Program-made: the position numbers and the translations under genes
Part shown: positions 1 through 33,831 of the stretch, one piece after another
Layout of the letters: each line of letters starts with the position of its first letter
How positions within the stretch are numbered: the first letter of the stretch is position 1
Notes under the pieces: generated by a model
The model's database searches: none
What the model was told of the DNA's origin: nothing
The model's input: the letters and a program-made list of their open reading frames with translations, nothing else
Virus record (IMG/VR): IMGVR_UViG_3300020430_000054
Coordinates: 1-33,831 of that record
Source of the DNA: a virus
Length of the DNA stretch: 33,831 nt
Direction: 5' to 3' (one strand)

Positions 1-154
1 CTTCTGCTTCCTCGTTTATGCCTTCGCCTGTCACCATATCAATTTCAATCAACTTGTTTTCTGTTTTCGTATCAGTAAACCCAAGAGCTGCTCGTTTTAT
101 TGCATACTTCTTGGCATACTTGCCTTTTGTCATTCTTTTTTTTCGCTTTCCCAT
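1..154 (-). CDS. Basic small protein, 3' end cut by window edge
   Basis: Seen: an open frame begins with ATG at 154, five bases after an AGGAG ribosome site, and stays open for 51 codons to the left edge, so the C-terminus is missing. The N-terminus is strongly basic (MGKRKKRMTKGKYAKKYA) and then becomes mixed and acidic (TENKLIEIDMVTGEG). I do not recognise the family. It has its own extended -10 promoter and lies after a terminator, so it starts a new transcription unit separate from the head operon upstream. The basic tail suggests binding to nucleic acid or another acidic partner, but that is inference only. Confidence 0.7.
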   Translation of the reverse strand, partial: MGKRKKRMTKGKYAKKYAIKRAALGFTDTKTENKLIEIDMVTGEGINEEAE

Positions 155-177
155 TATATCTCCTATAAACTTAAACT

Positions 178-186
178 ATTATAACA
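178..186 (-). promoter_or_regulatory. Extended -10 promoter for the leftmost gene
   Basis: On the minus strand the sequence reads TGTTATAAT, an exact TGnTATAAT extended -10 element. The expected start of transcription is near 171, giving a leader of about 17 bases before the ATG at 154. There is no good -35 box, as is usual for extended -10 promoters. It sits just after the terminator at 203-222, so it would restart transcription by host-type sigma-70 polymerase. The match to consensus is seen; activity is inferred. Confidence 0.5.
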
Positions 187-193
187 TACTTTT

Positions 194-222
194 AAAAAAG
201 ATAACCCCCCTTTCGGGGGGTT
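194..222 (-). terminator. Rho-independent terminator ending the head operon
   Basis: The minus strand forms an 8-bp perfect stem (AACCCCCC paired with GGGGGGTT) closed by a GAAA tetraloop, followed by ATCTTTTTT. This is a textbook intrinsic terminator placed 13 bases after the stop codon of the gene at 236-424. Confidence 0.9.
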
Positions 223-235
223 TATAAAAAAGATC

Positions 236-424
236 TTACTCTTCTTCTTTCTTTTCTTCGGTCTTTTCAACCTTCGGTTCTTCAACCTTCTTTGGTGCTG
301 CTTTTTTAGGAGCAGGTTTTTTAGGGGCGGGTTTATCAGGCACTTCTTCATATACCCTTTTATACACCTTTACCTTGCCGCCTTCGCGTTCTTCGATCAG
401 CACTTTTTTAACTAATTTCTTCAT
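236..424 (-). CDS. Lys/Pro/Ala-rich small protein with PAPKK repeats
   Basis: A 62-residue protein. I chose ATG 424 because it has an AGGAG site eight bases upstream and begins two bases after the stop of the gene at 427. A longer frame from 442 would overlap that gene and lacks a ribosome site. The first 30 residues are basic and look folded (MKKLVKKVLIEEREGGKVKV). Residues about 38-52 are three five-residue repeats of the PAPKK/AAPKK type, resembling tails of histone H1-like or AlgP-like proteins, and the last 10 residues are almost all Lys and Glu. The family is unknown. It is the last gene before a strong terminator and is probably coupled to the decoration-like gene. The tail could be a disordered linker or bind DNA or RNA; this is inference. 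Confidence 0.75.
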   Translation of the reverse strand: MKKLVKKVLIEEREGGKVKVYKRVYEEVPDKPAPKKPAPKKAAPKKVEEPKVEKTEEKKEEE

Positions 425-426
425 AA

Positions 427-1239
427 TTATCGCTCCTGGCAAATTCGCACATAGTCACAGAAGAAATCATCGCCGCCGCCGTTGTCGCGAGTAGAAGCAC
501 TAATTGTTGGAAATAGCACTGTTCCATCATTTGGAAGACCAGATGTGATAGTAGCTTTCAAAGTACCGTTAACATATGCTTCAACCGAAGTGCCGTTAAA
601 ATGTAAACTTAAAACAACATAAGCGTTTCCAAGGTCAGTCGATAGAGAAGTTGTAGTCTCTGTATCACCTGATGCTCCAAGAACTACGATATCTTGCGAT
701 GCCGCACCTTCAACGATATAAAATCCAAGTGCGTCTTCCCAGTTCTGTCCTGCAGCATCAGTTTCAATTGCGCCGTTAGCTGATGCTAGTCCTACAAATA
801 TAGACAGATCTGTTATATCGTTAGCTTTAATTCTTGTTTCAAACCAAAGTTTTCTAGCGCTTGCTGCATCAATAGCAAAGGATGCATTGGCCGCTGTTAA
901 AGTTGTGGTGTCGTTGTCGGTATCGCCAGTATGAATCTTAACTACACCCGCTGTCTCGCTGCTAACCAAGGTAATGGTATCATTAGTACCACCAACGTCG
1001 GCCAACCAGACTTGACCACCATGAGTGCTTGCCATGTCACCATCTACGGTGACACCAGTACCAGCACTTAACGATACAAAGTCATCAAAAAGACCGTAAT
1101 ATTTTGATGGTTGCAATTCGAAAGCGGGTATTTCAACACCTCTAAGTCCAGATCTAGACCCTGTTGAATCTGGAGTTGTTCCATTTAAATTCTTAAGAGC
1201 GTGTTCGAGTCTTTTTCGCCCTATTCTTCTATTACCCAT
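427..1239 (-). CDS. Probable capsid surface/decoration protein, lectin-like beta domain
   Basis: A 270-residue protein starting at ATG 1239, nine bases after a perfect AGGAGG. Residues 1-20 are basic (MGNRRIGRKRLEHALKNLNG), a type of N-terminus I recall from proteins near the capsid gene of marine phages. Residues about 45-270 are Thr/Ser/Gly/Asp-rich beta-type sequence, with patterns such as LWFETRIKANDITDLSIFVG and VEAYVNGTLKATI. These resemble concanavalin A/LamG-like jelly rolls, which often bind glycans. It directly follows the major capsid gene and its terminator, so a role as a head decoration or head-fibre protein is likely but not proved. Its leader (1240-1388) is unusually structured and can hide its ribosome site, so its level is probably controlled apart from that of the capsid protein. 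Confidence 0.8.
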   Translation of the reverse strand: MGNRRIGRKRLEHALKNLNGTTPDSTGSRSGLRGVEIPAFELQPSKYYGLFDDFVSLSAGTGVTVDGDMASTHGGQVWLADVGGTNDTITLVSSETAGVVKIHTGDTDNDTTTLTAANASFAIDAASARKLWFETRIKANDITDLSIFVGLASANGAIETDAAGQNWEDALGFYIVEGAASQDIVVLGASGDTETTTSLSTDLGNAYVVLSLHFNGTSVEAYVNGTLKATITSGLPNDGTVLFPTISASTRDNGGGDDFFCDYVRICQER

Positions 1240-1247
1240 AATTTATT

Positions 1248-1350
1248 TCCTCCTTTATTATGCGGTTAACGTTAACCTGAATTTCCACGAAGTACAACCA
1301 GCCGCTTCGGTTGCACATCTTCAAGGGACAGCGGCCTCGTCCCAGGAGGA
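1248..1350 (-). promoter_or_regulatory. Structured 5' leader with complementary hairpin loops and anti-SD
   Basis: Read on the minus strand. (1) TCCTCCT at 1350-1344 is complementary over 7 bases to the SD AGGAGGA at 1254-1248. (2) Hairpin 1343-1325 has stem GGGAC/GTCCC and loop GAGGCCGCT. (3) Hairpin 1313-1295 has stem CAACC/GGTTG and loop GAAGCGGCT. (4) A perfect 14-base palindrome lies at 1277-1264. The two 9-base loops are complementary (GCCGCT with AGCGGC, plus one G-U), which allows a kissing interaction. The part from about 1290 to 1345 is clearly more GC-rich than the genes around it. The pairing is seen; a role as a translation switch for the gene starting at 1239 is inferred. Confidence 0.55.
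1264..1277. repeat. 14-bp perfect palindrome
   Basis: GGTTAACGTTAACC is identical to its reverse complement and contains a tandem GTTAAC. It lies 10 bases upstream of the AGGAGG of the gene starting at 1239. It could be a dimeric protein-binding site in DNA, or in RNA a weak hairpin or a self-pairing site. Confidence 0.8.
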
Positions 1351-1377
1351 TATTCAAAGTTATAATAATTAGATTCC

Positions 1378-1416
1378 AAAAAAGAGAAAACCCCCGCCAA
1401 ATTAATGACGGGGGTT
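1378..1416 (-). terminator. Rho-independent terminator after the major capsid gene
   Basis: The minus strand has a 10-bp stem (AACCCCCGTC with GGCGGGGGTT, one G-T pair), an 8-base AT loop, and then TTCTCTTTTTT. It lies about 33 bases after the capsid stop codon. No convincing promoter follows, so the decoration-like gene is probably reached by read-through, which would lower its transcript level compared with capsid. Confidence 0.85.
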
Positions 1417-1449
1417 AAATCTTTTGCTATGATTGACTTAAGTCAGATC

Positions 1450-3282
1450 TTAGCTAGCGCCTTCTTCACCAAGGAGACCACGTACGATAACGATACCATA
1501 CATATCTGGTCTAACCATCTTCTTGGCGTAACGGGTCATGACACCCTTACGAGGCACGAAGTCCTCTTGCCCGAAGATAGTAGGCGTTACCTGGAGCGGT
1601 ACATAAGGTGCATATACATAACCACTTTCTAGGAAAGAGTTACCTCTGCGACCTACAAGAACCACATTACGTGGGAAGTATGGATCAACCATAACATCAA
1701 ATTTCTTGCTCAATGAACCAACCTTAACGGCGCCGATGTCGCCACGGTCTGCGTCTGCCGTAACAGATGCACGGAAACCAGCGGTAAACTCAAGAATATT
1801 AGCAACCTCCGGAGAGCAAACAACAAAGTTTGCGCCGCCGCGAAGTGTCTTTCTGTGAATCTGAGCGCTTACGTCATTGATTGTCTCAATGAGAGTCTCA
1901 TACCACTCGCTAACAGTACCAGTGAAATCAGGAGCAGCCGAAGATGCACCCAGCTCAGCACCACTGCTGTCTACGAAAAGACCTGGAGCACGTGACCAGT
2001 AACGAGTACCAGCGGTAGCACCCTTTACAAGATCTCCAAGGATCTCACGGTCAATTTCGAGAGCAATCTGCTCTGAAAGGATACCAGTCAACTCAACCTC
2101 TGCGTCCAAGTTGTGATAGGCGTTAAGATCCTGACCGAGTTCAGGAGTCCATTTTGCCTTCAGTTTCTTGGTTACAGCGGTTACTGCAATACTGTCAACC
2201 TTAATGTCGATCTCTGGGATGACATCGTTAGTTGTAAGTGATGTTGCAGACGCTCCGTTACCTGCACCTTCAAGCAAAAATTCTGCGCCTTGCACAGCGC
2301 CAAGTGCATCAGCTGCCAAAATGGAGTCTGCCGCAGGGAAACTCAAGAATCCCTTATTTTCTGTGGCAGCTGCAACATTGGCGATAGTCATATCGGTATC
2401 ACCATGGTAGAATAGAGTAAGGATAGTATCCTTGTTTGTTACTGCAGTTCTGTCACCACTTGCTGGCAACTTACCACGTATTGTTAAGCGACGAATAATA
2501 CGCGTGTTAGTATCTAGCAATTCACCCACAGTACTGGTACCAGCACCCAAACGAACTGCATGTAGCTGTTCAGTATTGATCTTTAGCATGTCAGCTGCAT
2601 CAATCGTAACTTCCAAAGCACCAATCTTATCGGTAGATGGAGCGCCTAAAATATCAGGATCAAAGTTAAGTGCCTTCTTTTGTGCGTCTGTAAGGGCGCT
2701 AACTGCCACCTCAGTGCCGAGAATGTTTGTAGCTACCACAACTGCATGTTGAGTTTCATCAAGAGATCCTGATGGAGAACTTACTGCGTTGCCGAAATTG
2801 TAGAAACCACCAGGACCTGAACGTCCACCAGTCTCTGCGGCACCAGCGTTGGAAAGACCTTCAAGATTAACACCGCCAGTGATTTCGCTTGCAACACGGT
2901 TACCACCGTAAAGTGACCTAGTTCCTTCAGCGTCGAGTCTAGATGCGCTATGCACGAAATCCAAGAAGAAAATCAGTCCACTTGGAAGACTCATTGGTTG
3001 CACACTAACTAAATCGTTTGCGATAAGTCCACCGAATACACGACGAACAATCGGGAAAGCAACAGACGCGAAACCTTCGACGTCACCTGCTGCCATTGAG
3101 GATGCCTCACGAAGAAGCTCCTTTGCTTGGTTCTCAAGGAGAACCGCCATACCGTTTCGGTGCTGCTCTGAGGTGATACCTTCAAGGAGACCGGTCTTTT
3201 CCCACTTCTCTAAAAGTGCTTGACCTTCCTTAGAAACATCACGTCGAACAATACCTTCGGTTAATTTTTCTAATACAGACAT
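1450..3282 (-). CDS. gp23: Major capsid protein, T4 gp23-like
   Basis: A 610-residue protein, longer than the roughly 520 of T4 gp23. Residues 76-102 carry the gp23 hallmark (FPIVRRVFGGLIAND, then VSVQPMSLPSG). The middle is a long Gly/Ser/Thr/Ala-rich insertion typical of surface domains. The C-terminal half has the expected motifs around YPFPRN-type sequence (MVDPYFPRNVVLVGRRG). T4-type prohead protease cuts after L/I-x-E; LRE-A at residues 57-60 fits that rule and lies near the T4 gp23 cleavage position, so a propeptide of about 59 residues is likely. The start ATG at 3282 has AGGAGGT ten bases upstream. It follows the scaffold gene by 20 bases and ends at its own terminator, the usual order core, protease, scaffold, capsid. 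Confidence in the family is high. Confidence 0.96.
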   Translation of the reverse strand: MSVLEKLTEGIVRRDVSKEGQALLEKWEKTGLLEGITSEQHRNGMAVLLENQAKELLREASSMAAGDVEGFASVAFPIVRRVFGGLIANDLVSVQPMSLPSGLIFFLDFVHSASRLDAEGTRSLYGGNRVASEITGGVNLEGLSNAGAAETGGRSGPGGFYNFGNAVSSPSGSLDETQHAVVVATNILGTEVAVSALTDAQKKALNFDPDILGAPSTDKIGALEVTIDAADMLKINTEQLHAVRLGAGTSTVGELLDTNTRIIRRLTIRGKLPASGDRTAVTNKDTILTLFYHGDTDMTIANVAAATENKGFLSFPAADSILAADALGAVQGAEFLLEGAGNGASATSLTTNDVIPEIDIKVDSIAVTAVTKKLKAKWTPELGQDLNAYHNLDAEVELTGILSEQIALEIDREILGDLVKGATAGTRYWSRAPGLFVDSSGAELGASSAAPDFTGTVSEWYETLIETINDVSAQIHRKTLRGGANFVVCSPEVANILEFTAGFRASVTADADRGDIGAVKVGSLSKKFDVMVDPYFPRNVVLVGRRGNSFLESGYVYAPYVPLQVTPTIFGQEDFVPRKGVMTRYAKKMVRPDMYGIVIVRGLLGEEGAS

Positions 3283-3302
3283 TGTATTGTAAACCTCCTA
3301 AA

Positions 3303-4424
3303 TTATTGTTTTTTAATACCAGCTAAACGCTGCATTCTGTCAGCAAATATATCTGCTGAAGTTGTTCGCTTCTCTTCACGAGCACGAACTAATAAGCTAG
3401 ACCCTCTATTAACTGCCTCACTCAGCGATTCTGGACCTTTTTCTTCTTTTTTGGTCTCCACTGTGTTTTGTAGGGTTTCATAGATAACCTTTGCCTCTCT
3501 TGCATCGTCGGCATTTGCGATTGCTTCAACAATTTTCTTTTTCTGTCGCTCATTCAGGGAGCCACAATCCAAAGTCCGATTAATGTATAGTAATTTTGCG
3601 TTTGACGTATTAACGACATCAAACTTCTCTTTAAGCTGTTGGACTGCGCCCTTGTACATTTCCAATTCTTCTTCCAACTGCTTATTTTCATTAGTAATAT
3701 TTTTATTGTGCCTGGATAGACTATTGTTATTTTCTTCCAATTTATTTAATGCACTTTTTAAATCTTTTAAATCTTCTTTTACTTGGTCGTCTTGTACTCT
3801 GGCAAGTTCCATCTCAACTGCAAGGTCCAATTCCTCGTTAGAAACTCCCATCCATCCACGCTTTTGAGGTTTAATATCTACCTTTAGCGCCTCTGAAATC
3901 TCTGCAAAGAGCGACTCTTCAAGTTCTTCTTCTGTCATAAGGGAATCTGCGTCGGCGGAAGCGACAATATCATCAGACATCGATGCAGCAAGGTCTTCAT
4001 GATCAACCATGTCATCCTCTAATTCCTCAAGGGCGTCTGGACCTTCTTCTGATTCAATTTCTGCAATCTTTTTCTCGATGGCATCCAAATCCAATTCAAT
4101 TGTGCCAACATCTGAAGCAGGAACGCCATCAAGCATTGCTTCATCGGACGCATCCAACTCTGATTCTTCGCCTTCTTCTGCATCGTCCATAGCGAGTGGA
4201 TCTTCTTCGGCAGGTTCTGCCATTGGATCTGCATCCATGCCCATATCCATTGGTTCTTCTTCTGCTGCCAACTCTTCTTCTTCTGGTTCTTGCTCCAAAA
4301 GAGTTGCGACGGCGTCTTTGATTTGGTCAGAATATTTTTCTACGACCATTTGTTCGGCATTCTTAAGAGCGGCGTCTCTTAACGCTTTTGCGTCCACTAT
4401 TGCCTGTTCTAAAAGTGAAGACAT
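3303..4424 (-). CDS. Prohead core scaffold protein, gp22-like
   Basis: A 373-residue protein. Residues about 40-180 are extremely acidic (runs of Glu/Asp/Met/Ala), and residues about 200-275 are a heptad-like coiled coil rich in Lys, Glu, Leu and Asn. The conserved C-terminal part contains LNERQKKKIVEAIANA and KVIYETLQNTV. Acidic, helical, and placed between protease and capsid, it fits the role of T4 gp22, the major core protein on which the shell assembles and which the protease later degrades; it is longer than gp22. Many L/I-x-E sequences could serve as cleavage sites. The start ATG 4424 is six bases after AAGGGG. The upstream leader holds a strong hairpin and a 16-codon reading frame. 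Assignment rests on composition, position and remembered C-terminal motifs. Confidence 0.85.
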   Translation of the reverse strand: MSSLLEQAIVDAKALRDAALKNAEQMVVEKYSDQIKDAVATLLEQEPEEEELAAEEEPMDMGMDADPMAEPAEEDPLAMDDAEEGEESELDASDEAMLDGVPASDVGTIELDLDAIEKKIAEIESEEGPDALEELEDDMVDHEDLAASMSDDIVASADADSLMTEEELEESLFAEISEALKVDIKPQKRGWMGVSNEELDLAVEMELARVQDDQVKEDLKDLKSALNKLEENNNSLSRHNKNITNENKQLEEELEMYKGAVQQLKEKFDVVNTSNAKLLYINRTLDCGSLNERQKKKIVEAIANADDAREAKVIYETLQNTVETKKEEKGPESLSEAVNRGSSLLVRAREEKRTTSADIFADRMQRLAGIKKQ

Positions 4425-4427
4425 TGG

Positions 4428-4478
4428 TTACCCCTTATACAAAATAATGTTCAATAATAAATAGTAAATGTAATTCAT
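4428..4478 (-). CDS. Possible 16-residue hydrophobic leader peptide
   Basis: ATG at 4478 follows an AAGG by five bases and opens a 16-codon frame (MNYIYYLLLNIILYKG). Its TAA stop lies three bases before the scaffold ATG, and its last two sense codons (AAG GGG) form the scaffold SD. It reads like a membrane-inserting peptide or a coupling leader. The frame is short enough to be chance, so this is a candidate only. Confidence 0.25.
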   Translation of the reverse strand: MNYIYYLLLNIILYKG

Positions 4479-4508
4479 AAACACCTTAAATTTATTCGAA
4501 CTACATTT
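4466..4508 (-). promoter_or_regulatory. Long hairpin in the scaffold-gene leader
   Basis: On the minus strand AAATGTA pairs with TACATTT, then one G-T pair, TTC with GAA, a 2-base bulge, and ATAAA with TTTAT. This gives 16 base pairs with a 9-base loop TTTAAGGTG. No T-run follows, so it is not an intrinsic terminator. It may be an mRNA processing or stability element, or a control site for the tiny frame at 4428-4478, whose SD-like AAGG sits in the loop and whose ATG sits in the 3' arm. Confidence 0.5.
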
Positions 4509-4520
4509 GACTACTTTTAT

Positions 4521-4685
4521 TTAGTCTCTTATAGGATTGGTTCTAAGAGAAGATAGTCCCGGAACAACCATTCTTAGCGGGGCGGCAGGTATTGTTTCTT
4601 TTCTTGTAGAAAATTGCACATCGTTATTAATATCACCGATATTGTCAATTACAAAATCGGGTTTTATTTTATGCTTTCTCTTCAC
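4521..4685 (-). CDS. 54-residue GTG-start protein between decoration-like gene and scaffold
   Basis: A small gene in what would otherwise be a 270-base gap. GTG at 4685 is preceded by AGGAG with six bases of spacing, and that AGGAG overlaps the TAG stop of the gene at 4695, which suggests tight coupling. The frame gives 54 residues: a basic start (MKRKHKIKPDF), an acidic/polar middle (IDNIGDINNDVQ), and a Pro-rich end (TIPAAPLRMVVPGLSSLRTN). No signal peptide or membrane segment is visible and I do not recognise the family. The good ribosome site, the stop overlapping that site and the use of all available space support a real gene. It may be a minor head or core component by position. Confidence 0.65.
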   Translation of the reverse strand: MKRKHKIKPDFVIDNIGDINNDVQFSTRKETIPAAPLRMVVPGLSSLRTNPIRD

Positions 4686-4694
4686 AACAATCTC

Positions 4695-5129
4695 CTAAAA
4701 CGTGGAACAAGCGGCGACCACAGTTGGTTCTCGATTCGCGTGGGCCCACTCACCGGCATCCCTTACAAATGCAACCCTATCAACACCATTGATATCAATC
4801 TGAAAGGTTTTTGACGTACCAGCGGTGAGTGAGTCAACATCTAGTGTTTCTTTAAATGCCCAAACACCGGCAGCATGCATATACCACCAAACCTCAACGT
4901 CTCTACCGGGTGTGCCATTAGCGGTAGCAGTGACCGTAACAAACAAGAATCTTTGATTTTCCGTTGCATATCCCGTAGTGCCATTGTTTGCTGGTGTATT
5001 AGCTGAGATTCCAGTAGTTACAGGCGTGGCGTCGTGACCCAAAACAGTTACTGCCCCCGTACGAGTGCCTGTTAGATTTTTGGGACTTCGAGTTCTGCCC
5101 CAACTGCTATGTGTATGAAAACTTGACAT
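4695..5129 (-). CDS. Small beta-rich structural protein, possible head decoration
   Basis: A 144-residue protein from ATG 5129 with a GGAG site upstream. The sequence is Thr/Ala/Gly/Val-rich with alternating beta pattern (RFLFVTVTATANGTPGRDV, then VWWYMHAAGVWAF), and ends in a short stretch with Trp and Cys (GEWAHANREPTVVAACSTF). It has no signal peptide. Its place in the head cluster, and similarity in style to short beta proteins beside capsid genes in marine phages, suggest a virion protein such as a decoration or cement protein. The exact family is not recognised. Confidence 0.7.
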   Translation of the reverse strand: MSSFHTHSSWGRTRSPKNLTGTRTGAVTVLGHDATPVTTGISANTPANNGTTGYATENQRFLFVTVTATANGTPGRDVEVWWYMHAAGVWAFKETLDVDSLTAGTSKTFQIDINGVDRVAFVRDAGEWAHANREPTVVAACSTF

Positions 5130-5154
5130 TCTTAATCTCCGTAATTAATTGTAA

Positions 5155-5379
5155 TTAGTCCTTGAATTTTTCAAGATACTTTCTAGTTGCTTCTTGTGCA
5201 AGTCTTTTCTTTCTTGCTTTCTTGAGTTTTCTTTTTTCAGAATTGGAAATAAAGCGACTGCGCTTTCTAACCATCTCTATTAACCCTTCTTTCTTTGTCT
5301 TTTTAACAAACCTTCGGATCATTCTCATTTGATCTTCATTGTTTCTTCTTTTCACTTCAAAATTAACTGGTTTACTCAT
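5155..5379 (-). CDS. rpsU: Ribosomal protein bS21 homologue
   Basis: A 74-residue, highly basic, helical protein. It aligns end to end with bacterial bS21 (71 residues in E. coli): VNFEVKRRNNEDQ matches the N-terminal strand region. IRRFVKKTKKEGLIEMVRKR matches the conserved ALRRFKRxxEKAGxxxExRRR block. SEKRKLKKARKKRLAQ matches the ERKRAKAxAxKR helix. bS21 sits on the 30S platform next to the anti-SD end of 16S rRNA and helps initiation. Phage-encoded bS21 is known from cultured pelagiphages and many metagenomic phages; it is thought to replace or add to host bS21. Here it lies in the middle of the head operon, with AAGGAAGG upstream, between the core-like protein and the small beta protein, so it would be made late, when virion proteins are produced in bulk. 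Confidence 0.85.
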   Translation of the reverse strand: MSKPVNFEVKRRNNEDQMRMIRRFVKKTKKEGLIEMVRKRSRFISNSEKRKLKKARKKRLAQEATRKYLEKFKD

Positions 5380-5389
5380 TTTGCCTTCC

Positions 5390-5818
5390 TTATTTTAGTG
5401 CATTCCATTTTTTACCAAACGCCCCCATCAACCCATCAATATTAATACCCTGGTCGTTCGGGTCAACGCCCGAAAGTGGACCGGACGGATTTGTGACACC
5501 TGGGGTTCCAGCGGATGATAACGGGGCAGTACCCTCAAAAATATCTACGCCGCCGTATGCATCCTTGCCTATTGCCTCTAGCATCTTATTTTTTGATTCT
5601 TGAAGTCTCTTTGTAACCTTTTCAGTTCTTTCTGTCGACATAGTAGCAGCAAATCCTGTCTTTGGTGAAGATTCCACTATGGTGTTTTGATTTAACCCTG
5701 TTGCGACTTCAGCAACAAGGGTAGAGAGGACGCCCTCTTCAAAAATTGCTTCCTTAATACACTCCATTATGATTGGTTTAAGTATTGCTTTTAGTTTATT
5801 GGTTTCTTGTAATTTCAT
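5390..5818 (-). CDS. Putative prohead core or internal head protein
   Basis: A 142-residue protein whose ATG overlaps the protease stop (ATGA). Residues 1-45 form amphipathic helices (LKAILKPIIMECIKEAIFEE). Residues about 95-125 are Gly/Pro/Ser-rich and probably disordered, and the end is short and conserved-looking (INIDGLMGAFGKKWNALK). T4 keeps the small core proteins gp67 and gp68 next to the protease, and position makes a similar role plausible, but I see no sequence match to them. The FEEGVL and LVAEVA segments contain possible L/I-x-E protease sites. Function is inferred from place only. Confidence 0.7.
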   Translation of the reverse strand: MKLQETNKLKAILKPIIMECIKEAIFEEGVLSTLVAEVATGLNQNTIVESSPKTGFAATMSTERTEKVTKRLQESKNKMLEAIGKDAYGGVDIFEGTAPLSSAGTPGVTNPSGPLSGVDPNDQGINIDGLMGAFGKKWNALK

Positions 5819-6417
5819 TTTTCCCTCAAAATATCATTCAATAATACATTTACTCTGTCAACCCTGTTCAAAGGGGAAGACATATCTTTTGATTCATTCA
5901 CTTGAGACATGATCGCTCCTGGTGTGGATGGGTCAGAAACCATATCAAAACATATCAATTGAAAATCATCTTCTACTAAAGTAATCCCGTTCTGCTCTCT
6001 GACCGAACCCATGCCTCTTGATGATATACCACAAGGGACGCCCGATTTAACTAAAGTTTCCAAAATTCTACCGGATGGAGTTGACAACACTTCAATTTTA
6101 CCCATAACTTTTTTACCTTCCATCCATATGTCGGTAACTAGGTGAGAGCAATTCTGCAGGTTAATCACAGATGACTCTGGATGATCTAACTCTCCCAGTG
6201 CTCTTCTTTGTTCGACCAGATTCTTATACTTTTGCACTTCTCTTTCCAGCAAATTCATTGGATACACTCTGCCATTATGGTTCTTTGTCTCCGCCATTTG
6301 CATAACTCCAGTCAATATAGTTGTCCCTTCTGCGACTCTACGCTTCTCGTCTTCTGTCAAAAGGTCTTGGCATATACCACCTTCGCATAATTCAAAATAC
6401 TCTCTTAAAAGTTTCAT
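5815..6417 (-). CDS. gp21: Prohead maturation protease, T4 gp21-like
   Basis: A 200-residue serine protease of the T4 gp21 family (herpesvirus assemblin-like fold), close to the size of T4 gp21. Visible motifs are the N-terminal NHNGRVYP (residues 46-53), the catalytic His region GELDHP (75-80, His79), the catalytic Ser region GISSRGMG (130-137, Ser132 or Ser133), and the downstream DMVSDPSTPGA (158-168). It cuts the scaffold and the capsid propeptide after L/I-x-E sites inside the prohead. The start at 6417 has AGAGGAG four bases upstream. The leader (6418-6521) is GC-rich and structured. It is coupled to the core-like gene through an ATGA overlap. Confidence 0.95.
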   Translation of the reverse strand: MKLLREYFELCEGGICQDLLTEDEKRRVAEGTTILTGVMQMAETKNHNGRVYPMNLLEREVQKYKNLVEQRRALGELDHPESSVINLQNCSHLVTDIWMEGKKVMGKIEVLSTPSGRILETLVKSGVPCGISSRGMGSVREQNGITLVEDDFQLICFDMVSDPSTPGAIMSQVNESKDMSSPLNRVDRVNVLLNDILREK

Positions 6418-6429
6418 AGCACTCCTCTT

Positions 6430-6518
6430 TCAGCGGGGACCACCCGCGTCATCTACTTTCCGCTGCAGCAGCGCCTCACTGGTTGCATCATCCATCTAGA
6501 TTTTATTAACGAATTCAT
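6430..6518 (-). promoter_or_regulatory. GC-rich structured leader of the protease gene with two tiny frames
   Basis: Minus-strand structure: hairpin GCGGG-TGGTC-CCCGC (6447-6433), hairpin CGCTG-CTG-CAGCG (6473-6461), and a competing long-range pairing CAGCGG (6465-6460) with CCGCTG (6436-6431) that would break the first hairpin. Two overlapping 21-codon frames cross it. One starts at 6518 after GAGGA (MNSLIKSRWMMQ, stop at 6453). The other starts at 6495 without a clear SD (MDDATSEALLQRK, stop TGA at 6430, touching the protease SD). Composition differs sharply from the genes on both sides. A translational control region is likely but unproved. Confidence 0.45.
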
Positions 6519-6521
6519 TTT

Positions 6522-6821
6522 TTATTCCTCAGTGTTTAAATCTATTCTCAATCCATCATCGCCAATCAACATGCTACCAAAGTAACACACTATTGAAGAA
6601 TAGCACCCCATAACGAATGCAGTAGACACAGAATAGTCAAATGTAAATAGGTCAGTTGTTGGGCTTATTGCCCACAAAAACACGCCGGTCCAGAAACCAG
6701 TGCACATAGGGCAGGATAAAAGTTTTCCCATCCACCCTTTAGTTGGTCGAATTTTATCAAATATGCTTCCGTAAATTAGAATTTGCGTCATACCTATACA
6801 GGCAATAGTATAAACGAGCAT
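6522..6821 (-). CDS. Small integral membrane protein with CPMC motif (DUF1360-like)
   Basis: A 99-residue protein with three hydrophobic segments: about 2-20, 41-53 and 64-86. Between the first two is LLSCPMCTGFWTG (residues 34-46), a CPxC motif followed by Gly-Phe-Trp. This is the pattern I associate with DUF1360-type small membrane proteins in Bacillus and phages. The function of that family is not known to me. The tail is acidic (RIDLNTEE). Its ATG overlaps the previous stop as TGATG, so it is coupled to the gene at 6821-7381. It is an unusual membrane protein to find between portal and protease; membrane-linked prohead initiation is one possibility. Confidence 0.7.
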   Translation of the reverse strand: MLVYTIACIGMTQILIYGSIFDKIRPTKGWMGKLLSCPMCTGFWTGVFLWAISPTTDLFTFDYSVSTAFVMGCYSSIVCYFGSMLIGDDGLRIDLNTEE

Positions 6822-7381
6822 CAGTTCTCCGACATTTCTCGTAAAATAGAATACATGTACTGGTATCCATATGGGCGAACCTGGTGGTCCATCGACCCTT
6901 TCTTTTCCTTGTGCGGGACTTCGCCAAGTTCAGTGCTGTCTTTTTCTTCCGGATCCAAAAAGAAATCTTGCAATTTATCTTTATAGTTCTCTCTAGATTT
7001 GATATTTGGCATCTCTTCCTGCAGGAAGTTAAAAACCTCTAAAAGTGCCATCTGAAATGAAGAAATTCCATCTAACTTTGATTTAATTATAAACCCCTCA
7101 AGCGATGAATGAACTGACCCAAATCGAATAGAAGATCTTTCAAGCACTCCCCTAGTTGCCAAAGATTCTAGTATCTTTGTTTGAGTATGGTATGCTTCTT
7201 CATTGATTGATTTTTTTGGAAAGGTTGATATTTTTGACTTACTCTTTGAAACAACTATATCAATTAGATCATGATCTAATATCATCACATCGCCATTAAG
7301 TGCTTTTTTTGCTTCTTTAAAGAATATTTCCTTTTTAACCACAGGATCTTTTTCGCCCTTGATAATATTGATCTTAAGCAT
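6821..7381 (-). CDS. Conserved unknown protein between portal and protease
   Basis: A 186-residue soluble protein with no signal peptide or membrane segment. The N-terminal part is mixed alpha/beta (MLKINIIKGEKDP; VMILDHDLIDIVVSKSKSK), the centre is helical (SFQMALLEVFNFLQEE), and the charged C-terminus has a Tyr-rich stretch (VRPYGYQYMYSILREMSEN). The start overlaps the preceding stop by eight bases and has GGGAG upstream. I do not recognise a family. Its place in the portal-protease interval suggests a head assembly role. Confidence 0.75.
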   Translation of the reverse strand: MLKINIIKGEKDPVVKKEIFFKEAKKALNGDVMILDHDLIDIVVSKSKSKISTFPKKSINEEAYHTQTKILESLATRGVLERSSIRFGSVHSSLEGFIIKSKLDGISSFQMALLEVFNFLQEEMPNIKSRENYKDKLQDFFLDPEEKDSTELGEVPHKEKKGSMDHQVRPYGYQYMYSILREMSEN

Positions 7382-8183
7382 TTCCGATCTCCCTAATTAA
7401 CTCTTGTATCATCAACACTTCTGTAATCACGACCTCGTCAATTTCTTTATCTTTAAAGGAGTGCAACTTTTCGTGAACCTTTTCGTACTTTTCTTTTATC
7501 TCTTGATTTTCAAAAATCTCATCTTCTTTAATGTTCTCAATCTTCTCTTTCATCTCAGCAATTTGCTCATTTAGTTGATGCTTCAACTCAACATCATTAT
7601 CAGAAAATGAAACAATGTAAGTAGTTAAAAGATTTCTCTGATCTTCTGGAAGGTCTCCGTATTTATCATTAAACTTTTTGACAAACGTTTTATATGTTAA
7701 ATTGTCAACGTGACTCTTGTTATCATTATTGTTTTCGGTTGTTAGCATCTCTACCACTCTATTTTCCAGCAACATCTTCTCTTTCATAGACGTCTTATTA
7801 TTAAAGATATTATATATGGTTGCAATGCTTTTATAGTTAGGCACAAAATTAGTAAATACGTTTGGGGACAGGGTATAGTTGATTTCTTTAATCAATCTAT
7901 TTTGATGTGAAAATACCTGTTTTCTGTCCAAAGAATTATATCTGTGCTTTGCCTCTTCCAACACCGAATGTGCTGCGATGTCTTTCATTCCTTTGGATTC
8001 TAATAGTTCTCTGTAGATTAGCAATTCCTCTTTAAGAATCCCTTCACAAAAGTGATCTTTTATAATATTTTTAATAGAATTTTGCCGAGATGCATTCTTT
8101 CGAACGACAGACTTGACGTATTCCCTAATCAGAACCTCAAACAAAAACGCTGTATTTCTTTTTTTATTGTGCTTTAGTCTCAT
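7374..8183 (-). CDS. Conserved helical protein following the portal
   Basis: A 269-residue protein. I place the start at ATG 8183 (MRLKHNKKRNTAFLFEVLIRE) because AGGAA lies eight bases upstream; a frame from 8210 has no ribosome site and a deeper overlap with the portal gene. The N-terminal KHNKKRNTAFLFEVLIREYV looks like the most conserved part. The remainder is almost all helix, with a strong Glu/Lys coiled coil at about residues 205-245 (EIKEKYEKVHEKLHSFKDKE). It overlaps the portal gene by 20 bases. Family unknown to me; by position it may be a core or portal-associated assembly protein. Confidence 0.78.
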   Translation of the reverse strand: MRLKHNKKRNTAFLFEVLIREYVKSVVRKNASRQNSIKNIIKDHFCEGILKEELLIYRELLESKGMKDIAAHSVLEEAKHRYNSLDRKQVFSHQNRLIKEINYTLSPNVFTNFVPNYKSIATIYNIFNNKTSMKEKMLLENRVVEMLTTENNNDNKSHVDNLTYKTFVKKFNDKYGDLPEDQRNLLTTYIVSFSDNDVELKHQLNEQIAEMKEKIENIKEDEIFENQEIKEKYEKVHEKLHSFKDKEIDEVVITEVLMIQELIREIGNA

Positions 8184-10158
8184 TTTTAGTATTCCTATTT
8201 TGCAATCCATCTAAAAGGTCAGTTACTTCCTTACTTAGATTAAAAATTTTGTCCTCTTCTTCAATGTAATTAGTCTGGACAGACTCTGAAATCCTATCGT
8301 TATCTTCTCCGACGACACCCCTGGAAAGGGATTTTAGTTTCTTGTACCCGGAGAACGTCTTAACGGATTGGTTGCGGCCGCCTGTGTCGCGCTTGTCCCT
8401 CTCTCCTGTCATTGATTTTGTAATGTGTATTTTACCTTTTGATTTTTCGTGCTTTTCATTGTACGAATCCTCTCTTGACCCCGGTGCAGCAAGTAGATTC
8501 GTGTCTTCGCCGCCACCAGGAGCATCGCCGCCTTCAGGTGGTGGTGCTGCAGCATCTCCGCCAGCTAAGTCAATGCCGGTGCCGCCTTCGCCACCAGTGC
8601 CGAGATCCCCACCAAGACCAGCAGCAGGATCAACGCCCTCTGGGGCAGTTCCTGCAACGCTAGTTTGTTCTGCTGCCTCTGCCTGTGCCTCTTCCGCCAC
8701 TGCTTCTAGTTTAGCGTCATATTGCCTATCGTAGTACATCTGACGCTGATTCTTTACAAATTCCTCTTCAGTCATATTAAACAAATTGGATGCAATCCAC
8801 TGTCTACTGAAATATCCCTCTGTTGCTGCGGAGGCGACCTCGAACTTAATTTTCCAATGTTCCAGTTCTTGTATTTCTGATATTTTAGAAGGATTGTTTA
8901 ATTTTAATTTAAACCCAATTAAATCTTCCCCCCTAAAACCCAAAGTATACAAGTGCACAATCCCTATTTTTTCGAGTTCTGTTACAACAGATCTTTGTAG
9001 TCTTAAAACAGTACGTGCAAACCTTATATCCTTTTGTGCTAAAGTTGTTGCATCCTCCCCACCGGCACCAGATTCAGCATTTGTGCTGGTTAGGTAAGAC
9101 CCTGGAATCTTCAAAGCTGCGAACAACTTGTCCCTCAGATACTTGACGTCATCTATATCTCCAGTCATTGTACCACCGGCAAGAGATTCGATTCTGGAGC
9201 TAGAGTTAGCGCGAGTTGGGACAAAATAATCCTCATCGACTGACATTGGATTATATCTTAGGTCAACTCGTCCGGTGGATGGATCAACCACCTGATTTCT
9301 CTTCATAGACGTCATAACCTTTTGCATATATTGTTCTATGTCTTGGGGTGGTATGTTTCCAACGTCAATGTAAAAAACCCTTCTTTCTGGAGATCTAACA
9401 ATCCTGTACGCCATCATGGCGTCCTCTAAAAGTGTTAACTGCCTCCATATTCTTCTAGCGGGTTCCAAAACTGACGTGCCATACGGTGCATATTTATCAT
9501 TTCCTAAAATTCTAAAATGACCAATTTGCCAACTTTCAAAAGTCAACCCGGCAGAATTCCACTGAAACTGTGCATAATTGGGGTTTGTCTTATCCTCACC
9601 CTCCAATCTCTCAATTTCCTGACCCGGTAACCCTATGACACTCTTTACTCCCAAAACCTCGTCTATATCTAAATATAAAAAGAAATCACCGTACTTGCAC
9701 ATCGTTCGGCACCATCCAAATAGATTATACTCTATATTCATTATATTAAAATAAAGTGCATTTAGTATACCCTTTATCTCTTCATTGTTGCAATCAATTG
9801 ACATAAGGGGGGATAAAAAACTATGGTTTGTCATTTCATCAGCATAGATATCTAGCGCTGATGCGATCTCTGGGGTATATTCCATCTGATCAAAGTCAAC
9901 GTATCTTTCTAATCTATTTTGACTGTTTTGTGTATTACCGTACAGTCCTGCAAATGGATTATAGTCCATCCTTTTAAACTGCTTACCACTAGCAGAAGTG
10001 AATCTTTTCGCATACATGTCCAACTGTCGTCTTTTTAATCGGCGAGCAGTTTGGGTTCTGTAATTTACTATTGGTCCTGAAAGCAGTCTAGTTAATTTTT
10101 TAAATAGAGTGCTTTGAGCATTTTTAGGATTTTGCTTATTTCTTACCGATCTTGGCAT
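8164..10158 (-). CDS. gp20: Portal protein, T4 gp20-like
   Basis: A 664-residue portal forming the dodecameric ring at the packaging vertex, longer than the 524 of T4 gp20. Family motifs are YRIVRSPERRVFYIDVGNIP (251-270), VDEDYFVPTR (307-316), IESLAGG (323-329), LFAALKIPGSYL (345-356) and GAGGEDATTLAQKDIRFAR (364-382). Residues about 484-560 form an Ala/Gly/Pro/Glu low-complexity stretch absent from T4 gp20, followed by a charged tail of about 100 residues (NEKHEKSKGKIH). The core portal fold therefore ends near residue 480 and the tail is an extension. The start ATG 10158 follows AAGGGG by seven bases. It begins five bases after the terminase stop, which matches their joint work in packaging. 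Confidence 0.95.
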   Translation of the reverse strand: MPRSVRNKQNPKNAQSTLFKKLTRLLSGPIVNYRTQTARRLKRRQLDMYAKRFTSASGKQFKRMDYNPFAGLYGNTQNSQNRLERYVDFDQMEYTPEIASALDIYADEMTNHSFLSPLMSIDCNNEEIKGILNALYFNIMNIEYNLFGWCRTMCKYGDFFLYLDIDEVLGVKSVIGLPGQEIERLEGEDKTNPNYAQFQWNSAGLTFESWQIGHFRILGNDKYAPYGTSVLEPARRIWRQLTLLEDAMMAYRIVRSPERRVFYIDVGNIPPQDIEQYMQKVMTSMKRNQVVDPSTGRVDLRYNPMSVDEDYFVPTRANSSSRIESLAGGTMTGDIDDVKYLRDKLFAALKIPGSYLTSTNAESGAGGEDATTLAQKDIRFARTVLRLQRSVVTELEKIGIVHLYTLGFRGEDLIGFKLKLNNPSKISEIQELEHWKIKFEVASAATEGYFSRQWIASNLFNMTEEEFVKNQRQMYYDRQYDAKLEAVAEEAQAEAAEQTSVAGTAPEGVDPAAGLGGDLGTGGEGGTGIDLAGGDAAAPPPEGGDAPGGGEDTNLLAAPGSREDSYNEKHEKSKGKIHITKSMTGERDKRDTGGRNQSVKTFSGYKKLKSLSRGVVGEDNDRISESVQTNYIEEEDKIFNLSKEVTDLLDGLQNRNTKNETKAQ

Positions 10159-10162
10159 TCAT

Positions 10163-11749
10163 TTACCCCTTATATAACCATGGATACTTATTGTAAGTTT
10201 CGGCGTGTGCTCTTTTCTTGTCAAACATGTCCTTACCTTCGTATCCCTGCATTCCTTTTATTGTTGTGTTAATTTTTGTATTTGTAGAAACCATTGTAGC
10301 AAGAAATGCCTTATTATATTCTATATTTTTTTTGTTATCAATCAAAGCGGTTTCCCTTACCCAACAACCAATTGCACACGCCATTATTAAATCATCATTA
10401 TAGGATCGCATTGCTTCAGGGCGTCCATTGTTCCAAACAAAAGTTTTCATCTCACTGTAAAGTCGCGATGAATTTATCTTAATTAGTCCATTTCTTACAA
10501 ATTCTTCCAACTTTGCCACAATTAAAGGTCTAGTTCTTTGTGTTGTGGTGAACCCAGGCACAGAATTCGATACCGACTCGGCCGTTACCTCATCAACATA
10601 TTCGTGAGTAGACTTTATTGAGTGGTAGATGTTTGGACATCCCATATCCTTCAGTTTTGTTAACACGCTGAATCCTACAGTATTGTTTTCGACGACCACC
10701 ATACAATCACCATACTCGCTGGCAGCGCTTCGGATTATACCTGAAAATATATCAGGTGCCACTTTTCCCTGATATTCTGCTACTATTTCCATGTTTAGCG
10801 TGTCGAATACATGAAAAACAGAATAATCACGTCCGTCGCCTCGGGCAACATCAGCGCTTAAAAGATATGGTATCTCTGGAGAGTATTCTTTCCAGATCCA
10901 ATAATTGCGGTCAAATCCTGTCTTATGTTTTGGATCTTTTACGTTTTCGTATATGACCTGCATTTGTTCTGGATGAAAAACCGTTTCACCTGACATGTTA
11001 AAATTACACTCAAGTTCCTGGGCAATCTGTCTCCTCGACATGTTTTTTGTCTCTTTTTCAAACCACTCCTGGTCCCTATCTGGGTGTACTTGCCATGGCA
11101 GGGTCATGGGATAAAAGTCATTCAATCCGTTAGATGAATTTACAAAGGTTTTGTGAAACCAATTTCCAACACCGTTTGGTGTTGATAGTGCAATACAGCG
11201 GCCGCCAGTAGATAGGGTTGGATATAGACCCGTCCACAATTCCGCAAGTCCTTCGACGTGTGCTGCCTCATCGATAACCAGCAATGACAGTGCCTCTGAT
11301 CGACCTGCGTCGCCAGAGGTTGAAGATGCCTTTATTTGTGATCCATTTGTAAGTTCAAACGACGTTCTATTATCAACTGATACTTTCGCTATTTTGATCC
11401 ACTCTGGACAACTCTTAAGAATACTTTTAACTTTCTTTACAAGATTAGCAGCTGTGCCAAACTTTGTTGCCAACACAAGAACATTCTTCTCTCTATGAAA
11501 GAGCATCATCCAAACAATATATGCAGCAGTAACTGTCGACAACCCCAACTGACGTGCCTTTAGAACAATATTGAACCGATGGTCTTCAAAATTTTTCAAT
11601 GCATCTTTTTGAAAAGAGTAAGTCTTGAAGGGTATTAAACCATGCATAGGGTGAGTAATCTTTGCATAATTATTAATAAAATAGTTAGGATCCTTACCAC
11701 ACCTAACAATTTCTCTCATCACTTCTTTTTTAGAGAGTGGTGATTTCAT
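10163..11749 (-). CDS. gp17: Terminase large subunit, T4 gp17-like
   Basis: A 528-residue packaging motor. ATPase domain: Walker A KARQLGLST (64-72), Walker B LLVIDEA (156-162; Asp160, Glu161), coupling motif STPNG (189-193). RNase H-like nuclease domain: SADVARGDGRD (298-308; Asp300), VVVENN (351-356; Glu354) and YNDD (450-453) supply the metal-binding acids. All key residues are present, so both ATPase and headful nuclease should work. The N-terminal 45 residues include the adenine-binding type YSFQKDAL (44-51). The start overlaps the lipoprotein stop as ATGA with only a weak SD, so translation is probably coupled. I see no small terminase subunit in this window. Confidence 0.96.
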   Translation of the reverse strand: MKSPLSKKEVMREIVRCGKDPNYFINNYAKITHPMHGLIPFKTYSFQKDALKNFEDHRFNIVLKARQLGLSTVTAAYIVWMMLFHREKNVLVLATKFGTAANLVKKVKSILKSCPEWIKIAKVSVDNRTSFELTNGSQIKASSTSGDAGRSEALSLLVIDEAAHVEGLAELWTGLYPTLSTGGRCIALSTPNGVGNWFHKTFVNSSNGLNDFYPMTLPWQVHPDRDQEWFEKETKNMSRRQIAQELECNFNMSGETVFHPEQMQVIYENVKDPKHKTGFDRNYWIWKEYSPEIPYLLSADVARGDGRDYSVFHVFDTLNMEIVAEYQGKVAPDIFSGIIRSAASEYGDCMVVVENNTVGFSVLTKLKDMGCPNIYHSIKSTHEYVDEVTAESVSNSVPGFTTTQRTRPLIVAKLEEFVRNGLIKINSSRLYSEMKTFVWNNGRPEAMRSYNDDLIMACAIGCWVRETALIDNKKNIEYNKAFLATMVSTNTKINTTIKGMQGYEGKDMFDKKRAHAETYNKYPWLYKG

Positions 11750-12030
11750 TTAAATTCATATTCCCTACACAAATCAAGTGTCGATTCGGTATTTGCTTCA
11801 CGACACTGATCAACATCAAACATCCAACAGAACGTGGAATTATTTCCTGGTTCTAGGCAATCTTCTGTGCAGATTTTGCGATGATTCGCAGAGTTTGGAT
11901 TATGGCAAATCCACAACAAACTGCTTTCGTGACTTTGCAATGTATTCTCAATGCCACCATCTGTGTCTGAATCAATGCTAGTATTACATGAAATTAGAAT
12001 TAAAGCAAGAAATAAAAAAGCACACTTCAT
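11746..12030 (-). CDS. Six-cysteine lipoprotein
   Basis: A 94-residue exported lipoprotein. Residues 1-14 are a short signal peptide and L12-I-S-C15 is the lipobox. Residue +2 is Asn, not Asp, so outer-membrane location is expected in a Gram-negative host. The mature part has six more cysteines (42, 54, 58, 68, 76, 88), enough for three disulfides, with WICHNPNSANH and CTEDC segments. I recall similar cysteine-rich lipoproteins in marine phages, without known function. It could be an outer-membrane spanin partner or a superinfection-exclusion lipoprotein; the cysteine content is unusual for a spanin. Both ends overlap neighbours (TAATG upstream, ATGA with terminase). Confidence 0.75.
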   Translation of the reverse strand: MKCAFLFLALILISCNTSIDSDTDGGIENTLQSHESSLLWICHNPNSANHRKICTEDCLEPGNNSTFCWMFDVDQCREANTESTLDLCREYEFK

Positions 12031-12578
12031 TACTTCCCCCTGTTGGAAAAGTTATATGCTTTAAAAACCTCATAGGGATCAGATTTTCTCTTATCGTTTG
12101 GTGTTTTCTTTGCTTCTGGAGTTTTTGGAATATCTAAACTTGGTCTGTCAGGTTTTTGTTCTTCAATACCACCGATGGCAAATCTCTGTTTTGCAGTAAC
12201 CAAGGTTCGAACTCTAGATATGGGTTGCACAAGAACATCCACTTCGCCTTCAGAGGTTAGCGAAAGACTAGATTTAGTTAATGCTCGATACTCCTTCTTT
12301 AAAAATTTTGCGACGTCAGATATTTTTGAAGATACGTCATTTTCTAGAGAACCGCCATAAACCTCTTTTAGTTTTATTTCACTAGAATAGGTTATGCAAA
12401 TCTTGTTTCCCTCAAACTTCACGCCGAACCCATCAATAACCCTTCTATCAACAAGAGGATCCCCCTCCTCCCTTTTAAGTCCGATCTTTAATGGTTCATC
12501 ATTTTCGTCAAGTGCTCCATCATACTTTTTTGCTAAAACTTGTGATATGCCATTAATAATTTCAAGTGTTGTCGCCAT
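12030..12578 (-). CDS. Conserved unknown protein
   Basis: A 182-residue soluble protein. The N-terminal part is a compact alpha/beta domain: IINGISQVLAKKYDGALDE, KIGLKREEGDP, and strands such as IDGFGVKFEGNKICITYSS. Residues about 133-170 are Pro/Lys-rich and probably disordered. The end is short and aromatic (DPYEVFKAYNFSNRGK), of the kind that binds a partner. ATG 12578 has AAGGAG upstream and overlaps the zinc-ribbon gene by 17 bases. I recall similar proteins in uncultured marine phages, without a function. Confidence 0.75.
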   Translation of the reverse strand: MATTLEIINGISQVLAKKYDGALDENDEPLKIGLKREEGDPLVDRRVIDGFGVKFEGNKICITYSSEIKLKEVYGGSLENDVSSKISDVAKFLKKEYRALTKSSLSLTSEGEVDVLVQPISRVRTLVTAKQRFAIGGIEEQKPDRPSLDIPKTPEAKKTPNDKRKSDPYEVFKAYNFSNRGK

Positions 12579-12963
12579 TTATTTGCTCCTTTTCTGGTCG
12601 CCATCCCGATTGCCACCTTTCCTCTCTGCCTTCCACCCACTGCACATAACATTTGAAACAACACTCAAATCTTGTCATGTATAAGTCGTCTTGCGCAGAA
12701 AAAGAATAAGAATCACAAACTGGGCAATGCCTATTATTTTCTTTAGTAAGTAGTTTTTTACTGATTAAAAATCCTTTGTACTTTTCCTTTGAGTTTTTTG
12801 CCTGCCTGAAGAACGTCTTTTTATAAAAACTTTTAATTTGCTGAAGGTATTTTTCTTCCTTGTCTGGGGTCCAAAAACTTTTAGGGTTTTGTATCGATTC
12901 TTCACCCCAACGCTCTGATATTGCCTTTTCCAATCGTGCTATAAAATTTAAATCCTTCTTCAT
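12562..12963 (-). CDS. Zinc-ribbon protein of unknown role
   Basis: A 133-residue protein starting at ATG 12963, which overlaps the preceding stop as TAATG; an upstream in-frame extension to 13038 would lie inside the preceding gene and is not favoured. Residues 1-75 are helical and basic (AISERWGEESIQNPKSFW). Residues 80-105 contain CPVC and CFKC (Cys80, 83, 102, 105), a four-cysteine zinc site with an 18-residue gap, followed by VEGREERWQSGWRP. Such ribbons serve in DNA, RNA or protein contact; a late transcription or packaging regulator is possible by position but not shown. Confidence 0.75.
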   Translation of the reverse strand: MKKDLNFIARLEKAISERWGEESIQNPKSFWTPDKEEKYLQQIKSFYKKTFFRQAKNSKEKYKGFLISKKLLTKENNRHCPVCDSYSFSAQDDLYMTRFECCFKCYVQWVEGREERWQSGWRPEKEQINGDNT

Positions 12964-13403
12964 TACAGCACCAACAATACAATACCCACCGCTGTTAAAA
13001 CACCCGCAACAAAACCACCACCCGCAAACAAATACCAATTATTGTTGGGTTTCTTTAAAGCAATGCCCTCAAGTTTCAATATTTCCTGGTCCTTTATTTC
13101 AACAATTTTTTTGTATTCTTCTTCTAAAGATTTTATTTGTATCTGTAAGTTTCCTATGTCTAACCCATACTTAGCATGAAGAGAGTCTTTCTGCTTTTGC
13201 AACCTAAGACCACACCTCGCTTCCGATTGCTCCTTATCTGCGATGATTATGCCCATTGCTCGATCAGTCAAGCACCACCCGTCGAATGGTGCGGGGTTAC
13301 CCTTTTCTACCCGCTGGACCTGTTCTTGAGCAAACGAGGTCGCAGTAAAACTAATCAGTATCAGGTATGTTAAAAAGACTTTTGATTTTTTCCTTAACAA
13401 CAT
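12963..13403 (-). CDS. Exported coiled-coil protein with C-terminal membrane anchor, spanin-like
   Basis: A 146-residue protein. Residues 1-25 are a clear signal peptide (basic start, hydrophobic core, SFA cleavage before Q26). Residues 34-43 read KGNPAPFDGW, a motif I associate with phage spanin-like or lysis-associated proteins. Residues about 52-115 are coiled coil, and residues 123-146 are a Gly/Val/Leu membrane segment at the very end. It has Cys44 and Cys64. This layout resembles a single-protein spanin, but there is no lipobox cysteine. It overlaps the coiled-coil gene at 13351-13737 by 53 bases, reminiscent of Rz/Rz1 overlap. A lysis role is likely, not certain. Confidence 0.7.
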   Translation of the reverse strand: MLLRKKSKVFLTYLILISFTATSFAQEQVQRVEKGNPAPFDGWCLTDRAMGIIIADKEQSEARCGLRLQKQKDSLHAKYGLDIGNLQIQIKSLEEEYKKIVEIKDQEILKLEGIALKKPNNNWYLFAGGGFVAGVLTAVGIVLLVL

Positions 13404-13737
13404 CTGGACTATCCTTTGAATCCTGTATGATTTTCTTAATTGATAACTTTTCTGCTTTTGTTAGTTTAACATGTTTTTCTTTATATTTTTTCTCAATTGC
13501 TTCAACGGTTTCATAATATTCTTTTAATATCTTATCTCTTTCGCTTAACTGCTTTTTGTGTGACTTTTTTATCTCTATCAATTGCCGCTCATAAGATTCC
13601 TTCCTCACTTCCAAGGTCTTAATGGCATATTCTGCATTTCTCCTAGATACAGTCCAAACAATTATAGTCCAGAGAATTAAAAGGGGTACCTTCCAATTCT
13701 CCTTTAACCAAAGCGCTGCCACCTTTAGATAATACAT
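13351..13737 (-). CDS. Inner-membrane coiled-coil protein, i-spanin-like
   Basis: A 128-residue protein with one membrane segment near the N-terminus (about 16-31, VPLLILWTIIVWTV) and a long Lys/Glu coiled coil (about 35-110), ending in a polar tail. This type II layout is the classic inner-membrane spanin (Rz) shape, with the coil in the periplasm. It starts one base after the holin-like gene and overlaps the next exported protein. Other phage membrane coiled-coil proteins share the layout, so the call depends on context. Confidence 0.68.
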   Translation of the reverse strand: MYYLKVAALWLKENWKVPLLILWTIIVWTVSRRNAEYAIKTLEVRKESYERQLIEIKKSHKKQLSERDKILKEYYETVEAIEKKYKEKHVKLTKAEKLSIKKIIQDSKDSPDVVKEKIKSLFNIPDTD

Positions 13738-13738
13738 T

Positions 13739-13939
13739 TTAATTTGATTTTCCGTGCTTCCATTGCACTGCGAGATCTACTAGTGCTTGAGATCCAATAT
13801 AAGCGAGCGTCACTGCGACCCAATCACCAGAAGTGAGTGCGCCAGCGATGGCTAACCCAGTAGCGGTCAACCACGCTAAAAACTTTCGAGATATAAATTT
13901 TTCCACATGTCTGTCAGCAAATGCCTTCAATGCTGTCAT
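13739..13939 (-). CDS. Holin-like small membrane protein
   Basis: A 66-residue protein. I chose ATG 13939 because a perfect AAGGAGG lies eight bases upstream; the longer frame from 13990 would overlap the recombination gene and has no ribosome site. A basic/amphipathic helix (1-19) is followed by two hydrophobic segments (about 20-35, LAWLTATGLAIAGAL; and 40-57, VAVTLAYIGSQALVDLA) and a charged end (QWKHGKSN). Size, topology and the phrase ending in a transmembrane helix plus basic tail fit class II-type phage holins. No endolysin gene is in this window, so the lysis call is from shape and the spanin-like neighbours. Confidence 0.65.
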   Translation of the reverse strand: MTALKAFADRHVEKFISRKFLAWLTATGLAIAGALTSGDWVAVTLAYIGSQALVDLAVQWKHGKSN

Positions 13940-13952
13940 AACTGTTTCCTCC

Positions 13953-16900
13953 TTAGACGCTGATATGTGCAAACCCCTCTCTCTTGTCAATTGAGATCTG
14001 CATGTCCACTGCGTCTTTAAGAGTATCTAGATGTGAAATCAAAATAACTGTCCTAAAATAAGACTTGACCATGTCCATGATACGCACAAATCCCTCCATA
14101 TTATCCTCATCTAAAGCAGTGCCTGGTTCGTCAAGAATGAAAATATCAGGTTTAGGCAAACTAGAAACCGTCAAAAGAGCAAGTCGAATCGCCATAGAAG
14201 CGATTGTCTTTTCTGCTCCGGATCCCATCTCAAGTGGGCGAGGTTCAAACCTATGATGTTTAATAAAAATATCAAGCTTTTTGTCTTCATTTAAAATAAA
14301 AACCTCAAAGTCAACAACACCAGTTAAGATCTTGGCTATTTCTTCGTTAATTACTGGCAGTCTATTTTTAATAATATCATATGATATTCCATTTGGGTGA
14401 CAACACCTCATAAACAATTCATATGCTGCAAATTCTGATCTTAGTGATTCAAGCTCTGCTACGCTTTCTTTTAAGTTTTTAATTTTCTGCTCTGACGACC
14501 CAACATCTCTAAAAAGATTGTTTGTCTTTACCTTGCACGTATCACACTCCTTCTCTGCCTCTGCGACCTTTTTTACAAATTTGGCGCGTCGGTCGACCAA
14601 CTCCTCCAAGTTTTCAATCGCTTCTTTATTGTCCTCATATTGTTTAAGTTTTGAATCTAACTTTTCAAGAATTGTGCGATGCTTAAACAAGTCTCCTTCA
14701 TTTTTATCAATAGAAAGTTGCAAAGTGGCAATACTTTCTGACACTTCATTCTTCTTTTCTGTCAACTGATTGAACTTATCGACATACGAAAGTATTTTAT
14801 CCTGGTCGAAGGTAGACAATTCTTTACCCAAGTCGTTTATTTCTTTTGATAAATTTGACATTACCTTGTCTTTTGCTTCAACAACCGTCCCGATTACTTC
14901 AACACAGTCTTCGCAAAGCAAATCATTTTTCTCAACAAGGAGCGTTCTTTCCTCAGACGCCTTTTTCATTTCAGAAAGAAGAAATTCTAACCTACCCCTA
15001 TTCTCAACAATCTTGCTCTTCTTTTCTTCATACCCCCCAATATCAAACTCTGATAAAAATTTCGCGATCTTTTGAAATTTTGTTTTTGCCTCTTCCAGAT
15101 CTGTGGTATATGAAATTATATTGTTTTCGATGTTATTGATCTTGGAAAATATTGTCTCCTTTTCCATCTTCACTTTAATGGGGTCAATAATTTCAGTTGG
15201 AGCAGACTCTATCTTCTCCGTTAGATCATCTACAGTTTCTTGATTTTCAAGGATAATTTTTTCAAGATTCTTGCACTTTGCAACATTCTTTTTCAATTCA
15301 GAGTTTTTTAATTCCAAATCAGATATCGCCTCCTCTATCTGCTCTTTGAAATCTATACCCTCCAGACGCCGAAGAGCGCCCCTTATATCGGTACACTCCT
15401 CTTTTGCCATCTTAAACTTTCTATCAAAAATCTCTAAATCTAAAAACTTTGCTAGTATCTCTTTTCTTTTAGTCGATCCTTCGTTTATAAATGCTAAGGA
15501 GTCCAACTGTGATGCCATAGATGTCATCAAAAAATCATCTAGAGTGCCAAAGTATTTCCTTATGATCTTATCAGTATCTTGTCGAGATGTGCCATTTAAT
15601 ATCTCCTGATTTCCTATTAAATCTTCTGACAGAAACTCGACATCCGTCTTTGCCTCTTCTGTTTCTACTCCCTTTAGTTTTTTGACATACTTTTCTGATG
15701 TTCTGGTAATTTCAAAATTCTTATCTCCAACCTTGATTTTTGCCTTAGCAGAACCTAGATCAAGATTTTGGTTTATTATGTTTAAATTTTTTCTTACGGA
15801 CTTTGAAGTAGAATTATATATTGCATACAAAAGACTATCAATAACAGAAGACTTCCCTGAGAAGTTTTTACCGAAAATGCCGACAATGCCTTCTAGTTTT
15901 GAAAAATCAATCTTATTACCTTCGCCATAGTTAAACAACCCATCCCACTCTAACGACTGCATACTCCAATTAACATTTCGATATATCTCTTCAGATTCCT
16001 CAATTGCTTTATTTAACCTAGAGTTTAAGGAGAGAACTTTTTCCATAACCTGTTCTGAGACTTCATAATCTTTTAGATACCCTTCTATTAAGCGGTTTTG
16101 GATCTTTATATTTCTTAAATCCTCCTGCTCTACTGAAGGAGTATTAACATCCAATGCCTTGCTGGATGCCCTGTTTAAGTAAGTTATGCTTTCTGGTTTA
16201 TATTTAAACTTTGCAATATCGACGCTCTTTCTCATAACATCTAGAGAAATATTTGAATCAGATACCAACCTGACTCTTGAACCCGGAATCACGTCCACCT
16301 CTGGTAGTGTGCCATCCTTATTTAATTCAATTGTTACAAAGGGTTTGGGGTTGTCAAAGGTTATTAACTTATTAGTAAACTTGTTCTTACTCTTAATGTC
16401 CCAAAGCAAATAACCTTTATCCAAAGATTCGCCAAAGTTCTGCTGAACTGTTGAACCTGCATACCATATTCTCCCCTCTTTGTCTAACTTCTGCGTTTTG
16501 TGAATATCTCCAAGAAAAGCAAAGTCAAAGTTATCAAAGATGCCAATATCATGATCACCTCCTAAAGTCCAGTTCAGATCCGTTTTGGACCTGTCAATTG
16601 CACCATGATATAGTGCAATATTAATCATACGTTTATTACTAGGTTGAATCCAGTTTTCCTCATCAAACACAGACAACACGTTTAAGCAAAATTTATTATC
16701 AATCTTATGTTCTCCCGAGTTTTTGAGAAGAATAATATTGTCATTATCCAATGCTTTAATTATTGGAGTAATTGCATCCTGCCGACTAGCATTCTTCAAA
16801 TTGCCATCATGATTCCCAAGGATTATGTATGTTGGGGCGATTTTAGCAAGATTTTCAAAAAAATCCCTTGCCATATCAACAAACTCGGGAGATATCTGTG

Positions 16901-17048
16901 TTTTCGTATGGGCAATGTCACCGCAGTGTATTATGCAATCTACGCCCTCTTCCTTTAAAGAATCATATAATTGTTTAAAAACTTCCTTGTATTCATAGTG
17001 ATATTTTAAATTTCGAATGTGCGTATCCGCTATGTGTGCAAACTTCAT
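13953..17048 (-). CDS. Single-chain Mre11-Rad50 (SbcD-SbcC) recombination nuclease
   Basis: A 1031-residue fusion of two proteins that T4 makes separately as gp47 and gp46. The nuclease half (1 to about 330) carries the Mre11 phosphoesterase motifs HIADTH (5-10), GDIAH (43-47), GNHD (78-81), YHGAID (147-152) and GDIH (180-183). The ATPase half begins near 360: Walker A IFGKNFSGKSS (391-401), coiled coil about 540-870, zinc-hook CEDC (712-715) near the coil centre, signature MGSGAEK (941-947), Walker B FILDEPG (970-976) and His switch SHLD (1005-1008). All catalytic residues are present. The enzyme should resect double-strand ends to feed recombination-dependent replication. There is no stop or frame change between the halves; the joint is a helical stretch (about 330-360). 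Start ATG 17048 has GGAGGG upstream. Confidence 0.95.
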   Translation of the reverse strand: MKFAHIADTHIRNLKYHYEYKEVFKQLYDSLKEEGVDCIIHCGDIAHTKTQISPEFVDMARDFFENLAKIAPTYIILGNHDGNLKNASRQDAITPIIKALDNDNIILLKNSGEHKIDNKFCLNVLSVFDEENWIQPSNKRMINIALYHGAIDRSKTDLNWTLGGDHDIGIFDNFDFAFLGDIHKTQKLDKEGRIWYAGSTVQQNFGESLDKGYLLWDIKSKNKFTNKLITFDNPKPFVTIELNKDGTLPEVDVIPGSRVRLVSDSNISLDVMRKSVDIAKFKYKPESITYLNRASSKALDVNTPSVEQEDLRNIKIQNRLIEGYLKDYEVSEQVMEKVLSLNSRLNKAIEESEEIYRNVNWSMQSLEWDGLFNYGEGNKIDFSKLEGIVGIFGKNFSGKSSVIDSLLYAIYNSTSKSVRKNLNIINQNLDLGSAKAKIKVGDKNFEITRTSEKYVKKLKGVETEEAKTDVEFLSEDLIGNQEILNGTSRQDTDKIIRKYFGTLDDFLMTSMASQLDSLAFINEGSTKRKEILAKFLDLEIFDRKFKMAKEECTDIRGALRRLEGIDFKEQIEEAISDLELKNSELKKNVAKCKNLEKIILENQETVDDLTEKIESAPTEIIDPIKVKMEKETIFSKINNIENNIISYTTDLEEAKTKFQKIAKFLSEFDIGGYEEKKSKIVENRGRLEFLLSEMKKASEERTLLVEKNDLLCEDCVEVIGTVVEAKDKVMSNLSKEINDLGKELSTFDQDKILSYVDKFNQLTEKKNEVSESIATLQLSIDKNEGDLFKHRTILEKLDSKLKQYEDNKEAIENLEELVDRRAKFVKKVAEAEKECDTCKVKTNNLFRDVGSSEQKIKNLKESVAELESLRSEFAAYELFMRCCHPNGISYDIIKNRLPVINEEIAKILTGVVDFEVFILNEDKKLDIFIKHHRFEPRPLEMGSGAEKTIASMAIRLALLTVSSLPKPDIFILDEPGTALDEDNMEGFVRIMDMVKSYFRTVILISHLDTLKDAVDMQISIDKREGFAHISV

Positions 17049-17063
17049 TAACCCTCCGTTTTG

Positions 17064-17255
17064 TTACTTGATGTTTGTATTTTCATTAATGTGATTAATA
17101 AATTTCTCTAAAAAATTAAGTTTCTGAGATTCGTTTAGGGTTTCAAATTTTTCAATTATCTCGTCCGCCATAACAAACCCGTCCTGACTCTGGTCAAAGG
17201 ATCTGTCAATCTCTTCACTGATGATGTTTTTGAGAAGTTTCTTTTCAATAATCAT
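17064..17255 (-). CDS. Small acidic helical protein between primase and recombination nuclease
   Basis: A 63-residue protein, almost all helix, with charged residues throughout (KLLKNIISEEIDRSFDQSQD; EKFETLNESQKLNFLEKF). Its ATG overlaps the primase stop (ATGA) and GGAGGT lies upstream, so it is well translated and coupled. No family recognised. Coupling to the primase upstream and the recombination nuclease downstream suggests an accessory factor of one of them. Confidence 0.7.
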   Translation of the reverse strand: MIIEKKLLKNIISEEIDRSFDQSQDGFVMADEIIEKFETLNESQKLNFLEKFINHINENTNIK

Positions 17256-18220
17256 ATCTTACCTCCAAAATTAAGTTTTCGTAATAAATAGTCGTCCCTT
17301 GTAATAATAGAAGCACGTTTCTTATACTCGTCAAGTAGAGAGTTTGGCACTTCAGCAAGATCGGAATAATCATATATTTCTATTTTATATACTTCTACGC
17401 CAAAGTCAAGAAGATTTTTAATTATTTTTAATTCTTTCTGCTTGGCATCTTTGTCTAAGCAAACATAGACAAACTTACTGTTTTCAACAATTTTTGAAAA
17501 CAGTTGGGACTTTGTATTCAGGGTTGATCCTAGTATTGGGATACTGTTTTGATACTTTAATGAATCAAAAAACCCCTCTACTAAAACTATTGGACTATCC
17601 CAATCAATCATTAAATCATTAAAGACCACGTCCCTCGTGCATGGGGGATTCTTGTACTTCAATCCACTACCATCGAACGATCTTGCTATAAAATAATTTA
17701 GTTCACCATCCTGGTTAAATGACGGAATTATTACTCGATTCTTGTACGGTCCATGAAAACAAAATCCCATTTTATACATAAAAATCTGTTCATTCGTAAC
17801 CCCTCGGTCTAGCAAATATCTTTTTGCCTTTTTGCCTATACTGGATAGATTTGCACTGGTTAGCGTTGAAAAATGCTTTGGCAAATCAAGGTGTGTCTGC
17901 GTGTCCTTGTCACCAGTGGCAGCAGTGTTAAACATATCATCAAATCTTGATATATCAACCTGACTAGTAAGCGACCTCCACTGCTCCTTCAGTCTTCTAT
18001 CTTTAATGAGTGGGGCGATATTGTTTCCCCTATAGTCACAAATCCAGCATTTAAAAACATTTTTTTCTACGTTTACAGAAAGTTTTCTCTTGTGGTGATT
18101 GCATTTGGGGCAATAAAACAACAATTCATTATTTGATTCATAGTATCCGCCCAAACTTTGCTTAACTATTTTAAGTTTTTCGTTGTACAAATTACATAAC
18201 CCGCTTTCGCTATAACCCAA
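17252..18220 (-). CDS. DnaG-type DNA primase (T4 gp61-like role)
   Basis: A primase of about 300-322 residues. Numbered from the TTG at 18220: zinc domain CPKC (37-40) and CWIC (58-61), then the RNA-polymerase-like basic motif NRVIIPSFNQDGELNYFIAR (161-180), then Toprim with LVEGFFDS (213-220, Glu215) and LDKDAK (255-260, Asp256 and Asp258). It makes RNA primers for lagging-strand synthesis with a replicative helicase, which is not in this window. No ATG exists before the zinc motif. Possible starts are TTG 18220 or TTG 18190, neither with a strong SD, and both overlap the end of the RuvC-like gene, so translation is probably coupled and the true start is uncertain. Confidence 0.9.
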   Translation of the reverse strand: MGYSESGLCNLYNEKLKIVKQSLGGYYESNNELLFYCPKCNHHKRKLSVNVEKNVFKCWICDYRGNNIAPLIKDRRLKEQWRSLTSQVDISRFDDMFNTAATGDKDTQTHLDLPKHFSTLTSANLSSIGKKAKRYLLDRGVTNEQIFMYKMGFCFHGPYKNRVIIPSFNQDGELNYFIARSFDGSGLKYKNPPCTRDVVFNDLMIDWDSPIVLVEGFFDSLKYQNSIPILGSTLNTKSQLFSKIVENSKFVYVCLDKDAKQKELKIIKNLLDFGVEVYKIEIYDYSDLAEVPNSLLDEYKKRASIITRDDYLLRKLNFGGKI

Positions 18221-18702
18221 CTGTCGGAGCGATCCATCGTTCCTGGTTTGGGATTTCCATGTTTTGTATATTCTACAACAAAAGTTGGTTCATTTGCAAG
18301 AACAAAATCAAAACTTTTTTGTTTTGCGTTTTCTCCTCTGGAAACCTTTATGCCAACTTGCTTTCTCGCAGAGGTTGCTGCTATCATTTCAGGTTTTATT
18401 CCAAAGATTTTATAACAGTGCCACGAAACAATGCCATTAAACCTAGAGAGTGTTGACAGGGTTTGCGCCGAAGAAAACCCTGATCTAAAAGAATGCAATG
18501 ATTGCTCTACAAATATGTCACTTATATTATATTCCATAGACAGCGACATTAGATTGTTATGCACAAACATTGCTTTTTCATATATCGAAGGAAACTTTTT
18601 CTTGTTTCTCGTGTCCCAAGATTGATTAAGTATACAGGTGCCGTCGTTATCAAGTAGAGTTATACCTGTTATGCTGGTCGAAATGTCTAAACCTAATATC
18701 AT
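18166..18702 (-). CDS. RuvC-like Holliday junction nuclease
   Basis: A 178-residue RNase H-fold nuclease. It shows LGLDIS (3-8, Asp6) at the end of the first strand, FVEQSL (64-69, Glu66), and DRSDSWVIAKAG (157-168) with Asp157 and Asp160, the expected acidic centre of RuvC family resolvases. The size equals that of cellular RuvC (about 170). It would cut branched DNA made by recombination before packaging, the job done by the unrelated endonuclease VII (gp49) in T4. Its ATG overlaps the J-domain stop (ATGA). Confidence 0.88.
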   Translation of the reverse strand: MILGLDISTSITGITLLDNDGTCILNQSWDTRNKKKFPSIYEKAMFVHNNLMSLSMEYNISDIFVEQSLHSFRSGFSSAQTLSTLSRFNGIVSWHCYKIFGIKPEMIAATSARKQVGIKVSRGENAKQKSFDFVLANEPTFVVEYTKHGNPKPGTMDRSDSWVIAKAGYVICTTKNLK

Positions 18703-19367
18703 GTGCTCGAAAGTAAATACTCAACGTATTTTTGTATAAGCACTTCTTGTGCTTCACTATCTATATGATACCATTCCCAGGCAACACTTTTAGTTAAAAC
18801 TTTAATTTCTTTTTTGGTTTTTTCAATTTTCTCATCAATGGATTCCGTATTCAGTGGTATTTCATCCGGTATTTCAATATCCAACATCATTGCGTATTCT
18901 ACCAGTTTAAAATAGTTCTCTTCTTCGATTGCGTTATTTAAATCCTTAAATATATCACTTCTGACCTCGCTACCATCAGAAGACTTGTCAGGATGAGTTG
19001 CGCTAGCTATCTTCCTGTACAAACTCTTATACTCTTTTGGAATTTCTTTTTTTGATGATTCCGGTGGTTTTACAAAAACCTGTTCTTGTTCTTGTTGTAC
19101 TTTGTTTTTGCCTTTGCGATATTGTGCTTGCTGTTTTGCATTCTTGGCGTTTTTTGTCATGGGTTTTTCATCTGCGCCAGCTAACCCTGCAAGTTTTTTT
19201 AATTTGTGTTTTTTTGATTTATCTGGTACTGAATCGACAAATTGTATAAAAGACTTAGAGAACATCATGGCAGCTTTGGCATGAATCTTTTGATGTATTT
19301 CATACTTCTTTACTAAAAACTTTAATTCATGCAGTTTTAATTCGTACAACTCGCTCCCATGTTTCAT
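18699..19367 (-). CDS. J-domain (DnaJ-like) co-chaperone
   Basis: A 222-residue protein with a J-domain at about residues 108-165: EYKSLYRKIASATHPDKSS carries the HPD tripeptide (125-127) that stimulates DnaK ATPase, followed by helix FKDLNNAIEEENYFKLVEYA. It lacks the Gly/Phe and zinc regions of full DnaJ. Residues 1-60 are helical and residues 65-105 are Lys/Gln-rich and probably disordered. The C-terminus is helical (KEIKVLTKSVAWEWYH). It would direct host DnaK to a phage client. Its TAATG overlap with the virion protein gene upstream suggests that client is a virion or replication protein; this is inference. Confidence 0.85.
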   Translation of the reverse strand: MKHGSELYELKLHELKFLVKKYEIHQKIHAKAAMMFSKSFIQFVDSVPDKSKKHKLKKLAGLAGADEKPMTKNAKNAKQQAQYRKGKNKVQQEQEQVFVKPPESSKKEIPKEYKSLYRKIASATHPDKSSDGSEVRSDIFKDLNNAIEEENYFKLVEYAMMLDIEIPDEIPLNTESIDEKIEKTKKEIKVLTKSVAWEWYHIDSEAQEVLIQKYVEYLLSST

Positions 19368-20662
19368 TAGATATCCAACCTAAGTTTAAAGGTGTATTCT
19401 CTATCCTCTGTTTTTCTTACGGGGTTGGCAAGTTTAGCAACACCGATAAGTCTCTTTTTGTCATCGTATATACCAATCTTAGAAATATAGGTTTGCTTAA
19501 CATAAGATGAAGTCGTTGCGTACTCACTATGCTCCATTTTAGAAAAAGATAAGTCTTTATGCTCTCTATAAGAAACACCGGAATTTACAGGGTCCTTAAC
19601 ACTATCCTTACTATAAGATGTCGGATTTGTTGAATTGTTTAATTCCCCTTTGGGTGCATGTGCAAACATTGTTATTGTTGGAACATAGTTTACGCCTTCA
19701 AAATCCATAACAAACATAGAGTTAACCAATGTTCCTGCAGATGTTCCATCGTTTGCTCCGACTCCAAAATATTTCCACTTAGGATTATAGTTGTCGTTGC
19801 CAATATATTTATCTGAATGGTTTGCGTTTAGATCCCATGAACCTGTCAAGCACACAAACCCCTCATTATATAAAACAACACCCGCGACCTTGCCGTTGTT
19901 GGTAGCGGCATTGATTGTCCCCGAGACCTGCACCAATTCTCCATTTTTCTTTGTGTCGCGCAATTCCGCTGCAAGAGCGCCTGTTATATAGAATTTTAAT
20001 GATACTGACCCTTTCTTTATCGAAGATCCATAAAATATTGAGGGTATTTCTATTAATGATATTTCTTGTTTAGACTTATCCCACCCACTTAGTCCCATGT
20101 CATTAGTTCCACCTGAATATGGATTTGTTGTATCATCAAAACAATGATGGTGACTTTGATGAACATACTCGTTAAAGGTATTCTTTAATGCATTGATAAA
20201 CCTTTTATTACTTGTCAGTTTCAAATAACTGCCATGAAATCTTTCTTCATTATTGACTGTTATAAAAGTATCTGTTGTCTGTGCGAAGCGGGTTCTCTTA
20301 ATACTTGAAGTTAAGGGATAATCGCCCTTTATATAGTCACCATACTGAAACTGCGAAGTGGTGTCAAATTCTGAAGTGCTTATTGTTTTAAAAGCAATTC
20401 GTGCACTGTCCTTACTTATAAACGGATATATAGATTTACCATCAGGTGGAGCGCCTGTGCCTTTATCGATAGGTCTATCGACATTCAACTCATATAAAGA
20501 AACAAACCCCTGAGACGTCCCGTGTAGGTTATTTAATTTTCCTTTGGTATTTTTAAGTCCGTTAAAATATACCTTAGAATCATTTATTATGAATTCGCAT
20601 TTTGGAAAAGTTTTAATTCGATTATAAAATAAATCGTTTCTTTTAAATTCTCTAAAGGGCAT
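19367..20662 (-). CDS. Virion structural protein, paralogue A1
   Basis: A 431-residue protein, mostly beta with many Thr, Ser, Asn and Tyr. The last 40 residues (ISKIGIYDDKKRLIGVAKLA, then VRKTEDREYTFKLRLDI) match the end of the next gene upstream. The middle segments SIKKGSVSLKFYI and VAGVVLYNEGFVCLTGS also align with that protein, so the two are full-length paralogues. I recall this C-terminal pattern in unnamed marine phage virion proteins. A tail, baseplate or fibre role is likely. Start ATG 20662 has AAGGGGGG upstream. Confidence 0.78.
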   Translation of the reverse strand: MPFREFKRNDLFYNRIKTFPKCEFIINDSKVYFNGLKNTKGKLNNLHGTSQGFVSLYELNVDRPIDKGTGAPPDGKSIYPFISKDSARIAFKTISTSEFDTTSQFQYGDYIKGDYPLTSSIKRTRFAQTTDTFITVNNEERFHGSYLKLTSNKRFINALKNTFNEYVHQSHHHCFDDTTNPYSGGTNDMGLSGWDKSKQEISLIEIPSIFYGSSIKKGSVSLKFYITGALAAELRDTKKNGELVQVSGTINAATNNGKVAGVVLYNEGFVCLTGSWDLNANHSDKYIGNDNYNPKWKYFGVGANDGTSAGTLVNSMFVMDFEGVNYVPTITMFAHAPKGELNNSTNPTSYSKDSVKDPVNSGVSYREHKDLSFSKMEHSEYATTSSYVKQTYISKIGIYDDKKRLIGVAKLANPVRKTEDREYTFKLRLDI

Positions 20663-20677
20663 ATCGATTTGCCCCCC

Positions 20678-21940
20678 TTAGTAATCCAACCTTACTCTCA
20701 ATGTAAGTTCATTAGTTGGGTCTTTTCTGAGTGGTTCAGATAGTTTTGCAACTGCCATCAGCTCATTATCTGGAGAGTAAAGTCCCACAGAAGTCACATA
20801 AGATATTGGCATATCCTGGGCGACATCCTTAACCACTATCTTCGATGAACTTAAATATGTTGGATTCGCACTATAATTAAATTCATTATGATTTGCTCTA
20901 CAGAAATAAACAGTTGAGTTAAGTTCCGTAGTGTTGTTAAAAGAAATATTGTGAATTCTTCTACGAATGTTATTTGCAATGTGCTGAATCTTAGATCCGG
21001 TCATCATAGTATCGATACTAGCACTAAATGGTGCACCACCATCTGCACCATACGCAGAACCACCAGGAGCAATGAAAAGACGACCATCGCCGTGGTGTCC
21101 GTCGATACTCATGGAGACTGACGTCATCAGCATGCCAAGTCCGTTTGCAGTGTCGTCTCCGTCAGCGCCTGCGAAAACAGAAGCAGTGACGACTGCTATA
21201 CCTGCTTGATAAAATATTAATCCTGCGTGGGCGCCGATTGAATGACTGCCTGTAACACGTCCAGTGATATCTTGACCGCCGTCAGCTGACCCGATCGATG
21301 CAGATAGAATCCCATACTCTCCTGCAGGGGAATTTATCCTAAAATCATTTTGAGCATTCGTATCTTTAAGGGTTAAAATATTTCTTACTCTCGATCTCAA
21401 TCCCTTTTTAATCATAACAGGATCAACACCCAAGTCCAGTTGAAATGATCCCTTCTTAATTTCATCCTTAACAAGAAGTCTAGAAAAATTGAGAAATATA
21501 ACTTCCCTCATTTTACCGAAAGCGTTGCCACGGGCGCCGTCAACTGGGGACGCTACGTTGCCGTCTGCATCGAAAACTCGAATGTTCCCATTAGTGTCAT
21601 GCCCCATAAGAACCTGTGCCATCTGATTGTACATTGCTATCTTCTTTGCTTGCTGTCGGAAATTGCCTGCATGTATATTGCCAGATAGCGAACTGCCACT
21701 ACCAATACCTACAGATATATCAAAAAGATGATTGGCGGATGAACTCAGAAAAGGATAATCATACACCGACTGAAACATTCCGTGTGAATAATTTTTAATA
21801 TTCAATTCTGCAAGTCCACCTATATCACCTTTATTATAGGTGCCTGAAACGATTGCGCCAGTAATTGGAATCGCCTCATGCAGTAGAGTTTTTGTTGTTG
21901 TTACATCATTGTTTAAAAAGGGTTTGAATGTTGTTGCCAT
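20678..21940 (-). CDS. Virion structural protein, paralogue A2
   Basis: A 420-residue protein homologous to the next gene downstream: EIKKGSFQLDLGV, HAGLIFYQAGIAVVTAS and a terminal VTSVGLYSPDNELMAVAKLS then TNELTLRVRLDY. The centre is Gly/Ser/Asp-rich with short loops (GADGDDTANGLG), typical of exposed beta structure. It starts at ATG 21940 with AAGGA twelve bases upstream and lies 15 bases before its paralogue. Likely virion protein; exact part unknown. Confidence 0.78.
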   Translation of the reverse strand: MATTFKPFLNNDVTTTKTLLHEAIPITGAIVSGTYNKGDIGGLAELNIKNYSHGMFQSVYDYPFLSSSANHLFDISVGIGSGSSLSGNIHAGNFRQQAKKIAMYNQMAQVLMGHDTNGNIRVFDADGNVASPVDGARGNAFGKMREVIFLNFSRLLVKDEIKKGSFQLDLGVDPVMIKKGLRSRVRNILTLKDTNAQNDFRINSPAGEYGILSASIGSADGGQDITGRVTGSHSIGAHAGLIFYQAGIAVVTASVFAGADGDDTANGLGMLMTSVSMSIDGHHGDGRLFIAPGGSAYGADGGAPFSASIDTMMTGSKIQHIANNIRRRIHNISFNNTTELNSTVYFCRANHNEFNYSANPTYLSSSKIVVKDVAQDMPISYVTSVGLYSPDNELMAVAKLSEPLRKDPTNELTLRVRLDY

Positions 21941-21964
21941 GCTTTTTTTAATCCTTAAATCATA

Positions 21965-22981
21965 TTATTGTTTTTTAATATAACGTATAGGTATATCAAT
22001 AGAATAGGCAGTTGTGGCCGAAGTCACTCTAACTAAAGTATCTATAATCTTATACGTTGCCGCCTTGAAACCATTCAATTCGTTATCAGACGTAGTTGTT
22101 ATTGTAGATCCCAACTTGTCAAACAAAAAGTTTGAACTTATTAGGTTAATACTTGGTTGAAGCTTAAATTGCAAAATGCGATCACGAGGACCTCTTATAT
22201 TGTGCATCGACTTCTCTCCAAGCTCCACCCTATCACTTCTTAAAGAGTCTAGAGGTGGTGCAACGACAGGTTGCCCAGAGTCGTTAGTTCCCTCACTAAC
22301 GTAATAAGATGCAATCTGATCGTCGTCTATAAAAGAAACTGGTAATGGACTAGCGGCGGCGCCGATATCAACCAACGAACCCAGTCTATAATCTGCCTCG
22401 ATTATAAATTGAGTTTCCTGAAGGGTTGCTGGCATTCGCACTTGAGGACTTATCTCTGTTGTGTCGAGACCTCTCTCCAGTGCAACAAAGTTAACACTGC
22501 CGCCGACGCGTTCGGTGTTGCTGCCTAATATGATTCCTTTTTGGGCTAGGTCATTGTTAACCAACCCAGTGCCAACCAATTCAGTATCTGAATCGCACGT
22601 AATCAGGAATCCGCCCGTCGCTGAGTGGGTTTTAGAGTTTTTGTATCTTGCTTGTGCAATACCAGTGCCGCCAGTATTTCCACCGTTTAATAGTTTTAAC
22701 ACAGGCAGATGAAGCACGTTCGAAGCATTAATCGAAAGCAACTTGCTCTTCATTGTGGAGGTGTTGTTTGTGAACGCCTCAAGAAGTGGGGTTCTCAAAA
22801 CCTCCAAATCGTAATATGCTGAACCACTAGGGTGATTCTTATTAAATAGAGAGTAATCTATCTCATCGTCGCCAAGAGCAAACTTAGAAATCCTAAAGTC
22901 TCCTCTTGCCATTCTAAAACGACCGGTGTCGGTCAAAACTGCGTCTAATATAATATCGCCAGAATTATCAAGAAATGCCAT
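21965..22981 (-). CDS. Virion protein with LD-x-LT-x-x-G / DDEI N-terminal domain, paralogue B1
   Basis: A 338-residue protein. The N-terminal 50 residues (ILDAVLTDTGRFRMARG, then FALGDDEIDYSLFN) share a clear pattern with the N-terminus of the gene at 29764-30915, so they form a common domain. The rest is beta-rich and Asn/Thr-rich. The end contains TTAYSIDIPIRYIKKQ. I recall close relatives of this N-terminus in marine phage sequences, with no function. GAGGAG lies upstream of ATG 22981. A minor tail or baseplate component is a fair guess. Confidence 0.78.
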   Translation of the reverse strand: MAFLDNSGDIILDAVLTDTGRFRMARGDFRISKFALGDDEIDYSLFNKNHPSGSAYYDLEVLRTPLLEAFTNNTSTMKSKLLSINASNVLHLPVLKLLNGGNTGGTGIAQARYKNSKTHSATGGFLITCDSDTELVGTGLVNNDLAQKGIILGSNTERVGGSVNFVALERGLDTTEISPQVRMPATLQETQFIIEADYRLGSLVDIGAAASPLPVSFIDDDQIASYYVSEGTNDSGQPVVAPPLDSLRSDRVELGEKSMHNIRGPRDRILQFKLQPSINLISSNFLFDKLGSTITTTSDNELNGFKAATYKIIDTLVRVTSATTAYSIDIPIRYIKKQ

Positions 22982-23018
22982 GTACTATAACTCCTCAAAC
23001 TTCAATTGTAAATAGATT

Positions 23019-26000
23019 TTAACATATTAAATTCACTTTTTTATTTTCTTCGTGTTTATGCACTTTTAGATTAAACCTAAAATTTATATCTATCTCCTTG
23101 CCAGTGTTCTTACTTCTCAGTCTTAATTTAAATCTTTTGTTCCAAACTTTATCCAAATTTTCATCGCCAAGGACGTCCTCGGTGTTCATTCGCTCAAGAT
23201 CTGAAAACTTACCAGTGGGTGGTGTATTTAGCGTTCTTTGAGCGAGTGCTGGTATCAAATAAATAAACTGTTTACCATCAAGCGCTGGTTCGATTGGATC
23301 AGACTTAAATGGAACTATTTCAACCTTTAATCTTGTGGCATCATTTATTGTAACCATTTCAATCATGTATACTTCTGACGGGTTTGATCTGTGACCATGT
23401 ATGTCGATTGTTCTAAAAATATAATAATATTTCTTGTTTGGCACTATTCTGTCCAATATCGATACATTATCAGTATACCCCAACCTTCTAGATCTTAAAG
23501 AGTTGTAAAAATCATCATAAGATCCCGGATGCTCCTCCACTCTGAAAGTCTCAAACCCGACGACGGCGTCATCATGACGATGCTTAAGAAGACTGCCCGG
23601 TGACAACACATTCTGCAATGAAAAATTTGCATCTAAATTTATCTCTGTGCCTGGAGTGATTAAGTTTTGTGAAATACACGTTGCATAAAAATGTTGATTG
23701 TCTGTCTGTAATAGTGTTACAGGACGTGCTGAATATTCTCCAGTTGCGGCGGATAGGTTTATTAGAACTTGATTCTTTACACCCTTATATGGCACAAAAT
23801 CAACATTTGGAAATACAGGTGGTTTATCAGTAACAGACACCCTTCTTACTGTTGAGGGCACCACTGCTATGTTTAAAAAGGGCATGTTGACTATACCTAC
23901 TCCCTTTCGAAAGTCATTATCTTCATAGTTATCAAATTTAGAATTTATATCAACATATGCGTACCTGTTTCCGACTATGGCAACTACTCTATTGATTTCA
24001 TAATCATACACCCTACTGTACTTAACCTGAGTGTCTACAAACTTCTCAACTTCTCTATCGTTATTTGACATAATATGAAAAGTACTAATATATGTGCGAG
24101 AATTGTCTACTCTATTGATCAAGTATTTATCGATACTAAAACCAATGACTTCATTTTTTGCGGGGACTCCAGACATTATTTGAGAATATGTTCTTGATCT
24201 AGAATTTATAAATCTTGATATTCTTATCTTTATCAACAACATTCGAAAAATATTAGAAAACTTTTCCATTGGAGACATTTGCGAAGCCATCTGGCCTGTG
24301 TAAAACTTAAACTGCTGATCAAACCATCTAGCAAAATCAAACGATCTATACGGTGTCAAACTTCTAGTGTCTCCGGTTGAAAGCTCAACTCCAAGCGTTT
24401 CTTCTCCTTGTATTGCGTCAAATCCACTTTGTACTATCTGATCTACATAACTAACTCCATCCATATCCAACCTTTCATCCAAGTCTTCATTCATCGCAAC
24501 TTGATTATCAGTATATTGTGATTCTTGATCCGGTTCTAATAGAATACCTTCCACTGCGACATCTGGATTTATATTCGTCCTGTCTGTTCTTAAATTAGAA
24601 AAAAGATTTTTCATAAGCGTGTCGTCACCATTAAGAGTCATTGCTTCAGATAATTGAGATTTTTGTACACTACCCAATTCCATCTCTACAAACATAGGAT
24701 TCATAAACCTGCGGTCGTAAAACATATCCAACTCTTCTCGTGTGTATGAACTTAAATAAAGATTATTCTTCTCATTATCTATATTAAAACCATAATAATC
24801 AGACATATATACTGCCAGCGCACGTTCTGAGTCTTCATTCCTCTCTGCGGCGCCTCGCAAAGTTGAAACAAAATCATTTTGACTTCTGGCATAAGTCCCC
24901 ATAATTGGATTTGAATTTTCAGAAAAATAATTCATTTGATAAAATGAATCTGCAACTTGTAATTTGTTTGACAGACTTTCAATAAAATCTTCTTTTATCG
25001 GAGAACTCAATCCCTCTTTTCTTCTGGATGATGTTTCATAGGATAATTCAGACACCCTAATATAAGGAGATGGTAATTCAATTTCATCCAATACATCACT
25101 AAATATCTTTTCATACATACAATCATAATATGAATAAACCGGTCTAATATCAAAATAAGATTTATTGCCTATATCTAAGACATCCGCCTCTTCTTTTGAA
25201 AGTACATCTACAACGTTTGTTACGATATCTTCATAAAAGTTTCTTCCAACGTGAGGCATTCGACCAGGTCCAGTTGGGTTGAGTGGGTGTGTATTAAATT
25301 CTCGTGGAAACTTTTCCCCATAAAAAGGTATAACCGGAAACGGATTAAGGTTTACCTTTCGAAGTTCTGGAGAAGCAGAAAAGAGTATTATGTTCCAAGA
25401 AGTTGGAGACTGCGGTCTAGATGCCAAAGCTCTAAAGTTTCTAATTATTTCGCCAGATGGTGTTCTAGGTCCGGGTCTAACATATTCTGCTGCATGGTTT
25501 GTTTTCACATTGCCTGCAAAATAGTCAACCCAAGACCATTGCTGCGAGTCAGGACCATAAGACACGGCATATAACTCATGCACTTCATATCCGATCTTGA
25601 GATCTAAAAAGTTTTGCTCACTAAGGGTATCAACAATTTCTTCTAGATTCTCCCACTTGTCTCTTGCAAACACAGATCCAAGACGACCAGGATCTGCCGC
25701 CCTGATAGTCGCATTTTTACCAGGATCAATATATAATATGCCCCAATGAATTGCTCCGCCTGATGCCTTATTTATAAAATAAAAATCCGAACTTCCTTTT
25801 GTTTTCCCATGCTCGATCTTCATCGTATCAGGACTTGTATACTCTTGGGGTCCCGATAAATCACTAGCGTTAACCCACAATTTATCTGCAAACCATCTGA
25901 AAGAATCTGCTGTATACGTAGCGTCGTACACATTTGAAGGCGCCCTAATCGATGTTAATGGTGCCGCCTGAATTGCTAAAATATGTTTTGGTTTTGAAGT

Positions 26001-26441
26001 AAAGAGTTCCCCTAGTCGACCAGAATAGGCGGATGCATTATTGTTAAATAACCAGGTGCTGCGACCAGCTGCAAGATAATTTTGATATCGAGGTGTCAAA
26101 ACTGCGTCTTCTAAATTTTCATTTAATAAGTTTTGTCGATCTTCTGCGATGGTCGCTTGAGCATTTGCCTGCAAGGATGCAAGAAATTCATTATTGTTGA
26201 ATCCGCCCATTCGATTTATGGTATCTGTAAAGACTTCAGCTGGATCAGGGCTCGTAAAGACCGTAACTTCTGGTTCGTCTTCCTGGAACTGCAAAACAGA
26301 TTCCGCAACACTGGGTACGCCAGGAAACCCAGGCATATTGGGAAAGGGTACATTTTGAAATTCAGGTGGCACCTCTTCATCTTCCAATTCCACAACTACC
26401 ACATCAGGATATCTTTGACATGGGTCTCTCTCATCCGCCAT
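23019..26441 (-). CDS. Giant virion protein with FN3-like C-terminal segment
   Basis: A 1140-residue protein. The N-terminal 70 residues are acidic and Pro-rich (VVVVELEDEEVPPEFQNVPF) and probably disordered. The central part is rich in Tyr, Asn and Arg with alpha/beta pattern. Near residues 1001-1030 the sequence PNKKYYYIFRTIDIHGHRSN followed by PSEVY is the typical last-strand signature of a fibronectin type III domain. No enzymatic motif is seen. The start ATG 26441 follows the preceding stop by two bases, and its SD lies inside the glycine codons that end that gene. A tail or baseplate structural protein is likely from size and neighbours. Confidence 0.75.
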   Translation of the reverse strand: MADERDPCQRYPDVVVVELEDEEVPPEFQNVPFPNMPGFPGVPSVAESVLQFQEDEPEVTVFTSPDPAEVFTDTINRMGGFNNNEFLASLQANAQATIAEDRQNLLNENLEDAVLTPRYQNYLAAGRSTWLFNNNASAYSGRLGELFTSKPKHILAIQAAPLTSIRAPSNVYDATYTADSFRWFADKLWVNASDLSGPQEYTSPDTMKIEHGKTKGSSDFYFINKASGGAIHWGILYIDPGKNATIRAADPGRLGSVFARDKWENLEEIVDTLSEQNFLDLKIGYEVHELYAVSYGPDSQQWSWVDYFAGNVKTNHAAEYVRPGPRTPSGEIIRNFRALASRPQSPTSWNIILFSASPELRKVNLNPFPVIPFYGEKFPREFNTHPLNPTGPGRMPHVGRNFYEDIVTNVVDVLSKEEADVLDIGNKSYFDIRPVYSYYDCMYEKIFSDVLDEIELPSPYIRVSELSYETSSRRKEGLSSPIKEDFIESLSNKLQVADSFYQMNYFSENSNPIMGTYARSQNDFVSTLRGAAERNEDSERALAVYMSDYYGFNIDNEKNNLYLSSYTREELDMFYDRRFMNPMFVEMELGSVQKSQLSEAMTLNGDDTLMKNLFSNLRTDRTNINPDVAVEGILLEPDQESQYTDNQVAMNEDLDERLDMDGVSYVDQIVQSGFDAIQGEETLGVELSTGDTRSLTPYRSFDFARWFDQQFKFYTGQMASQMSPMEKFSNIFRMLLIKIRISRFINSRSRTYSQIMSGVPAKNEVIGFSIDKYLINRVDNSRTYISTFHIMSNNDREVEKFVDTQVKYSRVYDYEINRVVAIVGNRYAYVDINSKFDNYEDNDFRKGVGIVNMPFLNIAVVPSTVRRVSVTDKPPVFPNVDFVPYKGVKNQVLINLSAATGEYSARPVTLLQTDNQHFYATCISQNLITPGTEINLDANFSLQNVLSPGSLLKHRHDDAVVGFETFRVEEHPGSYDDFYNSLRSRRLGYTDNVSILDRIVPNKKYYYIFRTIDIHGHRSNPSEVYMIEMVTINDATRLKVEIVPFKSDPIEPALDGKQFIYLIPALAQRTLNTPPTGKFSDLERMNTEDVLGDENLDKVWNKRFKLRLRSKNTGKEIDINFRFNLKVHKHEENKKVNLIC

Positions 26442-26443
26442 TG

Positions 26444-29400
26444 TTAATAACCTCCTCCCCCACTAAATCCACTAAATGCTGCGGCGACAGCTGCCATTGC
26501 CGCACTGGAGTTTGATGAACTCGATGAATCTGAATCATCAGTATTTCCAGTGCCAGTAATAGCAGAAATTGCTGCGGCCGCCTGTGCTGCGCCTGTATTT
26601 GCTGCGGCGCTGATAGCGGATGCTGCTGATGCAACACTTTCTCTACCATCCATTATGGATGACGCCCTAAAAAACCCATGCGAGGATGGCAATCTTTGCC
26701 TGCGTCGACGTCGGGGCATGCGCCCTGGTCCGGATCCTTGACCAATTGCTGCAGCTGTAGCAGCAAGGTCTTCATTTAGTGACCCGCCCGTTAACACATC
26801 CAATGATCCTATATCGATTCTAGATGTCGACGTTAATGATGTCAAACTATTATATGTCAAAGCATTCACACCATTAAATAGCACCGCAGGTGAAGTATCA
26901 TATATGCCGCCGCTTGGAAAATCCGCAGATGCTATTTGTGGGGCGAGATTAGCGATCTGGGCGGACGGAGATAAACTCCCTAGCAATACCCCTATCTGAC
27001 TATATCCAAGGGCGGCAAACCCCTCTAATTCAGGAAAAAAGATACTTCTCTCTTGCCTGTTCTGCTGAACCGGTGTATTGTCTACCAGTCCACACTGATT
27101 CGAATTAATTCTAAAATTAATTTCTGGCGGGATAGCAGTAAGAGGTGAAACGTCTTCTCCGTAAACCACCGTGTTTGGTGACATGTGATCAATCAACCCA
27201 AGAATTCCAGAGTATAAATTTCCTTGCTCCAATTGTTCAAATGATGACATATACGCCAACATCTCATTAAAATTTTCTTCTTCTTGCAATCTTAATAATT
27301 CTTCTATAAAAATACCCAACGCATTCTGCGTGTCTGCATCTTCAGGATCTATTTCAAAGCTTTGCCCATACGGATTTGAATCGTCAGAAGTAGCATCAGG
27401 AACACCACCCATACCACCACCAAAATGCACTATAGTGTCTCCAATAACAACTGAAGATGGGGTTAGCACTATCGGAGCATCAGGTGAAATGTTATAGTTG
27501 TCTATTTCTACCTTCACCCTATTCAAAAGTGCAGCATAGTCTATGACTCTAGGTAAGAATGAAAATGATCTGCCAAGACCATAGTCGAAAAAAATTGATG
27601 GTCTTAAAGTGATATAGTTATCTTGATCGACACCGTAGACGGTATTGTTAAACCACTTTTGAACTTTAATTGTCTTGTCCCCTTTGGATGTATACCCGGA
27701 CCCCTCATTGTTTATTGTTGATCTATAGTCTACATCCAGGTAATCCTCCATCTCTAATACCAAGTCTTCAAAAGATCTTATAAAAGCGCTAATAGTTTCT
27801 GGTCGTGCATTAGACGGGTCTATCATATTAATCAAACTCTGCCTGTCTGCAGTGCCGCCGCCTTGACCGTCAGGCAAATCAAAAACGCCGTCGTCCTTTA
27901 ATGATTTTAAAGCACTTAGTGGACTTTGCAATCGATCATCTCTCTGCACACTGTTAACTGCGCTGCGAGTTAAAGAAACACTAGTTTTACCAAATGAAAA
28001 TTGAGTTAGTATTAAAAATGTATCAACGTAATATGCGAACCCATTATAGTTTGCCCCGAATTCTTGTCTTGCTTCTCTCTTGAATTTATTAGTAAATGAT
28101 TTTGTTCTAGTGTTATAGTTTCCATGCTGAATCCTATCAGCGTACTCTGGATATTCATCTGCGCCGAGACCGATCGGTAGTCCATCTTGTTCCTTTTTTA
28201 TATAATGTGTATCACACATTGGGATTGAGCATTTTTGCTCATATCTTTTCAAATCATTCACGGCGAGGCGGCCGCGCTCTAGAAAGAGTAAAAGAAAATC
28301 TTTTGTTGTATCATTGATGGTTATCTCGACTCCATATTGATGTGTTGTATTACTATTATGATAGTTTGATATTTCATAGTCTTTAACAAAGAAAGATCTC
28401 ATATTGGAAGTTCTGCCAGTCTGTTTTATGTAACCAAAATCATCCTGCTTTTCGATAATTTCCAGAGAGTCGCGAGCATCCGATGTACTGACAACAACAT
28501 GGTCCATTTGATTGTACCTATCAAATTTTATTCTTTTAGGGGCACCAAACTTATTATGCCCAATTGCGGCGTTTGACACCCTTCTTCTCACAATCCTTAT
28601 GCCTACAATCTTCATAAGATAGTTTAGCGGCAAGACATCATAAATTGGAATATTGTGCAACAAGTCATAATACCTAGAATTATTCTTGAATATGTCCTTA
28701 AAATCAACAGTAAATTCTATATTAGTATTTCTTGCTCCATGGTCATAGTCAACAATGACGTTTTCCGTATGAAAAAAATTTTTGTTTCTTTTTTCCAAAT
28801 AAGATAATTCCGGTTTTAAAGATCTGAATCCTTCTAATTGCGCCGGGTAATAATTAACTAATTTTGCTCTTTGTAGTTTTCGAAAATCTTGCACCTTTGT
28901 TACCGGCACCTGAATCGCTTTTAGTCGGGGTCCCATATCCCTTCCAGGGAACCCGGCCATATACCCAACATACCCATTGGGTCCAGGATTGTCACTTGAA
29001 TGATAATGAACTGGTCCGTAATATGGACTATTCGTTTCTGTGTCTCTGTATATTCTTGCCGTTGAAACAACGTTGCCACCAACAAAAATAGAGTCGTATG
29101 TCAGGTCCCCAACCATATAACCAAGCTTGTTTGCATTTTCATTAGAAAATCCATCTATTGATAGTCCTAATTCTGTAAAATCAAAAAAAGTAAAACACAC
29201 CAATGATAAATTGGAACAATTATCCCACTCTTCATTGTTTATTTCGTAAGATCTACTATATGGTATGACGTTTATTACGTTATTATTTTGATCATAAGTT
29301 TCATATATTGTGTTTCTAAATTCAAACCCCAACTCTTGTGGGCGACCATCCTGTATGTATAACTCATTAGTTTTGCCATTTAAGGTATATCCCATGGATA

Positions 29401-29764
29401 AAAACCTTATAGCAAGAGCAAAAGATATATCCTCAGTCCAATGACCTTCTGATAGTTTGTAAACATCTCTTACAAATTCTGTCGCATCTTGCGAATTATT
29501 TAAGAGAACTGTTGCAACCTTTAAAGACTGCAATATTTTACCCTGTAAATCGGACCCGTCTTCACCTTCTCTGGTTTGTGTTATTACACCCAAACCATTT
29601 TGATCCAAGACATCTTTTATATGATAGTCAACCGTGATTTTAGTTTGTCCAGGGCGCTCTGCAGAATACACCCCCAGATCCTCAACTGTTATCCTGTTTG
29701 TATAAATTTTAGGCAGGAATTGTCCAACTATTTGATTTGTGTCGGTGTATCGATTAATGGCCAT
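26444..29764 (-). CDS. Giant virion protein with low-complexity Ala/Ser/Gly C-terminus
   Basis: A 1106-residue protein. Residues about 1-650 are a large mixed alpha/beta region with many aromatic residues. Residues 780-830 have a Gly-rich loop (VHFGGGMGGVPDATSDD). The last 70 residues are Ala/Ser/Gly low complexity (SSSSSNSSAAMAAVAAAFSG, ending GGGGY), after an Arg-rich knot (RMPRRRRRQRLPSS). No signal peptide, membrane segment or enzyme motif is seen. Likely a baseplate or tail structural protein. The start overlaps the previous stop as TGATG. Confidence 0.75.
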   Translation of the reverse strand: MAINRYTDTNQIVGQFLPKIYTNRITVEDLGVYSAERPGQTKITVDYHIKDVLDQNGLGVITQTREGEDGSDLQGKILQSLKVATVLLNNSQDATEFVRDVYKLSEGHWTEDISFALAIRFLSMGYTLNGKTNELYIQDGRPQELGFEFRNTIYETYDQNNNVINVIPYSRSYEINNEEWDNCSNLSLVCFTFFDFTELGLSIDGFSNENANKLGYMVGDLTYDSIFVGGNVVSTARIYRDTETNSPYYGPVHYHSSDNPGPNGYVGYMAGFPGRDMGPRLKAIQVPVTKVQDFRKLQRAKLVNYYPAQLEGFRSLKPELSYLEKRNKNFFHTENVIVDYDHGARNTNIEFTVDFKDIFKNNSRYYDLLHNIPIYDVLPLNYLMKIVGIRIVRRRVSNAAIGHNKFGAPKRIKFDRYNQMDHVVVSTSDARDSLEIIEKQDDFGYIKQTGRTSNMRSFFVKDYEISNYHNSNTTHQYGVEITINDTTKDFLLLFLERGRLAVNDLKRYEQKCSIPMCDTHYIKKEQDGLPIGLGADEYPEYADRIQHGNYNTRTKSFTNKFKREARQEFGANYNGFAYYVDTFLILTQFSFGKTSVSLTRSAVNSVQRDDRLQSPLSALKSLKDDGVFDLPDGQGGGTADRQSLINMIDPSNARPETISAFIRSFEDLVLEMEDYLDVDYRSTINNEGSGYTSKGDKTIKVQKWFNNTVYGVDQDNYITLRPSIFFDYGLGRSFSFLPRVIDYAALLNRVKVEIDNYNISPDAPIVLTPSSVVIGDTIVHFGGGMGGVPDATSDDSNPYGQSFEIDPEDADTQNALGIFIEELLRLQEEENFNEMLAYMSSFEQLEQGNLYSGILGLIDHMSPNTVVYGEDVSPLTAIPPEINFRINSNQCGLVDNTPVQQNRQERSIFFPELEGFAALGYSQIGVLLGSLSPSAQIANLAPQIASADFPSGGIYDTSPAVLFNGVNALTYNSLTSLTSTSRIDIGSLDVLTGGSLNEDLAATAAAIGQGSGPGRMPRRRRRQRLPSSHGFFRASSIMDGRESVASAASAISAAANTGAAQAAAAISAITGTGNTDDSDSSSSSNSSAAMAAVAAAFSGFSGGGGY

Positions 29765-30915
29765 CAGTCTTCACACTCCCCTTCTGCATTTGATAATTGA
29801 GAGTCGATGGCAGCTGCCTCTGGATTTCGAGCGTGTTCTGCATATTTAGCTGCTGCGTGTACAGTGTTGTTGATATCTTCCTGTATCGCCAAAAGTCTCT
29901 TAAACGGGTTTGCGCCATTTAAGTCTGTACCAAAAACACTCTCAACTGTTTCATCCGATCCCACAGTAAAATAATGTTCTATGCTTTTTTTGTTTGGCAT
30001 CAACGCAGGATCGTCTGACCCAAAAGGTCCAGCAATAGGTGAAAAATTTGATAACCTTCTCAACCTCTCAACTGATGCATTGTTTGCTCTCTCGTTTTGT
30101 TCAACCTTTTCTATTTCATAAAACTCATACTCAAAATTTTCTAAATCAAACTGTACGTTATCCTCTATAATACTTAAAACAACTGGTGAGTTTGGAACAT
30201 TCGCCTTGACAGAATCAACAAACAAGATGCTTCTTGGCAGGGGTGAATCCATGTCAAACTCCCACTGTGCAAGTTGCCCATCTGGTCCAACCTCTAAATA
30301 AAACCCATCAAGACTTGCAGGGTCAACTTCCGTTGGGGAAATGTACTCGCCAACAATATCGTAATCAACCTCTAAATTTAAAACTGGTCTTTTTATTCCA
30401 ACGTTTGGAGATGAAGAACTTATGTTTATACTTTCTATTACACCATTGTAAAGGGAATCGATGCGCCATGATGGAGATCTTTGTTCGCCAATCTTAGAAT
30501 TTCCCAACATGTTTCTAACCAAATTTCTATCGTCTGCCCCCATCTTTTCTTCTGTAAACGTATCAATACCATATGCTTGATTGAATGGCATCTCTTCTGT
30601 TCTATTTTTAATTCTAGCTTGCCATCCGAACCCTCTAACTTTTTCAACTTCGTGCCCATTTAAGGATTTAATTCTTGTCTCGACACCATCATGCTCATAC
30701 AATGCTCGCAAACGCTGAGTGTCTTTCTGTATTCTGTTTGATGCTTCTTTTGCAGTTTCTTTATTTTCAACACCAGCGTAGGAGGGGTCATAAAGTATTT
30801 CATCATCCGAAAACGCATAAAATGTCGGTTTTAATTTTCCCTTTGAAAGCAAGTATTTGCCCAATTGAGTCAATTGAACATCTAGAACTTCCTCTTTTTT
30901 ATTGAAAAAAGTCAA
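29764..30915 (-). CDS. Virion protein with LD-x-LT-x-x-G / DDEI N-terminal domain, paralogue B2
   Basis: A 383-residue protein. I place the start at TTG 30915, overlapping the preceding stop as TTGA, with AGGAG about nine bases upstream; no ATG is available near the conserved start. The N-terminal 45 residues (VLDVQLTQLGKYLLSKG and AFSDDEILYDPSY) align with the gene at 21965-22981. The centre is helical (NRIQKDTQRLRALYEHDG) and later parts are beta. The last 30 residues are acidic and Ala-rich (EGECED at the end). Likely a virion or tail assembly protein coupled to both giant neighbours. Confidence 0.78.
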   Translation of the reverse strand: MTFFNKKEEVLDVQLTQLGKYLLSKGKLKPTFYAFSDDEILYDPSYAGVENKETAKEASNRIQKDTQRLRALYEHDGVETRIKSLNGHEVEKVRGFGWQARIKNRTEEMPFNQAYGIDTFTEEKMGADDRNLVRNMLGNSKIGEQRSPSWRIDSLYNGVIESINISSSSPNVGIKRPVLNLEVDYDIVGEYISPTEVDPASLDGFYLEVGPDGQLAQWEFDMDSPLPRSILFVDSVKANVPNSPVVLSIIEDNVQFDLENFEYEFYEIEKVEQNERANNASVERLRRLSNFSPIAGPFGSDDPALMPNKKSIEHYFTVGSDETVESVFGTDLNGANPFKRLLAIQEDINNTVHAAAKYAEHARNPEAAAIDSQLSNAEGECED

Positions 30916-33831
30916 TCGTCTTCTCTCCTATTTAAAAATGTTCTAGCAGTTCTGCCATCAAACCGATGCTCTTTGTCTCCAAAAGAGACAGATGACTTCA
31001 GATTAACTAGTTCAACTAAAGAAAAATAATCATACGGCCAATTAAAACCATATCTAAATATATCGTTTTCAACACTAATGATTTTTTCAGGATGACCATC
31101 AGGCAGTTTGTCCAGTTCTTTCTTTCGAAAATAGTTTGATTCTGCTTTTTGTTTGACCTTAAAAACCATCCACTGCAAATCTTCATGAAAACCGCCAGTC
31201 CAATTTCTAACACCATACCGATCATCCTCGCCCGGAAGAGGGTACATATCAGGAATTGGATTAAGTAAATCATCCGTATCATACAAATCATGCTCAACAA
31301 CCCTAGAACTTAAAATCTGTCTTGATCCATTTGTTGAACCAAAATCGTTTAATCCAAAGTCTGGGGTGACGTTTTGCCAAATCCTAGCAATATCTTCCTT
31401 GTTCAAAGATACTGAAAAATCAAATATGTACATTGCAAATGGTTTTATGTATTTTCCATTAGGGTTGTTATACTTTAAAAAGTTAAATTGCGGCGGAATA
31501 TTGTAGTGCATCATAGATCGAACCATCTTCTGAATCGAAGGACGAACCAAGGGTACACTACTTTGGTCGTCAAGTATTCTTCTTGTAATATCTAGACCCG
31601 GTATGCCGCCACCGCCGGCAAGACCAGGAGGATTATCAATACGATTTGCAAACTCTTCGAACTGCCTCCTCTCCTCTTCTGTCTTTAATTTATAATCAGA
31701 GTACCCAAGATTTCTAACCGCCTGATATACCTCATGATGCGGTAAATTGTAAAACCTTCTAACGTTATTCCTAGTACGGAAAGGAATCGCGACCACACCC
31801 TCCCTAACGGTTCTGGATTCTGGAAGTTCTCCTACAACGTTCTGTTCGTCCTCAATTTGCATTCCCAATAACCTACTGAGGTCGCCGACATTTGTTGTTG
31901 CTCGCGGAGTAATAATTCTAACGTTTGGTCTTTTTGCATCCGCACCAAAGGAACCCGTCTGGTGCCATATTCCCTTTATTCTTGGAAGGTGCTGTAAAGT
32001 TTCGCTGGTTCTGGGTTGGTCAGCGTCAACTTCGGAGAAGTCAAAAGTTGGACACTCGAACTTAGTTTGAATAACCAGTGACTTCTCTCCCTCAATCGGA
32101 TCCCCAGCTGGAGTGTATCTTTGCACCAGGTTTTCTTCTTGCCCCAACGATAACCCGTTAAAACTTTCAGTAATATGCATTGCAAACCTTCTATTGTACG
32201 AGGACACAACCGTGTCTGCCGCAGGTCTTTCATTGCTGGCAAAACCGCTGCCACCCCTCGTTGAAATAGATCCTGTTGAATTGATGCTTCTAAAATATTC
32301 TACTGTTGTATCTTCCAGTATTTGAGGCACCGTTGTATACACAATATTTGAATCCGGAGTAAACGTATATACTGCTCGGGAGAATCCGTCGTAATGAGAT
32401 GGCAAATATGGTGCGAACCCATATCCATGAGACTGCAAAGACCTAGAAAAGTGTGTACCGTCAATATGCTGTCTTCTGTGTATGCCAGCATCAACCGGTG
32501 GACCGAAGGCGGCCGGGTTGTTGTAAAGTGGATTATCTTTGTTTCTTGCCGGATTTCGTCCAGAGTTTAGTTCGATAGTCATCCTGTATTGTTGTATGTT
32601 AGGATCAACAGGGAGTCCAGGTCTACTCTTAGACCTGATCGTTACACCCTTTCTATTTGCAATAAAAAAGTTTAAGCATTCTGCATAAAAATTATTTGCT
32701 GCAAATGTGTATAGTGCCGACCTTCTTCGTGCACTAGCTAAATCAAATTGACTCATCACTGATGCCGAATTCATAGCAACACCAAAATGAAAGTTCTCAT
32801 CTGTCTTATAATCAACGTTTGTGTCTTTATCAGTCCACTCGTAAACCTGCTGATTGTGAGAATTCTGCTGGACATATCTTCGCTTGTTTGTCATTGCGCC
32901 ATGCAAGCTTGCACTGTAATGTGGTTCGTTATCATAATAAAGAGCAAATGGGGAATCACCGTCGTCCTTACTTTCAGGTGTAAATGCAGCAGGAAATATT
33001 ATTGCCTCAAAAGGAATTCTGTTCACTTTGCGCACACCCGTATTCTTTTGATAATCGTTTATCCAACCTTGTGAGTAAACCTCCTCTGCTCCGACAGCGG
33101 ACGATCCAGTAAAGTGATACGTACCATAACTTGCAGATCCAATTCTTGGCACCGAACTATCTTCAGTAAAATTACGATTTGTGCCAACAATAAATGATGG
33201 AATCTTAACAGACCCTGTGCAAACCATATATGACCCTGTTAAGTTTGGATTGTTCTCAATAAGCAGTTTTTCAGTATACGCTCTTGAATTTTCAAACCAA
33301 TAATCACTTCCTATATTTGCATACCAAGTTTTAAAAGGTGCATCCGGATTATCAGCAATCGATGCAGATGGAAAACTATAGACATATGTATACTGAGCGG
33401 GGTTTGATAAGTCTGCTATTCCGTTCCACCGCTGTCTGTATCTAGGTGAAAACTTAAGGTCACGTGCGACAGATCCTGTCCAATTTGTAAATCCATATAA
33501 AGTTGCCGACATGTGATTGTATTTTGAAGGCATACTATGTATGTCATATTGCAATACGCTTCCAGTTGTGTCACCTGGAATTTTACCACTAAATAAATTT
33601 TGTGCATGGTTAAACACATGCAAACCATTCGTACGCCCTGCAGGAACATACCCAGTATCGTTTCCTGGTCTGTACCATGCAATTAGATTTTTATGATATT
33701 GTTTCTCTAAACAGGTGTACGGGTGTCTTGCACCAAGCGTATTTCCTACCGTATTGAAAACAGTTAAATTATCAACGTCTTCGAGAGATGGATCGTTTGT
33801 AAAAGATGCGAAATCTGGTGTTCCATTGACA
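30912..33831 (-). CDS. Giant virion protein, 5' end cut by window edge
   Basis: The frame is open from the stop at 30912 to the right edge, at least 972 residues. A TTG at 33621-33623 could be taken as a start, but 69 further in-frame codons upstream contain no stop and read like protein (SLEDVDNLTVFNTVGNTLG and ARHPYTCLEKQYHKN), so the true start lies outside the window. It is rich in Tyr, Asn, Ser and Arg with many beta turns. Visible segments are NLIAWYRPGNDTG, a Gly-rich linker (PGLAGGGGIPG), and a C-terminal block (FNFLKYNNPNGKYIKPF; DIARIWQNVTPDFG). No enzyme motif seen. Likely a tail or baseplate protein. Confidence 0.8.
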   Translation of the reverse strand, partial: VNGTPDFASFTNDPSLEDVDNLTVFNTVGNTLGARHPYTCLEKQYHKNLIAWYRPGNDTGYVPAGRTNGLHVFNHAQNLFSGKIPGDTTGSVLQYDIHSMPSKYNHMSATLYGFTNWTGSVARDLKFSPRYRQRWNGIADLSNPAQYTYVYSFPSASIADNPDAPFKTWYANIGSDYWFENSRAYTEKLLIENNPNLTGSYMVCTGSVKIPSFIVGTNRNFTEDSSVPRIGSASYGTYHFTGSSAVGAEEVYSQGWINDYQKNTGVRKVNRIPFEAIIFPAAFTPESKDDGDSPFALYYDNEPHYSASLHGAMTNKRRYVQQNSHNQQVYEWTDKDTNVDYKTDENFHFGVAMNSASVMSQFDLASARRRSALYTFAANNFYAECLNFFIANRKGVTIRSKSRPGLPVDPNIQQYRMTIELNSGRNPARNKDNPLYNNPAAFGPPVDAGIHRRQHIDGTHFSRSLQSHGYGFAPYLPSHYDGFSRAVYTFTPDSNIVYTTVPQILEDTTVEYFRSINSTGSISTRGGSGFASNERPAADTVVSSYNRRFAMHITESFNGLSLGQEENLVQRYTPAGDPIEGEKSLVIQTKFECPTFDFSEVDADQPRTSETLQHLPRIKGIWHQTGSFGADAKRPNVRIITPRATTNVGDLSRLLGMQIEDEQNVVGELPESRTVREGVVAIPFRTRNNVRRFYNLPHHEVYQAVRNLGYSDYKLKTEEERRQFEEFANRIDNPPGLAGGGGIPGLDITRRILDDQSSVPLVRPSIQKMVRSMMHYNIPPQFNFLKYNNPNGKYIKPFAMYIFDFSVSLNKEDIARIWQNVTPDFGLNDFGSTNGSRQILSSRVVEHDLYDTDDLLNPIPDMYPLPGEDDRYGVRNWTGGFHEDLQWMVFKVKQKAESNYFRKKELDKLPDGHPEKIISVENDIFRYGFNWPYDYFSLVELVNLKSSVSFGDKEHRFDGRTARTFLNRREDD

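Follow-up and report, generated by a model that had tools for sequence, protein, structure and literature searches.

A conserved leader RNA with a predicted kissing-loop three-way junction precedes an exchangeable, presumed virion-protein gene in uncultured marine phages

Introduction

The Shine-Dalgarno (SD) sequence of the SMK-box (SAM-III) riboswitch pairs with an anti-SD sequence inside a junction, and the ligand stabilises this SD pairing. Among the genes of bacteriophage T4, soc is a virion-surface gene. The leaders of T4 soc, gene e, gene 49 and I-TevI sequester the SD or the AUG in an RNA helix, and the leader of gene 32 in T4 and RB69 contains a pseudoknot that serves as an autogenous translational operator (PMC3014915). 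The same review states that no riboswitch from T4 has been functionally characterised and suggests looking in T4-related phages (PMC3014915). The manA and wcaG motifs come from marine metagenomes and T4-like cyanophages (PMC2864571). Elaborately folded leader RNAs of phage structural genes are, by comparison, little known.

Here, we describe a leader RNA from a 33,831-base IMG/VR virus record, analysed over its whole length and referred to below as the window. PHROG matches to terminase, portal, head protease and major head protein families identify the source as a phage of the T4 superfamily. With the leaders of T4 e, soc, 49 and I-TevI, this marine RNA shares a place on a late mRNA of a T4-superfamily phage and a leader structure that may hide the SD; soc, as a virion-surface gene, resembles the presumed virion gene here. 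The T4 e/soc-type leaders are simple helices, whereas the marine RNA is a predicted three-way junction with kissing loops in which masking is a candidate function. Like the gene 32 leader, it is a tertiary-folded leader 5' of the SD in a T4-type phage, but that operator is an H-type pseudoknot with an A+U-rich site, is bound by a single-strand DNA-binding protein, and represents another fold before another gene. The purine (guanine, adenine and 2'-dG) riboswitches have the same P1-P2-P3 junction, a P2-P3 loop-loop contact and a P1 that takes part in the expression platform, and in the marine RNA the three-way junction with its loop contact is supported by covariation in P1, P2, P3 and the kissing helix. 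It differs from them in its 6-7 bp Watson-Crick kissing helix, its other junction bases, the lack of an Rfam match and the phage virion gene that it precedes. The manA and wcaG motifs are likewise structured leader RNAs of marine T4-like phages, but they lie 5' of metabolic, exopolysaccharide and light-induced genes, and their Rfam models do not match the marine RNA. The SMK box, finally, offers a parallel to the SD/anti-SD pairing proposed for the marine RNA, but there the pairing is stabilised by a ligand, and again the marine RNA gave no Rfam match. The marine RNA therefore resembles purine riboswitches in topology, the T4 soc and e leaders in possible logic, and manA and wcaG in genomic setting.

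Results

The major capsid (head) protein gene of the window, a T4-superfamily gene matching PHROG 138 (major head protein, E 3.5e-71), occupies positions 1450-3282 of the minus strand, on which all features given below also lie. Its nearest deposited relatives are distant and belong to an uncultured phage and to phages of Microcystis, Flavobacterium and Rhodothermus. Immediately downstream, at 1389-1416, a Rho-independent-type terminator can be read directly as AACCCCCGUC...GGCGGGGGUU followed by a U-rich run, and a terminator-like hairpin stands at the same spot after the capsid gene in most relatives. Elsewhere in the window, a 1031-residue open reading frame (13953-17048) matches PHROG profiles that are SbcD-like over residues 1-360 and SbcC-like over residues 148-1028, which suggests a fused recombination nuclease.

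The leader follows the terminator. A sequence-only reading of this DNA had named two hairpins with complementary loops between a TCCTCCT and the SD, and direct reading found each of these elements, to the base, where that reading had placed it. TCCTCCT lies at 1350-1344, the SD AGGAGGA at 1248-1254 and the start codon ATG at 1239-1237. The first hairpin, P2 (1325-1343), reads GGGAC-GAGGCCGCT-GTCCC with loop L2 GAGGCCGCU; across relatives 94.6% of its stem cells are paired, with two-sided changes at 4 of 5 pairs. The second, first noted as CAACC-GAAGCGGCT-GGTTG at 1313-1295, is the inner part of an 8-bp hairpin, P3 (1292-1316; stem 1316-1309 with 1299-1292, loop L3 GAAGCGGCU), in which 91% of cells are paired and 6 of 8 pairs show two-sided changes. 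L2 bases 1336-1330 (GGCCGCU) can pair with L3 bases 1306-1300 (AGCGGCU) in a kissing helix that spans 1300-1336 and has the six Watson-Crick pairs and one G-U originally claimed for it.

Besides the longer P3, the earlier reading had missed three elements: a closing stem P1, a palindromic hairpin P4 and a promoter-like CTAATTA. The 5' strand of P1, ACUUUGAAUAUCC (1348-1360), pairs with GGAAAUUCAGGUU at 1274-1286, and both P1 helices covary in relatives. Since P1 (1360-1348 with 1286-1274) is present, the two hairpins become arms of a three-way junction. CUCCU, the anti-SD core, occupies 1344-1348, that is, the last base of P1 and junction J1/2, and is invariant in the aligned relatives. P4 (1264-1277) is GGUUA-ACGU-UAACC in the window and GUUAU-UGCA-AUAAC, GUUAUCGAUAAC or GGUUACGUAACC in most relatives; it is missing from one subgroup. 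A possible weak, A/U-rich hairpin, P5 (CAUAAU/AUUAUG, 1237-1262), might, on weak evidence, present the SD in its loop; ATAAT 5' of the SD together with ATTATG at the start codon occurs in 33 of 51 leaders with the kissing RNA and in 4 of 99 other leaders. Taken together, the RNA is a P1-P2-P3 three-way junction closed by a 6-7 bp kissing helix and followed by P4, the SD and the ATG.

Taken alone, the pattern in the window is near chance level and no significance is claimed for it: neighbouring hairpins with at least six complementary loop bases arise 0.55 times per dinucleotide-shuffled 33.8-kb strand, and the fold of the window leader has a z of -1.8. Comparison lifts this doubt: the structure is retained, with extensive covariation, in 65 distinct homologues. 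When relatives of the capsid gene were sought blind to the RNA, 80 loci emerged, about one sixth of which have the same leader; further members came from a DNA pattern scan and from another capsid search. The alignment comprises 66 leaders (65 distinct), all from related marine phages that are uncultured. The covariance model of the leader, R1, reached E-values down to 1e-23. In each of 26 records, 4 to 195 kb long, it found a single copy; it found none in three further long records, whose capsid genes are related but whose leaders are of other types. The position is fixed: the leader comes next after the terminator of the major capsid gene and always precedes the same kind of gene.

The aligned order is as follows: CTATTTA; P1 (ACUUG...C with G...CAAGU); CUCCU at the P1/P2 junction; P2 of 4-5 bp with the loop G-R-G-G-C-S-N-C-U; a purine-rich J2/3; P3 of 6-8 bp with the loop G-R-...-G-C-U; J3/1; P1'; P4; SD; start codon. 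A subgroup with a GC-rich P1 has an enlarged L3 and is the one without P4. CUCCU is present in every aligned relative, including two (L237, L272) that were found without CUCCU in the query. Over the 65 distinct sequences, standard pairs fill 93.7% of cells, against 79.9% after shuffling and 34-50% after sliding, and two-sided changes, which affect 20 of the 32 pairs, number 262 cells, against 83 in shuffles.

Left out of the covariance model, the kissing helix is nevertheless fully complementary in each of the 65 sequences (100% of cells), with 44 compensatory two-sided cells at two positions: pair 4 is C-G in 49 sequences and G-C in 16, and pair 5 is A-U in 37, G-C in 21 and C-G in 7. Because part of the set had been gathered with a pattern that fixed some loop bases, we ran a prediction test, scanning a viral collection for a non-C at position 4 of loop 1 with no constraint on the four loop-2 positions opposite. 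All 21 loci returned carry the compensating C in loop 2, as well as the promoter motif, the fold, the SD and the basic start peptide. An analogous scan for a changed pair 3 returned ten unrelated sequences and zero family members, and pair 3 is therefore taken as invariant. Complementarity in every sequence, compensation at two positions and the successful prediction strongly support the kissing-loop fold. The single long stem proposed as an alternative state of the loops is disfavoured, since each of the stems P2 and P3 shows covariation of its own. On the minus (sense) strand, G-U pairs far outnumber A-C mismatches, as expected of an element acting as sense-strand RNA, and the compensatory changes together with this bias reject a purely DNA-level role. 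On this comparative evidence the structured RNA family is almost certainly real.

No known family accounts for it. The comparison with Rfam that had been proposed gave zero matches for the window at the gathering thresholds of Rfam 15, and permissive scans (a window segment at E up to 5, five relatives at E up to 1) gave sub-threshold matches only, none of them to the kissing fold. Within these limits the purine riboswitch model matched neither window nor relatives, and the manA and wcaG models matched neither the window nor the five relatives. Neither leader nor cargo had a homologue among deposited phages, searched with the DNA of two leaders and with the 270-residue protein encoded behind the window leader; a few short and weak DNA matches to the leader were judged chance. 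One strict pattern did not occur in bacterial and archaeal genomes, and the open-licence papers searched contained no description of a kissing-hairpin leader. The leader RNA is a previously uncatalogued family.

The promoter-like CTAATTA lies at 1366-1372, just 5' of the RNA, and reads CTATTTA in most relatives. Within the window alone CTANTTA occurs at chance frequency; among post-capsid leaders of any type it stands before 112 of 118, usually with 5-6 nt separating it from the RNA's first ACTT. From this placement, CTAATTA is probably the late promoter of the leader, and CTATTTA is a candidate late promoter different from that of T4, TATAAATA. CTATTTA also stands 5' of two other minus-strand genes of the window, at 4458-4464 and 23009-23015.

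The sequence-only reading had further proposed that TCCTCCT pairs with the SD as a translation switch. The invariance of CUCCU and an extended SD match speak for this proposal. The SD behind the RNA is GGAGRA in 62 of 65 leaders, compared with 54 of 154 other GGAG-type SDs of the same contigs, and its duplex with the anti-SD has a mean energy of -9.8 kcal/mol, against -8.0 kcal/mol for other same-contig SDs, being lower in 51 of 59 contigs. The compensatory change sought between TCCTCCT and AGGAGGA did not appear pair by pair (permutation 53/300): of the 5 leaders with a C in the anti-SD, 3 have a G in the SD, compared with 6 of the 60 others, but the sequences concerned are related, and both cores are invariant. 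Predicted SD accessibility is not lower than in unrelated leaders at the same site. In energies that ignore the kissing helix, junction and anti-SD states differ by a mean of 0.0 kcal/mol, and the leader of the window divides into 51% P1 and 49% anti-SD; by the same energies, the GC-rich-P1 subgroup (L071, L090, L167, L193, L204 and others) favours the junction by 2.4 to 19 kcal/mol. As CUCCU is invariant even there, it may serve the junction itself. We do not accept the anti-SD as a proven switch, given accessibility equal to that of control leaders and a subgroup that disfavours the anti-SD state.

The gene behind the leader (427-1239) encodes 270 residues comprising a basic tag, MGNRRIGRKR, a linker and a predicted ConA-like lectin beta-sandwich, and is presumed to specify a virion protein. 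Its predicted model (mean pLDDT 63, moderate confidence) resembles ConA-like lectins and glucanases and has a disordered N-terminal part. The protein matches no Pfam or PHROG family, and the other cargo proteins mostly lack matches as well, with two weak PHROG matches only. In all 51 cases, the gene that follows the RNA starts with a tag of the form M-G/A-x-R-(R/L/I), and MG[NS]RR was absent behind the other leaders examined. The leader and this short MGNRRLG-like tag are constant and the protein bodies vary: after about residue 20 the cargoes fall into at least seven unrelated groups. The suggestion that the leader senses a free capsid protein is without support, given that it stands before at least seven bodies unrelated to one another. 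Conversely, relatives of the window cargo that match residues 95-270 only (L004-L007) lack the RNA. The RNA is scattered over the capsid tree with 14 changes, at least 10 of them forced by supported branches; since the RNA needs at least 10 to 14 changes on that tree, the leader-tag cassette moves between lineages.

Over 118 loci the post-capsid gene is a swap site at which constant leader-tag types are joined to many unrelated protein bodies. Some chimeras (L009, L179, L237) begin with MGNRRxG and continue with an MGTKR-type tag. Small genes for low-complexity, Lys/Ala/Glu/Pro-rich proteins occur at 236-442 of the window and in L037, L056, L066, L212 and L267, and in several relatives such a gene replaces the cargo directly after the capsid gene.

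Discussion

Comparison of relatives establishes the fold of the RNA, its conservation, its one fixed location and its link to the basic tag. We propose that a late-type promoter immediately downstream of the capsid gene drives transcription of the RNA at 1360-1264, which would form the 5' end of the mRNA for a swappable virion-protein gene. The RNA very probably acts in cis on the gene behind it. Transcription control is less likely because no terminator-like element lies between RNA and gene, and any cis effect would most likely fall on translation initiation. With P1 and the kissing junction intact the SD would be free; were P1 to open, CUCCU and neighbouring bases could pair with the SD and close it, the balance being tipped by a candidate protein, ligand, ion, temperature or order of folding. 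Such control of initiation by SD switching is plausible on sequence grounds, if slightly short of an even chance. The whole account, a late-mRNA leader family acting in cis with the switching step included, is the best explanation we can offer and on balance a probable one. A bolder version, in which the RNA is a sensor (riboswitch-like, or one that the tag peptide binds) and toggles the late virion gene between a kissing junction with the SD open and a state with the SD shut, the leader-tag cassette conferring the same control on any swapped-in head protein, is speculative and unlikely.

The main rival to an SD switch is a stabilising role at the 5' end of the mRNA, where the compact fold would block 5'-end-dependent decay and raise the yield of an abundant virion protein without switching. 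This we consider somewhat unlikely. It agrees with the unreduced SD accessibility, with a fold that begins a few bases after the promoter-like motif, and with the hairpins that start other leader types at the same site (z of the first 45 nt -1.3 and -1.7 in two types); a simple hairpin would nevertheless suffice for it, leaving the kissing helix, the invariant CUCCU and the conserved loop and junction bases unexplained. Autogenous repression, in which the basic N-terminal tag of the free protein would bind the RNA and shut off its own translation, has a precedent in T4 gene 32 and its leader pseudoknot (PMC3014915). The Arg/Lys-rich tag of about 10 residues is the sole protein part common to all cargoes, accompanies the RNA without exception and, as MG[NS]RR, never occurs without it. 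Other leader types also precede basic tags (MGTKRVGLAR, MSKLGRYSADRKK), however, which makes a signal for binding to the head another candidate role of the tag, and such an operator seems quite improbable.

A ligand- or ion-sensing riboswitch would account for the strong conservation of junction and loop bases and for an architecture in which, as in the guanine riboswitches (PMC5480868), P2 and P3 loops meet in a three-way junction and P1 shares bases with the expression platform; the analogy meets no Rfam riboswitch model and a gene for a virion protein, neither metabolic nor transport, which makes it very unlikely. That the segment is kept purely as an anchor for cargo swapping by homologous exchange, as its scatter over the capsid tree and the chimeric N-termini of L009, L179 and L237 might suggest, is extremely improbable and largely refuted by covariation, since exchange needs sequence identity, and these sequences diverge yet remain paired by means of compensatory changes and G-U pairs; swapping may come as an additional effect.

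The leader family joins a constant RNA and protein tag to a variable cargo, an unusual pairing. With comparative proof at the level of base pairs, correctly predicted kissing variants, a fixed genomic place and many natural variants, the RNA makes a question testable: do marine phages use a leader RNA to set how much of an exchangeable virion protein, lectin-like or other, is made?

Elsewhere in the group, different leader types with different tags occupy the same place, and several of these leaders start with a hairpin. Seven loci (L023, L033, L059, L083, L243, L249 and L257) carry, just after the capsid gene, a different, apparently structured leader of the form CCTAGTTAT..GGGTAG..CTACCCCCTAGTAT..GGGACATGATTATAAA..GGAGGG. 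It precedes genes with MGTKRVGLAR-type tags, shows several hairpins by eye, and may be another new RNA family.
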